In this document: one piece after another, positions 1-64,000 of the stretch
Layout: each line of letters starts with the position of its first letter
How positions within the stretch are numbered: the first letter of the stretch is position 1
NCBI GenBank assembly: GCA_009744235.1
Contig: WPHV01000018.1
Location: forward strand, 27,229-91,228
Reading direction: 5' to 3'
Length of the DNA stretch: 64,000 nucleotides
Source of the DNA: Gillisella vitis
GTDB taxonomy: Bacteria > Pseudomonadota > Alphaproteobacteria > Rhizobiales > Rhizobiaceae
Notes under the pieces: model-generated
Told to the model about the DNA's origin: nothing
What the model saw: the letters and a program-made list of their open reading frames with translations, nothing else
Database searches by the model: none
Translations under genes and position numbers: made by a program

Positions 1-497
1 GTGATTATTCCGCGGCCTCGATTACGGCGCAGGTGAAAATTCCGCTCTATCAGGGCGGCTCGGAATATGGCCAGATCCGCAAAGCCAAGGAAACCGTTGG
101 TGCGCAGGAACTGAAAGTCGATTATGCCCGATTGAGTGTGCGAAAGCAGATCATGACCGCTTTTGCCCAGATGCAAGCCGCAACGGCGGCCATCACGTCG
201 GGCCGCAAGCAGGTTGCTGCGGCTAAGCTCGCCTTGCAAGGCGTTATCGAGGAACGCAATGTCGGCCAGAAAATCACCCTTGACGTTTTGAACTCGCAGC
301 AGACCGCACTCGACGCTCAGGAAAGCCTCGTAAATGCTCAGCGCAATGAAGTGGTGGCCAGCTACTCATTGCTGGCGGCAACCGGCACGTTGACGGTCAG
401 GAGCCAGGGATTGCAGGTGGCGGAATATAAGGCAGAAGAGCATTACGATGCCGTCAAGGACAAGTGGTTCGGATTGCGGGCCGCCAACGGCAAGTAA
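1..497 (+). CDS. tolC: TolC-family outer membrane efflux protein (3' part)
   Basis: This is the C-terminal part of an outer-membrane channel subunit of type I secretion or RND efflux systems. The gene is cut by the window edge; reading in frame from base 3 gives about 164 residues with no in-frame start required. The repeat region typical of TolC is visible: a strand segment with IPLYQGG and YGQIR, then long amphipathic helices (residues about 30-110) with QTALDAQESLVNAQRNEVVASYSLLAATG, the conserved end of the second TolC repeat. The final 30 residues are a short charged tail. What partner transporter it serves cannot be seen here. Confidence 0.85.
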   Translation, partial: DYSAASITAQVKIPLYQGGSEYGQIRKAKETVGAQELKVDYARLSVRKQIMTAFAQMQAATAAITSGRKQVAAAKLALQGVIEERNVGQKITLDVLNSQQTALDAQESLVNAQRNEVVASYSLLAATGTLTVRSQGLQVAEYKAEEHYDAVKDKWFGLRAANGK

Positions 498-554
498 ACC
501 CAAGGGGTCAAGTAACCCACGCGGTCATTGAAAACGGCAGTTGATATTGCCTTT

Positions 555-595
555 GCGCCATATCTCAAACGTCCAATGTATTTGAGATATGGTGC
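555..595. repeat. AT-rich perfect inverted repeat downstream of tolC
   Basis: The arms CCATATCTCAAA (558-569) and TTTGAGATATGG (581-592) are perfectly complementary. The pairing extends outward by three more base pairs, one of them G:U, and encloses an 11-base loop. It lies between tolC and popZ and no T-run follows, so it is not a textbook terminator. It may be a transcript-end structure for tolC or an operator. The 498-822 gap holds no gene I can support apart from this structure. Confidence 0.6.
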
Positions 596-822
596 AATGC
601 CTTCAATGCGAGGATGCATGAGCATCTTCGCGCCTTGGTATGATGGCCTTCATCCCGGATAATTCGGCCCGGCTGGCGAAACAATCCTCGATTGAACTCA
701 TAAAACTGTGTATTTTGGGCTATAAGCTTTTGAAGGCGATTTCCTCGAGCAAAGGGGTATCCTAAGGTCAAGCGAATCACATGGCAAAAGCCGATGGGGT
801 TTGAAGCCAAATGGGGAATGTA

Positions 823-1731
823 ATGGCCCAGCCGAATGTATCGCGTGAACCGTCCATGGAAGAGATCCTGGCCTCCATTCGCCGGATTATCGAAAGCAAT
901 GAGCCGGCACCCGCCCGGTCTTTCGATGATGCCTATGGTTATGACAGTGAAGTGGACGAGCTGGATATTGCAGGCAATGCGTTTTCCGTTGAGGCTGTGC
1001 CCATGGATTTGCCGGTTGCGGCCAACCAGCCAGGTCCGGTTCAGCTAGCGGCATCTGCTACAAACCGTTTCTCTGAGGGGGCAGGCGATCAGGGTGCTGG
1101 CGGACAGCAGATAGCAGATGGCGCAAGACATGCCGCAAAGCCGGTTTCGCTTGCCGATCTTGCGGCGCGGGTGCGCGCCACGTCTGAGCGGCGCGAAGAG
1201 CCTGGCGTTTCCGAGTTTCCTTCTGAATTTCCCTCCGCTTTTTCCAAGCAAGAGTCACCGTCTCGCGATGGTCGTGGGGCGTCCTCCTACATATCTGACA
1301 CCATTGGTGGTTTTCGCGAGATTGCTACGGAGCAAGCGGGGTCTATGGGGCAGGTCCGGCCCCTGGCACAAGCGCGAATCGCCGAACCGGAAGCCATGAG
1401 CGCCAGCCAGCGCCATATCGAAGCGCTGTTGCAGTCGGAACCTGTGGCCCAGGCTGCGGTCGCCCCTCAGGAGCAGGCCGAAGAGGCGAATACGCAAGGC
1501 GATACTCGACAAGGTGCGCTTTTGTCCATGCAGGCCGGTGCGCAGGTGGCCAAGTCCTTTGAGGAACTGGCAGCTGTCGTCGATGGTCAGCAGCGCAGGT
1601 CGCTGGATGAAATTGCCCAGGATATGTTGCGGCCGATGTTGCAGGACTGGCTTGACGACAATCTGCCGACGCTGGTTGAGCGTCTGGTGCGCGAAGAAAT
1701 CGAACGTATTGCGCGTGGTCCGCGCCGCTAA
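823..1731 (+). CDS. popZ: PopZ-like polar organising protein (DUF2497)
   Basis: PopZ forms a polar matrix that anchors chromosome origins and cell-cycle proteins; in Agrobacterium it marks the growth pole. The architecture fits: a conserved N-terminal helix (SMEEILASIRRIIE, residues about 11-24), a long low-complexity acidic, proline- and glutamine-rich middle, and a conserved C-terminal helical oligomerisation region containing LDEIAQDMLRPMLQDWLDD and LVERLVREEIERIARG. The 302-residue length fits rhizobial PopZ, which is longer than that of Caulobacter. I chose the ATG at 823 (MAQPNVSREPS) over the in-frame ATG at 811 because the family starts this way; the choice is not certain. Being next to valS is the usual place for this gene in alphaproteobacteria. 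Confidence 0.9.
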   Translation: MAQPNVSREPSMEEILASIRRIIESNEPAPARSFDDAYGYDSEVDELDIAGNAFSVEAVPMDLPVAANQPGPVQLAASATNRFSEGAGDQGAGGQQIADGARHAAKPVSLADLAARVRATSERREEPGVSEFPSEFPSAFSKQESPSRDGRGASSYISDTIGGFREIATEQAGSMGQVRPLAQARIAEPEAMSASQRHIEALLQSEPVAQAAVAPQEQAEEANTQGDTRQGALLSMQAGAQVAKSFEELAAVVDGQQRRSLDEIAQDMLRPMLQDWLDDNLPTLVERLVREEIERIARGPRR

Positions 1732-1796
1732 GAGAGCGGTGCCGCAGGCTGCTCCCGGCAGGCGTGCGTATCAAAACATCGAACTGGAACAATCAG

Positions 1797-1825
1797 AAGC
1801 CGCCTTGTGAATGGGCGGCTTTTTG
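1797..1825 (+). terminator. Rho-independent terminator after popZ
   Basis: The stem AAGCCGCC (1797-1804) pairs with GGCGGCTT (1814-1821) around a 9-base loop and runs into TTTTT. It separates popZ from valS. Confidence 0.8.
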
Positions 1826-1929
1826 CTTTCCTTTCTTGACACTGCGCGACCTGTCCGCTTTACCACGTGGTTGACGAAAACAATGAAATCCAACGTCCGC
1901 CCGCGTTCCCGTGAACCGGTAGGGCCTTA

Positions 1930-4788
1930 ATGTCTGGTCAGAACATGCTCGATAAGACCTATGATTCCGCAAGCGTAGAACCGAAAATCGCCAAGGCCTG
2001 GGATGAGGCGGAGGCATTCCGCGCCGGTGTGAATGCCAAGCCGGGTGCGGAAAGCTTTACCATCGTCATCCCGCCGCCGAACGTGACCGGGTCGCTGCAT
2101 ATGGGCCACGCGCTCAACAATACCTTGCAGGACATCATGATCCGCTTCGAGCGCATGCGCGGCAAGGATGTGCTGTGGCAGCCAGGCATGGACCATGCCG
2201 GTATTGCTACGCAGATGGTGGTCGAGCGGCAGTTGATGGAAAAGCAACTGCCGGGCCGCCGCGAGATGGGCCGTGATGCCTTTATCGACAAGGTCTGGGA
2301 GTGGAAGGACGAATCGGGCGGGTTGATCTTCAACCAGTTGAAGCGGCTTGGCGCATCCTGCGACTGGTCGCGCGAGCGCTTCACCATGGACGAGGGCCTG
2401 TCCGAAGCGGTTCTGGAAGTGTTTGTCACCCTCTACAAGCAGGGCCTGATCTACAAGGACAAGCGTCTCGTCAATTGGGACCCCAAGCTGTTGACGGCGA
2501 TTTCCGATCTGGAAGTCGAACAGCATGAGGTCAACGGCAATCTCTGGCACCTGCGCTACCCGCTGGAAGAAGGCGTGACCTACCAGCATCCTGTTGCTTT
2601 CGATGAAGACGGCAAGGCGACGGGATGGGAGACCCGCGACTACCTGGTGGTCGCCACCACCCGCCCGGAAACCATGCTGGGCGATACCGGTATTGCCGTT
2701 CATCCCGATGATGCGCGCTATCAGTCGATCATTGGCAAGCATGTGATCCTGCCGATCGTTGGCCGTAGAATTCCTATTGTCGGCGACGAATACCCCGATC
2801 CGACGGCAGGTACAGGCGCTGTAAAAATGACGCCCGCCCATGACTTCAACGATTTTGATGTCGGCAAACGCGCGGGCTTGAGGATGATCAATATCCTCAA
2901 TATCGATGCGACCGTGACCATTGTAGAAAATGACGATTTCCTGGAGGGGCTGACCCCAAGCCGCGAACAGCAGATGGTCTGGGCCGAGCTGGAAGGCCAG
3001 GACCGGTTCTTCGTGCGCAAGAAGATCGTCGAGATCCTGGAGGCTGAAGGCCTGCTCGACAAGATTGTGCCGCATAAGCACATGGTGCCGCATGGCGACC
3101 GTGGCGGCGTACCGATCGAGCCGCGCCTGACCGAGCAATGGTATGTGGATGCCAAGACACTGGCCAAGCCCGCCATCGATAGCGTGCGCGAAGGCCGCAC
3201 CAAATTCGTGCCGAAAAACTGGGACAAGACCTATTACGAATGGATGGAGAATATCCAGCCCTGGTGCGTGTCGCGCCAACTCTGGTGGGGCCATCAGATC
3301 CCGGCCTGGTATGGTCCGGATGGTCAGGTCTTCGTCGAAAAGGACGAGGAAACGGCGCTTCACGCCGCCATTCAACATTATCTGTCGCATGAAGGGCCGA
3401 TGAAGGCTTTCGTGGAAGACAAGATCGAGAACTTCAAGCCGGGCGAGATCCTCACCCGTGACGAAGACGTGCTCGACACCTGGTTTTCCTCGGCGCTCTG
3501 GCCCTTCTCTACGCTCGGCTGGCCGGAAAAAACACCGGAAGTGGCGCGCTATTATCCGACCAATGTGCTCGTGACCGGTTTTGATATCATCTTCTTCTGG
3601 GTTGCCAGAATGATGATGATGAGCCTGCATTTCATGAAGGATGAAGCGGGCAATCCGGTTGAGCCATTTGAAACCGTTTATGTCCATGCGCTGGTGCGCG
3701 ACAAGAACGGTCAGAAAATGTCGAAATCCAAGGGCAATGTCATCAACCCGCTGGAACTGATCGATGAATATGGCGCTGATGCGCTGCGCTTCACGCTGAC
3801 CATCATGGCCGCCCAGGGCCGCGACGTGAAACTGGATACGGCACGGGTTGCGGGCTATCGCAATTTTGGCACCAAACTGTGGAACGCCACCCGTTTTGCC
3901 GAGATGAACGGCGTGAAGTCCGATCCGTCCTTCCTGCCGGAAGCAGCGACTCTGGCCATCAACCGCTGGATTTTGACGGAACTGACGCGGGCTGAACGCG
4001 AAGTCACAGAGGCCATCGCGCATTTCCGGTTCAATGATGCGGCCAGCGCGCTTTATCGCTTCGTCTGGAACCAGTTCTGTGACTGGTATCTGGAATTGCT
4101 GAAGCCTGTCTTTGCCGGTGAAGACGAGGTTGCCAAAACTGAAGCCCAGGCCTGTGCGGCCTATGTGCTGGAAGAGACCTACAAGCTGCTGCACCCCTTC
4201 ATGCCATTCATGACGGAAGAACTGTGGGCGCATACCGCAGGTGAGGGTGTCGAGCGCGAAACGCTGCTGTGCCATGCCGACTGGCCGGTTCTTACCTTCA
4301 GCGATGAGCAGGCGGCTGCCGATATCAACTGGCTGGTGGACCTAGTCAGCGGCATTCGCTCGGCCCGGGCGGAAATGAATGTGCCGCCTTCCGCTGTCGC
4401 ACCGCTCACCGTCGTTGGTGCCAATGGTGTGACCCGTTCCAGGCTGGAGCATCATGAAGCTGCCATCAAGCGGCTGGCGCGGGTGGGTGACATCAGCCAT
4501 GCGCCGGAAGCGCCAAAGGGTTCGGCCCAGGTCATCGTTGGCGAGGCGACAGCCTGCCTGCCGCTCGGCAGCCTGATCGATCTTGGTGCTGAGCGAGCCC
4601 GACTGGAAAAATCGATCGGCAAGGTCGATCAGGATATCGAGAAGGGTCGCAAGAAGCTTGGCAATGAGAAGTTCGTTGCCAATGCCGATCCGGAAGTCGT
4701 GGCCGCTGAGCGCCAGCGGCTTGCTGAACTGGAAGAGCAGCGCGGCGTGCTGGCTGTGGCCCTGCAGCGGATCAACGAGGCTGGTTGA
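1930..4788 (+). CDS. valS: Valyl-tRNA synthetase
   Basis: Class I aminoacyl-tRNA synthetase charging tRNA-Val in the cytoplasm. The HIGH signature appears as HMGH (residues 57-60) within PPPNVTGSLHMGHAL. The KMSKS loop is at about residue 596 (QKMSKSKGNV). Between them lies the CP1 editing domain, with ATTRPETMLGDT and the GTGAVKMTPAHDFND region. The C-terminal 65 residues form the ValS coiled-coil arm (LIDLGAERARLEKSIGKVDQDIEKG). At 952 residues it is full length. A long open frame on the opposite strand across this gene is a codon-bias shadow. Confidence 0.98.
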   Translation: MSGQNMLDKTYDSASVEPKIAKAWDEAEAFRAGVNAKPGAESFTIVIPPPNVTGSLHMGHALNNTLQDIMIRFERMRGKDVLWQPGMDHAGIATQMVVERQLMEKQLPGRREMGRDAFIDKVWEWKDESGGLIFNQLKRLGASCDWSRERFTMDEGLSEAVLEVFVTLYKQGLIYKDKRLVNWDPKLLTAISDLEVEQHEVNGNLWHLRYPLEEGVTYQHPVAFDEDGKATGWETRDYLVVATTRPETMLGDTGIAVHPDDARYQSIIGKHVILPIVGRRIPIVGDEYPDPTAGTGAVKMTPAHDFNDFDVGKRAGLRMINILNIDATVTIVENDDFLEGLTPSREQQMVWAELEGQDRFFVRKKIVEILEAEGLLDKIVPHKHMVPHGDRGGVPIEPRLTEQWYVDAKTLAKPAIDSVREGRTKFVPKNWDKTYYEWMENIQPWCVSRQLWWGHQIPAWYGPDGQVFVEKDEETALHAAIQHYLSHEGPMKAFVEDKIENFKPGEILTRDEDVLDTWFSSALWPFSTLGWPEKTPEVARYYPTNVLVTGFDIIFFWVARMMMMSLHFMKDEAGNPVEPFETVYVHALVRDKNGQKMSKSKGNVINPLELIDEYGADALRFTLTIMAAQGRDVKLDTARVAGYRNFGTKLWNATRFAEMNGVKSDPSFLPEAATLAINRWILTELTRAEREVTEAIAHFRFNDAASALYRFVWNQFCDWYLELLKPVFAGEDEVAKTEAQACAAYVLEETYKLLHPFMPFMTEELWAHTAGEGVERETLLCHADWPVLTFSDEQAAADINWLVDLVSGIRSARAEMNVPPSAVAPLTVVGANGVTRSRLEHHEAAIKRLARVGDISHAPEAPKGSAQVIVGEATACLPLGSLIDLGAERARLEKSIGKVDQDIEKGRKKLGNEKFVANADPEVVAAERQRLAELEEQRGVLAVALQRINEAG

Positions 4789-4794
4789 CCTTCC

Positions 4795-4896
4795 TGGAGT
4801 CTGCCTTAGGAAGAGTGGAGCCGCTTTTCCTAGCAAAGCAAACGATAATATGAAAAATGAAAACCCGTCTGGTTCAATTAAAACCAGACGGGTTTT
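4795..4896. repeat. RIME-like dispersed palindromic element, copy A
   Basis: The core palindrome-like block at 4809-4830 (GGAAGAGTGGAG then CCGCTTTTCC) is followed by an A/C-rich linker containing CAAACGATAA and a second palindrome with TCTGGTTCAAT. The same order (GGAAAAGTGG block, CAAACGA linker, CTGGTTCAAT palindrome) occurs at 8846-8945. Related cores lie near 30.6 kb and 51.9 kb. Two adjacent palindromes in an intergenic mosaic is the described layout of rhizobial RIME elements. Confidence 0.6.
4860..4896 (+). terminator. Strong terminator-like hairpin after valS
   Basis: A perfect 15-bp stem runs from AAAACCCGTCTGGTT (4860-4874) to its complement (4882-4896), with a 7-base loop. The T-rich 3' arm makes it a plausible terminator in both directions. 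It is also the second palindrome of the dispersed element copy A. Confidence 0.75.
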
Positions 4897-5333
4897 CCGT
4901 GTTCCTGTGTGATCTAAAACCCACGAAGGATGCTGTAGCCATCCGATATCATTTCCATTGTGATTGTACACGAAGGTGGAAACGCCCTCGGTTTTTTGAT
5001 CGTGAAACAGCTTACGCCAGTGACTTATCGTCCAGCGGAATGCTGTTTTTGCGCTGCAAAAAAATACCGTTGAAATCTTAGGAATGATGAATAGAGGCAG
5101 CGTTGCTGTTTCGCAACGGTTGTGAAGAAATGTAAAATATTATTCCGTAAACTCGGGGATAATCCCAGTTTAACGCAAAACATTCCTTTCAATTTGTCAA
5201 TTTTGCGGCGTTAATAAGACCTTACGTAAAACGATCCCTTCATATGGTGCGCTGCAGTAGTGTTTCGTGAAGTTGTCATTTAGTTTTAATAGGTTAGGCT
5301 TCATTCAACAAAATTCCTATGTGTGGAGGGGAC
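4897..5333. other. AT-rich intergenic region upstream of fadL-like gene
   Basis: No coding frame is convincing here. The stretch from about 5080 is clearly more AT-rich than its surroundings and carries the palindrome TTACGTAA (5222-5229). It probably holds the promoter and control sites of the outer-membrane protein gene that starts at 5334; no specific regulator can be assigned. Confidence 0.5.
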
Positions 5334-6491
5334 ATGTCAAAAAAACAAATTACGCGGGGCGTTCTGGCTTTGGTCGTAGCGACGCTTTCCAGCACGGCGG
5401 CACTGGCGGGCGGCTTTTCCAGAGGTGAGGCCGATACCGACATTCTTTACGAGGAGGGGAAAGTCAAAGCTCGCGCTGGCGCTGTCTTCGTCTCGCCGGA
5501 GCGTAAATACGACACGGTGGGTGGATCGAAATCGTCTGACGGTAGTTTTAGTGACAGTTACTGGATCCCCAGTGTTGCCGCCAAGGTCCAGATTTCCGAT
5601 ACGTTGGGCTGCGCCCTTACCTATACCCAGCCCTTCGGCGCTTCCTCCACCTATGGAACGGATACACGTCGTGCCGACCAGTTGGCCGGGGCGGCTTCAG
5701 GCAATTTCAACTATTACACCAAGAAGCATTTTATCACCAATGAATATGGCGGCACGTGCGCCGTGCGTTTCGACGTTGGTCCTGGCAAGCTCTATGTGTT
5801 GGGTGGCGGTTTCTTCCAGGATTTCGATTACACGGCCGATTCCTATTATGGAGCGCTGCACCTGAAGGATAATTCGTCTGTCGGATATCGCTTGGGTGTG
5901 GGCTATGACATTCCCGAATATGCGATGCGTGCCCAGTTGATGTATCGTTCGCAGATCAAGGAAGAGGCCGATGGTGACTTCACGCCGCGTGCCCTGTCGG
6001 CGCTGCTGGGCACTGGTGCCGTTTCTGCCGATGGTTATGGCACCTTGCCGCAATCACTCAAGTTGAGTCTGCAAAGCGGTATCGCGCCGGGTTGGCTTGC
6101 CTACGGCTCTGTCAAGTGGACGGACTGGAGCGTTTTGCAAACGCTCAACTACAATATTACCGGCCTTGGCGCCCAGCGGGACGATTTTTTCTGGAAGGAT
6201 GGCTGGACCATCCAGGCGGGCATTGGCCACAAGTTTAACGATCGCGTTTCAGGTACCGTCAATATCACCTGGGACAAGGGTGTAGGTAATGGCGCCGATA
6301 TCATGACCGACACCTGGACGTTGGGTGTAGGAACCGAGATCAAGCTTGGGCCAGGCGATCTGCGTGTTGGGGCGGGGGTCAGCTATCTCACTGCCGGGAG
6401 CCAAAGTTATGCCAAGGGTGCATCCTATGATGCAACCGCTAATGGCGACTGGGCCTATGCCTTCGGTAGCTCCTACCAGATCAAGTTCTGA
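5334..6491 (+). CDS. FadL/OmpP1-family outer membrane transport protein
   Basis: Predicted outer-membrane beta-barrel of the FadL/OMPP1 family, which moves hydrophobic molecules such as long-chain fatty acids. A cleavable signal peptide covers residues 1-24 (ITRGVLALVVATLSSTAALA). The mature part begins GGFSRGEADTDILYEEG and continues as alternating strands (SYWIPSVAAKVQIS, GCALTYTQPFG, VGYRLGVGYDIPEYAMRAQLMYRSQ). It ends with phenylalanine after a final strand (GDWAYAFGSSYQIKF), as barrel proteins do. The 385-residue length fits. The ATG at 5334 is preceded by GGAGGGG with good spacing, so the upstream in-frame start at 5319 is rejected. The true substrate is unknown. Confidence 0.88.
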   Translation: MSKKQITRGVLALVVATLSSTAALAGGFSRGEADTDILYEEGKVKARAGAVFVSPERKYDTVGGSKSSDGSFSDSYWIPSVAAKVQISDTLGCALTYTQPFGASSTYGTDTRRADQLAGAASGNFNYYTKKHFITNEYGGTCAVRFDVGPGKLYVLGGGFFQDFDYTADSYYGALHLKDNSSVGYRLGVGYDIPEYAMRAQLMYRSQIKEEADGDFTPRALSALLGTGAVSADGYGTLPQSLKLSLQSGIAPGWLAYGSVKWTDWSVLQTLNYNITGLGAQRDDFFWKDGWTIQAGIGHKFNDRVSGTVNITWDKGVGNGADIMTDTWTLGVGTEIKLGPGDLRVGAGVSYLTAGSQSYAKGASYDATANGDWAYAFGSSYQIKF

Positions 6492-6510
6492 TATCTGTTC
6501 ATGACTCTAT

Positions 6511-6552
6511 GAAATGGCGCGGTTGCTCTCGAATGAGCGACCGCGCCATTTC
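6511..6552 (+). terminator. Terminator hairpin after fadL-like gene
   Basis: GAAATGGCGCGGT (6511-6523) pairs perfectly with ACCGCGCCATTTC (6540-6552), and an inner GCTC/GAGC helix extends the stem. It lies 20 bases after the stop codon. No long T-run follows, but the stem is very stable. Confidence 0.65.
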
Positions 6553-7196
6553 CTTAATGGAGCCACGACGAAGCCGACTCAGGCTTTTCAGCGTGTCTTA
6601 CGCTCGTCCCCTCGTTATGCCTGACGTCGCCCTTGAGAGTTGCGGAGCGATAGTGAACATGTGTCCGCTAAATATGGTGCACGGCCCTGTGGAGAGGGGC
6701 TCGACAGGTGGATGCGTTGCCCGGCCTGTGGCTTATTTTGCTATGCTCGGGCTGTCCGTTCTGTGCTTTTTTTGCAACATATTTTATATCCTCTCGGTCG
6801 TAATCCTCTCAGTGCTAAAATGTCTATTTCCCGCCACAAAGAGAGCGCAGCACAAGATCGTTGCGAAGTTCCGGGTGTGCAATCCCTGCGCTTGCTTGAT
6901 CGAAAGAATATGGGTTCGGATGAAAAACCTCGGTTTTTCAGGAGGCTCCGACTTATTCGACAGAGCAAAAGGCGTAGAGCAGTATACCGGCCGCAGTTTC
7001 AGGTCTCAGGCCGCTTTCTCGCCCGAAAGGCATTTTATGTTGGGGAAAATAGAGAGGACGCGAAGAATAATTTACCGGATTTCAATCTGGTTGCGTTCTT
7101 TATGGGATTTGGATCTGTACCCGGCTGCGGACGTTGTTGGCTCTGGCGCTGTCGTAAATCCTTCGCTTGTGCGTAGAAGGGCCTTTGGTCGTGGAA
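6553..7196. other. Long gene-free leader upstream of exoR
   Basis: Two overlapping plus-strand frames cross this stretch, but their products are rich in Arg, Cys and Trp, lack any family signature and use codons unlike the neighbours, so I do not call them genes. A small hairpin, AAAAACC then GGTTTTT, lies near 6921-6938. The region probably contains the exoR promoter and a long 5' untranslated leader, and could hide a small RNA. Confidence 0.4.
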
Positions 7197-8012
7197 ATGT
7201 TTAAGGTTTACGGTAATCAGGGGCGGACAATCGGACAGTCTTCAGCCTTTCTGCTGCTGTCATTGGCGCTCGGCAATCTGTTTTATACGGGCTGTGCCCA
7301 TGCATTCGACTTCAAGGCCGGTGTCTCCAAGGAGTCCGGTCCCTTCGATCTGTTCAAGTTCGGCTTCAACGCTCAAAAGAGCGGCAAGACGCAGGATGCT
7401 GTTGAAGCCTATCGTTATGCGGCTGAAAAAGGTCACACCGGATCGCGCTGGGCGTTGGCCAATATGTATGCCGATGGCGATGGCGTCGTCAAAAACGATT
7501 ATGAAGCCTTCAAGATTTATTCTGAAATTGCCAATCAGGGTGTAGAGCCGGGCTCGGAAGACACGGTCTATTTCGTTAATGCGCTGATCTCGCTTGCCAG
7601 TTATTATCAGCAGGGCATTGCTGGCAGCCCGGTTAAGTCCGATCTGGTCCAGGCCCGTCAGCTTTATTTCCAGGCGGCGTCCGCCTTTGGTTTCCCGGAA
7701 GCCCAGTTCGAACTGGCAAAGATGCTGCTGGCGGGCGAGGGCGGCAAACGCAACGTCCAGCAGGCCAAGAAATGGCTTAACCTTGCCCGCAAGAATGGCC
7801 ATGCTGGCGCCATGGCGCTATTTGGCGATGTGATTTTCGAAGAAGGACAGGCGGCCCGTGGCCTCGCCTTTCTCACGGCGGCGCTCGATAAATGCGCGCC
7901 GAAGGATTGCCCATGGATCGAGGATCTACAGGAGCGCGCCTTCTCGCTTGCCGATGAAAAAGATCGCCGCGTTGCCGTGGCGCTCGTACCGCAGGTGCAG
8001 GAACAGCCCTGA
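7197..8012 (+). CDS. exoR: ExoR, periplasmic Sel1-repeat regulator of the ExoS-ChvI pathway
   Basis: ExoR binds and restrains the sensor kinase ExoS (ChvG in Agrobacterium) in the periplasm. Its proteolysis at low pH derepresses exopolysaccharide and virulence or symbiosis genes. The N-terminus has an export signal (SSAFLLLSLALGNLFYTGCAHA) before mature FDFKAGVSKESGPFDLFKFG. Sel1-like repeats follow: AVEAYRYAAEKGHTGSRWAL, QARQLYFQAASAFGFPEAQF and QQAKKWLNLARKNGHAGAMA. The pattern matches ExoR of Sinorhizobium closely from memory. Start is uncertain: ATG 7197 is used here, but GTG 7191 has a better-spaced AGAAGG. It stands as a single gene, convergent with xthA. Confidence 0.93.
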   Translation: MFKVYGNQGRTIGQSSAFLLLSLALGNLFYTGCAHAFDFKAGVSKESGPFDLFKFGFNAQKSGKTQDAVEAYRYAAEKGHTGSRWALANMYADGDGVVKNDYEAFKIYSEIANQGVEPGSEDTVYFVNALISLASYYQQGIAGSPVKSDLVQARQLYFQAASAFGFPEAQFELAKMLLAGEGGKRNVQQAKKWLNLARKNGHAGAMALFGDVIFEEGQAARGLAFLTAALDKCAPKDCPWIEDLQERAFSLADEKDRRVAVALVPQVQEQP

Positions 8013-8036
8013 ACGGGCTGACCCGCTACATCCTTT

Positions 8037-8831
8037 TTATGCTGCGACGAAATTGAAATGCCCGATGACAGGCACATGGTCGGATGGCTTTTCCCAGCTG
8101 CGCACATGCTTTTCGATCTCGGTCGAGACCAGTCGGTCGGTGGCTTCTGCCGAGAGCAGAAGGTGATCGATGCGAATGCCGTTGTTCTTCTGCCAGGCGC
8201 CAGCCTGATAATCCCAGAATGAGTAGAGTTTTGTTGCATCCGTCGTGGCACGGACAGCATCGGTCAGTCCCAGATTTTCGAGGGACTGGAATGCGGCGCG
8301 GGTTTGGGGCAGGAAAAGCGCGTCATTGGCCCAGACCGCCGGGTCGAAGCAATCATGCGGATGCGGGATGACGTTATAGTCGCCTGCCAGAATAAGCGGT
8401 TCTTCCAGGGCAAGCCGATCCGCCGCAAAACGTTGCAACCGCGCCATCCAGGCCAGCTTGTAGGGGTATTTCACCGGATCGTCGGAGGGATTGCCGTTGG
8501 GGAGGTAAAGCGAGCAGACCCGCAATACGCCATCGGCCACCGAAAATACGCCCTCGATAAAGCGCGCCTGTTCATCGGCCTCGTCGCCAGGCAGGCCACG
8601 ATTGACCTCGTCCGGCCTGATTTTTGAGAGAAGCGCGACGCCGTTGAAACCCTTCTGGCCATGGGTTTCCACATGATAGCCCAAAGCCTCGATCTCGGCG
8701 CGTGGAAAGCCTTCATCGACGGATTTGATTTCCTGGAGGCAGACAATGTCTGGCGACGAGCTTTCCAGCCATTGGCAGAGATTGGCAAGGCGTGCTTTCA
8801 CGCCATTGATGTTCCAGGTGGCAATTTTCAT
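8037..8831 (-). CDS. xthA: Exodeoxyribonuclease III / AP endonuclease
   Basis: Mg-dependent exonuclease III-family enzyme acting in base-excision repair at abasic sites. The family signatures are all present: MKIATWNINGVKAR at the N-terminus, the metal-binding glutamate in LQEIK (residue about 34), GFNGVALLSK, LILAGDYNVIPH (Asp and Asn about 151-153), RIDHLLLS, and the C-terminal SDHVPV with the catalytic Asp-His pair. At 264 residues it is the normal size. It is transcribed toward exoR, with only 24 bases between the two stop codons. Confidence 0.96.
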   Translation of the reverse strand: MKIATWNINGVKARLANLCQWLESSSPDIVCLQEIKSVDEGFPRAEIEALGYHVETHGQKGFNGVALLSKIRPDEVNRGLPGDEADEQARFIEGVFSVADGVLRVCSLYLPNGNPSDDPVKYPYKLAWMARLQRFAADRLALEEPLILAGDYNVIPHPHDCFDPAVWANDALFLPQTRAAFQSLENLGLTDAVRATTDATKLYSFWDYQAGAWQKNNGIRIDHLLLSAEATDRLVSTEIEKHVRSWEKPSDHVPVIGHFNFVAA

Positions 8832-8845
8832 CGGTGGGATTTCCT

Positions 8846-8945
8846 AGAGTTTGTCAGGGAAAAGTGGAATGCGGTTTTCCCGAAAAGACAAACGAAAACA
8901 AGATAACCGAGTGTTTTTCTGGTTCAATATCAACCTGACAAACTC
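8846..8945. repeat. RIME-like dispersed palindromic element, copy B
   Basis: The core at 8857-8881 starts GGGAAAAGTGGAAT and ends GCGGTTTTCCC. It is followed by GACAAACGAAAAC and an imperfect second palindrome containing CTGGTTCAAT. The 25 bases at 8846-8870 are identical to 51920-51944. The core matches the reverse complement of 30625-30649 at all but about one position. It fills most of the gap between erpA and xthA. Confidence 0.7.
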
Positions 8946-9017
8946 GAGGTTCAGACCTGAGTTTTATCTGAAAGCCCATCGTTTGCCACGGAGAATTATG
9001 CGGAACCCACAAAAGCC

Positions 9018-9350
9018 TCACATGGCAAAGCTGGTACCGCAGCCACAGCTGGCCACCGCATTGGGATTGGTGATCTGGAAGGATTGACCCATCAGGTTGT
9101 CGACAAAATCGATTTCCGACCCGGCCATATAGACCAGTGATACCGGATCGATCAGCAGCGTCGCGCCGTCCCGTTCGATCACCAGATCGCCATCCTGCGG
9201 GCCTTGGTCCAGGTCGAATTTATAGGAAAAGCCAGAACAGCCGCCGCCTTCGACAGAGACGCGCAGAGCGTGTTTGTCCTGTTCGCTGGAGACGATTTTG
9301 GCGATGCGCTTGGCAGCGTTTTCCGAAACTGTAACTGTCTGCGTGGTCAT
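9018..9350 (-). CDS. erpA: Iron-sulfur cluster insertion protein (A-type carrier)
   Basis: A-type scaffold that carries iron-sulfur clusters to apoproteins. The three conserved cysteines are visible: Cys38 in GGGCSGF, and Cys102 and Cys104 in SCGCGTSF near the C-terminus. The family phrases IDPVSLVYMAGSEIDFVD and LMGQSFQITNPNA are also present. Its 110 residues fit ErpA/IscA/HesB members, and the NPNA..SCGCG ending favours ErpA. It is divergent from the dGTPase-like gene, with a shared promoter region of about 195 bp. Confidence 0.93.
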   Translation of the reverse strand: MTTQTVTVSENAAKRIAKIVSSEQDKHALRVSVEGGGCSGFSYKFDLDQGPQDGDLVIERDGATLLIDPVSLVYMAGSEIDFVDNLMGQSFQITNPNAVASCGCGTSFAM

Positions 9351-9544
9351 TTTTGCCTCCTGACGGGTTCAAGGCCCGTAGAAACCTGGGGTTTGTCTAT
9401 TTTTACCTGTCAACTTCTCTGCAAAGCAGCAAAAATTGGCAGGAAGTTAGGTCATTATAAAGAGGAAACCGGTGCCTTGCACGGGATTTTCCTATAGGTA
9501 TGAACCATAGGCGAGAGCGTCAATGGGCAGGATGAAGAGCAGGC

Positions 9545-10762
9545 ATGACAATCGATAGAAATGCATTGGGATTCGGTGTTGGAGAACGGGCTATTTTTGC
9601 TGCCGATCCCTGGAATTCGCGTGGGCGCCTCTATCCGGAAGGCGGCAGCCTGACCCGGTCCGATTTCCAGCGCGACCGCGACCGCATCGTTCATACTACC
9701 GCTTTTCGCCGCCTCAAGCACAAAACCCAGGTGTTTATCGGCCCCGACAGCGACCATTACCGCACCCGGTTGACCCACACGATCGAGGTGGCGCAAATTG
9801 CCCGGGCGCTGGCCCGCGCCTTTCGCATCGATGAGGATCTGGCCGAAGGCGTGGCACTGGTGCATGATTTCGGCCACACACCGTTTGGTCATACTGGCGA
9901 GGATGCGCTGCACGAATTGCTGGAACCCTATGGTGGCTTTGATCACAATGCTCAATCGCTGCGGATCGTTACCAAACTGGAGCGCCGCTACGCCGAATTC
10001 GACGGCCTTAACCTGACCTGGGAAACACTGGAGGGTCTGGTCAAGCACAATGGGCCGCTGATGAATGCGGACGGTGAGGGGACTCGCGGACCGGTGCCTT
10101 TACCAATCATCGAGTATTGCCAGATGCAGGATCTCGATATTGCCAGCTATGCCAGCCTGGAAGCACAGGCCGCCGCCGTTGCCGATGACATTGCCTATAA
10201 CACCCATGACATCGACGATGGTCTGCGCTCTGGCTATCTGACGTTTGATATGCTGGAGGATGTGCCGTTTCTGGCTGGTTTGATGCGCGATGTGCGCGAC
10301 CGCTATCCCAATCTGGAGGCCGACCGGTTTACCCATGAGATCATGCGCCGCCAGATCACTCGGATGGTCGAGGATGTGATTGCGGTGGCCCAGGAGCGGC
10401 TATCGCGTATTCGCCCGATGTCGGCTGACGATATTCGCCAGGCGGGTGAAACCGTGATTACCTTTTCGGAAGGAATGGCCGAGACCGACCGGCAGATCAA
10501 GAAGCTGCTGTTTTCGAAAATCTACCGCCATCCTGATATCATGCGCATTCGCGCTGGTGCCGCCCAGATCGTCACGGATCTCTTCAAGGCCTATATGGCC
10601 GATCCGACCCTGATGCGCAGCGACTATTGGGTGGAGCATACGGCAGGGCTGGAAACGCCCGCCAAAGCCCGCCATGTCGGTGATTTTCTGGCCGGGATGA
10701 CCGACACTTATGCGGTGCGTGTCCACCGGCAGCTGTTTGACCATACACCCGATTTGCGCTAG
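9545..10762 (+). CDS. dgt: Deoxyguanosinetriphosphate triphosphohydrolase-like protein
   Basis: HD-superfamily dNTP triphosphohydrolase, releasing triphosphate from deoxynucleotides. The N-terminus has [26 protein letters not shown], the hallmark of the short dGTPase-like type. The metal-binding histidines lie in [10 protein letters not shown] (His78) and the HD pair at 107-108 ([11 protein letters not shown]). A later aspartate occurs in [14 protein letters not shown]. At 405 residues it matches the type 2 dGTPase-like subfamily of alphaproteobacteria, usually found just upstream of argS, as here. Preferred substrate is not evident from sequence. Confidence 0.93.
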
Positions 10763-10824
10763 GCAGCGGGCGAAACGCCGCCTGTTGGGCTGGCCTCGAC
10801 CTGCATCTGTCTGGATTGATCCTC

Positions 10825-12582
10825 ATGAACCTGTTCGCCGATTTCGAAAATCGAATCAAAGCTGCGCTGGAAACCCTTGATCTTGTAAAGGAAAAGCGAA
10901 GTGAGCTATCGTTCGAGCGGATCGTCGTCGAGCCGCCGCGCGATGCAAGCCACGGCGATGCCGCAACCAATGCAGCGATGGTTCTGGCCAAGCCGCTCGG
11001 CGTCAGCCCCAGGGTTCTGGCCGATCTGATCGGTGAAAAGCTTAAGGAAGATGCGGATATTGCCGAGGTTTCCGTGGCCGGTCCCGGCTTCCTGAATATC
11101 CGCCTGTCCGTTGCCTATTGGCAGCGGCTGTTGGCCAATGTGATTGCTGCAGGCACGGATTTCGGCCGCTCGCAAACCGGGGCTGGCCGCAAGGTCAATG
11201 TCGAATATGTCTCGGCCAATCCGACAGGGCCGATGCATGTCGGCCATTGCCGGGGTGCCGTGGTCGGCGATGCGCTGGCCAATCTTCTGGCCTTTGCCGG
11301 TTATGGCGTTACCAAGGAATATTACATCAACGATGCGGGCTCGCAGATCGACGTGCTGGCCCGCTCCGTTTTCCTGCGCTACCGCGAGGCGCTGGGCGAG
11401 GCTGTCGGCGATATCCCGGCTGGCCTATATCCTGGCGATTATCTGATACCGGTCGGCGAGGCGCTGGCTCAGGAATACGGCGTGCGTCTGCACAACATGC
11501 CGGAAGAGCAGTGGATGGATGTCGTCAAGGATCGCGCCATCGATGCGATGATGGTGATGATCCGTGAGGACCTCGCAGCCCTTAATGTGCATCACGACTT
11601 GTTTTATTCCGAGCGGCAATTGCATGCCAATGGGGCTGCCGCGATCCGCACCGCGATCAACGATCTGACCTTCAAGGGCCATGTCTATCGCGGTACGCTG
11701 CCGCCGCCGAAGGGACAATTGCCTGAAGATTGGGAAGATCGCGAGCAGACGCTGTTTCGCTCCACCGAAGTCGGCGACGATATCGACCGTCCACTGATCA
11801 AGTCGGATGGCAGCTATACCTATTTTGCTGCCGACGTCGCCTATTTCAAGGATAAGTATGATCGCGGTTTCGACCGGATGATCTATGTTCTGGGTGCTGA
11901 CCATGGTGGTTATGTCAAGCGGCTGGAGGCAGTGGCCAAGGCTGTGTCCGAGGGCAAAGCCAAGTTGACGGTGCTGCTCTGCCAGCTCGTTAAGCTTTAT
12001 CGCGATGGCGAGCCGGTCAAGATGTCGAAGCGGTCGGGCGATTTCGTGACGTTGCGCGACGTGGTCGAGGAAGTGGGACGTGATTCGGTGCGTTTCATGA
12101 TGCTTTACCGCAAAAGCAGCGAGACACTCGACTTCGACTTTGCCAAGGTGACGGAACAGTCCAAGGACAATCCGGTCTTCTACGTGCAATATGCTCATGC
12201 CCGTTGCATGTCGATCTTCCGTCAGGCGCGCGAGGCTTTCGGCGATATCGATCTTTCGCCTGACATTCTGGAAGCTGCCGTGGCTGGTATTACCGAGCCG
12301 AGCGAAGTACAATTGATTGCTAAGCTTGCGGAATACCCGCGAATCATTGAAGCTTCGGCCCAGTCAATGGAACCGCATCGCATCGCATTTTATCTTTACG
12401 ATCTGGCTAGTTCGTTCCATGCTCACTGGAATAAGGGCAAGGATCAGCCGGAATTACGATTTGTTAACGATAAAAACCGACAATCAAGTCTTGCCAGACT
12501 TGGGCTGGTGCATGCTGTCGCTTCTGTGTTGCAGTCCGGATTGGCCATTACCGGCACGGATGCTCCGCAAGAGATGCGATAG
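10825..12582 (+). CDS. argS: Arginyl-tRNA synthetase
   Basis: Class I synthetase charging tRNA-Arg. The HIGH motif is HVGH within [15 protein letters not shown], and the KMSKS loop appears as [13 protein letters not shown]. An N-terminal additional domain (residues 1-105) and the C-terminal anticodon-binding DALR domain ([23 protein letters not shown]) are present. The 585-residue length is typical. The ATG at 10825 (MNLFADFEN) is chosen over the upstream TTG at 10816 because the family begins this way. Confidence 0.97.
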
Positions 12583-12650
12583 TATCGTCACCAATTCCCC
12601 ACATTGCGCTGGCAAGCCGATGGTCGCGTAGCGAGTGGAAGTGTAGGGTT

Positions 12651-15338
12651 ATGGTGCAAAAACAGGCTGCATATAGCAGGGATCCAGCAGGCAGTGCGTT
12701 TGCGGATGACGATCCGTTGGCAGAGCTGGCCCGTCTCGTCGGCTACGATGCGCCGGTGGCGCGTCGTGACCCTCCCATGACTCCGAATATGACTCCGCCT
12801 GTGGCACCCGAGCCGCACCGGCATTCGCCAGCGCATGATCAGGTCAATTTGCAGGACGAGCTGCTTCAGGATCTTGACGGTTACGTTGATGCGCCTGCCT
12901 ACGTCGGCGTATCCCAGCCGTCGGCCGGATATTCCCATGAAGCGGTATCGGCGCACGAGCCGGTATCATTCGGTGGTGCTGAGGCTCTGTCGCCAACCGG
13001 GTCTTCTGCGTCGGACATATCTCTTGCAGATGAACTTGAGTGGTCGGTTGGTGACGTGGCGGTAGAACCGCCATCAGCCCGTTCCGGCGGAGCCGATCCA
13101 ACCGAAGGCTATGGGCGTCATCGTCTGCCGCTTGCCAATTTCAATCCGGTCAGTGCTGCTACCTCGCGTTCAAGTGCCACACGCCATGAAGAGCAGACCC
13201 GGCAGCGGCACGAGCCGGTGATGGAACCTGCGCCGGTTGAAGCGGCTGCCCCTGTTATCCACCCGGAGCGTGATGTTCCGGAGATGGAGCAGGATTTCGA
13301 TTTTGGGTTCAGCCCCGAAGCGTCGCGATCACCAGTACAGGCAGCGCCCACGCAGGATGTTTTCGCCCAGCGCCGTGAACCGCCGCTTTTCCAGCCTGTT
13401 GCCCATTCGGTTTTCGCAGGTGCGCCGCTTGCCCCGCCATCGCTCGAGGTTCCGAGCTTTTTCGAGGCCTTGGCGCGCAATGAAGAGGTGGACGCGCGGC
13501 CCGTCGCGGCTTCTGCCTATTCGGTGCAAGAGCCTCAATTCGAACCGCAGGCAGCGGCTACAGGCCATGACCATCAGCCCGAGGTTAAGGACGAAACATC
13601 GTTAGCCCAGCAGGAGGCCGATCCTTTCGGTGGCGATTTTGATTTCGATTTGGAAGAGATCGAACTCGATCTATCCGAGCTGGAGGCTGAGTCCGCGCCA
13701 CCGGTGACAGAGCAGAGGCAGCCGCAGCCCGTCGCAGCCGCTGTGGCTGGTCCTGCTATGCATCAGCCGTCCCGTCCGCCAGAGGTCGCACCTGTTCAGG
13801 CGCCAGCGCTCATTGCTGAACCGGGGCCGCAGCATGTGAGTGAACCCGTTCCGCTGCCGTTTGATGCCGCCGAAATTTCGGATCAAGACGAACACCTGGA
13901 AGCGGTCGCCCATCTGGACGTTCCCGATTTGCCGCCTGTGGAGGATGCTGCGCCTGCCACCTATCGGCAGGATTACGATTTCGATATCGATTCCGAACTG
14001 GCGACATTGCTGGATCAGACGGTAGAGCCGCGTTCGGCATCTGCGCCATCAAAGCCCGCGCAGGTCGCGGCCACGGCGGCTGTTGCTGCGCCGGTGGCGC
14101 CCATGCCGCCCTTGGCCGAGCAGGTCAAGAATATGCCCAGTGATGATTTCGACGTGTTCGAAAAGGCACTGGAGGAAGATTTTCGCAAGAGCCTCGATGG
14201 TCCCCATAGTTTTGGTGCCAGACCCGGTGGTCCTGTGCCGACTCCACTGGAGGCCGAGGATTATGACGATTACGAAGAGCCGCGCGGTTCGCGCCGCTGG
14301 GTGGCGATGGCTGCGGCAGCGGTGGTCGTGCTGGTTGGCGGTGGCGGCGTCTATGCCTGGATGAAGACCAGTGGGGGCGAAACGTTCAGCTCCAGCGAAC
14401 CGAAAGTGGTGATGGCTGACAAGGGGCCGGTCAAGGTCGTGCCTGCCGATCCCGGTGGCAAGTCCGTTCCGAACCAGAATAAGGCGGTCTATGACAGGGT
14501 GTCTGGTTCGGCTCCTGACCAGCCTCAGCAAAAGAGCCTGATCTCTTCGCAGGAAGAGCCGGTGGATGTCGCCCAGCGCACGCTGGAGCCTGACAATTTG
14601 CCGTTGGAACAGGAATCAGAGGCTGACAATGCCGGTATAAACGGGGCCGGTATGAACGGCGATGCCGCGCAGACGGGGCAGAATGGCCAGCCGGGCGATG
14701 CCGCCAAGCAGGGCGACCAGCAGAGCCTTTCGCCCCGTAAGGTGAAAACCATGATTGTGCGGCCGGACGGCTCGCTGGTGGCGCAGGAAACCCCTGCCCA
14801 GCAGCCTGCGGCTTCCCAGCCATCGACCGCCCAAGGTGGTGCTCCTCAGCCAGCTGCGGCCCAACCAGGATCTGCTGCTCCGCAGAGCGTGGAACAGGCC
14901 ATGGCCTCCGCGGATACGGCGACGGCTGCACCTGACGCCACCCAGAATAGTGCTGGCGTTCCGGCTCCCAATATGCCGGTTCCGCGCAACAGACCGGCGT
15001 CTTCCCCGGTGCAGACAGCGGCGGCAGCCAAGCCAATGCCAGCTGCTACGCCTGTTTCCGCACCTCCTGCGTCAGCCAGCACGGCTGCTGGCTCCGGTGG
15101 TTATCTGGTTCAGATCTCTTCGCTGCCAAGCGAAGCCGATGCCCAGAAAAGCTATAAGAACCTGTCGGCTAAATTCGGCAGCGTGATCGGTGGTCGGGGC
15201 GTCGATATCAAGGCCGCCGATATTCCTGGGAAGGGCACCTATTACCGTGTCCGTATCCCGGCTGGCAGCAAGGATGAAGCCGTGTCGCTCTGCGAACGGT
15301 ATCGCGGCGCTGGCGGAAATTGCATGGTGGTACGCTAA
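12651..15338 (+). CDS. Large SPOR-domain membrane protein
   Basis: Predicted bitopic inner-membrane protein whose C-terminal SPOR domain (about residues 815-895) binds denuded septal peptidoglycan. A single transmembrane segment lies at about residues 548-570 (WVAMAAAAVVVLVGGGGVYAWM). The 545-residue cytoplasmic part is low-complexity, rich in Pro, Ala, Glu and Gln. It contains several short acidic aromatic motifs (QDFDFGF, GDFDFDLEEIELDLSELE, QDYDFDIDSEL, DDFDVFEKALEEDF). A Gln/Ala/Pro-rich linker of about 240 residues leads to the SPOR domain. Lying between argS and nagZ is a conserved alphaproteobacterial arrangement and fits a cell-division or wall role. Its partners are unknown. Confidence 0.85.
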   Translation: MVQKQAAYSRDPAGSAFADDDPLAELARLVGYDAPVARRDPPMTPNMTPPVAPEPHRHSPAHDQVNLQDELLQDLDGYVDAPAYVGVSQPSAGYSHEAVSAHEPVSFGGAEALSPTGSSASDISLADELEWSVGDVAVEPPSARSGGADPTEGYGRHRLPLANFNPVSAATSRSSATRHEEQTRQRHEPVMEPAPVEAAAPVIHPERDVPEMEQDFDFGFSPEASRSPVQAAPTQDVFAQRREPPLFQPVAHSVFAGAPLAPPSLEVPSFFEALARNEEVDARPVAASAYSVQEPQFEPQAAATGHDHQPEVKDETSLAQQEADPFGGDFDFDLEEIELDLSELEAESAPPVTEQRQPQPVAAAVAGPAMHQPSRPPEVAPVQAPALIAEPGPQHVSEPVPLPFDAAEISDQDEHLEAVAHLDVPDLPPVEDAAPATYRQDYDFDIDSELATLLDQTVEPRSASAPSKPAQVAATAAVAAPVAPMPPLAEQVKNMPSDDFDVFEKALEEDFRKSLDGPHSFGARPGGPVPTPLEAEDYDDYEEPRGSRRWVAMAAAAVVVLVGGGGVYAWMKTSGGETFSSSEPKVVMADKGPVKVVPADPGGKSVPNQNKAVYDRVSGSAPDQPQQKSLISSQEEPVDVAQRTLEPDNLPLEQESEADNAGINGAGMNGDAAQTGQNGQPGDAAKQGDQQSLSPRKVKTMIVRPDGSLVAQETPAQQPAASQPSTAQGGAPQPAAAQPGSAAPQSVEQAMASADTATAAPDATQNSAGVPAPNMPVPRNRPASSPVQTAAAAKPMPAATPVSAPPASASTAAGSGGYLVQISSLPSEADAQKSYKNLSAKFGSVIGGRGVDIKAADIPGKGTYYRVRIPAGSKDEAVSLCERYRGAGGNCMVVR

Positions 15339-15390
15339 AGGCGCACAGGGAGCCTTTTACGGTTCTCTTTGATTGAATGCGACTTCGTTT

Positions 15391-15436
15391 AAGGGCGCTA
15401 TTCCCACAGATTAGCGCCCTTTCTGCTGCTTTTTTC
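15391..15436 (+). terminator. Terminator after SPOR-protein gene
   Basis: AAGGGCGCTA (15391-15400) pairs perfectly with TAGCGCCCTT (15412-15421) and is followed by a T-rich stretch ending TTTTTTC. Confidence 0.75.
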
Positions 15437-15502
15437 GTGGATTCCTGTGCATGATCGGCGCTTTGCCCTCGGCTTTTCGCAAAGCTGGACTATTGTCTGG
15501 CC

Positions 15503-16519
15503 ATGACCCACGCAAAAGCTATGATTTTGGGCTGTTCCGGCCCGGTTCTGACCCCGGATGAGCAGGCGTTCTTTAGAGAGCACCAGCCCTGGGGCTTTAT
15601 TCTGTTCGGGCGCAATTGCCTTGACGGTGCGCAGATCAGCGATCTGGTTGCGCAGATGCGCGATACGGTTGGCGGGCGCAATGCGCCTGTGCTGATCGAT
15701 CAGGAGGGCGGGCGCGTTCAGCGTATCCGCGAGCCGATGTGTCCGCGCTATCCATCGGGCGCCGAGATCGGTGCGCTTTACCGTCAGGACAAGGAGAAAG
15801 GGCTTCGCGCCGCCTGGCTGATGTCGCGGCTGCATGCCTTTGACCTTTTGCGCTACGGCATCAACGTCGATTGCCTGCCGGTGGTGGATGTGCCGGTCGA
15901 AGGGGCCAGCAATGTGATTGGCAACCGCGCCTATGGTTTCGATCCAGAAACGGTTGGAGCGCTGGGCGAAGCGGCGGCGGCGGGGTTGAAGGCAGGCGGT
16001 GTGCTGCCAACGGTCAAGCATATTCCCGGCCATGGCCGGGGCATGGCCGACTCCCATCACGAATTGCCGGTGGTGACAGCCTCGCGGGCCGAGCTGGAAG
16101 CGCATGATTTCCCGCCCTTCCAGCGGCTCAACGGCGAATTGATGGCGATGACCGCGCATGTGGTCTATTCTGCCTATGACCCAGATTATACGGCCTCGAC
16201 CTCATCCATTGTCGTGGATGAGGTGATCCGGGGACTGATCGGGTTCCAGGGGCTTTTGATGAATGACGATCTGTCGATGAATGCCCTGAAGGGGACGATT
16301 TCCGAGCGGGCAGCGGCGGTGGTTGCTGCTGGCAACGACGTTCTGCTGCATTGCCACGGCATTATGGAGGAAATGGTGCAGGTGGCCGAGCGCGCTCCCG
16401 TACTGGCCGGGGCAGCGCTTGCGCGGGTAAAGGCCGTTGAGGCGGCTTTCGGCGGTAACGACGGCGCCGACGAACAGGCGATCCGTGCGGAATTTGCCTC
16501 GCTGATGGCGGTGGCGTGA
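15503..16519 (+). CDS. nagZ: Beta-N-acetylhexosaminidase (peptidoglycan recycling)
   Basis: Glycoside hydrolase family 3 enzyme releasing N-acetylglucosamine from anhydromuropeptides in the cytoplasm. The NagZ signature KHIPGHGRGMADSHHELP begins at about residue 172 and includes the catalytic histidine of the flexible loop. Further motifs are LIDQEGGRVQRI, GINVDCLPVVDV and LLMNDDLSMNAL, which holds the nucleophile aspartate. The 338-residue length is typical. The stop codon overlaps the scpA start (TGATG), so the two are probably cotranscribed. Confidence 0.95.
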   Translation: MTHAKAMILGCSGPVLTPDEQAFFREHQPWGFILFGRNCLDGAQISDLVAQMRDTVGGRNAPVLIDQEGGRVQRIREPMCPRYPSGAEIGALYRQDKEKGLRAAWLMSRLHAFDLLRYGINVDCLPVVDVPVEGASNVIGNRAYGFDPETVGALGEAAAAGLKAGGVLPTVKHIPGHGRGMADSHHELPVVTASRAELEAHDFPPFQRLNGELMAMTAHVVYSAYDPDYTASTSSIVVDEVIRGLIGFQGLLMNDDLSMNALKGTISERAAAVVAAGNDVLLHCHGIMEEMVQVAERAPVLAGAALARVKAVEAAFGGNDGADEQAIRAEFASLMAVA

Positions 16520-17403
16520 TGGCAGAGCCTGCCGCACCCGCTCCGGCCTCCAATGTGAAGGGCGGCACCGCCACGCCGATGGAGAAGCTGTGGCAGGGCG
16601 ATGCGGCGATTGAGCGGGCCAGCGATGATCCCTCTTTGGTCATCGACGTCGCTGGTTTCGAAGGCCCTCTGGATCTGTTGCTGTTTCTGGCCCGTAATCA
16701 AAAGGTTGACCTGTCGCGGATTTCGGTTCTGGCGCTGGCTGAACAATATCTGCTGTTCGTCGAACAGGCCCGCAGCATCCGCATCGAGCTTGCCGCCGAT
16801 TACCTTGTCATGGCGGCCTGGCTTGCCTATCTGAAATCCCGGCTGCTGATCCCTCAGCAAGCCAAGGACGACGAGCCATCCGGCGAAGAAATGGCCGCAG
16901 CACTGGCCTTCCGGCTGAAGCGGCTAGAGGCGATGCGCGATGCGGCTGGAAAGCTCGTCAACCGCAACCGGCTGGGCCGCGATATCTTTCAGCGCGGCGC
17001 ACCTGAACATGTGCCTGACAGGGTGAATTCCGCCTTTGAGGCCAGTCTCTACGACCTGCTGTCTGCCTATGCCAATCTACGCCAGCGTCAGGCCTATACG
17101 CAGGTCACTATCGAGCGGCGCACAGTCTGGTCGCTGGTCGATGCCCGCACGCTGCTCAACCGGATGATTGGCGAGATCAGCGATTGGACGGCGCTGGACA
17201 GCTATTTGCTGCAATATCTGGCCGATCCAGCGGAGCGGATCACGGCGATTGCCAGCGCCTTTGCTGCATCGCTGGAACTGGTGCGGGAAGGCAAGCTGGA
17301 AATTCGCCAGGCGGGCGCTTTCGAGCCGATCTATATGCGGGGCGGCAAGGGCCGGGACGCGGCGGGCATGTTGGTGCCCCATGCTGATGGTGGTCAGGCG
17401 TGA
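16519..17403 (+). CDS. scpA: Segregation and condensation protein A (kleisin)
   Basis: Kleisin subunit of the SMC-ScpAB condensin, which compacts and segregates chromosomes. The conserved N-terminal SMC-binding block is FEGPLDLLLFLARNQKVDLSRISVLALAEQYL, then a helical linker, and a C-terminal winged-helix that would bind the SMC head. The start overlaps the nagZ stop by one base, and the end overlaps scpB in the same way (TGATG). An N-terminal extension of about 45 residues precedes the conserved part. No smc gene lies in the window. Confidence 0.94.
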   Translation: MAEPAAPAPASNVKGGTATPMEKLWQGDAAIERASDDPSLVIDVAGFEGPLDLLLFLARNQKVDLSRISVLALAEQYLLFVEQARSIRIELAADYLVMAAWLAYLKSRLLIPQQAKDDEPSGEEMAAALAFRLKRLEAMRDAAGKLVNRNRLGRDIFQRGAPEHVPDRVNSAFEASLYDLLSAYANLRQRQAYTQVTIERRTVWSLVDARTLLNRMIGEISDWTALDSYLLQYLADPAERITAIASAFAASLELVREGKLEIRQAGAFEPIYMRGGKGRDAAGMLVPHADGGQA

Positions 17404-18125
17404 TGGCGATGACAGGCGACAATCAACAAGATGAAGCTGATGCCAAGGATGGGGCAGGCGGGCTTGCTGGCATACGGGAGCGTGAAGCTTTGCGTATCGT
17501 CGAAGCACTGGTCTTTGCCTCGGCAGAGCCAGTCTCGGAAGGCTTTCTGGCCGAGCGCCTGCCACGCGGCACCGATATTGGCGGGCTGATGAAGGCGCTA
17601 CAGGCCGATTATGCGCCACGCGGTGTCAATCTGGTGCGGGTTGATGGGCATTGGGCATTTCGCACGGCTGCCGATCTGGCCTTTGCCATTCGTCGTGAAG
17701 ACAATGAGGTGCGCAAACTGTCGCGGGCGGCGCTGGAAGTGCTGGCGATCATTGCCTATCACCAGCCGGTCACGCGGGCCGAAATCGAAGATATCAGAGG
17801 CGTGCAGACCTCCAAAGGCACGATTGACGTGTTGCTGGAGGCTGGATGGGTGCGGTTTCGCGGCCGTCGCCGCACGCCGGGCCGGCCCGTGACCTTCGGC
17901 ACGACTCGCGATTTTCTCGATCATTTTGGGCTGGAGGAATTGCGCGATCTACCGGGCATGGAGGAATTGAAAGGGGCGGGACTGCTGACAGGCCGAATCC
18001 CGGCGAATTTCCATGTGCCGATGCCGATGGATGGCGATGCGCTTGGTGAGGATGAGGACCCGATCACCCAGCTGGATCTGGAGGAACTTGGCCTGCTGGC
18101 ACCCGCCGATGCCCGTGATGCGTAA
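17403..18125 (+). CDS. scpB: Segregation and condensation protein B
   Basis: ScpB dimers bind ScpA and complete the condensin complex. Two winged-helix domains are visible. Typical phrases are RIVEALVFASAEPVSEGFLA, LSRAALEVLAIIAYHQPVTRAEIEDIRGV and LLEAGWVRFRGRRRTPGRPVTFGTTRDFLDHFGL. The C-terminus is an acidic tail ending near residue 240. Overlapping start and stop codons with scpA point to translational coupling. The GTG at 17400 is an alternative start. Confidence 0.95.
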   Translation: MAMTGDNQQDEADAKDGAGGLAGIREREALRIVEALVFASAEPVSEGFLAERLPRGTDIGGLMKALQADYAPRGVNLVRVDGHWAFRTAADLAFAIRREDNEVRKLSRAALEVLAIIAYHQPVTRAEIEDIRGVQTSKGTIDVLLEAGWVRFRGRRRTPGRPVTFGTTRDFLDHFGLEELRDLPGMEELKGAGLLTGRIPANFHVPMPMDGDALGEDEDPITQLDLEELGLLAPADARDA

Positions 18126-18251
18126 TCTGTTGTTGAGCTTGGGCTGTAGAAATGCTCATGAAAATCTGCGGGACTGTTGATGGGGCGGCGGCGGTGTCTT
18201 GCCTCCCGTCATTTCCCATGCCAAGCAGGTAAAAGATTTTGTAATTTGAAA

Positions 18252-18286
18252 AAGATGCACAAACATCTTACATCGGTATGACCGAT
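18252..18286 (+). promoter_or_regulatory. Two tandem hairpins in the tatA leader
   Basis: AAGATG/CATCTT (18252-18257 with 18264-18269) and ATCGGT/ACCGAT (18272-18277 with 18281-18286) are two small perfect inverted repeats. They lie immediately upstream of the AAGGAG ribosome-binding site (18291-18296) of tatA. They could be operators or leader structures. Confidence 0.4.
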
Positions 18287-18304
18287 CAATAAGGAGTGGG
18301 GACC

Positions 18305-18520
18305 ATGGGTTCTTTCAGTATGTGGCATTGGCTGATCGTTCTGGCGATTGTGCTGTTGTTGTTTGGCCGTGGCAAGATTCCCGAACTGATGGGCGACGTT
18401 GCCAAGGGTATCAAGAGCTTCAAGAAGGGCATGTCGGATGACGATACGGCCCCTGACGGGACGCCTAAGCCTGCTGATCAGTCGAAGACCGTGGACCATA
18501 GGGCCGACGATCACAAATAA
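18305..18520 (+). CDS. tatA: Twin-arginine translocase subunit TatA
   Basis: Small pore-forming component of the Tat system, which exports folded proteins. An N-terminal membrane helix ([23 protein letters not shown]) ends in the conserved [23 protein letters not shown] amphipathic helix, followed by a short acidic tail. At 71 residues it is normal. The ATG at 18305 has AAGGAG nine bases upstream. It is the first gene of tatABC. Confidence 0.96.
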
Positions 18521-18613
18521 CCATGCGTGCAACTGAATGAGGCCGGTGCCAGTGGCGCCGGTCTGTTTCTGGAATGGGTCGCCGCTTGGCCGACGGCTTC
18601 AGGAGACTGAAGA

Positions 18614-19498
18614 ATGCTTGACATTGGCTGGAGCGAATTGCTGGTTATCGCGGTCGTGCTGATCGTTGTGGTCGGTCCGAAAGACTTGCCGCCCATGCTG
18701 CGGGCCTTTGGCAAGATGACAACGCGGCTGCGCAAGACGGCGGGCGAGTTTCGCGCCCAGTTCGACGAGGCGCTGCGTGAAGCCGACATGGACGATGTGC
18801 GCCGCACGATAGATGATGCCCAACGGTTGAACCCCGCCAATGCGCTGCGCGAGGCGATCAATCCGCTGCGGCAGATGGGTGCCGATATCAGATCCGATCT
18901 CCAGCGCTCGACGCAGGTGGATCATTTCCCTGAAGATGAGAGTAGCCGTCTGCCGCTGGCGGATGAACCGGCCCGGCCGATGACGGCGGAAGATCTTCCG
19001 CCGCTGCCACCGCTGGGTGATACTCTGGCAAAACCACAATTGCCGGGTTCGGCTGCCGCAGCACCTGTGACAGCACCGGTTGTCAAAGCCGCCGACACTG
19101 TTACCCCAGTGGAAAAAGCACCGGTGAAACGGGTGCGAAAGCCAAAGTCGGATGTCGCGGCGCCTGACGTGCTAACGTCTGAAATGTCGTCGCCTAAGGC
19201 GGTAAAAGCCGTAAAAGCCAAGGCTGTTTCCAAGCCAGTCAAAAATCTGAAGCCAGCAGCCGTCACCGCGCCTGTCGCGCAAACCTCTGTTGATGCTGAC
19301 ATTGCTGTATCGGATAAGGGTGCGCCCCCGAAGACGACGCGCACCAAAAGGCCAGTAGCGGCAAAGGGTCTGCCGGAGACGGCTGCTGTGCCAGAATTGA
19401 AAAAGAAAACCGCATCCAGGAAGAAGACTGTCCCTGGTGAAACGATGGCCAGCCAGCCTGAGCCCCGAGCGGAAGACATCACCAAGGGTGAAGCATGA
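18614..19498 (+). CDS. tatB: Twin-arginine translocase subunit TatB
   Basis: TatB works with TatC in signal-peptide recognition. The N-terminus is diagnostic: MLDIGWSELLVIAVVLIVVVGPKDLPPMLRAFGKM, with the Glu8 and Gly-Pro hinge. An amphipathic helix reaches about residue 80. The remaining 200 residues form an Ala/Pro/Lys/Thr-rich tail with no domain, longer than in enterobacterial TatB (about 170 total) though long tails are usual in rhizobia. The stop overlaps the tatC start by four bases. Confidence 0.95.
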   Translation: MLDIGWSELLVIAVVLIVVVGPKDLPPMLRAFGKMTTRLRKTAGEFRAQFDEALREADMDDVRRTIDDAQRLNPANALREAINPLRQMGADIRSDLQRSTQVDHFPEDESSRLPLADEPARPMTAEDLPPLPPLGDTLAKPQLPGSAAAAPVTAPVVKAADTVTPVEKAPVKRVRKPKSDVAAPDVLTSEMSSPKAVKAVKAKAVSKPVKNLKPAAVTAPVAQTSVDADIAVSDKGAPPKTTRTKRPVAAKGLPETAAVPELKKKTASRKKTVPGETMASQPEPRAEDITKGEA

Positions 19499-20307
19499 GC
19501 GACGACATTGAGGACAAGCCGCAGCCGCTGATCGAGCATCTGATAGAGCTGAGGACGCGGCTGATCTGGTCGCTGGGTGCGTTTTTCCTGGCCTTCATCG
19601 TCTGCTTTTTCTTCGCCAAGCATTTGTTCAATCTTCTGGTCATCCCCTATAAATGGGCTGTGATCTGGGCGCATCTGGATGTCAGCAAGGCGGAGCTGAT
19701 CTATACGGCGCCGCAGGAGTTTTTCTTCACCCAGGTCAAGGTGGCGATGTTTTCTGCCATGGTCATCGCTTTTCCGGTGATTGCCGCGCAGATCTACAAG
19801 TTCGTGGCACCGGGCCTTTATAAAAACGAGCGCCAGGCTTTCCTGCCGTTCTTGGTTGCCTCTCCGGTTCTGTTCCTGATGGGTGCGGCGCTGGTCTATT
19901 TCTTCTTTACCCCGATGGTGATGTGGTTCTTCCTGGCGATGCAGCAGGCGCCGGGTGAGGGCGATGTGGCGATTTCGCTGATGCCGAAAGTCTCGGAATA
20001 TCTCAGCCTGATCATGTCGCTGGTCTTTGCCTTCGGACTTGTGTTCCAATTGCCTGTGGTGACCACGCTTCTGGCCCGGGTCGGGATCATCGACAGCAAG
20101 TGGCTGGCAGAAAAGCGCAAATATTTCATCGTCATCGCCTTCATCGTTGCGGCAGTGCTAACCCCGCCCGATCCGATGTCCCAGATCGGTCTTGCACTGC
20201 CAACGATCCTTCTCTACGAAGTCTCGATCTACGCCGCAAAGATCGTGGAAAGGGAACGGTCAAAGAAGGCCGCAACTGAAGCCAGCACCTCCACCGAGGT
20301 GGAATAA
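19495..20307 (+). CDS. tatC: Twin-arginine translocase subunit TatC
   Basis: Polytopic receptor for twin-arginine signal peptides. Six membrane segments can be picked out, for example [45 protein letters not shown] and [20 protein letters not shown]. The N-terminal [16 protein letters not shown] and the PGLYKNER loop are TatC signatures. Length 270. It completes the tatABC operon. Confidence 0.97.
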
Positions 20308-20337
20308 CCTGCGTCAAAATCCGGCCCGCTACAGACT

Positions 20338-20369
20338 TGGTCCGCTTACATACCTGGTCCGCTTACATA
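20338..20369 (+). repeat. 17-bp tandem duplication upstream of serS
   Basis: TGGTCCGCTTACATA occurs at 20338-20352 and again at 20355-20369, with a period of 17 bases. It ends 12 bases before the serS start codon. Confidence 0.8.
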
Positions 20370-20381
20370 TTTGGAACGACG

Positions 20382-21665
20382 ATGCTTGATATCAAATGGA
20401 TTCGTGAAAACCCTGAGCTTCTCGATCAGGCGCTGGCAAAGCGCGGGGCAGAGCCGCTGTCGCAGAGCCTGATCACGCTTGATGAACAGCGCCGAGCCGT
20501 TGTCCAGTCCATGCAGGACATGCAGTCGCGTCGTAATTCCGCCTCCAAGGAAATCGGCGCGGCCATGGCGCAGAAGGATATGGCGCTGGCCGAAAAGCTG
20601 AAGGCCGAAGTTGCCTCGCTGAAGGACACCCTGCCGGCTGCCGAAGAAGATGAGCGCCGCCTGAGCGCGGAATTGACCGACGCCCTGTCGCGCATTCCCA
20701 ATATTCCGCTGGACGATGTACCTGTTGGCGCGGATGAACACGACAATGTCGTGACGCGTGTTGTCGGCCAGAAGCCGGTCTGGAACCATAAGGCCATCGA
20801 GCATCCGGAAATCGGCGAAGCGCTGGGCTATATGGATTTCGACCGCGCTGCCAAGCTTTCTGGCGCACGGTTTACAGTCTTGACCGGGCCTTTGGCGCGG
20901 TTGGAGCGGGCGCTCGGTCAGTTCATGATCGATCTTCACACCAGCGAGCATGGCTATACCGAAGTCTCATCGCCGCTGATGGTGCGAGATGAAGCGATGT
21001 ATGGCACCGGTCAATTGCCGAAATTTGCTGAGGAACTGTTCAAGACCACGGATGGTCGGTGGCTGATCCCGACGGCTGAGGTGACGCTGACCAATCTGGT
21101 CTCCGGTGAAATTCTCGATCAGGAAAAACTGCCGCTGCGCTTTACCGCCTTGACGCCGTCCTTCCGCTCGGAAGCAGGGTCGGCCGGGCGTGACACGCGC
21201 GGCATGCTTCGCCAGCATCAGTTCTGGAAATGCGAACTGGTGTCGATCACCGATGCGCAGAGCGCTTTGGCGGAACATGAGCGGATGACGGCCTGCGCCG
21301 AAGAGGTGCTGAAGCGCCTCGGCCTGCATTTCCGCACCATGACGCTTTGCACCGGCGATATGGGGTTCGGCGCCGCCAAGACCTACGATCTGGAAGTTTG
21401 GCTGCCGGGACAGAACACGTTCCGTGAAATCTCCTCATGCTCGGTCTGTGGTGATTTCCAGGGGCGGCGGATGAATGCCCGCTACCGCAACAAGGATGGC
21501 AAAGGCACCACATTCGTCCACACGCTCAACGGTTCTGGCACCGCAGTTGGCCGGTGCCTGATCGCAGTCATGGAGAACTATCTCAACGAAGATGGCTCGA
21601 TCACTGTGCCTGATGTCTTGTTGCCCTATATGGGCGGTCTGACGAGAATTGAAAAAGCCAGCTAA
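20382..21665 (+). CDS. serS: Seryl-tRNA synthetase
   Basis: Class II synthetase charging tRNA-Ser and tRNA-Sec. The N-terminal coiled-coil arm (residues about 25-105) has [24 protein letters not shown]. Class II motif 2 is [21 protein letters not shown] and motif 3 is [17 protein letters not shown]. The 427-residue length is standard. The ATG at 20382 ([10 protein letters not shown]) matches the family start; longer readings upstream run through the tandem duplication and are rejected. Confidence 0.97.
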
Positions 21666-21697
21666 TTCCGGCTTCAGAAACGTCTTGACGAGGACCA

Positions 21698-22468
21698 ATG
21701 CGGATTCTGCTGACCAATGACGACGGCATTCATGCAGACGGCATGGCCGTTCTGGAACGAATCGCTCGGACGCTCTCCGACGATGTGTGGATTGTTGCGC
21801 CGGAAACCGACCAGAGCGGGCTTGCCCATTCGCTGACCCTGTCGGAGCCGTTGCGGCTGCGGCAGCTTGGCGAGAAACGCTTTGCGCTGCGGGGAACGCC
21901 GACCGATTGCGTCATCATGGCCATCCGCAAAGTGCTGCCCGGCAAGCCGGATCTCGTATTGTCAGGTGTCAATGCCGGGGCGAACCTTGCTGACGATGTC
22001 ACCTATTCCGGCACGGTGGCTGGGGCAATCGAAGGCACGGTGCATGGGGTGCGATCGTTTGCGCTTAGCCAGGCCTATAGCTACGTGGCTGGTCATTCCA
22101 TTCCCTGGGATGTGGCTGAAACGCATGCGCCAGCGCTGATTGCTAAACTGATGCATGCCGACCTGCCGCCCGGCACGTTCCTCAATCTCAATTTTCCCAA
22201 TTGCGAACCGCGCGAGGTTGCGGGCGTCGATGTCACCTCGCAGGGCAAGCTCGACTTCGGACTCAGCGTCGAAGAGCGGCTGGATGGGCGCGGACTTCCT
22301 TATTTCTGGCTGCGATTCGGCGACCGCAAGGGCAATTTCCGCGCCGGAACCGATATCAGCACGTTGCGTGATAACCGTATTTCGGTCACGCCGCTGAAGC
22401 TGGACCTGACCGATTACGCGGTTCAGGATATCATCGCCGCCGCGCTGAACCCGGAGGTAGGGTCGTGA
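21698..22468 (+). CDS. surE: 5'/3'-nucleotidase SurE
   Basis: Divalent-metal nucleoside monophosphatase linked to stress survival. The signature N-terminus [16 protein letters not shown] supplies the metal-binding Asp8-Asp9 pair. The second site is [22 protein letters not shown]. The C-terminus has [11 protein letters not shown]. Length 256. The start of pcm overlaps its stop by four bases; the pair surE-pcm is conserved widely in proteobacteria. Confidence 0.96.
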
Positions 22469-23118
22469 AATCCGCAATGCTTGAAAAAGAGGGCTTTGCC
22501 GCCTTGGTGCTGCGGCTGCGCTCCGAGGGGATTTCCGACATCAACCTGCTGACGGCGGTGGAACAGACACCCCGCTCGCGATTCGTCGCGCATCATCTGG
22601 CCGAGCACGCCTATTCCCGCCAGACGATCCCGCTCGAATGCGGAGCTTTCATGGAAGGGGCCGATCTTGCCGTACGGCTGATCGAGCGCCTGCGCGTCAA
22701 GCCCGGCCAGCGGGTGATGGAGGTCGGTACCGGCAGCGGGTTCATGACTGCTGTTCTGGCTCGTCTTAGCGAACGGGTCGTCTCGGTGGAGCGCTACAAG
22801 ACGCTGGTAACCGATGCGCAGGCGCGTCTGGAGCAATTGTCAGTCCGCAATGCGATTATCCGCCATGGCGATGGTAGCCTGGGCTTGCCGGGCGAGGGCA
22901 CATTCGACCGAATCATCGCGACAGCCGCGTTTCCGTCGATGCCAAAAGTCTTTACCGAGCAATTGGTCCATAACGGTGTGCTGCTGGCTCCGCTCATTTT
23001 GGATGAAAATCGTTGCGTCATGGTGCGGCTGACCCGCACCGGTAGCCGGTTTGAGCGGGAAGACCTGTTCGAGGTTCCCTATCTTCCTTTGACTCCAAAT
23101 GTCGCTGCCTTCCTTTAA
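22465..23118 (+). CDS. pcm: Protein-L-isoaspartate O-methyltransferase
   Basis: SAM-dependent enzyme that starts repair of isoaspartyl residues in aged proteins. The SAM-binding motif is [15 protein letters not shown]. The upstream substrate motif is [13 protein letters not shown], and post-I motifs include [12 protein letters not shown]. It starts at a GTG (22465) coupled to surE. Length 217, as expected. Confidence 0.93.
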
Positions 23119-23369
23119 TTGGAAGCTTTGCATCCGCTAAAATTACCAAAATTGGACAGTTTGGCGGCGCTTGGCTCAGTGCCCTTAATTTTTATGGTTA
23201 ATGGCTTTTTTGTAAAACCCCGGCACAGCAGGGTTTCCAGCCACGCAGGCCCCGGTTTTCCTGCGATTTTTTGCGGAATGTTCATAAGGATTCCACGCGG
23301 TTAACCGCCCGGTAACACTAACGCGCTTTAATAAACTCACAAATGGTTGCGTCGTCAGTGGGTTGTATC

Positions 23370-24977
23370 ATGCGTCAGAGTCAGTCTTATAAATCCGGCA
23401 TGCCTGTTGCCCAGATTCTCTGGGTTGGCCTGATGGCGAGCGTCGCGACTGGTTGCAGTTCCGATTCAAGCCGCTTTTCCGGCCTGTTTTCCAAAACCGA
23501 TACGATGACGACCGCCTCGACCGGCGGCCAGATCACCGGATTGGACAATGCGCCGGTGCCGCAAGCCGATGTCGATAATGGCGGGTCCTATGCGCCGTCC
23601 GGCCCCAGCGCGTCGACGGGTGGCGGTTATGGCAATCGCCAGCAGGCGATGACGCAGCCCTATCCGGCCCAGCAGACCTATTCGCCAGCGCGGCGGGCTT
23701 CGTCGGCTGTGTCCGTTCAGAAGGCCGAGCTTGCGCCGCCATCCGGTTCCACCGCATCGACAGGCCCGATTTCTTCGCGCCGCCAGACAGCGTCGGCGCA
23801 GCCATTCCCGGCTGCCACTCACCAGTCGGCAGCCTTGGAGGACGGCGATGGCTTGTCCACCAACACCCTGCCGCAGCCGGCAAAGCCCGGCCCGGCGGCT
23901 GGCGCTGGCGCTAGTGGCCAGGGTGCCAATGGATGGAGCACGGTCAATGCACCCCGCGTCGTTCTGAAGCCGGGCGAAAGCCTTGCTACCCTGTCGCAGC
24001 GTTACGGGGTGCCGGAAAAGGAAATCGTTAAGGCCAACGGTCTTTCGACGGCAGGGGCCGCACGTCCAGGTCAGTCTATCCTCATTCCGACCTTCGGCTC
24101 GCGCAATACGCCGACCAGGGCTGCGGCTGCCGAAGGCACGCTGTTGCCTCCAGGTCAGTCTCCCGGACCGACGCCGCGCCAGGAAGAAAAGGTCGCGGTA
24201 TTGCCGACCAATCCGAAGCTGCGCGACAAGGTCAAGACTGATATTGCCGCAAACAACACCACCAATGCCGCGGGCACCGGCAAGACGCCGCCAGCCGCTG
24301 GCACCTATGTGGTCAAGTCGGGCGATTCGATTGCCAAGATTGCCCGCGAAAACGGTGTTTCCGTTGCGGCCTTGAAGCAGGCAAACCATCTCGGCACCCA
24401 GGGTGTCCGTGTTGGCCAGACGCTGGAACTGCCGCAGGCCGATCAAAAGCTGGCCGCGACACCTGTCAGCACGGCGCCTGCCAATACCAAGCCGGAAGCG
24501 CCCAAGGTGACTGCTGCGGCTCCGGCGCCTGCCGCGCCGACCAAGTCTGTCACTGATGTTGCCTCCGCCGATCCCGGCGACAAGGCCCCTGACGCAACTG
24601 GCATCGGCAAATATCGCTGGCCGGTGCGTGGCGCGGTGGTGGCTCCGTTTGGCGCCAATGTCGCTGGCAAGCGCAATGACGGTATCGATATTTCCGTGCC
24701 GACCGGTACACCGATCAAGGCCGCCGAAAACGGCGTGGTTATCTACGCTGGCAATGGCCTGAAAGAACTCGGCAACACCGTGCTTGTTCGCCATGACGAC
24801 GGCACTGTGACTGTTTACGGCCATGCCGATGCCATTTCCGTTCAGCGCGGCCAGAAGGTGCAGCGTGGCCAGCAGGTGGCAACATCGGGCATGAGCGGCA
24901 ATGCCAGCCAACCGACCCTGCATTTTGAAGTGCGCAAGGATGCGACCCCGGTCAACCCGATGGGCTTCCTGGAATAG
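23370..24977 (+). CDS. nlpD: NlpD/DipM-like LysM-LytM lipoprotein
   Basis: Envelope lipoprotein with two LysM peptidoglycan-binding modules and a C-terminal LytM (M23-fold) domain. The N-terminus has a lipobox, VATGC, after a hydrophobic segment. LysM 1 is at about 195-240 and LysM 2 at about 311-356 (YVVKSGDSIAKIARENGVSV). LytM spans 415-535. Two expected zinc ligands are missing: the HxGxD motif reads NDGID, and the HxH reads TLHFEV. So it is probably an amidase activator, as NlpD, EnvC and DipM are, not an enzyme. The surE-pcm-nlpD order is as in gammaproteobacteria, without rpoS. The start could also be ATG 23343. Confidence 0.87.
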   Translation: MRQSQSYKSGMPVAQILWVGLMASVATGCSSDSSRFSGLFSKTDTMTTASTGGQITGLDNAPVPQADVDNGGSYAPSGPSASTGGGYGNRQQAMTQPYPAQQTYSPARRASSAVSVQKAELAPPSGSTASTGPISSRRQTASAQPFPAATHQSAALEDGDGLSTNTLPQPAKPGPAAGAGASGQGANGWSTVNAPRVVLKPGESLATLSQRYGVPEKEIVKANGLSTAGAARPGQSILIPTFGSRNTPTRAAAAEGTLLPPGQSPGPTPRQEEKVAVLPTNPKLRDKVKTDIAANNTTNAAGTGKTPPAAGTYVVKSGDSIAKIARENGVSVAALKQANHLGTQGVRVGQTLELPQADQKLAATPVSTAPANTKPEAPKVTAAAPAPAAPTKSVTDVASADPGDKAPDATGIGKYRWPVRGAVVAPFGANVAGKRNDGIDISVPTGTPIKAAENGVVIYAGNGLKELGNTVLVRHDDGTVTVYGHADAISVQRGQKVQRGQQVATSGMSGNASQPTLHFEVRKDATPVNPMGFLE

Positions 24978-25033
24978 GCGTCGCAGGGCGAAAGCTTTTT
25001 CTTGAATAAGGTAGTGCGTTTCAGGAAAGTTGA

Positions 25034-25061
25034 GAAAGGCTCGGAGCAATCCGGGCCTTTC
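25034..25061. terminator. Shared terminator between nlpD-like gene and DUF815 ATPase
   Basis: GAAAGGCTCGGA (25034-25045) pairs with TCCGGGCCTTTC (25050-25061) with one G:U pair and a four-base loop. It lies between two convergent genes and could serve both. Confidence 0.65.
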
Positions 25062-25093
25062 TTCATAAGGGGCTTGCTATAGGGCGGATAAGC

Positions 25094-25960
25094 CTACCGC
25101 TCAAGTTCGACCCGCAACCGCCCGGCCAGATCCTGGATATATTGCCAGGCGACTCGCCCGGAGCGCGCCCCTCGCGTGGTGGCCCATTCCAGAGCCTCGG
25201 CGTGCAATTGTTCAGGCGGCAGCGGAAGCTTGAAATGCGCGGCATAGCCGTCGATCATCGCCAAATAGTCGTCCTGGCTGCATTTATGAAAACCGAGCCA
25301 GAGGCCAAACCGGTCGGAAAGAGAGACCTTTTCCTCCACCGCTTCTGACGGATTGATGGCGGTCGACTGCTCGTTTTCCATCATATGCCGGGGCAGCAGG
25401 TGGCGACGGTTGGAGGTGGCGTAAAACAGCACATTGTCCGGACGGCCCTCGATACCGCCATCCAAAGCCGCTTTCAGCGATTTATAGGCAGTATCGTCAT
25501 GGTCGAAGGAAAGATCGTCGCAAAACAGCAGCACCCGCTCTTCGCTGTTTTTCAGCAGATCCATCAGCGCGGGCAGGGAGGCGATGTCTTCTCGGTGCAC
25601 TTCCACCAGTTTCAGTCGAACGCCGGTGGCCTTTACGATATCGGCATGCACTGCCTTCACCAGCGAGGATTTGCCCATGCCGCGCGCGCCCCAGAGCAGG
25701 ACATTGTTGGCGGCAAAGCCCAGCGCGAACCGTTCGGTGTTTTCATGTAGGATGTCACGCACCCGATCGACGCCTCTGATAAGGCCGAGCGAGACGCGGT
25801 TGGGTCGCGGCACCGGTTGCAGATGCTGGTTTGCCGGATGCCAGACGAAGCAATCGGCTCCGCTCCAGTCGTTAATCGCCGGGGCGGGACCGGCCAGCCG
25901 TTCCATGGCGTCGGCGAGCCGCGTTACTTCCCGCAGCAGATCAGCCAGCGTATCGGTCAT
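25094..25960 (-). CDS. DUF815-family P-loop ATPase
   Basis: AAA+-like ATPase of unknown role. The Walker A motif is GARGMGKSSLVKAV, Walker B is RVLLFCDDLSFD, and sensor-type sequence FYATSNRRHLLPRHM follows. The N-terminus (LADLLREVTRLADAMERLAG) is helical. The DUF815 hallmark of a run of conserved residues around LSDRFGLWLGFHKCSQDDYL is present. The ATG at 25960 is preceded by GGAGGC, so longer readings are rejected. Length 288. Confidence 0.88.
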   Translation of the reverse strand: MTDTLADLLREVTRLADAMERLAGPAPAINDWSGADCFVWHPANQHLQPVPRPNRVSLGLIRGVDRVRDILHENTERFALGFAANNVLLWGARGMGKSSLVKAVHADIVKATGVRLKLVEVHREDIASLPALMDLLKNSEERVLLFCDDLSFDHDDTAYKSLKAALDGGIEGRPDNVLFYATSNRRHLLPRHMMENEQSTAINPSEAVEEKVSLSDRFGLWLGFHKCSQDDYLAMIDGYAAHFKLPLPPEQLHAEALEWATTRGARSGRVAWQYIQDLAGRLRVELER

Positions 25961-26169
25961 GTTTTGCCTCCGTTCATGCGTGAAAAGTGGTTCAAGACCG
26001 CCTGTGATCGTTGCGCTACCATGGTCATACAGGGTTCGAAAGTGTATTGACCGGGGATTCGGTACGCAAAGCCGCTGTTTCTGTTGCATTCCCTTGGGGT
26101 ATTCCTATATTCCGGCGGCAAAACAGGGGGGACAGGATCTTTGCTGCCCCGGTTCCGAAGGAGTTTCTC

Positions 26170-26556
26170 ATGTTCATAACACAGGCATTCGCTCAGGATG
26201 CAGCACCTGCCGCTGGCGGGATGGGGTCCGGGTTTGAAATGCTTCTGCTTTTCGCACCCTTGATGGTGATCTGGTATTTCCTGCTGATCCGCCCGCAGCG
26301 CAACCAGCTGAAGAAGCGGGAAGCAACGCTGTCGGCTATTCGCCGTGGCGACCAGGTGGTTCTGGGCGGCGGCCTGATCGGCAAGGTGACCAAGGTCACT
26401 GACGATAAGGAACTGGAAGTCGAAATCGCCGATGGCGTCAAGGTCAAGGCGCTGCGCAGCCTGATCGCCGAAGTGCGCGTCAAGGGCGAGCCGGTCAAGG
26501 CTGAGGTTGTCAAGGCCGATGCGACCAAGTCAGACGCCGCGAAGTCCGACTCCTGA
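26170..26556 (+). CDS. yajC: Preprotein translocase accessory subunit YajC
   Basis: Single-span inner-membrane protein of the SecDF-YajC complex that assists Sec-dependent export. The membrane helix MLLLFAPLMVIWYFLLIRPQ is followed by QLKKREATLSAIRRGDQVVLGGGLIGKVTKV, the YajC signature. The C-terminus is a Lys/Ser/Asp-rich tail. Length 128. The ATG at 26170 has AAGGAG upstream. It precedes secDF, the usual partner, though a terminator lies between them. Confidence 0.95.
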   Translation: MFITQAFAQDAAPAAGGMGSGFEMLLLFAPLMVIWYFLLIRPQRNQLKKREATLSAIRRGDQVVLGGGLIGKVTKVTDDKELEVEIADGVKVKALRSLIAEVRVKGEPVKAEVVKADATKSDAAKSDS

Positions 26557-26573
26557 TTTAAGTTTGAACACCG

Positions 26574-26603
26574 GGCCGCCCATCAGGGCGGCCTGACTTT
26601 TTT
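26574..26603 (+). terminator. Terminator between yajC and secDF
   Basis: GGCCGCC (26574-26580) pairs with GGCGGCC (26587-26593), followed by TGAC and six T bases (26598-26603). Confidence 0.75.
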
Positions 26604-26764
26604 CTGCTGTCTGCTGGAGAAAAGCCGCTTCCGTCCTCTGAAATGGCCGCTTTGTATGTTGAGCGATGGTTTGCCCTGCGGTAAATCTTGCTCGGCGTAT
26701 CAAGCCGCCATTTCCGTTTGACGATCCCGGTCTATTTGCCCAGACCTTACCCTTCGAGATGTCG

Positions 26765-29335
26765 ATGCTGCATTTCTCCCGCTGGAAAACAATTCTTCTC
26801 TGGCTTGCCGTCGTGGCGAGCGTCCTGATTGCGCTGCCCGATCTGTTCAGTAAGGATCAACTGGCCCGTCTTCCGTCCTGGTTCCCGAGCAAGCAGATGA
26901 CGCTCGGTCTCGATTTGCAGGGCGGTTCGCATATCATGCTGAAGATCGAGCGCAACGATATCGTCAAGGAGCGGCTTGAAGCCGTGGTTGGCGATATCCG
27001 CAGCAGTCTTCGCGATGCGGGCGTTCGCTATACGGGGCTGAATGGCGTTGGCCAGGCGGTTCAGGTGCGCATTACCGATCCGGCCCAGCTTGATGCGGCG
27101 CGCAAGGCCTTGCAGACACTGACTGCACCGGTCAGCACCGGCGGTTTCGGGTCGAGCAGCATCCAGGAAGCGACACTGGACGATAGCGGCGATGGGTTGT
27201 TGAAGTTCAACCTCACCGATGCCGGTATCGATTACCGCATGTCCTCGGCCCTCACCCAGTCCATCGAAGTCGTGCGGCGCCGCGTCGATGAGCTTGGCAA
27301 TACCGAGCCGTTGATCCAGCGCCAGGGCTCTGACCGGATTATCGTACAGGTGCCGGGTCTTGATGATCCGCAGCGGTTGAAGAATCTTCTGAACCAGACC
27401 GCGAAACTGAGCTTCCGCATGGTCGATACCAGCATGTCGGCCACCGAAGCGATCAGCGGTCGCCCGCCTGCCACGTCTGAAGTGCTTTACAGCCAGGATG
27501 AGGCCGCAGTGCCTTATCTGGTCGAAAAGCGGGTTCTGGTGTCCGGCGAGGATCTCGTCGATGCGCAGGCAAGCTTCAATCAGCAGAATAACGAACCGGT
27601 CGTCAGTTTCCGTTTCGATAGCCGTGGCGCACAGCGCTTTGCCCAGGCGACCCAGCAGAATGTCGGGCGGCCCTTTGCCATCGTGCTCGACAATCAGGTG
27701 ATTTCCGCGCCTGTGATCCGTGAACCGATTGTCGGTGGCTCCGGCCAGATTTCCGGCAATTTCACGGTGCAGGGCGCCAATGACTTGGCCGTGCTGCTGC
27801 GCGCCGGTGCCTTGCCGGCAACCTTGACCGTGGTCGAAGAGCGCACCGTCGGCCCAAGCCTTGGTGCCGATTCGATCCGGGCCGGGGTTTCTGCCGGCTT
27901 TATCGGCGCGGGGCTGGTCGTGGTGCTGATGATCGGGCTTTACGGATTTTTCGGCGTGCTTGCCGTGCTTGCGCTGTTGGCCAATATCGTCATGATTATT
28001 GCCATCCTGACGCTGCTTGGATCGACGCTGACGCTGCCGGGCATCGCCGGTATCGTATTGACCATCGGTATGGCGGTTGATTCCAACGTGCTGATCTACG
28101 AGCGTATCCGCGAGGAATATAAGAGCGGGCGCTCGCTGATCCAGTCCATCGATATCGGCTTCAACAAGGCCTTGGCGACCATCGTTGACGCCAATGTCAC
28201 GACGCTGATTGCCGCTGGTGTGTTGTTCTTTCTCGGTTCCGGTCCGGTGCGCGGTTTCTCGGTAACGCTTGCCATCGGCATCATCACCACGGTGTTTACC
28301 GCCTTTGGCTTGACCCGCTGGATGTTTACCGTCTGGGTGAATACGCGCCGTCCCAAGGCTCTGCCCAAGGGGGTGAGGACCGGGATTTTCGACGGCACCA
28401 ACATTCCGTTCATGGGTGTCCGCCGTTATACATTCCTGCTGTCGGCTGCCTTGTCGATTGCCGCCCTTGTCGGTTTCGGCACGGTCGGCATGAAGCTCGG
28501 CATCGATTTCACCGGCGGTTCGATCATCGAGTTGAAGGCCCGTCAGGGCAATGCCGATCCCGCTGCCATCCGCGAACAGTTGAGCAGTCTCAATCTCGGC
28601 GATGTCCAGGTCCAGGGTTTTGGCGATCCGAGCAGTGTTCTGGTCCGTTTGCAGGCCCAGGACGAGGGTGAAAACGGCGAACAATCGGCTGTGGCCAAGG
28701 TGCGGGGCGCATTGGAACAGGCCTACGAGTTCCGCCGTACCGAAGTCGTCGGCCCGTCCGTGTCGGGTGAGTTGACGAAATCGGCGACCATTGGCGTGTT
28801 GATTTCGCTGATGGCGATCCTGGTCTATATCTGGATCCGGTTTGAGTGGCAGTTTGCGGCAGGCGCGATCATCGCAACCCTGCATGACGTCATCCTGACG
28901 CTTGGCCTCTACGTGGTCACCGGGGTGGAGTTTGACCTCAGCAGTATTGCGGCCATCCTGACGATTGTCGGCTATTCGCTGAACGATACCGTGGTCGTCT
29001 ATGACCGGATGCGCGAGAACCTGCGCCGTTACAAGAAAATGCCGCTGGATGTGCTGATCGACACGTCGATCAACCAGACCCTGTCGCGGACCATCCTGAC
29101 ATCGGTGACAACGCTTCTGGCCCTTCTGGCACTGTTCCTGTTCGGTGGCGAAGTTATCCGCTCCTTCACCTTTGCCATGCTGTTCGGGGTTCTTGTCGGC
29201 ACATTCTCCTCTATCTATATGGCGGCACCGGTGCTGATCGCCTTCCGTCTGCGCCCCGAGGGCCAGGGCGAGCCGGATAAGGCTGAAAAAGCGAAGCCGG
29301 AAAAGAACGGCGCAGCGGGCAAGGCGGGAGCATAG
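26765..29335 (+). CDS. secDF: Fused protein-export membrane protein SecDF
   Basis: Proton-driven Sec accessory that pulls exported proteins through the periplasmic side. SecD and SecF are one polypeptide of 856 residues. The SecD half has the N-terminal helix (TILLWLAVVASVLIALPDLF), LGLDLQGGSHIML, the large periplasmic P1 region, and six-helix block motifs such as GIAGIVLTIGMAVDSNVLIYERIREE. The SecF half begins around residue 540 with GIDFTGGSIIELKA and has SIAAILTIVGYSLNDTVVVYDRMREN. The start is uncertain between 26759 and 26765; GAG spacing favours 26765. The long antisense frame across it is a shadow. Confidence 0.97.
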   Translation: MLHFSRWKTILLWLAVVASVLIALPDLFSKDQLARLPSWFPSKQMTLGLDLQGGSHIMLKIERNDIVKERLEAVVGDIRSSLRDAGVRYTGLNGVGQAVQVRITDPAQLDAARKALQTLTAPVSTGGFGSSSIQEATLDDSGDGLLKFNLTDAGIDYRMSSALTQSIEVVRRRVDELGNTEPLIQRQGSDRIIVQVPGLDDPQRLKNLLNQTAKLSFRMVDTSMSATEAISGRPPATSEVLYSQDEAAVPYLVEKRVLVSGEDLVDAQASFNQQNNEPVVSFRFDSRGAQRFAQATQQNVGRPFAIVLDNQVISAPVIREPIVGGSGQISGNFTVQGANDLAVLLRAGALPATLTVVEERTVGPSLGADSIRAGVSAGFIGAGLVVVLMIGLYGFFGVLAVLALLANIVMIIAILTLLGSTLTLPGIAGIVLTIGMAVDSNVLIYERIREEYKSGRSLIQSIDIGFNKALATIVDANVTTLIAAGVLFFLGSGPVRGFSVTLAIGIITTVFTAFGLTRWMFTVWVNTRRPKALPKGVRTGIFDGTNIPFMGVRRYTFLLSAALSIAALVGFGTVGMKLGIDFTGGSIIELKARQGNADPAAIREQLSSLNLGDVQVQGFGDPSSVLVRLQAQDEGENGEQSAVAKVRGALEQAYEFRRTEVVGPSVSGELTKSATIGVLISLMAILVYIWIRFEWQFAAGAIIATLHDVILTLGLYVVTGVEFDLSSIAAILTIVGYSLNDTVVVYDRMRENLRRYKKMPLDVLIDTSINQTLSRTILTSVTTLLALLALFLFGGEVIRSFTFAMLFGVLVGTFSSIYMAAPVLIAFRLRPEGQGEPDKAEKAKPEKNGAAGKAGA

Positions 29336-29338
29336 GCA

Positions 29339-29725
29339 TTGGCAAAGGGCATTATCATCCGCGAGGCGCATTTTCCGGGCAGGTCCCCCATTGATGCCTA
29401 TGGCAATGGCGGGTTCCGGTTCGCGGATATGTCGCATCGCGGCTCCCTTTTGCTTTTACCATCAGGCATTTATGGCTGGGATATGCGCGAGGGCGAGGAC
29501 CTGACGGTCGCCGCCCTCCAGCGCCTGCTGGACGAGGCGGATAAAGTCGAGTTCCTGTTGTTGGGGACTGGCACGGAACTGCGCCGTATCCCCAGCGACG
29601 TTAAAGCCGCTCTGACCGCCGCTGGCATCGGCTCTGACCCGATGAGCACCGGAGCTGCGGTGCGGACCTATAATGTGATGCTGGCGGAAGAACGGCCTGT
29701 GGCCGCCGCGTTGATTGCTGTCTGA
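29339..29725 (+). CDS. Mth938-like domain protein (DUF498)
   Basis: Small protein of the Mth938 fold, related to the mitochondrial assembly factor NDUFAF3; the biochemical role in bacteria is unsettled. The recognisable phrases are IDAYGNGGFRFADMSHRGSL, LLPSGIYGWD, VEFLLLGTGTELRRIP and STGAAVRTYNVMLAEERPVAAALIAV. It starts with TTG at 29339, three bases after the secDF stop, and no better start exists upstream. The next gene is related to NDUFAF6, so two homologues of complex I assembly factors lie side by side. Confidence 0.85.
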   Translation: MAKGIIIREAHFPGRSPIDAYGNGGFRFADMSHRGSLLLLPSGIYGWDMREGEDLTVAALQRLLDEADKVEFLLLGTGTELRRIPSDVKAALTAAGIGSDPMSTGAAVRTYNVMLAEERPVAAALIAV

Positions 29726-29729
29726 TCCC

Positions 29730-30593
29730 ATGGCCGAAAGTGCAAAGCCATCGCCATTGGTCCCGGATGTATGCCTTACGACGCTGCGGGAGATCGACCG
29801 CGACCGGTATTTGGCCTGCCTTCTCTCCCCGCCGGAAAAGCAGCCTGCCTTGGCAGCACTCTATGCCTTCAATGCCGAGCTTGCCCGCGTGCGTGATCTG
29901 GTGCGCGAACCCTTGCCGGGCGAAATCCGGTTGCAATATTGGCGCGACCTGCTTTCCGGCAAGGGACATGGCGATACCACGGCCAATCCGCTGGCGGCAG
30001 GGCTTTTGGCGGCTGTGGAGCGCTATCACCTGCCGGTTCAGCCCTTGCTCGACATGATCGATGCGCGGATTGCCGATCTTTACGATGATCCGATCGGGCC
30101 GAGATCGGCGCTGGAAGGCTATGCGGGAGAGACCGCCTCGGCGCTAATCCAGCTGGCGAGCCTGGTGCTGGATACCGAGGCCGCGCTGAATTGCGCAACC
30201 ATCGCCGGACATGCTGGGGTTGCCCAGGCCATTGCCGGACTGTTGGCGCTGATGCCGCAACATCGGGCGCGAGGGCAGCTCTACATTCCTGACGAAATCC
30301 TGACCGCGACCGGGTTGGACCGTGATGCCTTTCTGTCGGGCAAGGACGAGATGAGGATCGATGGTGCCATCGAAGCCTTTGCCGGTCTGGGGCTCGATCA
30401 CCTTTCCAAGGCGCGCGCTGGTGGCAAGCTTCCGGCGTCTCTGGTTGCTGCCTATCTGCCTGTGGCGCTCGCAGGGCCGATTCTGCGGGATGCTCGTCGG
30501 CGCGGCGCCGATATTCTGCAAACACCGATTCGCCGAGCTCAGTGGCGCCGCCAACTGACACTGCTGCGCGCCAGCGTGACGGGTCGATTTTAG
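29730..30593 (+). CDS. Squalene/phytoene synthase-fold protein (NDUFAF6-like)
   Basis: All-helical isoprenoid-synthase fold. The N-terminus LTTLREIDRDRYLACLLSPPEKQPALAALYAFNAELARVRD and LGEIRLQYWRD-type helices match the squalene/phytoene synthase family. The first Asp-rich site is represented by IDARIADLYDD, but I see no clear second DxxxD motif, and no carotenoid or hopanoid gene is nearby. It is therefore more likely the NDUFAF6-like branch than an active phytoene synthase. Length 287. It follows the Mth938 gene with a four-base gap. Confidence 0.8.
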   Translation: MAESAKPSPLVPDVCLTTLREIDRDRYLACLLSPPEKQPALAALYAFNAELARVRDLVREPLPGEIRLQYWRDLLSGKGHGDTTANPLAAGLLAAVERYHLPVQPLLDMIDARIADLYDDPIGPRSALEGYAGETASALIQLASLVLDTEAALNCATIAGHAGVAQAIAGLLALMPQHRARGQLYIPDEILTATGLDRDAFLSGKDEMRIDGAIEAFAGLGLDHLSKARAGGKLPASLVAAYLPVALAGPILRDARRRGADILQTPIRRAQWRRQLTLLRASVTGRF

Positions 30594-30655
30594 GGCTGTC
30601 AGGTCCCTCCTGAACCAGCCCCTCGGGAAAACCCGGATTCCACTTTTCCTGGCAA
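30593..30655. repeat. RIME-like dispersed palindromic element, copy C (inverted)
   Basis: The block 30625-30649 (GGGAAAACCCGG then ATTCCACTTTTCC) is the reverse complement of the core at 8857-8881 apart from about one base. A hairpin, GGGCTG-TCAGG with CCTGA-AC-CAGCCC (30593-30621), sits directly beside it and overlaps the preceding stop codon region. It may double as a terminator. Confidence 0.6.
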
Positions 30656-30836
30656 ACGACGCACAGGTTTGCACTCCGGCTCCAAACTCACGCAAGGCTC
30701 ATCCGTTAAATCTTGCCAACTGCAAAATCCGCAAGTTGGAATCGTATCAACGGATTATGCAGCAGATATAAAGTGTTGCCGCAATTGCGCGATCCTCGAT
30801 CGGCAGTGCTGCTCAAGCATCATCCGGAGGTTGCCA

Positions 30837-31301
30837 GTGGGCGTTGGGATCGGTATTTTTGTGTTTTTGGGCATTATCGCCTTCGCTTGGTATGTCTCGC
30901 GCATGGCGGAGCGCAATGATGGCGAAACCCTAAGCGATGTCGGGCTTGCTATCCTGGAATTCGGCCGGGCCTTTCCTGGCGAAGCCATCCGCAGCCTGCA
31001 TGCCACAGCCGATGGCAAAGCGGTATTCGTCAGGCTTCATGACAACCGTGCAGGCTTCATGCGCAATCTTCGCAATCATTATGCCTGCCATTTGATCGAG
31101 CCGGGGCATGTGCAGGTCCAGCCCTTGGAAAGCGTTCACGGTTTCCACATCACGTTTCTCGATGCAGCCCAGCATAACGGCGACTATATTTTCGCCAAGC
31201 CCGCCGAGGCAGCAGAAGTTTCGCTATGGCTGCTCGGCAACTATATCGCGCCGAACGATTTGGAGCCGGCGGAAGACAGGTTTGACAAGACATCCTCTTG
31301 A
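30837..31301 (+). CDS. Small membrane-anchored protein of unknown function
   Basis: I do not recognise the family. The 154-residue product has one N-terminal membrane helix (GVGIGIFVFLGIIAFAWYVS) and a soluble globular part with ADGKAVFVRLHDNRAGFM, HVQVQPLESVHGFHITFLDA and a short acidic C-terminus. The GTG start at 30837 is chosen because a CGGAGG ribosome-binding site lies at 30825-30830. The longer frame from 30669 has no such signal and runs through unlikely sequence. It is convergent with trmFO. Confidence 0.7.
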   Translation: MGVGIGIFVFLGIIAFAWYVSRMAERNDGETLSDVGLAILEFGRAFPGEAIRSLHATADGKAVFVRLHDNRAGFMRNLRNHYACHLIEPGHVQVQPLESVHGFHITFLDAAQHNGDYIFAKPAEAAEVSLWLLGNYIAPNDLEPAEDRFDKTSS

Positions 31302-31346
31302 GTAGGATGGGACAATCACGTCCATTGAGATCTTCGGGCCTCGGTA

Positions 31347-32804
31347 TTAAAGGCCCGCGTCTTCCATTTCGGCAACCGGCTGTGGGATGTGCGGCGGCAG
31401 GCCGAGCCATTCCCGGCAATGGGTTAGGGCGCGGATGGCGATCAACTGGCGCTTCATGACAGTCTTGTCCTTGCCCCGGAAACGCTTCACGCCTTCTGGC
31501 TTGACGATGGAGCCGGGCTCCAGATCCGGAAACAGTCCGAAGTTGATGTTCATCGGCTGGAAAGACTTTTTGCCGGGTTCGTCATTGGACACGATATGGC
31601 CACCGGTAATATGGTTGAGCAGCGCACCGAGCGCCGTTGTCACCGGCGGCGGGCTATGGGCTTCGCCCTTGCGCTCGGCAGCAGCAAAGCGACCGGCCAG
31701 AAGACCGATGGAGGCGCTCTCGACATAGCCTTCGCAGCCGGTGATCTGCCCGGCAAAACGCAGGCCCGGTCTGCTCTTTAGGGAAAGAGACGGATCAAGC
31801 AGCACTGGTGAATGGATATAGGTATTGCGGTGCAGGCCACCCAGCCGGGCGAATTCGGCGTTTTCCAGACCGGGGATCATCCGAAAAATCTCGGCCTGGG
31901 CGCCGTAGCGCAGCTTGGTCTGGAAGCCGACCATATTATAGAGCGTGCCCAACGCATTATCCTGGCGCAGCTGCACGACGGCATAGGCTTTCACGGTAGG
32001 GTTATGGGAATTGGTCAGCCCCATCGGCTTCATCGGTCCATGGCGCAGGGTTTCACGCCCGCGTTCTGCCATGACTTCGATGGGCAGGCAGCCGTCGAAA
32101 TAGGGTGTGCCTTCCCATTCCTTGAAGCCGACTGCGTCACCGGCAATCAATGCATCGATGAAGGCGTTATACTGGGCCTCGTCCAGCGGGCAGTTGATGT
32201 AATCCTTACCCGTACCGCCCGGGCCAACCTTGTCATAGCGCGACTGATACCAGCAGATATCCATATTGATGCTGTCACGGTGGACGATGGGGGCGATGGC
32301 GTCGAAAAAGGCAAGCGCGTCCTCGCCGGTTTCAGCGCGGATGGCCTCGGCCAGTGCCGGTGATGTCAGCGGACCGCTGGCGATGATGCTGAGATCCCAA
32401 TCGCGCGGCGGCAGGCCGGTGATTTCCTCGCGCACCACGGTTACGAGCGGGTGAGCTTGCAGCGCCTGCGTCACGGCCTCGGCAAAGCCGTCCCTGTCAA
32501 CGGCAAGCGCGCCACCCGCCGGTACCTGATGACGGTCGGCGCAGGCCATGATCAACGAGCCGGCCAGCCGCATTTCCGCATGGATAACCCCGACCGCATT
32601 GGCGGTGGCATCGTCGGAGCGGAAGGAATTGGAGCAGACAAGCTCAGCAAGGCTATCGGTCTTATGGGCGTCGGTGCCGCGAAGGCCGCGCATCTCATGA
32701 AGAATGACCGGCACGCCCGCCTCAGCGATCTGCCATGCGGCTTCGGAGCCAGCCAGCCCGCCGCCAATGATGTGAATAGGGGAATAGGAGTTGTTGTCTG
32801 TCAT
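31347..32804 (-). CDS. trmFO: tRNA (uracil-54-C5)-methyltransferase, folate-dependent
   Basis: Flavoenzyme that makes ribothymidine at position 54 of tRNA using methylenetetrahydrofolate. The FAD-binding N-terminus is [21 protein letters not shown]. TrmFO-specific blocks are [20 protein letters not shown] (with the conserved cysteine), [16 protein letters not shown], and the C-terminal [24 protein letters not shown]. At 485 residues it is slightly longer than the Bacillus enzyme, as in other alphaproteobacteria. Confidence 0.96.
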
Positions 32805-32897
32805 GGCGGCTGCTTATCACGCCTTGCCGCCGCTTCCAATCTTGAACAGAGCAAATTGCACTTTGGAGATGCAAGCTTGGTTTGGAGAGTTAGAAAT

Positions 32898-32922
32898 AGA
32901 AAACGGCGCCAAAAGCGCCGTT
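32898..32922 (-). terminator. Terminator of the DUF1127 mini-gene
   Basis: On the minus strand AACGGCGC pairs with GCGCCGTT around a five-base loop and continues into TTCTATTTC. It lies 35 bases past the DUF1127 stop codon. Confidence 0.65.
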
Positions 32923-32957
32923 CGAACATTCAATTCAAATTTTAAAACCGGATCCGA

Positions 32958-33101
32958 TTAACGGAACGAACGGTTGGCAATGTGACGGATGTCGTAACGG
33001 GTGATGCCGATATCGGACAGGGTCTGGTTCGACAGGCCGCCCAGTTCGGACAGAGTGCGGCGATAGCTAATCCAGTTTTTAGCAATGCGGATCGGGTTCA
33101 T
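32958..33101 (-). CDS. DUF1127 mini-protein
   Basis: A 47-residue, Arg-rich protein that is easily missed by length cut-offs. Its sequence has NWISYRRTLSEL, GLSNQTLSDIGITRYDIRHI and a C-terminal ANRSFR, which is the DUF1127 pattern (L..L....L.DIGl.R.di). Such proteins are abundant in Rhizobiaceae; some have been linked to RNA turnover and to phosphate and carbon metabolism in Agrobacterium. The ATG at 33101 is preceded by GAGGA. It is a monocistron with its own terminator. Confidence 0.85.
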   Translation of the reverse strand: MNPIRIAKNWISYRRTLSELGGLSNQTLSDIGITRYDIRHIANRSFR

Positions 33102-33557
33102 GACATTTCCTCGAGATCTTGTTTGCTGATCCGGCGGTCTCTCCCGCCTCAGCTGTTGACATGCTTATACATCGGGGAAAGCATTTGTGGCAGTGCAATA
33201 AATGGGCGACTGCTATGCGTTTGTGCAGATTCATGGCTATTTATTGTGCTTCGGCTAAGATTTGAGCTTGATCTTGGCGCGCTCAAAGCAGGCCTTTTCC
33301 GGGTGAAATTCTCACCATTGAGAGGGTGTGGAGTTGTCGACCTTCAGGCACAAGACGGTCCTATAATGGCTTTGTTTAAGAAGAAGCCAGCGCATATTTT
33401 CTTTTGCGCAACATTCCCTGCTTTGTGGTCAGCAAAAGGCGGCATAATTCGTCAAAACGCCCTCATTACGTCTATCTCCGTTGCGGACTTATGGCATAAG
33501 CTTGCGGCAAGCTCTGGCTTTGATGGTCCGTGCCATATCTTTGTGCGGAGTTTGACC
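33102..33557. other. Intergenic region between DUF1127 gene and lipoprotein gene
   Basis: This divergent gap holds the promoter of the DUF1127 gene, on the left. A plus-strand frame stays open across it into the next gene, but its product has no recognisable feature. Nothing else was identified. Confidence 0.4.
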
Positions 33558-34016
33558 TTGCTGCGGTATTTGCGCGTTTTTGCCTTTCTATCGATCTGCA
33601 TGGCACTTGCCGGGTGCATGACCGGGCTGTTTCAATCAGCGCCGAAGAAGTTTTACTATGATATTCGCGCGGTCACCGTGCTGGCGGGTCCGAAAGTGCC
33701 GTTGGCCTTGGTGCAGGGCGTGGAGCGGCGACTGTCTTCTGCCGTTGCTGCCACGGTGCGCAGCGAGGTTCTGCCGCGGGTGATTCTGACGGTCAGGGTC
33801 GAGACGATGGCAAGTGGGCTGGGGCTGGACAAGCAGCACAATGAAGCCGAGATCAAAGTCAGCGCTGCCTCGGTTGAAACCGGTGATGTGGTCGCTCAGG
33901 GCGCGTTCAAGGTGCTGACCATTACCAATGATCAGACGCTTGGCCCTGAAAGCCTGGCGGAAGAAATTTCAGCCCGGATCCGCTCGCTGTTTTCCCTGAC
34001 CGCGCCAAAACTATAG
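33558..34016 (+). CDS. Putative lipoprotein of unknown function
   Basis: The product begins with a lipoprotein signal peptide: a hydrophobic stretch, YLRVFAFLSICMALAGC, whose last four residues form a lipobox (LAGC). The mature part of about 132 residues has mixed strands and helices (FYYDIRAVTVLAGPKVPLAL, PRVILTVRVETMASGLG, GDVVAQGAFKVLTITND). I do not recognise the family. The TTG at 33558 is chosen because GGAG lies seven bases upstream; GTG 33543 and ATG 33600 are alternatives. It is just upstream of the B12 riboswitch but is not controlled by it. Confidence 0.6.
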   Translation: MLRYLRVFAFLSICMALAGCMTGLFQSAPKKFYYDIRAVTVLAGPKVPLALVQGVERRLSSAVAATVRSEVLPRVILTVRVETMASGLGLDKQHNEAEIKVSAASVETGDVVAQGAFKVLTITNDQTLGPESLAEEISARIRSLFSLTAPKL

Positions 34017-34091
34017 CGGGTACCAAGACACGAGAGAGCGATGGCTGATGGCTTGCAGATTGACTTCAAACCTCATTCTGCTAACCCTAGA

Positions 34092-34452
34092 GGCGGATGG
34101 TTTTCGGCCTGAAGAGATTGAGGCTGGAAAGCAAAAGGGAATGCGAAGGCGTGGACCCAGACAGGGCATGCCAAACGCAGCCGACCCCGCGACTGTAGAA
34201 CAGCGAGGGTTTTCAATCCGGTTTTGAAGATCCTTGCATGGCGGGCCGCGTGGTGTGGCCGGTGCGGTGAGCGGATAGGCCGGAAAAGCCACTGGAGTGG
34301 CAAAGCGATCTGCCGGGGTTGGACGCCTCTTTATCTACGAATCGTCCGCCTTTTCGATTTTGCCGTGGACTCCGGGAAGGTGAGGAAAATCTGCGAACTG
34401 GTGCCGTGATGGTACCGGTTTGACGCTGTGAGCCAGGAGACCTGCCGTCCGT
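34092..34452 (+). promoter_or_regulatory. Adenosylcobalamin (B12) riboswitch
   Basis: The conserved elements appear in the right order. CGGATGG (34094-34100) can close P1 with CCGTCCG (34445-34451). GCCGACCCCGCGACTGTAGA (near 34180-34199) matches the core. GCCACTGGAGTGGC follows near 34288-34301, CCGGGAAGGTGAGG near 34372, and the B12 box AGCCAGGAGACCTGCC lies at 34431-34446. It precedes the first gene of the cobalamin run by about 155 bases. Hairpins GGGC/GCCC and GGGG/CCCC without a T-run lie between, so control is probably translational or through these structures; that part is inference. Confidence 0.93.
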
Positions 34453-34606
34453 GACGGGCTTTACGCCCAATTGGGGGAGAGATCCCCGACGCCAGCACGG
34501 AGGTTGTCGTGGCGCAACAGATTGATCGCGGGCCTTTTAGGCTCCGCTTCACGGTCATTTGGCCGTTTTGTATTACGCCGCCTGCGCCCAATGGAGGCAG
34601 GTCATT

Positions 34607-34906
34607 ATGACGCTCGTGTCATCACGCAGCATAGGTGCGGCCTTAGCGCTGCTTGTGCTGGCGGCGCTGGTTTTTGCGCTGCTGCCCTTTTCCCGTCATG
34701 CGCCCTCTGGCCCTTCTGAGCGGCCTGCTCAACAGCAATTCCAGGCGCCACCGGGTTCCAATTCCACCTTTGGCGGGGCGCTGTCGCAGCCAAGGCCGGA
34801 TGTGCGGTCTTCTGCGCCATCCGCTACCGATGTGGCCCCATCCGCATGGCCGGGCTTTGTGCCGCGTTCCAGCGGGCTCTATACGCCGCCAACGGGTGGA
34901 AACTGA
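34607..34906 (+). CDS. Small membrane protein at the head of the cobalamin operon
   Basis: A 99-residue product with an N-terminal membrane helix ([20 protein letters not shown]) and a Pro/Ser/Gln-rich tail ([18 protein letters not shown]). No histidine-rich cobalt-binding motif is present, so it does not look like CbtB or CbiN. GGAGG at 34593-34597 supports the ATG at 34607. It is the first coding sequence after the B12 riboswitch and is four bases from cobP, so it is likely repressed by cobalamin. Function unknown. Confidence 0.7.
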
Positions 34907-34910
34907 CTCC

Positions 34911-35438
34911 ATGGCAGACACAGTTTCGAAACGTGTCTTCGTTCTCGGAGGCGCGCGGTCCGGCAAGTCGCATTTTGCCGAACAACTTTGTGCAGAGACC
35001 GGCCTGGAGCGTCATTATCTCGCGACCGGGCGGGCCTGGGACGAGGAAATGCGCGCCCGGATCGACCAGCATCAGCAGGATCGTGGCGGCCTTTGGGTGA
35101 CGCATGAAGAGCCCCTGGCGCTGGTGGACACGCTTAGGCATATCGATGCGCCAGGCCGGGTGGTGCTGGTCGATTGCCTGACGCTCTGGGTGACCAATCT
35201 GATGATGGAGGAGGGGCGCGACATGGCTGCTGAGGCGGCGGCCCTTGCGGATCTGCTGCCCCGGCTTTCCGCCTCCATCGTGCTTGTTTCCAATGAAGTC
35301 GGCCTTGGCATTGTGCCGGAAAACCGCATGGCGCGCCATTTCCGCGACCATGCCGGGCGGCTTCATCAATTGATCGCGGCAAGCGCTGACGAGGTTTATT
35401 TCGTCGCGGCTGGCCTGCCCCTGAAAATGAAAGGCTGA
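34911..35438 (+). CDS. cobP: Adenosylcobinamide kinase / adenosylcobinamide-phosphate guanylyltransferase
   Basis: CobP (CobU in Salmonella) phosphorylates adenosylcobinamide and then transfers GMP to make GDP-cobinamide. The P-loop GGARSGKS is at residues 13-20. Family motifs [33 protein letters not shown] and [18 protein letters not shown] are all present. Length 175. Start at ATG 34911. It is followed after three bases by cobW. Confidence 0.96.
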
Positions 35439-35441
35439 ACA

Positions 35442-36515
35442 ATGTTGCAACAGAAAATTCCCGTCACTGTGATCACCGGCTTTCTCGGCGCTGGTAAGAC
35501 AACCATCATCCGCAATATGCTGATGAACGCGGGTGGTAAGAAAATCGCGTTGATCATTAACGAGTTTGGCGATCTGGGTGTGGATGGCGAAGTACTGAAA
35601 GGTTGCGGCGCCGAGACTTGCACCGAGGACGACATTATCGAACTGACGAATGGCTGCATCTGCTGCACCGTTGCCGATGATTTCGTGCCGACCATGCAAA
35701 AGCTGCTGGCACGGGATGTCTTGCCCGACCATATCGTCATCGAGACCTCCGGCCTTGCTTTGCCGCAGCCGCTGGTGGCCGCCTTCAACTGGCCTGACAT
35801 CCGCACCCGCGTTACCGTGGATGGCGTTGTAACGGTGGTCGATAGTGCCGCTGTCGCCGCTGGCCGGTTTGCCGATGACCACGACCGGATCGATGCCCAG
35901 CGCGCCGCCGATGACAGTCTCGATCATGAAAGCCCGATCGAGGAGCTGTTCGAGGATCAGCTGACCTGCGCCGACATGATCGTTCTCAACAAGACTGATC
36001 TGCTCGATGCCGATGGCCTCGCCAAAGTGCGAACCGATGTGACCGCCCGGATGAGCCGCAAGCCGACCCTGATCGAGGCGAAGAATGGCGATGTGCCGGT
36101 TATGGTGCTGCTTGGCATCGGTGCCGGCTCGGAAGCCGATATCGACAATCGCAAATCCCATCACGAGCTGGAGCATGAGGCGCTGCATGCGAGCGGCGAG
36201 GCGCATGACCATCATCACGATCACGATGAATTTGACAGTTTTGTCGTCGATCTGCCGCAGGTGCGCGAGCCGGACCGCTTTGTCGATGGCTTGAAGACCG
36301 TGATCGAAGCGCATGACGTGCTGCGGCTGAAAGGCTTCGTGGATGTGCCGGGCAAGCCGATGCGGCTGGTGGTACAGGCGGTCGGCAACCGCATCGACCA
36401 ATATTATGACCGGCCCTGGGCGTCGGGCGAGCAACGGACGACGCGACTGGTGGTGATTGGCCTGCATGATCTCGACCAATCGGCGATTGCCGATGCCATC
36501 CGGGCGGCAGCGTAA
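35442..36515 (+). CDS. cobW: CobW, G3E-family GTPase for cobalamin synthesis
   Basis: Metal-chaperone GTPase thought to deliver cobalt to the CobNST chelatase. The Walker A motif is GFLGAGKTT (residues 14-22). The metal-binding GCICCTV motif (CxCC) is at about residue 71, and a TxxD-type NKTDLLD base motif follows. A histidine-rich loop (HDHHHDHDEFDS, residues about 255-266) would also bind metal. The C-terminal CobW_C domain ends at 357. It sits directly before cobN, which fits the proposed role. Confidence 0.96.
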   Translation: MLQQKIPVTVITGFLGAGKTTIIRNMLMNAGGKKIALIINEFGDLGVDGEVLKGCGAETCTEDDIIELTNGCICCTVADDFVPTMQKLLARDVLPDHIVIETSGLALPQPLVAAFNWPDIRTRVTVDGVVTVVDSAAVAAGRFADDHDRIDAQRAADDSLDHESPIEELFEDQLTCADMIVLNKTDLLDADGLAKVRTDVTARMSRKPTLIEAKNGDVPVMVLLGIGAGSEADIDNRKSHHELEHEALHASGEAHDHHHDHDEFDSFVVDLPQVREPDRFVDGLKTVIEAHDVLRLKGFVDVPGKPMRLVVQAVGNRIDQYYDRPWASGEQRTTRLVVIGLHDLDQSAIADAIRAAA

Positions 36516-36518
36516 GCC

Positions 36519-39500
36519 ATGCATCTTCTGCTTGCCCAGCAAGGCTCGATTAGCGACGGGGATGACGCGATAGACCTTGGCCAGACGCCAGGGGATATCC
36601 TGTTTCTGTCCGCCGCCGATACCGAGCTGTCCGCCATCGCGGCGGCGCTAGCGCGGCAAGCCGAGACCGCGACATGGCGGCTGGCCAGCCTGATGGCGCT
36701 GAAACATCCGATGTCGGTCGATACCTATATCGAGCGCACGGCCCGCCATGCGAAACTGATCGTGGTCAGGGCGCTGGGTGGGGCCAGCTATTTTCATTAT
36801 GCGCTGGAAGCGCTGCACGCCTGCGCCCGCCGCCATGGGATAAAAATTGTCGTTCTGCCCGGCGACGACAAGCCGGATGCCGGGCTGGAGGCTTTTTCAA
36901 ACCTGGATGCCTCGGATCTATCGGCGCTTTGGGCCTATCTGATTGAGGGCGGCGATAGCAATGCCAGTCACTTCGTCTCCTACGCGCAGGCGCTGCTGAC
37001 CAATGCACCAAAACCGCAAGAGGCCTTGCCGTTGTTGAAGGCCGGGCTGTGGTGGCCGGGGCGAGGGACGATTGACGTTCAGGCATGGCAGGTGCTTGCA
37101 GGTGATGGGCCAATTGTCGCCCTTTGCTTTTACCGCGCCCTTGTCCAGAGCGGCGAGACCGCGCCGGTTGAGGCGATGATTGAGGCGCTGCAAGCGCAGG
37201 GCCTGCGGGCCTTGCCGGTGTTTGTCGCCAGTCTGAAGGATGCCGTTTGCGTTGAGACGCTGCGGATGATTTTTAACCAGGCCGCTCCAGATGTGGTGGT
37301 CAACACGACAGGTTTTGCCGTTTCCGTTCCGGGTGCCGATGCGCCCTCGACCGTGCTGGACGAACAGGGTGCGGTGGTCTTGCAGGCGCTGTTTTCCTCG
37401 TCGCCACGCTCCGTCTGGGACGCATCGATGCAAGGGCTGAGCGCCCGTGATCTCGCCATGAATGTTGCCCTGCCGGAGGTGGATGGGCGGGTGTTGACCC
37501 GCGCCGTTTCCTTCAAATCCGCTGCCCGCTACGATGCGCGGGTGGAAACCACCTTGGTCAGCCATGCGCCGGACCAAGGCCGCATGGCGTTCGTCGCCAG
37601 TCTGGCCGCCAATTGGGCGCGGCTGAGGCACACACCTGTGCCTGAACGGCAGGTCGCGCTGATCATGGCCAATTATCCCAATCGCGATGGACGCCTGGGC
37701 AATGGCGTCGGGCTGGATACGCCTGCCGCCAGCCTTGAAGTGTTGAAGGCCCTGAAGGCCGAAGGCTATGACACCGGCATCCTGCCCGCCAACTCGGATG
37801 CACTGATGGCGACATTGATGGCCGGTGTCACCAATGCGGCGGTGAAGGGCAGGGTGATCCGCGAGATCCTGCCGCTTGCCGATTACCAGCGGTTTTTCGC
37901 GAGGCTGCCTGACAAAATCAGGCAGGAGGTCAGTGACAGATGGGGGGAGCCGCAGGCCGATCCGTTTTTCGCTGGCGACGGTTTCGCGCTGCCGCTGCTG
38001 CGGTTTGGCAAGGTGATGGTCGGCATCCAGCCAGCGCGCGGCTATAATATCGATCCGAAGGACAGTTATCATTCGCCGGATCTGGTGCCGCCGCATGGCT
38101 ATTTCGCCTTCTACGCATTTTTGCGCCAGACATTTGGCGTTCACGCGATCATCCATATGGGCAAGCACGGCAATCTGGAATGGTTGCCGGGCAAGGCGCT
38201 GGCGCTGAGTGAGAGCTGTTATCCCGAAGCGGTGCTGGGTCCGGTGCCGCATCTCTATCCCTTTATCGTAAACGATCCCGGCGAAGGCACGCAGGCCAAG
38301 CGCCGGACCAGCGCTGTCATTATCGACCATCTTACGCCGCCGCTGACCAGGGCGGAAAGCTACGGTCCGCTGAAGGATCTGGAAGCGCTGGTCGATGAAT
38401 ATTACCAGGCGATGGGCGGTGATCCGCGCCGGGTTACCCTGTTGAAAACCCAGATCCTCGATCTGGTCGCCGATATTGGTCTGGATGAGGATGCAGGCAT
38501 TGCCGGGGGCGAGGCGGAGGAGGTCAAGCTGACCAAGCTCGACGCCTATCTCTGCGACCTCAAGGAAATGCAGATTCGCGATGGCCTGCATATTTTCGGG
38601 CAGGCACCGGAAGGCCGGTTGCTGACCGATCTGGTTGTGGCCTTGGCGCGGGTGCCGCGTGGACAAGGGCAGAGCCAAGGGGGCCAAGGCGGCGATGCCA
38701 GTCTGCACCGGGCGATTGCTGCGGATGCGCTTGGCGGATGGGCCGATTTCGACCCTCTGGACTGTGTGTTTTCCGATATCTGGGACGGGCCGCAACCCGA
38801 CCTTCTGAGAAACGTCACACTAGCCCCTTGGCGCACCAAGGGCGATACGGTCGAGCGGATCGAATTGCTGGCCTCAGACATGGTGTCGGGCAGTCTTGCC
38901 TGTCCCGAAGACTGGCAAAACACAAGCGCTGTTCTGGATGAGGTTGAAGCCCGGCTGAAACCGAGCGTGATCAAATCCGGCCCAGCCGAAATTGCCGGAC
39001 TGCTCAAAGGACTATCCGGTCGGTTCGTCGCTCCCGGCCCATCCGGTGCGCCGACGCGCGGGCGGCCGGATGTGCTGCCGACCGGCCGTAACTTCTACTC
39101 CGTCGATAGCCGCGCCGTGCCGACACCCGCCGCTTACCAACTTGGCCAAAAATCCGCCGAACTGCTGGTTGCCCGCTATGTGCAGGATCATGGCGAATGG
39201 CCAGTGTCCTTCGGTATCACTGCGTGGGGGACCAGCAATATGCGCACGGGCGGCGATGATATTGCCCAGGCGCTGGCGCTGATCGGCGTCAAGCCGCTTT
39301 GGGACAACGCCTCGCGCCGGGTGACGGGCTATGAGATCATTCCCCAGGCGATTTTAGGTCGCCCGCGTGTTGATGTGACGCTGCGGATCTCAGGGTTTTT
39401 CCGTGATGCTTTTCCTGAGCAGATCGCCCTGTTCGACAAGGCGGTGCGGGCAGTTGGCGCTTTGGATGAGGATGCGGCGGATAACCCGATTGCAGCGCGT

Positions 39501-40301
39501 ATCAAGGCTGAAACAGTCTTGTTCCAGCAACAGGGGCTGGACGAAAAGACCGCCAGTCGCCGGGCGGGCTACCGGGTGTTCGGCTCGAAACCCGGCGCTT
39601 ACGGAGCGGGCCTGCAAGCCTTGATCGATGAAAAGGGCTGGGAGCGCCGGGCCGATCTGGCCGAGGCCTATCTGGTCTGGGGCGCTTACGCTTACGGCGC
39701 GGGCGAAGAAGGCAAGGCTGAGCGCGGTCTGTTCGAAGAGCGTTTGCAGGGCGTGCAGGCGGTGGTGCAGAACCAGGACAATCGCGAGCATGATTTGCTG
39801 GATAGCGACGATTACTATCAGTTCGAGGGCGGCATGACGGCGGCGGTCGAGCAGCTCTCGGGTCGCAGGCCAACCGTCTATCACAACGACCATTCCCGAC
39901 CGGAAAAGCCTGTCATCCGCACACTGGAGGAAGAGATTGGCCGGGTGGTGCGCGCCCGTGTCGTCAATCCGAAATGGATCGAAGGCGTGATGCGGCATGG
40001 CTATAAGGGTGCGTTCGAAATTGCCGCGACGGTGGATTATCTGTTCGCCTTTGCCGCCACCACCGGCGCTGTGCGCCAGCCGCATTTCGAAGCTGTTTAC
40101 CAGGCCTTTATCGGCGATGACCGGGTGCGGGCTTTCATGACTGATAAAAACCCGGCAGCGCTGAAGGACATGTCGCAGCGGTTGTTGGAAGCCATCGAGC
40201 GTGGCCTCTGGACGCCGCGCAGCAATTCGGCGAGATATCATTTGTCCCAGATTTCTGACGCCCAGATTTTACAGACGATCCAATTGGAGAATGCCCTATG
40301 A
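36519..40301 (+). CDS. cobN: Cobaltochelatase subunit CobN
   Basis: Large subunit of the ATP-dependent chelatase that inserts Co(II) into hydrogenobyrinic acid a,c-diamide, the late-insertion step of the aerobic pathway. At 1260 residues it is full length. CobN/Mg-chelatase H features include QPARGYNIDPKDSYHSPDLVPPHGY, HMGKHGNLEWLPGK, FIVNDPGEGTQAKRRTSAVIIDHLTPP, and VSFGITAWGTSNMRTGGDDIAQAL. The partner subunits CobS and CobT are not in the window. Three bases separate it from cobW, and cobO overlaps its end by four bases. Confidence 0.97.
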   Translation: MHLLLAQQGSISDGDDAIDLGQTPGDILFLSAADTELSAIAAALARQAETATWRLASLMALKHPMSVDTYIERTARHAKLIVVRALGGASYFHYALEALHACARRHGIKIVVLPGDDKPDAGLEAFSNLDASDLSALWAYLIEGGDSNASHFVSYAQALLTNAPKPQEALPLLKAGLWWPGRGTIDVQAWQVLAGDGPIVALCFYRALVQSGETAPVEAMIEALQAQGLRALPVFVASLKDAVCVETLRMIFNQAAPDVVVNTTGFAVSVPGADAPSTVLDEQGAVVLQALFSSSPRSVWDASMQGLSARDLAMNVALPEVDGRVLTRAVSFKSAARYDARVETTLVSHAPDQGRMAFVASLAANWARLRHTPVPERQVALIMANYPNRDGRLGNGVGLDTPAASLEVLKALKAEGYDTGILPANSDALMATLMAGVTNAAVKGRVIREILPLADYQRFFARLPDKIRQEVSDRWGEPQADPFFAGDGFALPLLRFGKVMVGIQPARGYNIDPKDSYHSPDLVPPHGYFAFYAFLRQTFGVHAIIHMGKHGNLEWLPGKALALSESCYPEAVLGPVPHLYPFIVNDPGEGTQAKRRTSAVIIDHLTPPLTRAESYGPLKDLEALVDEYYQAMGGDPRRVTLLKTQILDLVADIGLDEDAGIAGGEAEEVKLTKLDAYLCDLKEMQIRDGLHIFGQAPEGRLLTDLVVALARVPRGQGQSQGGQGGDASLHRAIAADALGGWADFDPLDCVFSDIWDGPQPDLLRNVTLAPWRTKGDTVERIELLASDMVSGSLACPEDWQNTSAVLDEVEARLKPSVIKSGPAEIAGLLKGLSGRFVAPGPSGAPTRGRPDVLPTGRNFYSVDSRAVPTPAAYQLGQKSAELLVARYVQDHGEWPVSFGITAWGTSNMRTGGDDIAQALALIGVKPLWDNASRRVTGYEIIPQAILGRPRVDVTLRISGFFRDAFPEQIALFDKAVRAVGALDEDAADNPIAARIKAETVLFQQQGLDEKTASRRAGYRVFGSKPGAYGAGLQALIDEKGWERRADLAEAYLVWGAYAYGAGEEGKAERGLFEERLQGVQAVVQNQDNREHDLLDSDDYYQFEGGMTAAVEQLSGRRPTVYHNDHSRPEKPVIRTLEEEIGRVVRARVVNPKWIEGVMRHGYKGAFEIAATVDYLFAFAATTGAVRQPHFEAVYQAFIGDDRVRAFMTDKNPAALKDMSQRLLEAIERGLWTPRSNSARYHLSQISDAQILQTIQLENAL

Positions 40302-40942
40302 CCGAAACCGTCGATAGCGGAGCCGTTGCAGCAGCATCGGACGATCTTGCCCGCCACGCCGAGAAGATGGCGAAGAAAAAGGCTGCGCGCGACAAGATCA
40401 TGGCGACCAAGACCGGCGAAAAGGGCCTTGTTATCGTCCATACCGGCAAGGGCAAGGGAAAGTCCTCGGCAGCCTTCGGGATGATCTTCCGCCATATTGC
40501 CCATGGCAAGAAATGCGCGGTGGTGCAGTTCATCAAGGGCGCGATGTCAACTGGAGAGCGCGACCTGATCCTGCGGCATTTCTCAGACCTCTGCGCCTTC
40601 CACACCATGGGCGAAGGCTTTACCTGGGAAACCCAGGACAAGGCGCGCGACATGGCCATGGCCAGAGCCGCCTGGGACAAGGCCAAGGAACTGATCCGCG
40701 ATCCCGCCAACAGCATGGTGCTGCTCGACGAAATCAATATCGCTATCCGCTACGACTATATTGACCTGGCCGAAGTCGTCGCTTTCCTGTCGGAAGAAAA
40801 GCCGCCAATGACCCACGTGGTGCTGACAGGCCGCAATGCCAAGGATGAGCTGATCGAGATTGCCGATCTGGTGACGGAAATGGAACTGGTCAAACACCCG
40901 TTCCGTTCCGGCATCAAGGCTCAGTTGGGTGTGGAGTTCTGA
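40298..40942 (+). CDS. cobO: Cob(I)yrinic acid a,c-diamide adenosyltransferase
   Basis: Transfers the adenosyl group from ATP to the reduced corrinoid (CobO/BtuR/CobA family). The P-loop is HTGKGKGKSSAAFGM at about residues 47-61. Other signatures are VVQFIKGAMSTGER and VLLDEINIAIRYDYIDLAEVV, with EKPPMTHVVLTGRNA after them. Length 214. It is coupled to cobN by an ATGA overlap. The downstream end of this operon meets the convergent ParDE genes. Confidence 0.97.
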   Translation: MTETVDSGAVAAASDDLARHAEKMAKKKAARDKIMATKTGEKGLVIVHTGKGKGKSSAAFGMIFRHIAHGKKCAVVQFIKGAMSTGERDLILRHFSDLCAFHTMGEGFTWETQDKARDMAMARAAWDKAKELIRDPANSMVLLDEINIAIRYDYIDLAEVVAFLSEEKPPMTHVVLTGRNAKDELIEIADLVTEMELVKHPFRSGIKAQLGVEF

Positions 40943-40993
40943 TGGCCCAGAACTGAGTATTCTGGGGCGCGCGGTGTTACTTGATCGGGGCTG

Positions 40994-41290
40994 TTACAGT
41001 CGCTCTTCCAGGCTCATGCGCTGATGAAGGACACGGAGGATGTCGATCCCATCGGCATTGATCCGGTAAAAGATCATGTGCGCGCCCTCGGAAAAACCCA
41101 AAAGGCCTTCCCTGATGTTGTCATGCTTTTGCCCTGAATAGGGAAATTCGGCGAGAAACTCGAACCTGTTGAATAAGGCTCGCAGATAATCGTTTCTCTG
41201 ACGCTTGCCCCAGGTTTTGTTGGTGTAACGACCGATATCCTCGACATCGAGACGTGCTATTTCAGTGACCCGATAGCTTTTGCCGCTCAT
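40994..41290 (-). CDS. parE: ParE/RelE-family toxin
   Basis: Predicted ribosome- or gyrase-targeting toxin of a type II module. The fold signature is clear: YRVTEIARLDVEDIGRYT, then KRQRNDYLRALFNRFEFLAEFPYSG, then the C-terminal MIFYRINADGIDILRVLHQRM. ParE-type members have this RVLHxRMD-like ending. Length 98. It overlaps the antitoxin stop by four bases. It is on the opposite strand to the cobalamin genes around it, which suggests insertion into the locus. Confidence 0.9.
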   Translation of the reverse strand: MSGKSYRVTEIARLDVEDIGRYTNKTWGKRQRNDYLRALFNRFEFLAEFPYSGQKHDNIREGLLGFSEGAHMIFYRINADGIDILRVLHQRMSLEERL

Positions 41291-41535
41291 TGTTCGCGGT
41301 CGAGTTTTTCATTGAGTGACTGGAGCGACCAATCCTCTGCAAATTCTCCACGATCTGCTTGTTGCCAGCCCTTGTCGATCTGATGGCGCAAAATTTTCAG
41401 CTTTTCTTCCCGCTCCTCCAACTCGCGGAGCGCGTCGCGCACCACTTCGCTCGCAGAGGCGTAGCGACCACTGTTTATCTGCTGCTTGATGAAGCCTTCC
41501 CAATGCGGGCCAAGTGTCAGGCTGGTTGTTGCCAT
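41287..41535 (-). CDS. parD: ParD-family antitoxin
   Basis: Ribbon-helix-helix antitoxin that neutralises ParE and represses the module promoter. The N-terminal strand is TTSLTLGPHWEGFIKQQINSGRYASASEVVRDALRELEEREEKL, a standard ParD DNA-binding domain, followed by a disordered acidic C-terminus that would bind the toxin. Length 82. It is the first gene of the pair, as is typical for ParDE. Confidence 0.92.
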   Translation of the reverse strand: MATTSLTLGPHWEGFIKQQINSGRYASASEVVRDALRELEEREEKLKILRHQIDKGWQQADRGEFAEDWSLQSLNEKLDREQ

Positions 41536-41599
41536 GGGTAAACCTCTATCCTGTATTCAAAATGAATATAGTGGATGGTTGTAACCATAGCAACGTGGT

Positions 41600-42385
41600 T
41601 CAGATCCCCATCCACACCCGCACAGGATTGGTTGGGTCCAGCAGCAGCTTTATCGCCAGCCCGATGCAGGTGACGATCAGCAGCGGCTTGATGATTTTGG
41701 CACCGCTTTTCATTGCCAGTTTCGAGCCGGTCTGGGCGCCGAGAAACTGACCGATGCCCATGACAATGCCGATTTTCCACAAAACCACGCCGTTGAACAC
41801 GAAGACCAGGAAGGCGCCGACATTGGAGCCGAAATTCAGCAGTTTTGTGTGGGCGGTGGCCTTCAACATGCCGAAACCGGCGAGCGAAACGAAGGCCAGC
41901 ATCAGGAAAGAGCCGGTGCCGGGGCCGAACACGCCATCATAAATGGCGATCAGCGGGGCAAGGGTCAGGCCGAACAGGAAAGGCGTCATCCGCTGGTGGC
42001 TATCGACGTCGGAAATATTTGGCTTCAGGGCAAAATAAGCGGCAATTGCCACCAGCAGAAACGGCATTAGCGCTTTCAGCACATCGCCCGGCACATAGGT
42101 CGCGATAACAGCGCCAATCGCGCCGCCCAGCACCGACATGGCGGCCATCGGCAATTGTTTCTTCAGGTTGACATGGCCCTTGCGGCTATAGGCGATGGTG
42201 GCAGAGGCAGAGCCGAACATGCCCTGCAATTTGTTGGTTCCCAGCGTTTCCAGCGGCGGAATACCGGCAATCAGCATGGCCGGAATGGTAATAAGGCCAC
42301 CACCACCGGCAATCGAATCGACAAAACCTGCAATGAAGGCGGCAAAAAACAGAAAGATCAGGGCTTGGATGGCAATATCGGTCAT
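41600..42385 (-). CDS. TSUP (TauE/SafE) family permease
   Basis: Polytopic membrane transporter of the sulfite-exporter TauE/SafE family. The two half-repeats are recognisable: FIAGFVDSIAGGGGLITIPAMLIAG near the N-terminus and GFGMLKATAHTKLLNFGSNVGAFLVFVFNG in the second half, with GVFGPGTGSFLMLAF between. About eight membrane helices can be drawn. Substrate is unknown; TSUP members move sulfite, sulfoacetate or related anions, and a link to cobalt is only suggested by position. I prefer ATG 42385 (MTDIAIQ), but 42421 is possible. It is divergent from cbiX. Confidence 0.85.
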   Translation of the reverse strand: MTDIAIQALIFLFFAAFIAGFVDSIAGGGGLITIPAMLIAGIPPLETLGTNKLQGMFGSASATIAYSRKGHVNLKKQLPMAAMSVLGGAIGAVIATYVPGDVLKALMPFLLVAIAAYFALKPNISDVDSHQRMTPFLFGLTLAPLIAIYDGVFGPGTGSFLMLAFVSLAGFGMLKATAHTKLLNFGSNVGAFLVFVFNGVVLWKIGIVMGIGQFLGAQTGSKLAMKSGAKIIKPLLIVTCIGLAIKLLLDPTNPVRVWMGI

Positions 42386-42421
42386 GGGAAATCCGGAGAA
42401 GAGTTGAATATCAAGCCTCAT

Positions 42422-42720
42422 ACTGCATTCCCTGCCAAACGGTAATCGGTTTGAGAGGAAAATTTTCCGTGAGAATGATCTTGACCGTGGGCGGATCGTC
42501 TTCGGCTGAAATTGCGGTTTGACCCGGCTCGGGCGCTTCGCTATTCCTGCCCGCCAAGATGTGCGACGGCGCCTGTTCGACAGGCTGGAATCGTCCGGTG
42601 CGGCTGACCCAATCAGGGGGCCAATTCCGGAGCTGTCCCAAAGGCCATAGGAGATGCCGGAAAAACCGGCAGCTCCGGCGCTTCGTACATAAAACGAAAC
42701 GAAGCATGGAGCCTTTTGTC
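42422..42720. other. Divergent control region between TSUP gene and cbiX
   Basis: A gap of about 300 bases with no firm gene. The stretch 42589-42665 contains CCGGTGCG and CCGGAGCTGTCCC, which resemble parts of a B12 riboswitch core, but the GCAACTGT-like block and the B12 box are absent. A minus-strand frame ending at 42411 is open here, but its product has no family signature. Confidence 0.35.
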
Positions 42721-44067
42721 ATGGCAGAAAAACTCGGAATCATGGTCTGTGGACATGGTAGCCGCAACCAGAATGCGGCGCGCGAATTCGCTGTCATCGC
42801 TGAAGGGCTGAAGGCGCGCAATCCCGACCTGCCGGTCGAATACGGCTATCTGGAATTCTGCAACCCGGTGATCTCGGCGGGCCTCGACAGTCTGCGGGAA
42901 AAGGGCGTCACCCGGGTTCTGGCCGTGCCGGGCATGCTGTTTGCTGCGGGCCATGCCAAGAACGATATTCCCTCGGTGCTGAATACCTATCAGGCGCAGA
43001 ACCCCGGCATGGTGATCAACTATGGACGTGAGCTTGGTATCGACCTCAAGATGATCCGTGCCGCTGGTGACCGCATCCAGGCTGCCGTGGACGAGGCGAA
43101 TGGGCAACTGGGATTTGTCGATAAGCATGACACGCTGCTGATGGTGGTTGGGCGCGGCTCATCCGATCCCGATGCCAATTCCAACGCCACCAAGGTGATG
43201 CGGATGCTGTGGGAAGGCATGGGCTTTGGCTGGGGCGAAACCTGTTATTCCGGCGTGACCTTTCCGCTGGTGGAACCGGGCCTGACCCATGCCGCCAAGC
43301 TGGGCTACAAGCGTATTATCGTCTTCCCCTATTTCCTGTTTACTGGCGTGCTGGTGAAGCGGATCTACAGCTATACCGATGAGGTGGCGGCCCGCCATCC
43401 GGATATCCAGTTCGTCAAGGCCAGCTATCTCAATGATCATCCGCTGGTGCTGGATGCCTTTCAGGATCGGGTGCGCGAAATCCTCGAAGGCGCTGCGGTG
43501 ATGAACTGCCAGATGTGCAAATACCGCGAACAGGTTTTAGGCTTTGAGGCCGATATCGGCCAGCCGCAGGAAAGCCACCACCATCATGTCGAGGGCATTG
43601 GCGGCGGCCTGGAAGACTGTCCGTGCAAGGGCGATTGCGACGCCTCCTGCCGTGATCAGGCGTTCTGTCTCAAGCATGGCCTGCCGTGGACGCCGGTCCA
43701 TAGCCATGCCGATCCGGCCCCACTGCAACCGGCTTTCGACTACGGCGCCTCCACCACGCTTGGTGGTAAATACGGACATTTGCTGAATGCCAGCCCCGAT
43801 GCCGGGCTGGAAGCGGTGATGAATGCGCCGTCCAGCGGCAAGGCGCATGTCCACGAACACGGGCCGGATTGCGGCTGTGGTCATGATCATAGCCACGACC
43901 ACCATGGGCATGGTCACGCGCATGGAAATCATGATCACACGCACGACCAGGGGCACGACCACGGGCATGACCACCATCACGACCGTGAACACGCCCACAG
44001 CCACACCCATGCGCCTTATCCCCATGCGGATCATCCGCTCGGGCCAAAATCCATGAAGAAGACCTGA
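42721..44067 (+). CDS. cbiX: Sirohydrochlorin cobaltochelatase, CbiX long form
   Basis: CbiX inserts cobalt into sirohydrochlorin, the early-insertion step of the anaerobic pathway. The N-terminal domain has IMVCGHGSRNQNAAREF with the metal-binding histidine; the second has LLMVVGRGSSDPDANSN. It continues as the long form. An MNCQMC sequence (residues 261-266) is the MxCxxC iron-sulfur motif described for CbiX-L of Bacillus. Cysteines at 300, 302, 306, 310 and 316 follow. The last 65 residues are an extreme His/Asp repeat (HDHSHDHHGHGHAHG). The ATG at 42721 has GGAG upstream. The stop overlaps the next start (TGATG). Confidence 0.92.
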   Translation: MAEKLGIMVCGHGSRNQNAAREFAVIAEGLKARNPDLPVEYGYLEFCNPVISAGLDSLREKGVTRVLAVPGMLFAAGHAKNDIPSVLNTYQAQNPGMVINYGRELGIDLKMIRAAGDRIQAAVDEANGQLGFVDKHDTLLMVVGRGSSDPDANSNATKVMRMLWEGMGFGWGETCYSGVTFPLVEPGLTHAAKLGYKRIIVFPYFLFTGVLVKRIYSYTDEVAARHPDIQFVKASYLNDHPLVLDAFQDRVREILEGAAVMNCQMCKYREQVLGFEADIGQPQESHHHHVEGIGGGLEDCPCKGDCDASCRDQAFCLKHGLPWTPVHSHADPAPLQPAFDYGASTTLGGKYGHLLNASPDAGLEAVMNAPSSGKAHVHEHGPDCGCGHDHSHDHHGHGHAHGNHDHTHDQGHDHGHDHHHDREHAHSHTHAPYPHADHPLGPKSMKKT

Positions 44068-45734
44068 TGGCCTTGTTCGACCGCATCTTGATCGTGGACT
44101 GGTCCGGCGCAGCTAAACCGGTGACGGGCAAGAACTCCATCTGGGCCTGTCTTGCTGATTGCGGCGTGGCGGGGGCCGAGATCGTCTGGCTGGAAAACTT
44201 CCCCACCCGTGCCGCCTTCATGGCGCGGTTTGAGGACGTCGTCAGCGATGCGCTGGCGGCGGGCAAGCGCCTGCTGGCCGGTTTCGATTTCGCTTTCGGT
44301 TATCCCAGGGGTACGGCGGCGCGGGTGACGGGTGCTGCGGATTGGCAAAGCCTTTGGCGCGCCATTGCCCGTGAGGTTGAAGATGGTGCTGATAATGCCA
44401 ATAACCGTTTCGCGCTGGCTGCGCGCTGGAACCGGGACTATTTTGCTCGAGAACCGCGCTTCTGGGGCAGGCCGCAGGCGCTGGATCTGGACGGTCTGCC
44501 CGCAACAAAGCCCGCTGCACCCACCAGCGCGCCTTTTACCATGCGGCTTTCGGAGCGCCATGCGCGCGGCGCAAAATCCGTCTGGCAACTGGCCTATGCC
44601 GGGTCGGTTGGCAGCCAGAGCCTGCTGGGTATTGCCCGGCTGAGCCGTTTTCTCGACGGGCATCCGAACCGTGACAAGATTGCGGTCTGGCCGTTTGAGA
44701 CTGGCTTTACGGCTGGACATGCGGAAAAACTAGGCGGTGGACTTGGGCGACTCGATGGCCAGCCGGGCAGTTCCAGCGGCGGCCATCATGTCGTTTTGGC
44801 GGAAATTTATCCCTCACTGTTTTCGCTGGGGGATCATGAGAATGAAGTGAAGGATGCCGCGCAGGTGCGCCGGGTTGCGAGAGCCTTTGCCGGGTTCGAC
44901 GCAGCCGGGATGTTGGGTAGGCTGTTTGAACGGCCCCACATGCTCTCGGATGAGGAGATTGACGTGACGACGCAGGAAGAGGGCTGGGTGCTGGGCATCG
45001 GCCATGAGGATCTGGTTATGGAAGATCTGGCCGCAACAGGAGCGGAGCTTCCGTTAGGCGAGCTGGATGACGCTGCGGAAGAGGTCAGGCAGACCCCAGC
45101 ACTCGACTATATCCGCCAGCCAGCCGAGATCTACCGCCAGTCCTTCGAGACCATCCGGCGCGAGGCCAATCTTGACCGGTTTCCTGTCGCCATGCAGCCT
45201 CTGGTGATCCGCTTGATTCATGCCTGCGGCATGATTGATCTGGCTGATGACATCGTGTTTTCGCAGGGTGCCTTTGAGGCAGGCGCTGCGGCACTTGCCG
45301 CCGGTGCGCCCATTCTCTGCGATGCGGAAATGGTTCGGCACGGCATTATCCGCAGTCTTCTGCCAGCGGAAAACGAAGTGGTCTGCCTGATCAATGATGT
45401 CAGGGTGCGGCCACTGGCTGCCTGGGCAGGCAATACCCGCTCGGCAGCGCAGGTCAATCTTTGGGCTGGTCAGCTGGAAGGCGCTGTCGTGGCCATCGGC
45501 AATGCACCGACGGCGCTGTTTCGCCTCCTGGAACTGCTGGATCAGGGGGCACCGAAGCCAGCATTGATCCTCGGTCTGCCGGTCGGTTTTGTCGGGGCGG
45601 CTGAAAGCAAGGCAGAGCTTGCCGCCAACAGCCGGGGCGTGCCGTTCATTGCCGTTCAAGGGCGGCGAGGCGGTTCTGCCATGGCCTCGGCTGCGGTCAA
45701 TGCGCTGGCGGGAGGGCTCGGCGCCAATGACTGA
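44067..45734 (+). CDS. cobH: Two-domain protein: RNase H/DUF429-like domain fused to precorrin-8X methylmutase CobH
   Basis: The C-terminal 210 residues (from about 346) are CobH, which shifts the C11 methyl to C12 to give hydrogenobyrinate: DYIRQPAEIYRQSFETIRRE, VIRLIHACGMIDLADDIVFS with the catalytic histidine near 385, and LPVGFVGAAESKAEL. The first 325 residues are unrelated to CobH, and stand-alone CobH is about 210 long. They contain VDWSG (Asp11), GFDFAFGYP (Asp74), AEIYPSLF (Glu246) and KDAAQVRRVARAFA (Asp263), an acidic pattern like RNase H-fold DUF429 proteins. This assignment is inference. The reading frame is continuous. It overlaps cobL by eight bases. Confidence 0.85.
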   Translation: MALFDRILIVDWSGAAKPVTGKNSIWACLADCGVAGAEIVWLENFPTRAAFMARFEDVVSDALAAGKRLLAGFDFAFGYPRGTAARVTGAADWQSLWRAIAREVEDGADNANNRFALAARWNRDYFAREPRFWGRPQALDLDGLPATKPAAPTSAPFTMRLSERHARGAKSVWQLAYAGSVGSQSLLGIARLSRFLDGHPNRDKIAVWPFETGFTAGHAEKLGGGLGRLDGQPGSSSGGHHVVLAEIYPSLFSLGDHENEVKDAAQVRRVARAFAGFDAAGMLGRLFERPHMLSDEEIDVTTQEEGWVLGIGHEDLVMEDLAATGAELPLGELDDAAEEVRQTPALDYIRQPAEIYRQSFETIRREANLDRFPVAMQPLVIRLIHACGMIDLADDIVFSQGAFEAGAAALAAGAPILCDAEMVRHGIIRSLLPAENEVVCLINDVRVRPLAAWAGNTRSAAQVNLWAGQLEGAVVAIGNAPTALFRLLELLDQGAPKPALILGLPVGFVGAAESKAELAANSRGVPFIAVQGRRGGSAMASAAVNALAGGLGAND

Positions 45735-46968
45735 GGCCTCCAGCGATCCATGGCTGACCATTATCGGCATCGGTGATGGCGGTCTCGCCAGCCTGACGCC
45801 ACAGCAGCTTGCCCATCTCAGCGAAGCCCAGGTGCTGGTGCTGGGTGAGCGGTTGGAACATGCGGTGGCCGATGCCATACCCAATGTGCGGCGCATCCTC
45901 ACCTGGGGGGCAGGTTTTCGCGAAACGCTGGATCAGCTCCTGGCACTGCGCGGCACGCCGGTCGTGGTGGTGGCAACCGGCGATCCCATGCATTTCGGCA
46001 TAGGTGCTACGCTGCGGCGCTATCTGGCGCCGGAAGAAATGCGCATACTGCCCAGCCCCTCGGCCTTTTCGCTGGCCGCCGCCCGGCTTGGCTGGCCGCT
46101 GCAAAGCGTCGCGCAGATTTCCTTGCATGGCCGCCCGCTGTCCTACCTCAACCGGCATGTCCTGCCGGGTGCGCGCATCCTCGCCCTGACCTCCAATGCT
46201 GAAACGGTTTTTGAGGCCGCCGACCTGCTGGTGCGGCGCGGCTTTGGGGCCTCCATGCTGCATGTGCTGGAACATATGGGCGGCGCGCTGGAGCGCATTC
46301 TGCATGTCACCGCACAAGACCTGCTGGCGCAGCTGCCGGGGATTGCCGATTTCAACACGCTGGCCGTGGATTGCGCCGGTGCAGGGACGATTCTCTCGCC
46401 GGTGCCGGGCCTGCCGGACGATGCCTTCCGTCACGATGGGCAATTGACCAAGCGTGAGGTGAGGGCGGCAACGCTTGCACATCTGGCACCGTTTCCCAAT
46501 GCTTTACTCTGGGATGTCGGTGCCGGTTGCGGCTCCATCGCCATTGAATGGCTGCGCGCTGGCATGGGCACCCGTGCTATTGCAATCGAGCCGAAGCCGG
46601 AGCGGCTGGCGATGATGCGTGACAATGCCGAGGTGCTGGGCGTGCCGGATCTGGAGATTGTCGAGGCCGAAGCACCGGCGGGATTGTTGAAACTTGATCC
46701 GCCGGATGTGATTTTCATCGGTGGCGGTATCACCACCGAAGGTCTGTTTGAGGCCTGCTGGCAGGCGCTGAAGCCGGGCGGGCGGCTGGTCGCCAATGCC
46801 GTGACGCTGGAAGGCGAGGCACAGCTTGTGACGTTGCGTAACCTCTATGGCGGTGAGATGAGCCGGATTTCCGTGTCGCGCGCAGCACCCGTCGGTCGGT
46901 TCTGCGGCTGGAAATCGCTGATGCCGGTGACAACATGGAGTGTTGCCAAATGGAGCATTTCCAAATGA
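45727..46968 (+). CDS. cobL: Precorrin-6Y C5,15-methyltransferase (decarboxylating), CbiE-CbiT fusion
   Basis: CobL methylates C5 and C15 and decarboxylates the C12 acetate. The N-terminal half (residues 1-200) is the CbiE tetrapyrrole-methylase domain: IIGIGDGGLASLTPQQLAHL and VVVVATGDPMHFGIGATLRR. The C-terminal half (about 225-400) is CbiT, a Rossmann methyltransferase: LLWDVGAGCGSIAIEWLRAG and VIFIGGGITTEGLFEACWQAL. Length 413. The start at ATG 45727 lies inside the end of cobH. Confidence 0.96.
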   Translation: MTEASSDPWLTIIGIGDGGLASLTPQQLAHLSEAQVLVLGERLEHAVADAIPNVRRILTWGAGFRETLDQLLALRGTPVVVVATGDPMHFGIGATLRRYLAPEEMRILPSPSAFSLAAARLGWPLQSVAQISLHGRPLSYLNRHVLPGARILALTSNAETVFEAADLLVRRGFGASMLHVLEHMGGALERILHVTAQDLLAQLPGIADFNTLAVDCAGAGTILSPVPGLPDDAFRHDGQLTKREVRAATLAHLAPFPNALLWDVGAGCGSIAIEWLRAGMGTRAIAIEPKPERLAMMRDNAEVLGVPDLEIVEAEAPAGLLKLDPPDVIFIGGGITTEGLFEACWQALKPGGRLVANAVTLEGEAQLVTLRNLYGGEMSRISVSRAAPVGRFCGWKSLMPVTTWSVAKWSISK

Positions 46969-47699
46969 CGGGCAAACTCTATGGCCTGGGCCTTGGCCCC
47001 GGCGACCCGGAACTGATGACCTTGAAGGCGCATCGCATCCTGACCTCCGTTTCAGTGATTGCCTATCCGGCACCCGATACCGGCCCAAGCTTTGCCCGCC
47101 AGATTGCCGCGCCCTATCTGCGGGCCGACCAGCTTGAGGTGCCCATGATCGTGCCGATGCGCGTTGAGCGCTATCCGGCTCAGGAAATTTATGACGCTGC
47201 CGCTGTGACCCTGTCGCATCATCTGGATGCCGGTTCGGATGTGGCGGTGCTGTGCGAAGGCGATCCGTTTTTCTACGGCTCGTTCATGTATCTGTTCGAG
47301 CGGCTGGCGCATCGCTATCCGACCGAAGTCGTTCCCGGCGTCTCATCGATGATGGCCGCCGCCGCTGCCTATGGCCGACCGCTGGCGGCCCGCAACGATG
47401 TGCTGACCGTGCTGCCAGGCCCGCTGGAAAGTGATGTCCTGCGCGCCCGGATCGAAAGCGCCTCTGCCGTCGCCGTCATCAAGCTGGGGCGGCATTTCCC
47501 CCGCATCAGAGCGCTGATCGATACCATGGGCCTGACGGCCAATGCCGGTTATGTCGAGCGCGTGTCGCTGCAAAGCGAGCGCCTGCTGCCGCTGGGCGAT
47601 GTCGCAGAAGATGTTGCCCCGTATTTCTCGATGATCCTGATTTACAAGGGGGCAGAGGGCTGGGCGCTCAGTGCGGCTCCTCAACCGGAAAGACTTTGA
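46965..47699 (+). CDS. cobI: Precorrin-2 C20-methyltransferase
   Basis: Adds the C20 methyl that is later extruded on ring contraction. The tetrapyrrole-methylase signatures are LYGLGLGPGDPELMTLKAHR, VAVLCEGDPFFYGSFMYLFERL and VPGVSSMMAAAAAYGRPLAARND. Length 244. ATG 46965 overlaps the cobL stop (ATGA); further in-frame ATGs at 46950 and 46935 lie within cobL. The stop overlaps the cobJ start. Confidence 0.95.
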   Translation: MTGKLYGLGLGPGDPELMTLKAHRILTSVSVIAYPAPDTGPSFARQIAAPYLRADQLEVPMIVPMRVERYPAQEIYDAAAVTLSHHLDAGSDVAVLCEGDPFFYGSFMYLFERLAHRYPTEVVPGVSSMMAAAAAYGRPLAARNDVLTVLPGPLESDVLRARIESASAVAVIKLGRHFPRIRALIDTMGLTANAGYVERVSLQSERLLPLGDVAEDVAPYFSMILIYKGAEGWALSAAPQPERL

Positions 47700-49576
47700 T
47701 GACGACGCCCCAAAAAACCAGTGATGAGCAAACCGGCCCTGAAAAAACAGGCATTGAAAATACCGGCAATGCAAAACCCGCTATTGTCATTCTGATGCCA
47801 ACGGCGCTGGCCTTGGCGCGTCGCATTGCCGAGGCCGTTGGCGGTGAGGTTCACGCCGCCGCATCCCGTGTGGATGGGGCGGATCAGACCTTTGACGATG
47901 TGAAAAGCCATGTCCGGGCGTTGTTTTCTGCTGGCCGTCCGATCATTGCGGTCATGGCATCGGGTGCGTTGATCCGGCTGCTGGCACCATTGCTCACCGA
48001 CAAACAGTCCGAACCGCCGGTGCTGTGCGTGTCAGAGGCTTCCGTGGTGCCGTTGCTGGGTGGTCACCACGGCGCCAATGACATGGCGCGGGCAGTGGCT
48101 AAGGCCCTGGATGCCCATGCGGCAATTACCACGGCAGGCGATCTGCGCTTCGGTGTGGCGTTGGATGCGCCGCCTGAGGGCTATGTGCTGGTCAATCCTG
48201 AACACGCCAAGACCGTCATGGCCGAACTGGTGGCCGGGGCAAGCGTCCGCCTGGTTGGCGATGCGGATTGGCTGACGGCTTCCCGCCTTGCTTTTCACGA
48301 CGAGGGCAAGGTGACCCTGGCCGTCACCGATCAGCGCCGGACGGCGGGGCCGCTGGAGCTGGTCTATCACCCTCAAACCCTGGTTTTGGGCATGGGCTGC
48401 GAGCGCCATGCATCGGTGGAAGAGGCGATTGCGCTGGCGCAGCAGGCACTCGATATATCGGGTCTTGCTGCCCAAAGCCTTGCCGCGGTTGCCTCTATCG
48501 ACGTCAAGGCCGATGAGGCGGCAATCCATGCCGTTGCCGCGCATTTCGGTGTGCCCGCCCGGTTCTTTTCCGCCGAACGGTTGGAGCAGGAACGCCCCCG
48601 TCTGCAAAACCCGTCGGACGTGGTGTTTGCCGAAGTCGGTTGCCACGGCGTGGCGGAGGGTGCTGCGCTGGTGGTGGCCGGTTCGGATGGGGTGCTGGTT
48701 CTGCCCAAGATCAAATCGAAAGGCGTCACCGCTGCGCTTGGCCGCAGCGCACAGCCCATCAAAGTCGAAAACCTTGGCCGCGCCCGTGGGACATTGTTCG
48801 TGGTCGGCATCGGGCCGGGGTCGGAAGGGTGGCGCTCGCCGGAAGTCTCCCGCATGGTGGCGGCCTCGAGTGATCTCGTTGGCTATTCGCTTTATCTCGA
48901 CCTGCTGGGATCGCTCACTGAGGGCAAGGCGCGGCATGATTTCGACCTTGGCAAGGAAGAAGCCCGCGTGGTCCATGCGATGGAACTGGCGGGCGAGGGC
49001 AAGACGGTGGCGCTGGTCTGTTCCGGCGATGCCGGCATTTATGCCATGGCAACGCTGGTGTTTGAGCTGTTGGACAAGGGCGGAATTTCTGCGGGCGCGC
49101 AGCGGATCGAGGTTCAGGTTTCGCCGGGTATCTCCGCGCTTCAGGCTGCCGCCGCCCGGATCGGCGCGCCGCTTGGCCATGATTTCTGCACCATTTCACT
49201 CTCGGACCTGTTGACGCCCTGGGAGCATATTCAGCGTCGGGTCAAGGCGGCGGGCGAGGGTGATTTTGTCATCGCCTTTTACAATCCGGTGTCGATGAAG
49301 CGGCGCACGCAACTGGCCTATGCCCGCGACCAGCTCCTCACATATCGCCCGGCTGACACACCGGTCATTCTCGCCACCAATCTTGGCCGTCCTGGCGAGA
49401 CGGTGCGGGTGGTGCCACTGGCTGGCTTGAATGTCGATGATGTCGATATGCTGACGGTGGTCATCGTCGGTTCGTCAGAAAGCCGCACCGTCAAAACCGG
49501 TGACGGCAAGACCTGGGTTTACACGCCGCGCGGCTATTCCGGCAAGGCGGATACAGCAATGCAGAAGGACGCATGA
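47699..49576 (+). CDS. cobJ: Fused CbiG / precorrin-3B C17-methyltransferase CobJ
   Basis: A 625-residue fusion. Residues about 30-135 are CbiG_N (IIAVMASGALIRLLAPLL, GGHHGANDMARAVAKAL). About 145-225 is the central CbiG domain, and about 235-355 is the CobE/CbiG_C domain (LVLGMGCERHASVEEAIALA, VFAEVGCHGVAEGAALV). From about 365 the CobJ methylase follows (LFVVGIGPGSEGWRSPEVSR, VALVCSGDAGIYAMATLVFEL). CbiG opens the ring-A lactone and releases acetaldehyde in the anaerobic route; CobJ methylates C17 with ring contraction. The fusion offers both steps in one protein and fits the absence of CobF in this locus. Confidence 0.95.
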   Translation: MTTPQKTSDEQTGPEKTGIENTGNAKPAIVILMPTALALARRIAEAVGGEVHAAASRVDGADQTFDDVKSHVRALFSAGRPIIAVMASGALIRLLAPLLTDKQSEPPVLCVSEASVVPLLGGHHGANDMARAVAKALDAHAAITTAGDLRFGVALDAPPEGYVLVNPEHAKTVMAELVAGASVRLVGDADWLTASRLAFHDEGKVTLAVTDQRRTAGPLELVYHPQTLVLGMGCERHASVEEAIALAQQALDISGLAAQSLAAVASIDVKADEAAIHAVAAHFGVPARFFSAERLEQERPRLQNPSDVVFAEVGCHGVAEGAALVVAGSDGVLVLPKIKSKGVTAALGRSAQPIKVENLGRARGTLFVVGIGPGSEGWRSPEVSRMVAASSDLVGYSLYLDLLGSLTEGKARHDFDLGKEEARVVHAMELAGEGKTVALVCSGDAGIYAMATLVFELLDKGGISAGAQRIEVQVSPGISALQAAAARIGAPLGHDFCTISLSDLLTPWEHIQRRVKAAGEGDFVIAFYNPVSMKRRTQLAYARDQLLTYRPADTPVILATNLGRPGETVRVVPLAGLNVDDVDMLTVVIVGSSESRTVKTGDGKTWVYTPRGYSGKADTAMQKDA

Positions 49577-49577
49577 C

Positions 49578-50369
49578 ATGACGGTTTATTTCATCGGCGC
49601 CGGTCCCGGCGCGCCAGATCTGATCACCGTGCGGGGCTTGAGGCTGATTGAGCGCTGCCCGGTCTGCCTTTATGCGGGATCGCTGGTGCCGGAGGAAATC
49701 GTCAAGGCCGCGCCTGCTGATGCCCTGGTCAAGGATACCGCGCCGATGCATCTGGATGAGATCATCACCGAGATCCAGGCGGCCCATGCACGGGGCCAGG
49801 ATGTGGCGCGGGTGCATTCCGGCGATCCGGCCATCTATGGGGCGATTGCCGAACAGATGCGCAGGCTGGACGCGCTGGATATTCCCTATGACGTGGTGCC
49901 GGGCGTGCCCGCCTTTGCGGCGGCGGCTGCAAGGTTGAAGACCGAATTGACCCTGCCGGAAGTGGCTCAGACTGTCATCATTACCCGCACAGAGATGAAG
50001 GCATCGTCGATGCCGGAATTCGAGACGCTTGAAATTCTCGGTAAATCCCGCGCCACGCTGGCCATTCACCTGTCGATCCGCAATCTCAACCATATCCGCG
50101 ATACCCTGACGCCTTATTATGGCGAGGACTGCCCGGTTGTGATTGCTTACCGCGCCACATGGCCGGATGAATTGTTCATCCGCACCACGTTGAAGGATAT
50201 GGCGGAGGAGGTGCGCAAGGCGAAAATTACCCGAACGGCACTGGTCATGGTCGGCAAAGTGTTCGGCGATGTCGCCTTCCGCGATAGCGATCTCTACAAT
50301 TCTGATTTTTCCCATGTGCTGCGCAATGTGGGCAAGAAGGGTGTAACCAAGAAAAACCAGGCCGTCTGA
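49578..50369 (+). CDS. cobM: Precorrin-4 C11-methyltransferase
   Basis: CobM/CbiF methylates C11 of precorrin-4. Signatures are VYFIGAGPGAPDLITVRGLRLI, VCLYAGSLVPEEIV, VARVHSGDPAIYGAIAEQM and VVPGVPAFAAAAARLKTELTLPEVAQTVIITR, with a C-terminal DLYNSDFSH. Length 263. ATG 49578 is one base after the cobJ stop. It ends the run that began with cbiX. Confidence 0.96.
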   Translation: MTVYFIGAGPGAPDLITVRGLRLIERCPVCLYAGSLVPEEIVKAAPADALVKDTAPMHLDEIITEIQAAHARGQDVARVHSGDPAIYGAIAEQMRRLDALDIPYDVVPGVPAFAAAAARLKTELTLPEVAQTVIITRTEMKASSMPEFETLEILGKSRATLAIHLSIRNLNHIRDTLTPYYGEDCPVVIAYRATWPDELFIRTTLKDMAEEVRKAKITRTALVMVGKVFGDVAFRDSDLYNSDFSHVLRNVGKKGVTKKNQAV

Positions 50370-50440
50370 GAGCGAGAGCGGTTGCGGGATGGCGCAAGGC
50401 CGCTATTGTCCCGTCAAAGGATATATAAAGGACAAGCGCG

Positions 50441-51400
50441 ATGCATAAGGTGATTTTCGATACGGACCCCGGCGTTGACGATGCCATGGCACTGCTGTTC
50501 CTGCATCACCATGCGGATATCGATCTGCTGGGCATCACCACGGTGTTCGGCAATGCCACGCTTGAGACCACGACCCGCAACGCGCTCTACCTGAAGCAGG
50601 AATGGAATATCGAGGCGCCTGTTGCCAAGGGTGCGGGCGAAACCTTCATCCCGCATCGCGTTAGCCATGAGCCACCGAAGTTCATTCACGGCGACGACGG
50701 ACTTGGCAATATCGGCGTGCCGGATGCCGTGGACGTGCCGCTCGATGCCCGCCCAGCGCATCGCTTTATCGTCGAGACCATCCGCGCCAATCCAGGCGAA
50801 GTACGGATCGTCGCAGTTGGGCGAATGACCAACCTTGCCAATGCCTTGAAGGAAGATCCTGAGATCGTTTCTCTGGTCAAGGACGTGGTCATCATGGGCG
50901 GTGCCTTCGATGTCAACGGCAATGTGACGCCCGCCGCCGAGGCCAATATCCACGGCGACCCGGAAGCGGCCGATATTGTCTTCACCGCCGGCTGGCCGGT
51001 GGTGGTGGTTGGTCTTGATGTCACGACGAAAACCGTGATGACCCGCCAGGCGCTATCCGACATCCGCGATGCAGCGGGCATGCGGGCGCAATTGCTGTTC
51101 GACCTGTCGCAATTCTACATCAAATTCTACGAGAGCCGGGTGCCTGATGGCATGGTGGTCCACGACAGCTGCGCCTGTGCTTATGTGGTGGCGCCGGAGC
51201 TGTTCACCACCCGCAGCGGCTCGATCCGCGTGGTCTGTGGCGGCATTGCCGATGGCCAGACCATTCAGAAGCCCGACAGCATGGGCTTCGGCCCGAGCGA
51301 TTGGGATGACCTGCCAAGCCAGGCGATCTGCACCGATATCGACGCCGAAGCGGTGCTGAAACTGATCCATGATACGATCGTGTCTGTCCAGGAAGCATAA
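50441..51400 (+). CDS. Inosine-uridine preferring nucleoside hydrolase
   Basis: Hydrolyses the N-glycosidic bond of ribonucleosides. The calcium-binding signature FDTDPGVDDAMALLFL is at the N-terminus. IVAVGRMTNLANALKEDPEIV and VVIMGGAFDVNGNVTPAAEANIHGDPEAA complete the family pattern. Length 319. AAAGGAC upstream supports ATG 50441. No transporter or base-salvage gene accompanies it; salvage of ribose from cobalamin lower-ligand chemistry cannot be concluded. Confidence 0.93.
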   Translation: MHKVIFDTDPGVDDAMALLFLHHHADIDLLGITTVFGNATLETTTRNALYLKQEWNIEAPVAKGAGETFIPHRVSHEPPKFIHGDDGLGNIGVPDAVDVPLDARPAHRFIVETIRANPGEVRIVAVGRMTNLANALKEDPEIVSLVKDVVIMGGAFDVNGNVTPAAEANIHGDPEAADIVFTAGWPVVVVGLDVTTKTVMTRQALSDIRDAAGMRAQLLFDLSQFYIKFYESRVPDGMVVHDSCACAYVVAPELFTTRSGSIRVVCGGIADGQTIQKPDSMGFGPSDWDDLPSQAICTDIDAEAVLKLIHDTIVSVQEA

Positions 51401-51484
51401 TTCTAACGCATAATGCGGTAGAACATTGCCAGAGTAGTGGTGTCTGCCGTGTGCTGCTCTCAATAGACAGGGTTTGGAAAGCAG

Positions 51485-51907
51485 ATGGACATAAGACCTG
51501 CGATGAAATCGGACTTTCCGATGCTGGCAAATCTGATGACTGAACTCGGCTATCCTAGTTTGGTTGAAGATATTGCAATGCGGATGGAGGTCATCGCAGG
51601 CCGCGATGATTACGCTGCGTTTGTTTCAGTCGAACAAACTGTCGTTGCCGGAATGATCGGCGTTTCTGTTTCGCCATCCTTTTACCGCAGCGGTCTTGGT
51701 GGTGCCATAATCGCTCTGGTTGTCTCGCCTGATTTTCGAGGACAAGGAATTGCGGTTTCACTTGTCGCCCACGCAGAGCAATGGCTTCGCGAAAGAGGTG
51801 CAGATCGGGTCACAATAAACCCCAGCAACCATCGTCTCCCTGCTCATCGGCTTTATTATCGCCTGGGCTACGAAAATACGGGGATACGCTTTACAAAAGC
51901 ACTGTGA
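51485..51907 (+). CDS. GNAT-family N-acetyltransferase
   Basis: Acetyl-CoA-dependent acetyltransferase of unknown substrate. The N-terminus (DIRPAMKSDFPMLANLMTELGYPS) and the acetyl-CoA loop VVSPDFRGQGIAVSLVAHAEQWLRERGA, with RGQGIA as motif A, are clear. INPSNHRLPAHRLYYRLGYENTG is the usual C-terminal part. Length 140. It stands alone, with slightly lower GC than its neighbours by eye. Confidence 0.9.
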   Translation: MDIRPAMKSDFPMLANLMTELGYPSLVEDIAMRMEVIAGRDDYAAFVSVEQTVVAGMIGVSVSPSFYRSGLGGAIIALVVSPDFRGQGIAVSLVAHAEQWLRERGADRVTINPSNHRLPAHRLYYRLGYENTGIRFTKAL

Positions 51908-51919
51908 CGCATGTTTCCC

Positions 51920-51954
51920 AGAGTTTGTCAGGGAAAAGTGGAATCCACTTTTCC
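51920..51954. repeat. RIME-like dispersed palindromic element, copy D
   Basis: GGAAAAGTGGA (51932-51942) and TCCACTTTTCC (51944-51954) form a perfect inverted repeat with a one-base centre. The preceding AGAGTTTGTCAGGG is shared exactly with copy B at 8846. It starts 13 bases after the GNAT stop codon. Confidence 0.75.
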
Positions 51955-52347
51955 TGGAAACGCTCTATTTCGCACCGCCCCATGTGTTAACCGATGAAGA
52001 GTAGACAATAAATCAATATATTCATGGTTTATTAGCCAGGAAGCCAGAATGCCCGCCTCATCGGGGAGTTGGCACCATTAAATTGGGTGGTGTCTGCGTT
52101 GTGTCCGATGAGTGAGCATGTTGCGATGACGTCTGGTGTAATTTCTTATCCAAAGCCTGAGGCATGATTTCTTAAACAGGTTGTCGTTTAAGGAGAAAAT
52201 TATGCAGAAAATATAAAGTGTTACAGCGTCTTTTGTGCGGTTTTCCAAAACGCATGGCGCTATGCGCGGCGTGCGGACAGAAATGATCAATAGGTTTTTA
52301 TCTCAATCTATGCTTTCATTAGAATGTAATGTTAGGTGTCGGATTGA
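51955..52347. other. AT-rich gap upstream of cheD
   Basis: No supported gene lies here. The stretch is AT-rich, ends in a region with little GC before ATG 52348, and probably carries the cheD promoter. A minus-strand frame of 70 residues has no family signature and is not called. Confidence 0.4.
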
Positions 52348-52905
52348 ATGTCTTTCGTTTGGAATGCTCCAGTGGCTTCACGAATGGATCTGCCCAAGGG
52401 CCGGGTGACCATTTCGCAGGGACAATTTGCCGTCAGCGACGATCCCGATACGGTGATGACGACGGTGCTTGGCTCCTGCGTCGCGGCCTGTATTCGCGAT
52501 CCTGTTCTCAGTCTCGGCGGTATGAATCATTTCGTCTTGCCGGGGCCAGTCACCAAAGGCATGAGCAAGAGCGAGGCGGCGCGATATGGCTGCCAGTTGA
52601 TGGAGCTTCTTGTTGACGGACTGCTGGCACGTGGCGCAAATGTCTGGCGGTTGGAGGCAAAGATTTTCGGTGGCGCCAGTCCCGGCAACTCCTTCTATAA
52701 TGTGGGGGCGCGCAATTTTGATTTCGCGCGGCAGTTTCTGTCAACGAACGGTATTGCGATCATTGAGGAAAATGTCGGTGGCCCTTATGGCTGCAAGCTC
52801 GAATATTGGCCCTATTCGGGCAAGACCAATTGCGTGCCGCTCAGCGGGCGCATGGGTGCGAAGCCCAAGGTTGCAGCAATTCGGTCGCCAGCTCAGAAGG
52901 TGTGA
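52348..52905 (+). CDS. cheD: Chemoreceptor glutamine deamidase CheD
   Basis: CheD deamidates glutamines on chemoreceptors and tunes chemotaxis adaptation. The catalytic triad can be placed by spacing: Thr38, Cys44 (LGSCVAACI) and His61 (GGMNHFVLP), the same spacing as Thr21-Cys27-His44 of the Thermotoga enzyme. Other family phrases are RLEAKIFGGAS, ARNFDFARQFL and GGPYGCKLEYWPYSGK. Length 185. No cheA, cheR, cheB, cheY or receptor gene is near; it is alone within the cobalamin region. Confidence 0.93.
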   Translation: MSFVWNAPVASRMDLPKGRVTISQGQFAVSDDPDTVMTTVLGSCVAACIRDPVLSLGGMNHFVLPGPVTKGMSKSEAARYGCQLMELLVDGLLARGANVWRLEAKIFGGASPGNSFYNVGARNFDFARQFLSTNGIAIIEENVGGPYGCKLEYWPYSGKTNCVPLSGRMGAKPKVAAIRSPAQKV

Positions 52906-52966
52906 GGATATCGCCTTCACCGTGGCAAAACAATAAATCTAAAAAACAATGTGATAACGCACTCGG

Positions 52967-53659
52967 TCAGCAAGCGACCGGACGAGCGATCATTACCACG
53001 GGTAATTCCAATTTTCGCGCCGCGATAATTTTGCCATAGCTTGCCTCGCCGCCTGAATTGCGGGTCACGAGATGGGTGATGGCATGGCCTTCCAGCAGGG
53101 CTTTTTCTGCTTCCCAATCCGCCGCCGCTTTGCCGAGAATGATGTCGGCATGGGTAAAGGGCAGCGGCGTTGAAGGCGCATCCACCATGCGGATCACAAA
53201 GTGGCAATCCGTTCGCTGTGCGAATAGGTCGATATATTGCCGCCCCAGCGCCAGGAAGACCCTGGCTCCTTGCGGCAACGTCTGGGCCGCCGCTTCCAGC
53301 GTCTCAACCATGATCCAGCGGTCGCCGGGTTGCTCCAGCCATTGCAGTCGCAAATGCACGGTCAGCGGTACGTCCGCCTTTCGGCATGCTTCGATGGCAT
53401 TGGCGGAAATTTGCCGGGCAAAGGGATGGGTGGCGTCGATCACCCTGGTAATGCCTTCAGTGCTTAGATAGGCCGCCAGCCCATCGACACCGCCGAAACC
53501 ACCGATGCGGACGTCTCCGGCCAGACTGGCCGGATATTCGGTGCGTCCGGCCAGCGCGGTGATGACAGTGGTTTTGCCTTGCTCCACCAGTTCTGCGGCA
53601 AGCTTTGCCGCCTCCGCTGTGCCGCCGAGAATGAGGATGCGCTCAGGAGGCGATGGCAA
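52967..53659 (-). CDS. cobK: Precorrin-6A reductase
   Basis: NADPH-dependent reductase forming precorrin-6B. The N-terminal Rossmann-type motif is RILILGGTAEAAKLAAELVEQG. The substrate motif VIDATHPFARQISANA and the C-terminal ITHLVTRNSGGEASYGKIIAARKL-type sequence are CobK/CbiJ signatures. Length 230. It starts at TTG 53659, preceded by AGGAG, inside the end of cbiD, so the two are coupled. Confidence 0.95.
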   Translation of the reverse strand: MPSPPERILILGGTAEAAKLAAELVEQGKTTVITALAGRTEYPASLAGDVRIGGFGGVDGLAAYLSTEGITRVIDATHPFARQISANAIEACRKADVPLTVHLRLQWLEQPGDRWIMVETLEAAAQTLPQGARVFLALGRQYIDLFAQRTDCHFVIRMVDAPSTPLPFTHADIILGKAAADWEAEKALLEGHAITHLVTRNSGGEASYGKIIAARKLELPVVMIARPVAC

Positions 53660-54770
53660 GGATCGCTCCTGTCCGGTCGGTGACGATCACATCGACCGCG
53701 ATATCGGCACCGCGCAGGACCGAAAGAGCTGTCTGTCTTGCCCTTTGCGCAATCGGTGTCGCCATGTCCAGATGGTTTTGCCGGGTGATGTCGAGAATTT
53801 CCAGGGCGGTGTTGGCGGACCTGATCTTTTCCTTGATGTCTTGCGAGAGAGGATGATCGGACATCAATGTTTCCATGAAGGAATTGTCGATCTGGCTGCG
53901 GGCGGAATGCAGATCCAGCGCGCCTTGCGCCAGCTTGCTCAATTTCGCAAATCCGCCAGCAATCGTCAGCCGGGGCACGGGGTGCTGGCGCAGATATTTG
54001 AGCAGGCCACCGGCAAAATCACCCATGTCCAGCAGCGCTTCCTGCGGCAGGCCATAAAGCTGCTGCGCGGTGCGCTCCGATGTCGAGCCGGTGGCACCCA
54101 GCACATGCGGAAGGCCCATGGCGCGCGCCACATCAATGCCGCGATGGATGGAGTGAATCCAGGCGGCACAGGAAAATGGATTGACGATGCCCGTGGTTCC
54201 GAGCACCGAAAGCCCGCCGATAATGCCCAGGCGTGGGTTCCAGGTCTTTTCCGCCAGTGCCTGACCACCGGGAATGGAAATGGTGATTTCCACATCAGGC
54301 GTCAATCCATGCTGTTTGGCCAGCGCCTCCACCTCGGCCGCCATCATCGCACGCGGGACGGGGTTGATGGCCGGCTCGCCAATGGCAAGCGGCAGGCCAG
54401 GCCGTGTCACCGTGCCGACGCCGTCGCCTGCCACGAAGCGGATGCCAGAACCAGCAGTGAGACGCCGTATAGTGGCGATCACGGTTGCGCCATGGGTCAC
54501 GTCAGGGTCGTCACCGGCATCCTTGACGATGCCCGCCGAGGCCTGGCCGTCCGCGATCTGTTCATAGGCGAGCGCAAAGGCCGGCTCCTGCCCGCCCGGC
54601 AGGCGGATCGATACCGGGTCGGGAAATTCATCGGTCAAAAGCGCCGTCAGCGCTGCCTTGGTCGCGGCTGTCGCGCAGGCGCCCGTGGTCCAGCCCTTGC
54701 GCAGCGGTCCATTCGGCTTGCGCGAAGCGGCGGCATCAGGTGTTTCGGTGGGCGGCGCGGCTTCGGTCAT
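53643..54770 (-). CDS. cbiD: Cobalt-precorrin-5B C1-methyltransferase
   Basis: CbiD methylates C1 after CbiG opens the lactone, a step of the anaerobic route. The diagnostic N-terminus is LRKGWTTGACATAATKAALTAL. SGIRFVAGDGVGTVTRPGLPLAIGEPAINPVPR and GILGGLSVLGTTGI-type sequence follow, with INPFSCAAWIHSIHRGIDVARAMG. Length 375. It overlaps cobK by 17 bases. Because no CobF occurs nearby, CbiG plus CbiD probably replace CobF. Confidence 0.96.
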   Translation of the reverse strand: MTEAAPPTETPDAAASRKPNGPLRKGWTTGACATAATKAALTALLTDEFPDPVSIRLPGGQEPAFALAYEQIADGQASAGIVKDAGDDPDVTHGATVIATIRRLTAGSGIRFVAGDGVGTVTRPGLPLAIGEPAINPVPRAMMAAEVEALAKQHGLTPDVEITISIPGGQALAEKTWNPRLGIIGGLSVLGTTGIVNPFSCAAWIHSIHRGIDVARAMGLPHVLGATGSTSERTAQQLYGLPQEALLDMGDFAGGLLKYLRQHPVPRLTIAGGFAKLSKLAQGALDLHSARSQIDNSFMETLMSDHPLSQDIKEKIRSANTALEILDITRQNHLDMATPIAQRARQTALSVLRGADIAVDVIVTDRTGAILAIAS

Positions 54771-54864
54771 GGTTCTTTATAGGCAAGGCTTGCGGCGGGG
54801 GGAAGATGGGGGCGTCCTTTGCCATTCATTCGGACAAACCATCTTCATGGCCGTATAATTTTCC

Positions 54865-54888
54865 CTGCCAACCGATTTCGGTTTGCAG
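54865..54888. promoter_or_regulatory. Hairpin in the cbiD-cobA divergent promoter region
   Basis: CTGC-C-AACCGA, TT, TCGGTT-T-GCAG forms a nearly perfect 11-bp inverted repeat. It lies between two divergent cobalamin operons. It could be an operator or a transcript structure; no B12 box is seen in this gap. Confidence 0.4.
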
Positions 54889-54912
54889 AATTATGCAGTA
54901 GATCTTCTGACC

Positions 54913-55770
54913 ATGATGCAAGATGTTTTCAAGCCTTTGCCCCTGTTGCAGCCGGGCCATGTCTGGCTGGCGGGGGCAGGGCCGGGTGATCCAGGTCTGT
55001 TGACGCTTTTGGCGGTGCGTGGCCTGTCCATGGCGGATGTGATTGTCCATGACGCGCTGGTGGATGAGGCTTGCCTTGCTTACGCCAATCCGGGTGCCGT
55101 GTTGGAATATGCCGGCAAGCGTGGTGGCAAGCCTTCGGCCCGGCAGCGCGATATTTCCCTGCGACTGGTGGAGCTGGCCAAATCCGGCAAGCGGGTGCTG
55201 CGGCTGAAAGGGGGAGACCCCTTCGTGTTCGGGCGCGGCGGCGAGGAGGCGTTGACATTGGTCGAGCATGGCGTGCCGTTTCGCATTGTGCCGGGCATTA
55301 CGGCGGGTATTGGCGGGCTGGCCTATGCGGGCATTCCCGTCACTCACCGCGAGGTCAACCATGCTGTCACCTTCCTGACCGGCCATGATTCGTCTGGGGC
55401 CATGCCTGATGGCATTGACTGGAAGGCGGTCGCCAAGGGCTCGCGGGTGATCGTCATGTATATGGCGATGAAGCATATGGGCCATATCGCCGCGCAATTG
55501 ATGGCGGCAGGACGCCAGCCTGAAGAACCGCTGGCCTTCGTCTGCGATGCTGCAACGGACCGGCAACGGGTGCTGGAAACCACGCTGGGTGAGGCCGATA
55601 TCGCCATGCAGGCCGCTTGTATCCAGCCACCCGCCATCGTGGTGCTGGGCGATGTGGTGCGGCTTCGCCCCTCGCTGGACTGGTTGGGCGCCTTGTCGGG
55701 CCGCGCGCTGCAACCGGACCCCTTTGCCAATCGAAGCCTGAATGACAATCCATTAAAGGAGAGGGCATGA
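54913..55770 (+). CDS. cobA: Uroporphyrinogen-III C-methyltransferase
   Basis: SUMT makes precorrin-2 from uroporphyrinogen III, the branch point to cobalamin and siroheme. The signatures are HVWLAGAGPGDPGLLTLLAVRGL, VLRLKGGDPFVFGRGGEEALTL, VPGITAGIGGLAYAGIPVTHRE and VTFLTGHD. Length about 285 from ATG 54913; the longer TTG reading from 54883 adds an unconvincing N-terminus. The end overlaps cobB by four bases. Confidence 0.96.
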   Translation: MMQDVFKPLPLLQPGHVWLAGAGPGDPGLLTLLAVRGLSMADVIVHDALVDEACLAYANPGAVLEYAGKRGGKPSARQRDISLRLVELAKSGKRVLRLKGGDPFVFGRGGEEALTLVEHGVPFRIVPGITAGIGGLAYAGIPVTHREVNHAVTFLTGHDSSGAMPDGIDWKAVAKGSRVIVMYMAMKHMGHIAAQLMAAGRQPEEPLAFVCDAATDRQRVLETTLGEADIAMQAACIQPPAIVVLGDVVRLRPSLDWLGALSGRALQPDPFANRSLNDNPLKERA

Positions 55771-57077
55771 GCGGTCTTCTGATTGCCGCGCCTGCCTCCG
55801 GTTCGGGCAAGACCACCGTCACGCTTGGCCTGTTGCGTGCCTTGAGCGAGGCCGGTCATAAGCTGGCACCGGGCAAAGCCGGGCCGGATTATATCGATCC
55901 GGCTTTCCATGCGGCGGCAAGTGGTGAGACCTGCCTGAATTTCGACCCATGGGCGATGCGCCCGGAACTGATCGCCGCCAATGCCGGTCTGCATCGCCAG
56001 GGTGGCCGGACCCTGGTGGTCGAGGCGATGATGGGGCTTTATGACGGGGCAGCGGATGGCACCGGTTCGGCGGCGGATCTTGCCCTGATGCTGGGTCTGT
56101 CGGTGGTGCTGGTGGTCGATTGCGCCCGCACCTCGCATTCCGTCGCTGCCTTGGTAAAGGGCTTTGCCGATTTCAGGCCCGGCCTGCTGATGGTTGGTGT
56201 TATCATCAACCGGGTCGCCAGTGACCGGCACGAGGCGATGCTGCGCCAGTCGCTGGACGCGATCCGCATGCCGGTTCTGGGTGTGATCCGCACCGATACC
56301 GGCCTTGCCCTGCCGGAGCGGCATTTGGGATTGGTGCAGGCGGCGGAACAGGATGATCTTGAAGGCTTCATCAGCCATGCCGCGCAGGTCGTGGCAAAAG
56401 GCTGTGATCTCGACGCTATCATCAGGGCGGCGGTTCGCAGCCCTGATCCGGTCTCTGAGGCCAATATTGCCCGGCTTGCGCCGCTTGGTCGCTATATCGC
56501 TGTGGCGCGAGATGAGGCTTTTGCCTTTTGCTATGAGCATATGCTGCTGGGCTGGCGGCGACGGGGCGCGCAGATCAGCTTCTTTTCGCCCTTGCAGGAT
56601 GAGGCTCCGGCAGACGATGCCGATGCGATCTATCTGCCCGGCGGTTATCCCGAACTTCACGCCGGGCGGATCGCCAATGCCCAAAGCTTCAGGGCGGGTA
56701 TGCAAAAAGCAGCGGCAGGGCCGGTGAAGATTTACGGGGAATGCGGTGGCTATATGGTGTTGGGCGAGGGATTGACCGATGCGGATGGAACCGACCATGC
56801 GATGCTCGGGCTTTTACCGCTGAAAACCAGCTTTGCCACGCGAAAGCGGCAACTGGGCTATCGGCTTTTGCGGCCATTGGCGGGAGATTTTTTTGCCCAT
56901 GCCATGACCGGCCATGAATTTCATTATTCGACCGTCATTGAGGAAGGCGAGGGAGACCGGCTGTTTGCCGCCGAGGATGCCCTGGGCGTTTCCCTGGGGC
57001 AGGTTGGGTTGCGGCGCGCCAATGTGGCTGGCTCCTATATGCATCTGATCGACCGTGCGGGCGAGAACCGGGCATGA
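55767..57077 (+). CDS. cobB: Hydrogenobyrinic acid a,c-diamide synthase
   Basis: Glutamine-dependent amidation of the a and c side chains. The N-terminal P-loop is APASGSGKTTVTLGLLRAL. The C-terminal class I glutamine amidotransferase domain has YLPGGYPELHAGRIA and the nucleophile cysteine in YGECGGYMVLGEGL; EFHYST carries the catalytic histidine. Length 436. It is coupled to cobA and to cobC by four-base overlaps. Confidence 0.96.
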   Translation: MSGLLIAAPASGSGKTTVTLGLLRALSEAGHKLAPGKAGPDYIDPAFHAAASGETCLNFDPWAMRPELIAANAGLHRQGGRTLVVEAMMGLYDGAADGTGSAADLALMLGLSVVLVVDCARTSHSVAALVKGFADFRPGLLMVGVIINRVASDRHEAMLRQSLDAIRMPVLGVIRTDTGLALPERHLGLVQAAEQDDLEGFISHAAQVVAKGCDLDAIIRAAVRSPDPVSEANIARLAPLGRYIAVARDEAFAFCYEHMLLGWRRRGAQISFFSPLQDEAPADDADAIYLPGGYPELHAGRIANAQSFRAGMQKAAAGPVKIYGECGGYMVLGEGLTDADGTDHAMLGLLPLKTSFATRKRQLGYRLLRPLAGDFFAHAMTGHEFHYSTVIEEGEGDRLFAAEDALGVSLGQVGLRRANVAGSYMHLIDRAGENRA

Positions 57078-58087
57078 CAGTACAGCCCGGCCAGATCATT
57101 GCCCATGGCGGCGGCCTTGCGGCGGCAGCGCGCCTTTATGGCGGAAACATTGAAGACTGGCTGGACCTGTCCACCGGCATCAACCCCTGTCCACCGGATC
57201 TACCTGCCATCGATGCTCGCGCCTGGCATCGCCTGCCGGACCGCGAACGTGAGGATGCCGCCCGTCTCGCGGCACGGGATTTCTATCGCAGCGGAACCGT
57301 TCTGCCGCTGCCGGTTCCCGGCACGCAATCGGTCATCCAGATGTTGCCAAAGTTGATGGATGCAGGCAGGCGCGCCGCTATTCTCAGCCCCACCTATGGG
57401 GAATATGCCCATAGCCTCACGCTGGCTGGTATCGCTGTCGATGCGGTGGCCAGTCTTGAGGCAGTTACCTCCGCCCATGGACTGGCGGTGGTGGTCAATC
57501 CCAACAATCCGACGGGCCGCCAGACAGAACGGGCGGAACTGGTCGCCGTTGCGCGGCGCATGGCGGTTGGTGGCGGTCTTTTGCTGGTGGACGAAGCCTT
57601 TGCCGATGCGCAGCCGGAGCAATCGCTGGCGCCGCTTGTGGCCGCTCATCCTAATCTCGTGCTGTTTCGCTCCTTCGGTAAATTTTTCGGTCTGGCAGGC
57701 TTAAGGCTTGGCTTTGTGATTGCCGAGCAGGCGGTGTTGGACCGCTTTGCCTGTTGGCTTGGTCCCTGGGCGGTGTCCGGCCCGGCCTTGTCGGTGGCAA
57801 CGCAACTGTTCAGTGCCGATCACCATGCGCTTCGCACTCGGATTTTTGCCCGCAAGGCGGCGCTTGATGCGGTTTTAGCGCAGGCCGGTCTGACGGTGAT
57901 CGGTGGCACGCCGCTGTTTTCACTGGTGGAGCAGGCGGATGCAGCAAAGATCCATGCGCATCTGGCACGCGCGCATATCCTGACCCGGATTTTTGAGTAT
58001 GCGCCCGGCTGGTTGCGGATCGGTCTGACGCCCGACGAAGAGGCCGATGCGCGGCTTCTGGCTGCCTTGCAGGCATTCCGGTCATGA
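57074..58087 (+). CDS. cobC: Threonine-phosphate decarboxylase / CobC
   Basis: PLP-dependent enzyme of the aminotransferase fold that supplies aminopropanol phosphate for the nucleotide loop. The N-terminus has IIAHGGGLAAAARLYGG and WLDLSTGINPCPP. VVVNPNNPTGRQTERAELV and the lysine motif VLFRSFGKFFGLAGLRLGF, with the Schiff-base lysine, are clear. Length 337. CobC is the Sinorhizobium/Pseudomonas name; the Salmonella equivalent is CobD. Confidence 0.94.
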   Translation: MTVQPGQIIAHGGGLAAAARLYGGNIEDWLDLSTGINPCPPDLPAIDARAWHRLPDREREDAARLAARDFYRSGTVLPLPVPGTQSVIQMLPKLMDAGRRAAILSPTYGEYAHSLTLAGIAVDAVASLEAVTSAHGLAVVVNPNNPTGRQTERAELVAVARRMAVGGGLLLVDEAFADAQPEQSLAPLVAAHPNLVLFRSFGKFFGLAGLRLGFVIAEQAVLDRFACWLGPWAVSGPALSVATQLFSADHHALRTRIFARKAALDAVLAQAGLTVIGGTPLFSLVEQADAAKIHAHLARAHILTRIFEYAPGWLRIGLTPDEEADARLLAALQAFRS

Positions 58088-59055
58088 TGGAGGCGCATCT
58101 GCTTATCTTAGCTCTGGCACTGGCGCTTGACCGCGTGGTTGGCGATCCGCCTTGGTTATGGTCGCGCCTGCCGCATCCGGTCGTGGTGTTTGGCAAATGC
58201 ATTGCCGCATTGGATTGGCTTTTGAACCGGCCTGTTCTGGCCGATCCGCTGCGCAAGGCGGGCGGGGTGCTGACGATTGCGCTTCTGCTGCTTGCAAGCC
58301 TTGGCGTTGGATATGGGCTGCATCTTTTGTTTGCGGCACTTGGCTTTCTCGGGATGCCGCTGGAAATTGCCGTTACGGCGGTGTTTCTGGCGCAGAAAAG
58401 TCTGTTGGACCACGTGAAGGCTGTCGCCGATGGCTTGTTGCATGAGGGGCTTGCCGGTGGCCGCCGGGCCGTGTCGATGATTGTCGGGCGCGATCCCGAT
58501 GTGCTTGATGAGGCCGGTGTGGCGCGTGCCGCGCTGGAAAGCCTGTCGGAAAACTTTGCCGATGGGGTGGTGGCACCTGCCTTCTGGTATGGCGTGCTCG
58601 GCCTGCCGGGTCTGCTTGCCTATAAAATGCTGAACACGGCCGATTCGATGATCGGCCATAAATCCGAGCGCTACTTGCAGTTCGGCTGGGCTTCTGCCCG
58701 GCTGGACGATTTGGCCAATTGGCCTGCTGCCCGGCTGGCGGGATTGTTGACTGTGTGTTCCGTCTGGTTGGACAATGGCGCTCTGGCAGCCCGGCGATGC
58801 TTCTCTGTCATGATGGCTGACCATGGCCTGCATCGGTCGCCAAACTCCGGCTGGCCGGAAGCGGCTGCGGCGGGTGCGCTGGATGTGGCGCTGGCGGGAC
58901 CGCGAATTTATGCAGGAGAAACAGTGCGGGAGCCCATGATGAACGCCGCTGGTCGGCGCGCTATCGGCGGTGCCGATATCAGGCTTGGCATGCGGCTGAT
59001 CGATGGCGCCTGGCGTCTAGGTCTGGGTCTCCTGGTGGTTTTGATCGTCCTTTGA
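58084..59055 (+). CDS. cobD: Adenosylcobinamide-phosphate synthase
   Basis: Membrane enzyme (CbiB in Salmonella) joining aminopropanol phosphate to adenosylcobyric acid. The N-terminus HLLILALALALDRVVGDPPWLWSRLPHPVVVFG is the family signature. Also present are MIVGRDPDVLDEAGVARAALESLSENFADGVVAPAFWYG and NTADSMIGHKSERYLQFGWASARLDD. Length 323. It ends the cobA-cobB-cobC-cobD run; overlap with cobC is four bases. Confidence 0.96.
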   Translation: MMEAHLLILALALALDRVVGDPPWLWSRLPHPVVVFGKCIAALDWLLNRPVLADPLRKAGGVLTIALLLLASLGVGYGLHLLFAALGFLGMPLEIAVTAVFLAQKSLLDHVKAVADGLLHEGLAGGRRAVSMIVGRDPDVLDEAGVARAALESLSENFADGVVAPAFWYGVLGLPGLLAYKMLNTADSMIGHKSERYLQFGWASARLDDLANWPAARLAGLLTVCSVWLDNGALAARRCFSVMMADHGLHRSPNSGWPEAAAAGALDVALAGPRIYAGETVREPMMNAAGRRAIGGADIRLGMRLIDGAWRLGLGLLVVLIVL

Positions 59056-59138
59056 TCGGGTAGCGGTTACTTTTTTCATCCTATCAGCACGGAATCTGCC
59101 TTCTTTTCGGGCCGGTGACGGATCGCTATCTGTTCGAC

Positions 59139-59197
59139 GCCGGGCGAATTGCCCGGAATGAGGTTCAGATAGGCCGAAACCGCAGAGCTGTTTCGGC
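59139..59197 (+). terminator. Two hairpins after cobD
   Basis: CCGGGC/GCCCGG (59140-59145 with 59151-59156) and GCCGAAAC/GTTTCGGC (59173-59180 with 59190-59197) follow one another. Neither has a long T-run. They may end the cobalamin transcript or belong to the leader of the next gene. Confidence 0.4.
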
Positions 59198-59223
59198 TTC
59201 CAGCATGCATAAAGGGGCAGTTG

Positions 59224-59775
59224 ATGACGAAGGTTGCTGTTGTTTTTCACTCGGGCTATGGCCACACCAAACGGGTTGCGGACTATGTTGCCAAGGGCGC
59301 TAGCGCCGAACTGATCGAAATCGATAGTGAGGGCAATGTTTCGGAAGCCGGCTGGGACAGCCTATCTGCCGCCGACGCCATCATTTTCGGGTCGCCGACC
59401 TACATGGGCAATGTGAGCTGGCAGTTCAAGAAATTCGCAGAGGCGTCGTCGAAGATCTGGTTCACACGTGGCTGGCATAACAAGATTTTTGGTGGTTTCG
59501 TCAACAGCGCCAGCTTTAACGGCGACAAGGCCGTCGCGCTGATTTCATTGCAGACTTTGGCATCTCAACATGGCGGTATTTGGGTTAGCCTCGGTCTTTT
59601 GCCGAGCAATAGCAAGGCTGCGCAGCGCACCGACATCAACAATCTCGGTGGTTCGGTCGGGCTTCTGGTTCAGTCGCCCTCCGATGCTAGCGTCGATGAG
59701 ATTCCCCAGGGCGACCTCGATACCGCTCTCGCTTATGGCGAACGTGTTGCAGACATCGCTGGCCGGTTGACGTAA
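59224..59775 (+). CDS. Flavodoxin-fold NAD(P)H:quinone oxidoreductase
   Basis: FMN-binding protein of the WrbA/flavodoxin-like group. The phosphate-binding loop is VVFHSGYGHTKRVADYVA at the N-terminus, and the flavin loop is AIIFGSPTYMGNVSWQFKKF. NKIFGGFVNSASFNGDK and LASQHGGIWVSLGLLP complete the fold. Length 183. A TTG three bases upstream is an alternative start. It is not clearly part of the cobalamin run. Confidence 0.88.
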   Translation: MTKVAVVFHSGYGHTKRVADYVAKGASAELIEIDSEGNVSEAGWDSLSAADAIIFGSPTYMGNVSWQFKKFAEASSKIWFTRGWHNKIFGGFVNSASFNGDKAVALISLQTLASQHGGIWVSLGLLPSNSKAAQRTDINNLGGSVGLLVQSPSDASVDEIPQGDLDTALAYGERVADIAGRLT

Positions 59776-59787
59776 TCGGCTCTTCCC

Positions 59788-59820
59788 AAGCGCCGTGCGC
59801 CATTGATGTGCACGGCGCTT
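59788..59820 (+). terminator. Terminator-like hairpin after quinone oxidoreductase gene
   Basis: AAGCGCCGTGC (59788-59798) pairs perfectly over 11 bp with GCACGGCGCTT (59810-59820). No T-run follows. Confidence 0.6.
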
Positions 59821-59913
59821 GTCCTGTCGATTACGCACATCATCCTGCATGCGCCTGCCGTTTTTTGTGGCATGTATCGCTTCTCTCATGCAGTTATGGT
59901 GAAGCTCTTCATT

Positions 59914-59942
59914 GGCGGTGAGGGATTCGTCTCTTCGCCGCC
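59914..59942 (+). promoter_or_regulatory. Leader hairpin upstream of mgtE
   Basis: GGCGGTGAG (59914-59922) pairs with the segment ending CGCCGCC (about 59934-59942), with G:U pairs. It lies just before the GGAACGGGAG ribosome-binding site of mgtE and could affect translation. No known magnesium riboswitch motif was recognised. Confidence 0.35.
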
Positions 59943-59971
59943 ACGAAAGCGACAGGAACGGGAGCGCGAGC

Positions 59972-61387
59972 ATGAGTGACATCGAAGAGCAAGTGCGCGC
60001 GCGCCATTCCCGTGACGAGGAAAAGGCCGATATCTACGACGAGGACGGCTCGATCCGCAGTGATTTCCGTGCGCTTGTTGGCGCCGCTATCGCCGATCGC
60101 GATGTGCTGTTCCTGCGCAAGGAAGTTGCGCATCTGCACGAATCGGAAATGGGCGACCTGATCGAAGCGATCCAGCCGGATCAGCGTTTGGCGCTGATTA
60201 CCCTTCTGGGTGACGATTTCGACATGACGGCGCTGACCGAGGTGGATGACGCCATCCGCCTGCAGATCGTCGACCAGATGCCGAACGAGCAGATCGCCGC
60301 AGCTATCGGCGATCTCGATTCGGACGATGCCGTCTACATTCTCGAAGACCTCGACCAGGAAGACCGCGACGAAATCCTCGCGCAATTGCCGTTTACCGAG
60401 CGGGTGCGGTTACGCCGCGCGCTGGATTATCCGGAAAGCTCTGCCGGACGGCGCATGCAGTCGGAATTCGTGGCCGTGCCACCCTTCTGGGCGGTGGGCC
60501 AGACCATCGATTATATGCGCGAGGAAGAAGGTCTTCCCGAAAGCTTTACCCAGATCTTCGTCATCGATCCCACCTTCAAGCTGCTGGGTGTGGTCGATCT
60601 CGACCGAATCCTGCGCACCAAGCGGCAGGTGAAGATCGAAACCATCATGCGCGAGACCAACCATCCGATCCCGGCCGAAATGGACCAGGAAGAGGCGGCG
60701 CAACTGTTCGAGCAATACGACCTTCTCTCCGCCGCCGTGGTCGATGAAGGTGGGCGCCTGGTGGGCGTGCTGACCATCGATGACGTGGTTGACGTGATCC
60801 AGGAAGAGGCCGAGGAAGACTTGATGCGCCTGGGCGGCGTCGGCGATGAAGAATTGTCGGACAGCATTCCCGAGACATCCCGCTCGCGCGTGCCGTGGCT
60901 GCTGGTCAACCTGCTGACCGCATTTTTGGCGGCCTCGGTGATTTCGCTGTTTGAGGCAACCATTGAGCAGATCGTCGCGCTGGCGGTGCTGATGCCGATC
61001 GTGGCGGGCATGGGCGGCAATGCCGGATCGCAGACCATGACCGTGACGGTGCGGGCGCTCGCCACTCGCAATCTCGACATTCACAATGCCTGGCGGGTGG
61101 TTCGACGCGAAGCGGGCGTCGGGTTGTTAAACGGAGTGATCTTCGGCATCTTGATCGGCGTCATTGCCGGGTTCTGGTTCCATGACCCCAATATTGGCGG
61201 CATCATTGCCTCGGCCATGCTGATCAACATGATGGCCGCTGCCATTGCTGGCATTCTCATTCCGTTATTGCTGGACAAGATCGGTGCCGACCCGGCGGTT
61301 TCCTCGGCGGTTTTCGTGACCACCGTCACCGATATTACCGGATTCTTTTCGTTTCTGGGCCTCGCAAGCTGGTGGTTTGCAATCTAG
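59972..61387 (+). CDS. mgtE: Magnesium transporter MgtE
   Basis: Mg2+/Co2+ channel gated by cytosolic magnesium. The N domain is helical (residues about 30-135, with DLDSDDAVYILEDLDQEDRDEIL). Two CBS domains follow (about 140-260; VDLDRILRTKR and GVLTIDDVVDVIQEEAEEDLMRLGG). The C-terminal five-helix membrane domain has AVLMPIVAGMGGNAGSQTMTVTVRALA. ATG 59972 is preceded by GGAACGGGAGCG. Length 471. MgtE can also carry cobalt, so its place beside a cobalamin locus may be relevant, but this is inference. Confidence 0.95.
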   Translation: MSDIEEQVRARHSRDEEKADIYDEDGSIRSDFRALVGAAIADRDVLFLRKEVAHLHESEMGDLIEAIQPDQRLALITLLGDDFDMTALTEVDDAIRLQIVDQMPNEQIAAAIGDLDSDDAVYILEDLDQEDRDEILAQLPFTERVRLRRALDYPESSAGRRMQSEFVAVPPFWAVGQTIDYMREEEGLPESFTQIFVIDPTFKLLGVVDLDRILRTKRQVKIETIMRETNHPIPAEMDQEEAAQLFEQYDLLSAAVVDEGGRLVGVLTIDDVVDVIQEEAEEDLMRLGGVGDEELSDSIPETSRSRVPWLLVNLLTAFLAASVISLFEATIEQIVALAVLMPIVAGMGGNAGSQTMTVTVRALATRNLDIHNAWRVVRREAGVGLLNGVIFGILIGVIAGFWFHDPNIGGIIASAMLINMMAAAIAGILIPLLLDKIGADPAVSSAVFVTTVTDITGFFSFLGLASWWFAI

Positions 61388-61471
61388 GCCTTTGAGCGCC
61401 CCATCTGCAATTGGCAAAATCTGTCAAAGCAGCGAGATGTTTCCCGCTTGAAGCAGCGAGGTGAACAAAAA

Positions 61472-61493
61472 TTGACTTTTACGTCAAAGTTAA
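61472..61493 (+). promoter_or_regulatory. Inverted-repeat operator candidate of the MerR gene
   Basis: The half-sites TTGACTTTT and CAAAGTTAA form an imperfect 22-base inverted repeat (7 of 9 positions) 33 bases before the MerR start codon, in an AT-rich promoter context. Autoregulation would be typical for the family. Confidence 0.45.
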
Positions 61494-61525
61494 TATGATT
61501 ATCGTCTTGAGCGATACGGAACACC

Positions 61526-61918
61526 ATGGCCTTGAAAAAATCTTACAGCATCACCGAGTTGACCCGAGAATTCGGCGTTTCGACCCGCACTCTTCGTTTC
61601 TACGAGGATGAAGGGTTGATCCAGCCGGAACGCAAGGGCCGTACCCGTGTCTACCGGGGTGCCGACCGCCATCTTTTGAAAGAAATTCTGCGCGCTCGTC
61701 GCATCGGCTTTACCGTAGCAGATATCCGCGAAATCATCCATGTCTATAAGCAGCCACCGGGCGAGGTCGGGCAATTGAAGCTGATGATGAAGCGTATCGA
61801 TGAAAAGCGTGATGATTTGCGCCAGAAACGCAAGGATATCGAGGAGACCCTGGCCGAGCTGGATCAGGCCGAAGAGGCCTGCCTGACCCGTCTGGTGGAA
61901 ATTGGTGTCGGTTCATAG
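61526..61918 (+). CDS. MerR-family transcriptional regulator
   Basis: DNA-binding regulator. The N-terminal winged helix is SYSITELTREFGVSTRTLRFYEDEGLIQPERKGRTRVY, and the effector-end helix follows: KEILRARRIGFTVADIREIIHVYK and a long coiled-coil (MKRIDEKRDDLRQKRKDIEETLAELDQAE). Length 130. Proteins of this kind in alphaproteobacteria include LiuR-like regulators of branched-chain amino acid breakdown, but no liu gene is nearby, so the target is unknown. Confidence 0.88.
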   Translation: MALKKSYSITELTREFGVSTRTLRFYEDEGLIQPERKGRTRVYRGADRHLLKEILRARRIGFTVADIREIIHVYKQPPGEVGQLKLMMKRIDEKRDDLRQKRKDIEETLAELDQAEEACLTRLVEIGVGS

Positions 61919-61938
61919 AGCGAGCCGACACCCTTTTT
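61904..61938 (+). terminator. Terminator overlapping the MerR stop codon
   Basis: GGTGTCGGTTC (61904-61914) pairs with GAGCCGACACC (61922-61932) with one G:U pair, followed by CTTTTT. The 5' arm includes the last codons and the stop of the MerR gene. Confidence 0.8.
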
Positions 61939-61965
61939 GCTAATCTCATCGCTTCCGGTATTCCG

Positions 61966-62442
61966 TTAAAGCCAGCGGCGTGTGTGCTGGCAGTAGCGTT
62001 CGAAATCGACGCCGAACCGTACCAATAGATGCATTTCCTCACAGCGGATGGCGACCATGGTCGTCAACATGGCGGTGAGGGGCGCTGCCAGGACCAGCCA
62101 GACATTGCCGAGAATCATTCCCGCCGCGACCATCAGCAGCGTATAGCCGAGATAGATCGGATTGCGGGAATAGCGGTAAGGCCCCTCTGTCACCAGCCGC
62201 CGGGCGCGCTGGTGCTGGCTAAGGGGTGTATAATTGGACATCAGGGTCTTGATGGCCCAGAAATCGATGGCGATTGCACCGGTGGCGATCATTGCGCCGG
62301 TCATCCACATGACGGGCCCCTGGTCCTCGAAAGGACTGACAGGGGCAATATAGGCATCTAGAAAAAAAGCAATGACACAGGCGCCGACATAAAGAAGCGG
62401 CGGCCATGGGTATTTCAGCGGCTTCATGCGATAGGCGTTCAT
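61966..62442 (-). CDS. Isoprenylcysteine carboxyl methyltransferase-like membrane protein
   Basis: Polytopic protein of the ICMT/phospholipid methyltransferase family. Membrane helices include WPPLLYVGACVIAFFLDAYI and YLGYTLLMVAAGMILGNVWLVL. The SAM-binding signature is RRLVTEGPYRYSRNPIYLGY and the C-terminal part is EEMHLLVRFGVDFERYCQHTRRWL. Length 158 from ATG 62442. Bacterial members modify small or lipid substrates; the substrate here is unknown. Confidence 0.87.
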   Translation of the reverse strand: MNAYRMKPLKYPWPPLLYVGACVIAFFLDAYIAPVSPFEDQGPVMWMTGAMIATGAIAIDFWAIKTLMSNYTPLSQHQRARRLVTEGPYRYSRNPIYLGYTLLMVAAGMILGNVWLVLAAPLTAMLTTMVAIRCEEMHLLVRFGVDFERYCQHTRRWL

Positions 62443-62453
62443 GTTAGGACCCT

Positions 62454-63422
62454 TTATTGGCTGGCGATCGTGCATTCCCGCGCCAGTTTCAGGACCCTTT
62501 CATCTTGCGCCGCTATGATTGCCCCAGACTGGAGCGGTTCGAGTATATTTCCGGTCTGCAACTTCTCCAGTGTGCAGCCGCAGAACCTTTGGCAAAAGCC
62601 AGCGTCGTTATTGCCTGCCGTGCAGGATTGCTGGCAACTGCGGTCATAGGCCGCTGCTCTGTCGGGTGGGGGCGGGGCGACGACCAGCGTCGCCAGATAG
62701 ACCAGAGCGATCAGCACCGGTTGATGCACCAGGTAGAAGATCAGGCTATGGCGACCCGCAAGCGAGAGCAATTTCGGGCCGGATGGCCAGGCTGCCAGTT
62801 TTTGCCACAGGCCGAACCGCAGGGCGAGGCGGGCGCTGGCAATGCCAAACAATACGGCGGCAAACCATGGAAAAACAGGCACATAGTCATTTGAGCGCGG
62901 AATGGTCTCGGACAGGCCAAGCCACCAGAAATACGGTGCGTCGAACACAGCCGAGCGCGCATAAAACGGCAGAATCAGCGTGGCAATCGCCGCGCCCAGC
63001 GTGACGACGACTGGAAGCCGAATGAAGGCCAGGCCGAGCAGGCTCATCAGCGCGATGGCGTGGAGAATGCCGAAAAAGATCCAGCCCGCGCCCATGGCCA
63101 GATAGGTGGCAACGGATATGGCAAAGGCACTTGCGGCAATCTGCGCCAGCCGCTTGCCGAACGGTTTCCAGCGAATACCATTTCGATGCGCCAGCACCAG
63201 GCCGATGCCGACAAGGAACAGAAAGGTCGAGGCGATGCAGCGGGCATAGATCTTCAGAACCCCGGTTTCCGCCGTACCCGGTGGCAGATAGCCGAAGAAT
63301 TCCAGATCCCAACTGAAGTGATAGGAAGCCATGGCCAGCAGCGCCAGTCCGCGCATTGCATCGAGCAGGCCGATGCGGGTGTTGGATTTGGCGGGAAGGG
63401 GGGATTCGGTCGGAAAAGCCAC
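62454..63422 (-). CDS. DUF1624 (heparan N-acetyltransferase-like) membrane protein with Cys-rich tail
   Basis: The first 250 residues hold about seven membrane helices of the DUF1624/HGSNAT acyltransferase family: IGLLDAMRGLALLAMASYHFSWDLEFF, STFLFLVGIGLVLAHRNG, WIFFGILHAIALMSLLGLAF, and VFPWFAAVLFGIASARLAL. A tail from about residue 250 has cysteines at 263, 267, 277, 281, 283 and 317, in a CX3C-X9-CX3CXC pattern. The start is a GTG at 63422 preceded by AGGA. The tail is unusual; see findings. Eleven bases separate it from the ICMT-like gene, so they are probably an operon. Confidence 0.83.
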   Translation of the reverse strand: MAFPTESPLPAKSNTRIGLLDAMRGLALLAMASYHFSWDLEFFGYLPPGTAETGVLKIYARCIASTFLFLVGIGLVLAHRNGIRWKPFGKRLAQIAASAFAISVATYLAMGAGWIFFGILHAIALMSLLGLAFIRLPVVVTLGAAIATLILPFYARSAVFDAPYFWWLGLSETIPRSNDYVPVFPWFAAVLFGIASARLALRFGLWQKLAAWPSGPKLLSLAGRHSLIFYLVHQPVLIALVYLATLVVAPPPPDRAAAYDRSCQQSCTAGNNDAGFCQRFCGCTLEKLQTGNILEPLQSGAIIAAQDERVLKLARECTIASQ

Positions 63423-63549
63423 GCGATGTCCTGAAACAGCTATCTACGGCGACGGTCATGCTGGTGGGCAAATAGTCGCCGGGGCAGATCATGCCCTTGG
63501 TTCGAGTTATACCAACGTCACTTTAAATGACATCTGACACCACGGTCCT

Positions 63550-63999
63550 TTACGACATTCCAGATGACCTGTCGCCATCGGTTGCGTGATGGGGGCTGGT
63601 TTGAAGGCTTGCTGTCATCTGTCCTGGCGTGGAGAGCGGATTTTTCAGCATGGCAGCCAGCCGGGCATTGGAGAAGAACTGGCGATGCACCAGCACGAAG
63701 AAAATCAGCACCGTGGTTGCCATGAACATATAGGCGTTCAGGAACCAGCCGAGATAGCCCATGGACATGAAGATCGCCCGCAGGCCTGAATTGAAATTCT
63801 GCGCGGCGATGACATTCATGGCAATCACGGTTTCGGCCGCGTCTTCGGCTGCGGCCGGGTCCTGGCGAACCTCCGCATGCATGGGCAGGCCACCGAACAG
63901 AATGGTGCAATAGTTGAACAGGCGATAGGACCAGCCAAACTTGAAGAAAGAATAGCCGAAAATCGCAATCAGCCCGCAGACTTTCAATTCAAATGCGGC
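63550..63999 (-). CDS. DUF599-family membrane protein (5' end missing)
   Basis: C-terminal part of a DUF599 membrane protein; the frame stays open to the window edge. Recognisable phrases are FFKFGWSYRLFNYCTILFGGLP, AAQNFNSGLRAIFMSMGYLGWFLNAYMF and TTVLIFFVLVHRQFFSN. About 150 residues are visible. The N-terminus lies beyond base 64000. Function is unknown. Confidence 0.82.
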   Translation of the reverse strand, partial: AAFELKVCGLIAIFGYSFFKFGWSYRLFNYCTILFGGLPMHAEVRQDPAAAEDAAETVIAMNVIAAQNFNSGLRAIFMSMGYLGWFLNAYMFMATTVLIFFVLVHRQFFSNARLAAMLKNPLSTPGQMTASLQTSPHHATDGDRSSGMS

Positions 64000-64000
64000 C

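What the first reader, a model, noticed from the sequence alone, without database searches (positions are those of the whole stretch)
44067..45734. CobH carries an N-terminal domain of about 325 residues with RNase H/DUF429-like motifs
The gene encodes 555 residues, although CobH is normally about 210. The reading frame is continuous, with start and stop codons overlapping its neighbours, so it is not an artefact of two adjacent genes. The added domain keeps four acidic positions in order (Asp11 in VDWSG, Asp74 in GFDFAFGYP, Glu246 in AEIYPSLF, Asp263), which recalls the RNase H fold of DUF429 proteins. A nuclease-fold domain tied to a corrin-ring mutase has no obvious role in the known pathway.
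Basis: partly seen in the sequence, partly recalled or inferred. Interest (0 to 1): 0.7.

Follow-up and report, generated by a model that had tools for sequence, protein, structure and literature searches.

The report
CobH fused to RNase-H-fold domain
The vitamin B12 enzyme CobH of this bacterium is joined by a flexible linker to a conserved domain predicted to have an RNase-H-like fold; related proteins are also joined to molybdenum-cofactor enzymes, which points to an undescribed helper in cofactor biosynthesis.

Summary

The surprise is X's company. Relatives are fused to or beside CobH, elsewhere beside CobU, CobB or CbiB; in Rhodobacterales X lies between, or is fused to, MobB and molybdotransferase Glp. 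In the window's family 18 of 18 X genomes carry the B12 gene CbiD. X is under purifying selection, usually single copy, and lacking in most CobH-bearing genomes sampled. Best reading: an accessory metal-dependent hydrolase of RuvC-like fold serving cobalamin and molybdenum-cofactor biosynthesis; activity and substrate are inferred, not shown.

The parts
44067..45734 (+). fused gene X-cobH, 555 aa
   Evidence: same fusion in relatives
44067..45041 (+). domain X, residues 1-325, predicted RNase-H-like fold
   Evidence: AF2 pLDDT 91.9, pTM 0.90; NCBIfam NF011066 unknown domain, E 1.4e-46, best stretch residues 4-212; fold comparison
44097..44099 (+). codon of D11, last residue of strand beta1
   Evidence: secondary structure; conservation
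44286..44288 (+). codon of D74, just after strand beta4, motif GFDFAFGYP
44802..44804 (+). codon of E246, end of strand beta5, motif AEIYPS
   Evidence: 41 of 42
44853..44855 (+). codon of D263, second residue of the last long core helix (262-279)
45045..45101 (+). linker, residues 327-345, predicted disordered, relaxed selection
   Evidence: pLDDT < 50 in the full-length model; dN/dS 0.31-0.73 in three pairs for residues 319-350
45102..45710 (+). CobH/CbiC precorrin-8X methylmutase domain (PF02570, residues 354-548)
   Evidence: H385, E366, R382, T457 and R458 invariant in 34 of 34 fused proteins of A2
42559..44067 (+). CbiX chelatase with MxCxxC and His-rich tail; its stop overlaps the X start
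   Evidence: PF01903 E 1e-53; sequence
45727..46968 (+). CobL-type methyltransferase
   Evidence: PF00590; start inferred from the overlap; name recalled
46935..47699 (+). CobI-like methyltransferase
   Evidence: named from position and sequence (recalled)
47696..49576 (+). CbiG-CobJ fusion
   Evidence: PF11760, PF01890, PF00590; name CobJ recalled
49500..50369 (+). CobM-like methyltransferase
   Evidence: named from position and sequence (recalled)
34081..34463 (+). cobalamin riboswitch upstream of the first cob genes of the region
   Evidence: RF00174, 45.6 bits, E 3.1e-8

Best explanation
X is a separately folded enzyme domain with a RuvC/RNase-H-like fold and an acidic, two-metal type active site (D11, D74, E246, D263). 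It hydrolyses a phosphate ester or anhydride, most likely in a small nucleotide or cofactor intermediate rather than in a long nucleic acid. It serves as an accessory or quality-control factor for cobalamin biosynthesis and, in a Rhodobacterales lineage, for molybdenum-cofactor maturation. In this window it sits in the order cbiX-X-cobH and is tethered to CobH by a disordered linker; the tether gives co-expression and proximity and does not change the mutase reaction. Shown: domain boundary, predicted fold, conserved acids, selection, gene company. Inferred: metal binding, hydrolysis, class of substrate, role of the tether.
Confidence: 0.45

Rival explanations
1. X is a true RNase-H/RuvC-type nuclease acting on RNA, DNA or hybrids, and its place in cofactor operons and its fusions are by-products of translational coupling between neighbouring genes.
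For: The nearest folds are nucleases or nucleic-acid proteins of the RuvC kind. Some relatives sit by pseudouridine synthase/RsmD-type genes or, in a distant one, by a RarA-type ATPase, CrcB and a pseudouridine synthase. Fused and split forms alternate often on the tree (fused label: 21 changes, at least 12 forced by starred branches), so losing the stop codon is easy.
Against: Company with cobH, cobU, cobB, cbiB and with mobB/glp is at separate kinds of place, which coupling alone does not explain. Most X are acidic (86 of 123). No PADLOC defence model matches the window protein or the one distant homologue tried.
Confidence: 0.25
2. X is a cobalamin-pathway factor in a stricter sense: it acts on an intermediate of the corrin pathway near the CbiX-CobH steps, and the molybdenum context is a later co-option.
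For: cbiX-X-cobH order is widespread and CobH-linked rows lie on both sides of the midpoint root, while the 8 molybdenum rows need 2 changes. 18 of 18 X genomes of the window's family have CbiD.
Against: 13 of 43 X genomes lack CbiC. CbiD does not separate X from non-X among CbiC genomes of the class (26 of 30 against 89 of 108). The steps around CobH have known enzymes (recalled).
Confidence: 0.2
3. X is a non-catalytic metal or ligand binding module, for example a metallochaperone for the cobalt (CbiX) and molybdenum (Glp) insertion steps.
For: Both main contexts contain a metal-insertion enzyme next to X (CbiX; Glp).
Against: The four acids sit in the RNase-H-type arrangement along the chain, and X next to CobU, CobB or CbiB has no metal-insertion gene as the annotated neighbour.
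Confidence: 0.1

Closest known systems
NCBIfam NF011066 / PRK14495, MobB-unknown domain fusion protein
   Same: Its unknown domain is homologous to X (E 1.4e-46 on the window protein; E 1.7e-116 over the whole MobB-X protein of L082).
   Different: The model describes the MobB fusion and gives the domain no function or fold. The window protein (159 bits) and L082 (390 bits) are both under its cut-off of 596; here the partner is CobH.
DUF429 (PF04250; COG2410/4328/4923), RNase-H-like superfamily
   Same: By eye: D near the start, a beta4-like motif (DMPIGLP in classic members, DFAFGYP in X), an E-x-[HYF]-P motif and a later acid, in the same order. PMC3985635 places DUF429 in the RNase-H-like superfamily, clade D (passages read).
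   Different: X does not reach the Pfam cut-off, profile-profile comparison is not significant, and X is longer, with a large conserved stretch between beta4 and beta5. More divergent DUF429 members lack the G and final P of the beta4 motif.
RuvC, Cas12a and Cas9 RuvC domains, terminase nucleases, pox resolvases, Spt6/Tex
   Different: 4-13% identity in the rows shown, no significant Foldseek E-value, different gene company.
Stand-alone CobH/CbiC precorrin-8X methylmutase
   Same: Complete C-terminal domain, E 6.6e-71.
   Different: Usual length about 210 residues (recalled; NCBIfam models are 205-214 positions long); here preceded by X and a linker.

Membership tests
CobH/CbiC precorrin-8X methylmutase (PF02570) | match over the curated cut-off across the whole domain | tested here: met
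   238.5 bits against a cut-off of 22.5, profile positions 1-194 of 196
CobH/CbiC precorrin-8X methylmutase (PF02570) | catalytic histidine | tested here: inconclusive
   H385 is invariant in 34 of 34 fused proteins; that it is the catalytic His is recalled and was not aligned to a characterised enzyme
RNase-H-like superfamily | order of core elements along the chain: three strands, helix A, fourth strand, fifth strand, last core helix | tested here: met
   AF2 elements E6-11, E25-33, E36-45, H48-64, E69-73, E242-246, H262-279; a short extra strand 205-207; the order of strands in the sheet was not seen
RNase-H-like superfamily | structural match to members | tested here: inconclusive
RNase-H-like superfamily | acids at the end of beta1, at beta4 and in the last helix | tested here: met
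   D11, D74, D263: 42 of 42 profile-found rows each, positions; not kept at D263 in 18 distant homologues
RNase-H-like superfamily | nuclease or phosphoryl-transfer activity | not testable with these tools
   needs purified protein
DUF429 (PF04250) | score over the Pfam gathering cut-off | tested here: not met
   no hit at E<=1 for the window protein; of 10 relatives one, L160, reaches 13.5 bits against 23
DUF429 (PF04250) | significant profile-profile similarity | tested here: not met
   probability 0.2% and 2.7%
NCBIfam NF011066 (MobB-unknown domain fusion) | over the cut-off with both MobB and the unknown domain | tested here: not met
   159.4 bits against 596; Pfam finds no MobB in the window protein; homologous in the unknown domain only

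The most novel reading that the evidence does not exclude
X is a new family of RNase-H-fold, metal-dependent enzymes whose substrate is a nucleotide-activated cofactor intermediate shared in chemistry by cobalamin and molybdenum-cofactor synthesis. CobU and MobA, in whose gene company X is found, are both guanylyltransferases that make a GDP-type linkage (recalled), so X could hydrolyse or proofread such R-P-P-guanosine products. This would be a small-molecule enzyme made out of a nuclease fold, and a common quality-control step in two metal-cofactor pathways.
Probability: 0.15. Interest if true: 0.85.

Novelty: new variant of a known kind. Interest (0 to 1): 0.55.

Why it matters
A conserved, selected, usually single-copy domain with a nuclease-like predicted fold turns up joined to enzymes of two unrelated metal-cofactor pathways, and no function for it was found in the searches made here. 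If it is a cofactor-specific hydrolase, it adds an unrecognised step or repair activity to cobalamin and molybdenum-cofactor synthesis and shows the RNase-H fold used on small molecules. It also warns that CobH annotations in these bacteria hide a second protein. The question is directly testable, because the domain exists alone in many genomes, is predicted with high confidence, and has four clear residues to mutate.

Tried and rejected
DUF429 membership: rejected as not significant, although motifs look alike by eye. Riboswitch link (an RNA-acting X tied to cofactor riboswitches): the window has a cobalamin riboswitch at 34081-34463, but of 10 relative loci scanned with Rfam at gathering thresholds none had a cobalamin or molybdenum-cofactor riboswitch, only two tRNAs; dropped. 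Anti-phage defence: no PADLOC match. CbiD as a marker that separates X from non-X among CbiC genomes of the class: no difference (26 of 30 against 89 of 108). PDB sequence search with residues 1-328: nothing at E<=10. Second copy in the own genome: only a 31-residue match at E 0.23. Foldseek at E<=0.001: none.

Literature, all in the open-access library held here: DUF429+precorrin 0 papers; words beginning DUF429 14 papers listed, several of them about DUF4297, one (PMC3985635) read in passages; precorrin-8X methylmutase+fusion+RNase H 0; MobB+fusion+molybdopterin+RNase H-like 0; CbiX/cobalamin/Rhizobiaceae/cobH 12 listed, none opened; precorrin-8X methylmutase+gene fusion+cobalamin 1 listed, not opened; DUF429+nuclease+cofactor 0; CobH+fused+domain of unknown function+cobalamin biosynthesis 0.

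Gene names in relatives rest on BLAST to a small reference set and on Pfam for selected neighbours only. In the tree labels L021 and L033 were counted as CobH-adjacent although their contigs end before CobH could come, and L141 as adjacent from the coordinates. The tree is the quick kind without mixture, has 123 rows including the window, and leaves out the two plasmid loci L084 and L085 and all 18 distant loci. Of 30 genomes with weaker X matches, 18 loci were fetched and none is in the 43.

Full report
What is there. The frame at 44067-45734 (+) is open for 555 codons. It begins over the stop of a CbiX gene and ends over the likely start of CobL. Pfam assigns residues 354-548 to CbiC/CobH at 238.5 bits. 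No Pfam family matches residues 1-325 at E<=1. NCBIfam's MobB/unknown-domain model NF011066 matches with E 1.4e-46, best stretch residues 4-212. So the domain, called X here, is known to annotators only as an unknown part of another fusion.

It is real and selected. A scan of genome contigs with X found 128 relatives, of which the best 80 were kept. In 39 of the 80, X and a full CobH are in one ORF; 1 more is cut inside CobH by a contig end; in 14 CobH is a separate neighbouring ORF; 2 contigs end too early; 24 show no CobH. Against four relatives X has dN/dS 0.10-0.19 and CobH 0.03-0.07, while the linker is relaxed at 0.31-0.73 in the three pairs that could be measured. The own genome has one X. 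In a sample of 385 genomes of the class, 73 have a match at E<=1e-5; 43 of these are strong (E 3.4e-59 or better) and the next is at 8.5e-27. Of the 43, 40 list one match; the others add a piece at a contig edge (G055) or a weaker match (G099, E 1.2e-9; G236, E 4.6e-18).

Is it DUF429? DUF429 was put into this superfamily by PMC3985635 (passages read). X and the classic DUF429 members look alike by eye at the first Asp, at the beta4 motif (DFAFGYP against DMPIGLP) and at an E-x-[HYF]-P motif. But Pfam DUF429 does not hit X (of 10 relatives one reaches 13.5 bits against 23), and two profile-profile runs are not significant. I call it DUF429-like, not DUF429.

Where X lives. Of the 43 strong X genomes (window included), 11 have X fused to or next to CobH, 2 next to CobU (L132, L142), 1 with an ORF overlapping CobB/CbiA (L152), 1 divergent from CbiB (L137), and 3 in fdhD-mobA-mobB-X-glp, fused to Glp in two (L156, L158, L159). 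For the remaining 25 I recognised no such neighbour; not all their neighbours were annotated. If about 25 of 4000 genes are cob genes, chance would put one beside X in about 1% of genomes (rough estimate, mine), against 15 of 43 seen; kinship makes the 15 fewer than 15 independent events. More molybdenum examples from other sources: fusion to Glp in L077 and Salipiger, fusion to MobB in L082, free between MobB and Glp in Ruegeria and in L072, L078, L083. Other company: pseudouridine synthase and/or RsmD-type genes in L041, L045, L048 (names RluB and RsmD recalled from the Pfam families), zinc alcohol dehydrogenases in L066 and L148, a fusion to hydantoinase A in L146, periplasmic-binding proteins in L138 and L140. 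Distant relatives (18 loci fetched) were annotated in one case, L171: a RarA/MgsA-type ATPase before X, and CrcB, a pseudouridine synthase and a HAD hydrolase after it.

History and co-occurrence. On a quick tree of 123 X sequences the CobH-linked rows lie on both sides of the midpoint root, while the 8 molybdenum rows need 2 changes. So the cobalamin link looks old and the molybdenum link younger, with the caution that the root is only a midpoint. Fused and split forms alternate often (fused label 21 changes, at least 12 forced by starred branches). CbiC is in 30 of 43 X genomes against 108 of 342 others (Fisher p 2e-6, kinship not corrected). In the window's family (unnamed in the tool; Rhizobiaceae by the nearest named relatives), X at E<=1e-30 occurs in 18 of 171 genomes and all 18 have CbiD, which 99 of 171 have (p 5e-5, same caution). 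Yet 13 of 43 X genomes lack CbiC, and 108 of 138 CbiC genomes lack a strong X: X is an accessory, not an essential enzyme of the pathway. Among CbiC genomes of the class, CbiD is about as common without X (89 of 108) as with it (26 of 30). In other classes of the phylum only two weak matches were seen among the 299 genomes, which also include members of the class.

Reading. A usually single-copy domain that keeps the acids of an RNase-H-type site and recurs with cobalamin genes at four kinds of place, and with molybdenum-cofactor genes in Rhodobacterales, is best explained as an accessory metal-dependent hydrolase of cofactor metabolism. Its mostly acidic charge (86 of 123 below pI 7; window 5.5) mildly favours a small substrate, but X outside cofactor company has median pI 7.0 and the CobB-linked one 9.3. 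The shared chemistry I can name is guanylyl transfer by CobU and MobA (recalled), which gives the boldest version: hydrolysis or proofreading of a GDP-linked intermediate. That step is inference. The main rival is an ordinary nucleic-acid nuclease carried along in operons.

Window setting. The region reads riboswitch (34081-34463), a CobU-like ORF and CobW (named from sequence, not tested), CobN and CobO, a ParDE pair and a TauE exporter on the other strand, CbiX, X-CobH, CobL, CobI, CbiG-CobJ, CobM, a nucleoside hydrolase, then CbiJ/CobK, CbiD, a tetrapyrrole methylase and CobB. CbiX, CbiG and CbiD are the set of a cobalt-early type pathway (recalled). The nearest named relatives are Agrobacterium vitis strains, 92-93% identical in X.

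Noticed in passing
window 40994-41535, - strand: A ParE toxin / ParD antitoxin pair (PF05016 E 4.1e-16, PF03693 E 1.1e-20) sits inside the cob region between CobO and TauE; ORFs of similar size recur there in several relatives.
   Followed up: partly
window 34081-34463, + strand: Cobalamin riboswitch upstream of the CobU-like/CobW/CobN/CobO genes; it was the only Rfam match of the window, so none was found in front of cbiX-X-cobH.
   Followed up: partly
window 42559-44067: CbiX carries a long His-rich tail and a MxCxxC motif, a possible cobalt store or Fe-S site (read from the sequence).
   Followed up: no
window 50441-51400: An inosine-uridine-type nucleoside hydrolase (PF01156) directly follows CobM and recurs there in the nearest relatives.
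   Followed up: no
L146 3357-6677: An ORF of 1106 residues joins X to a hydantoinase/oxoprolinase A protein, followed by hydantoinase B.
   Followed up: no
L171, and L169-L186: A distant branch of X: in L171 it lies between a RarA/MgsA-type ATPase and a CrcB-type gene, with a pseudouridine synthase downstream; similar gene sizes recur in several of the other loci.
   Followed up: partly
   Followed up: no
L088, L089: Classic DUF429 genes lie next to what looks like a pyridoxal kinase gene (sequence read by eye, name recalled), another hint of DUF429-type proteins near cofactor genes.
   Followed up: no
L075, L081: Stand-alone X in two bins labelled Chloroflexi/Chloroflexota, while the other record titles of that call look alphaproteobacterial; possible transfer or mis-binning.
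   Followed up: no
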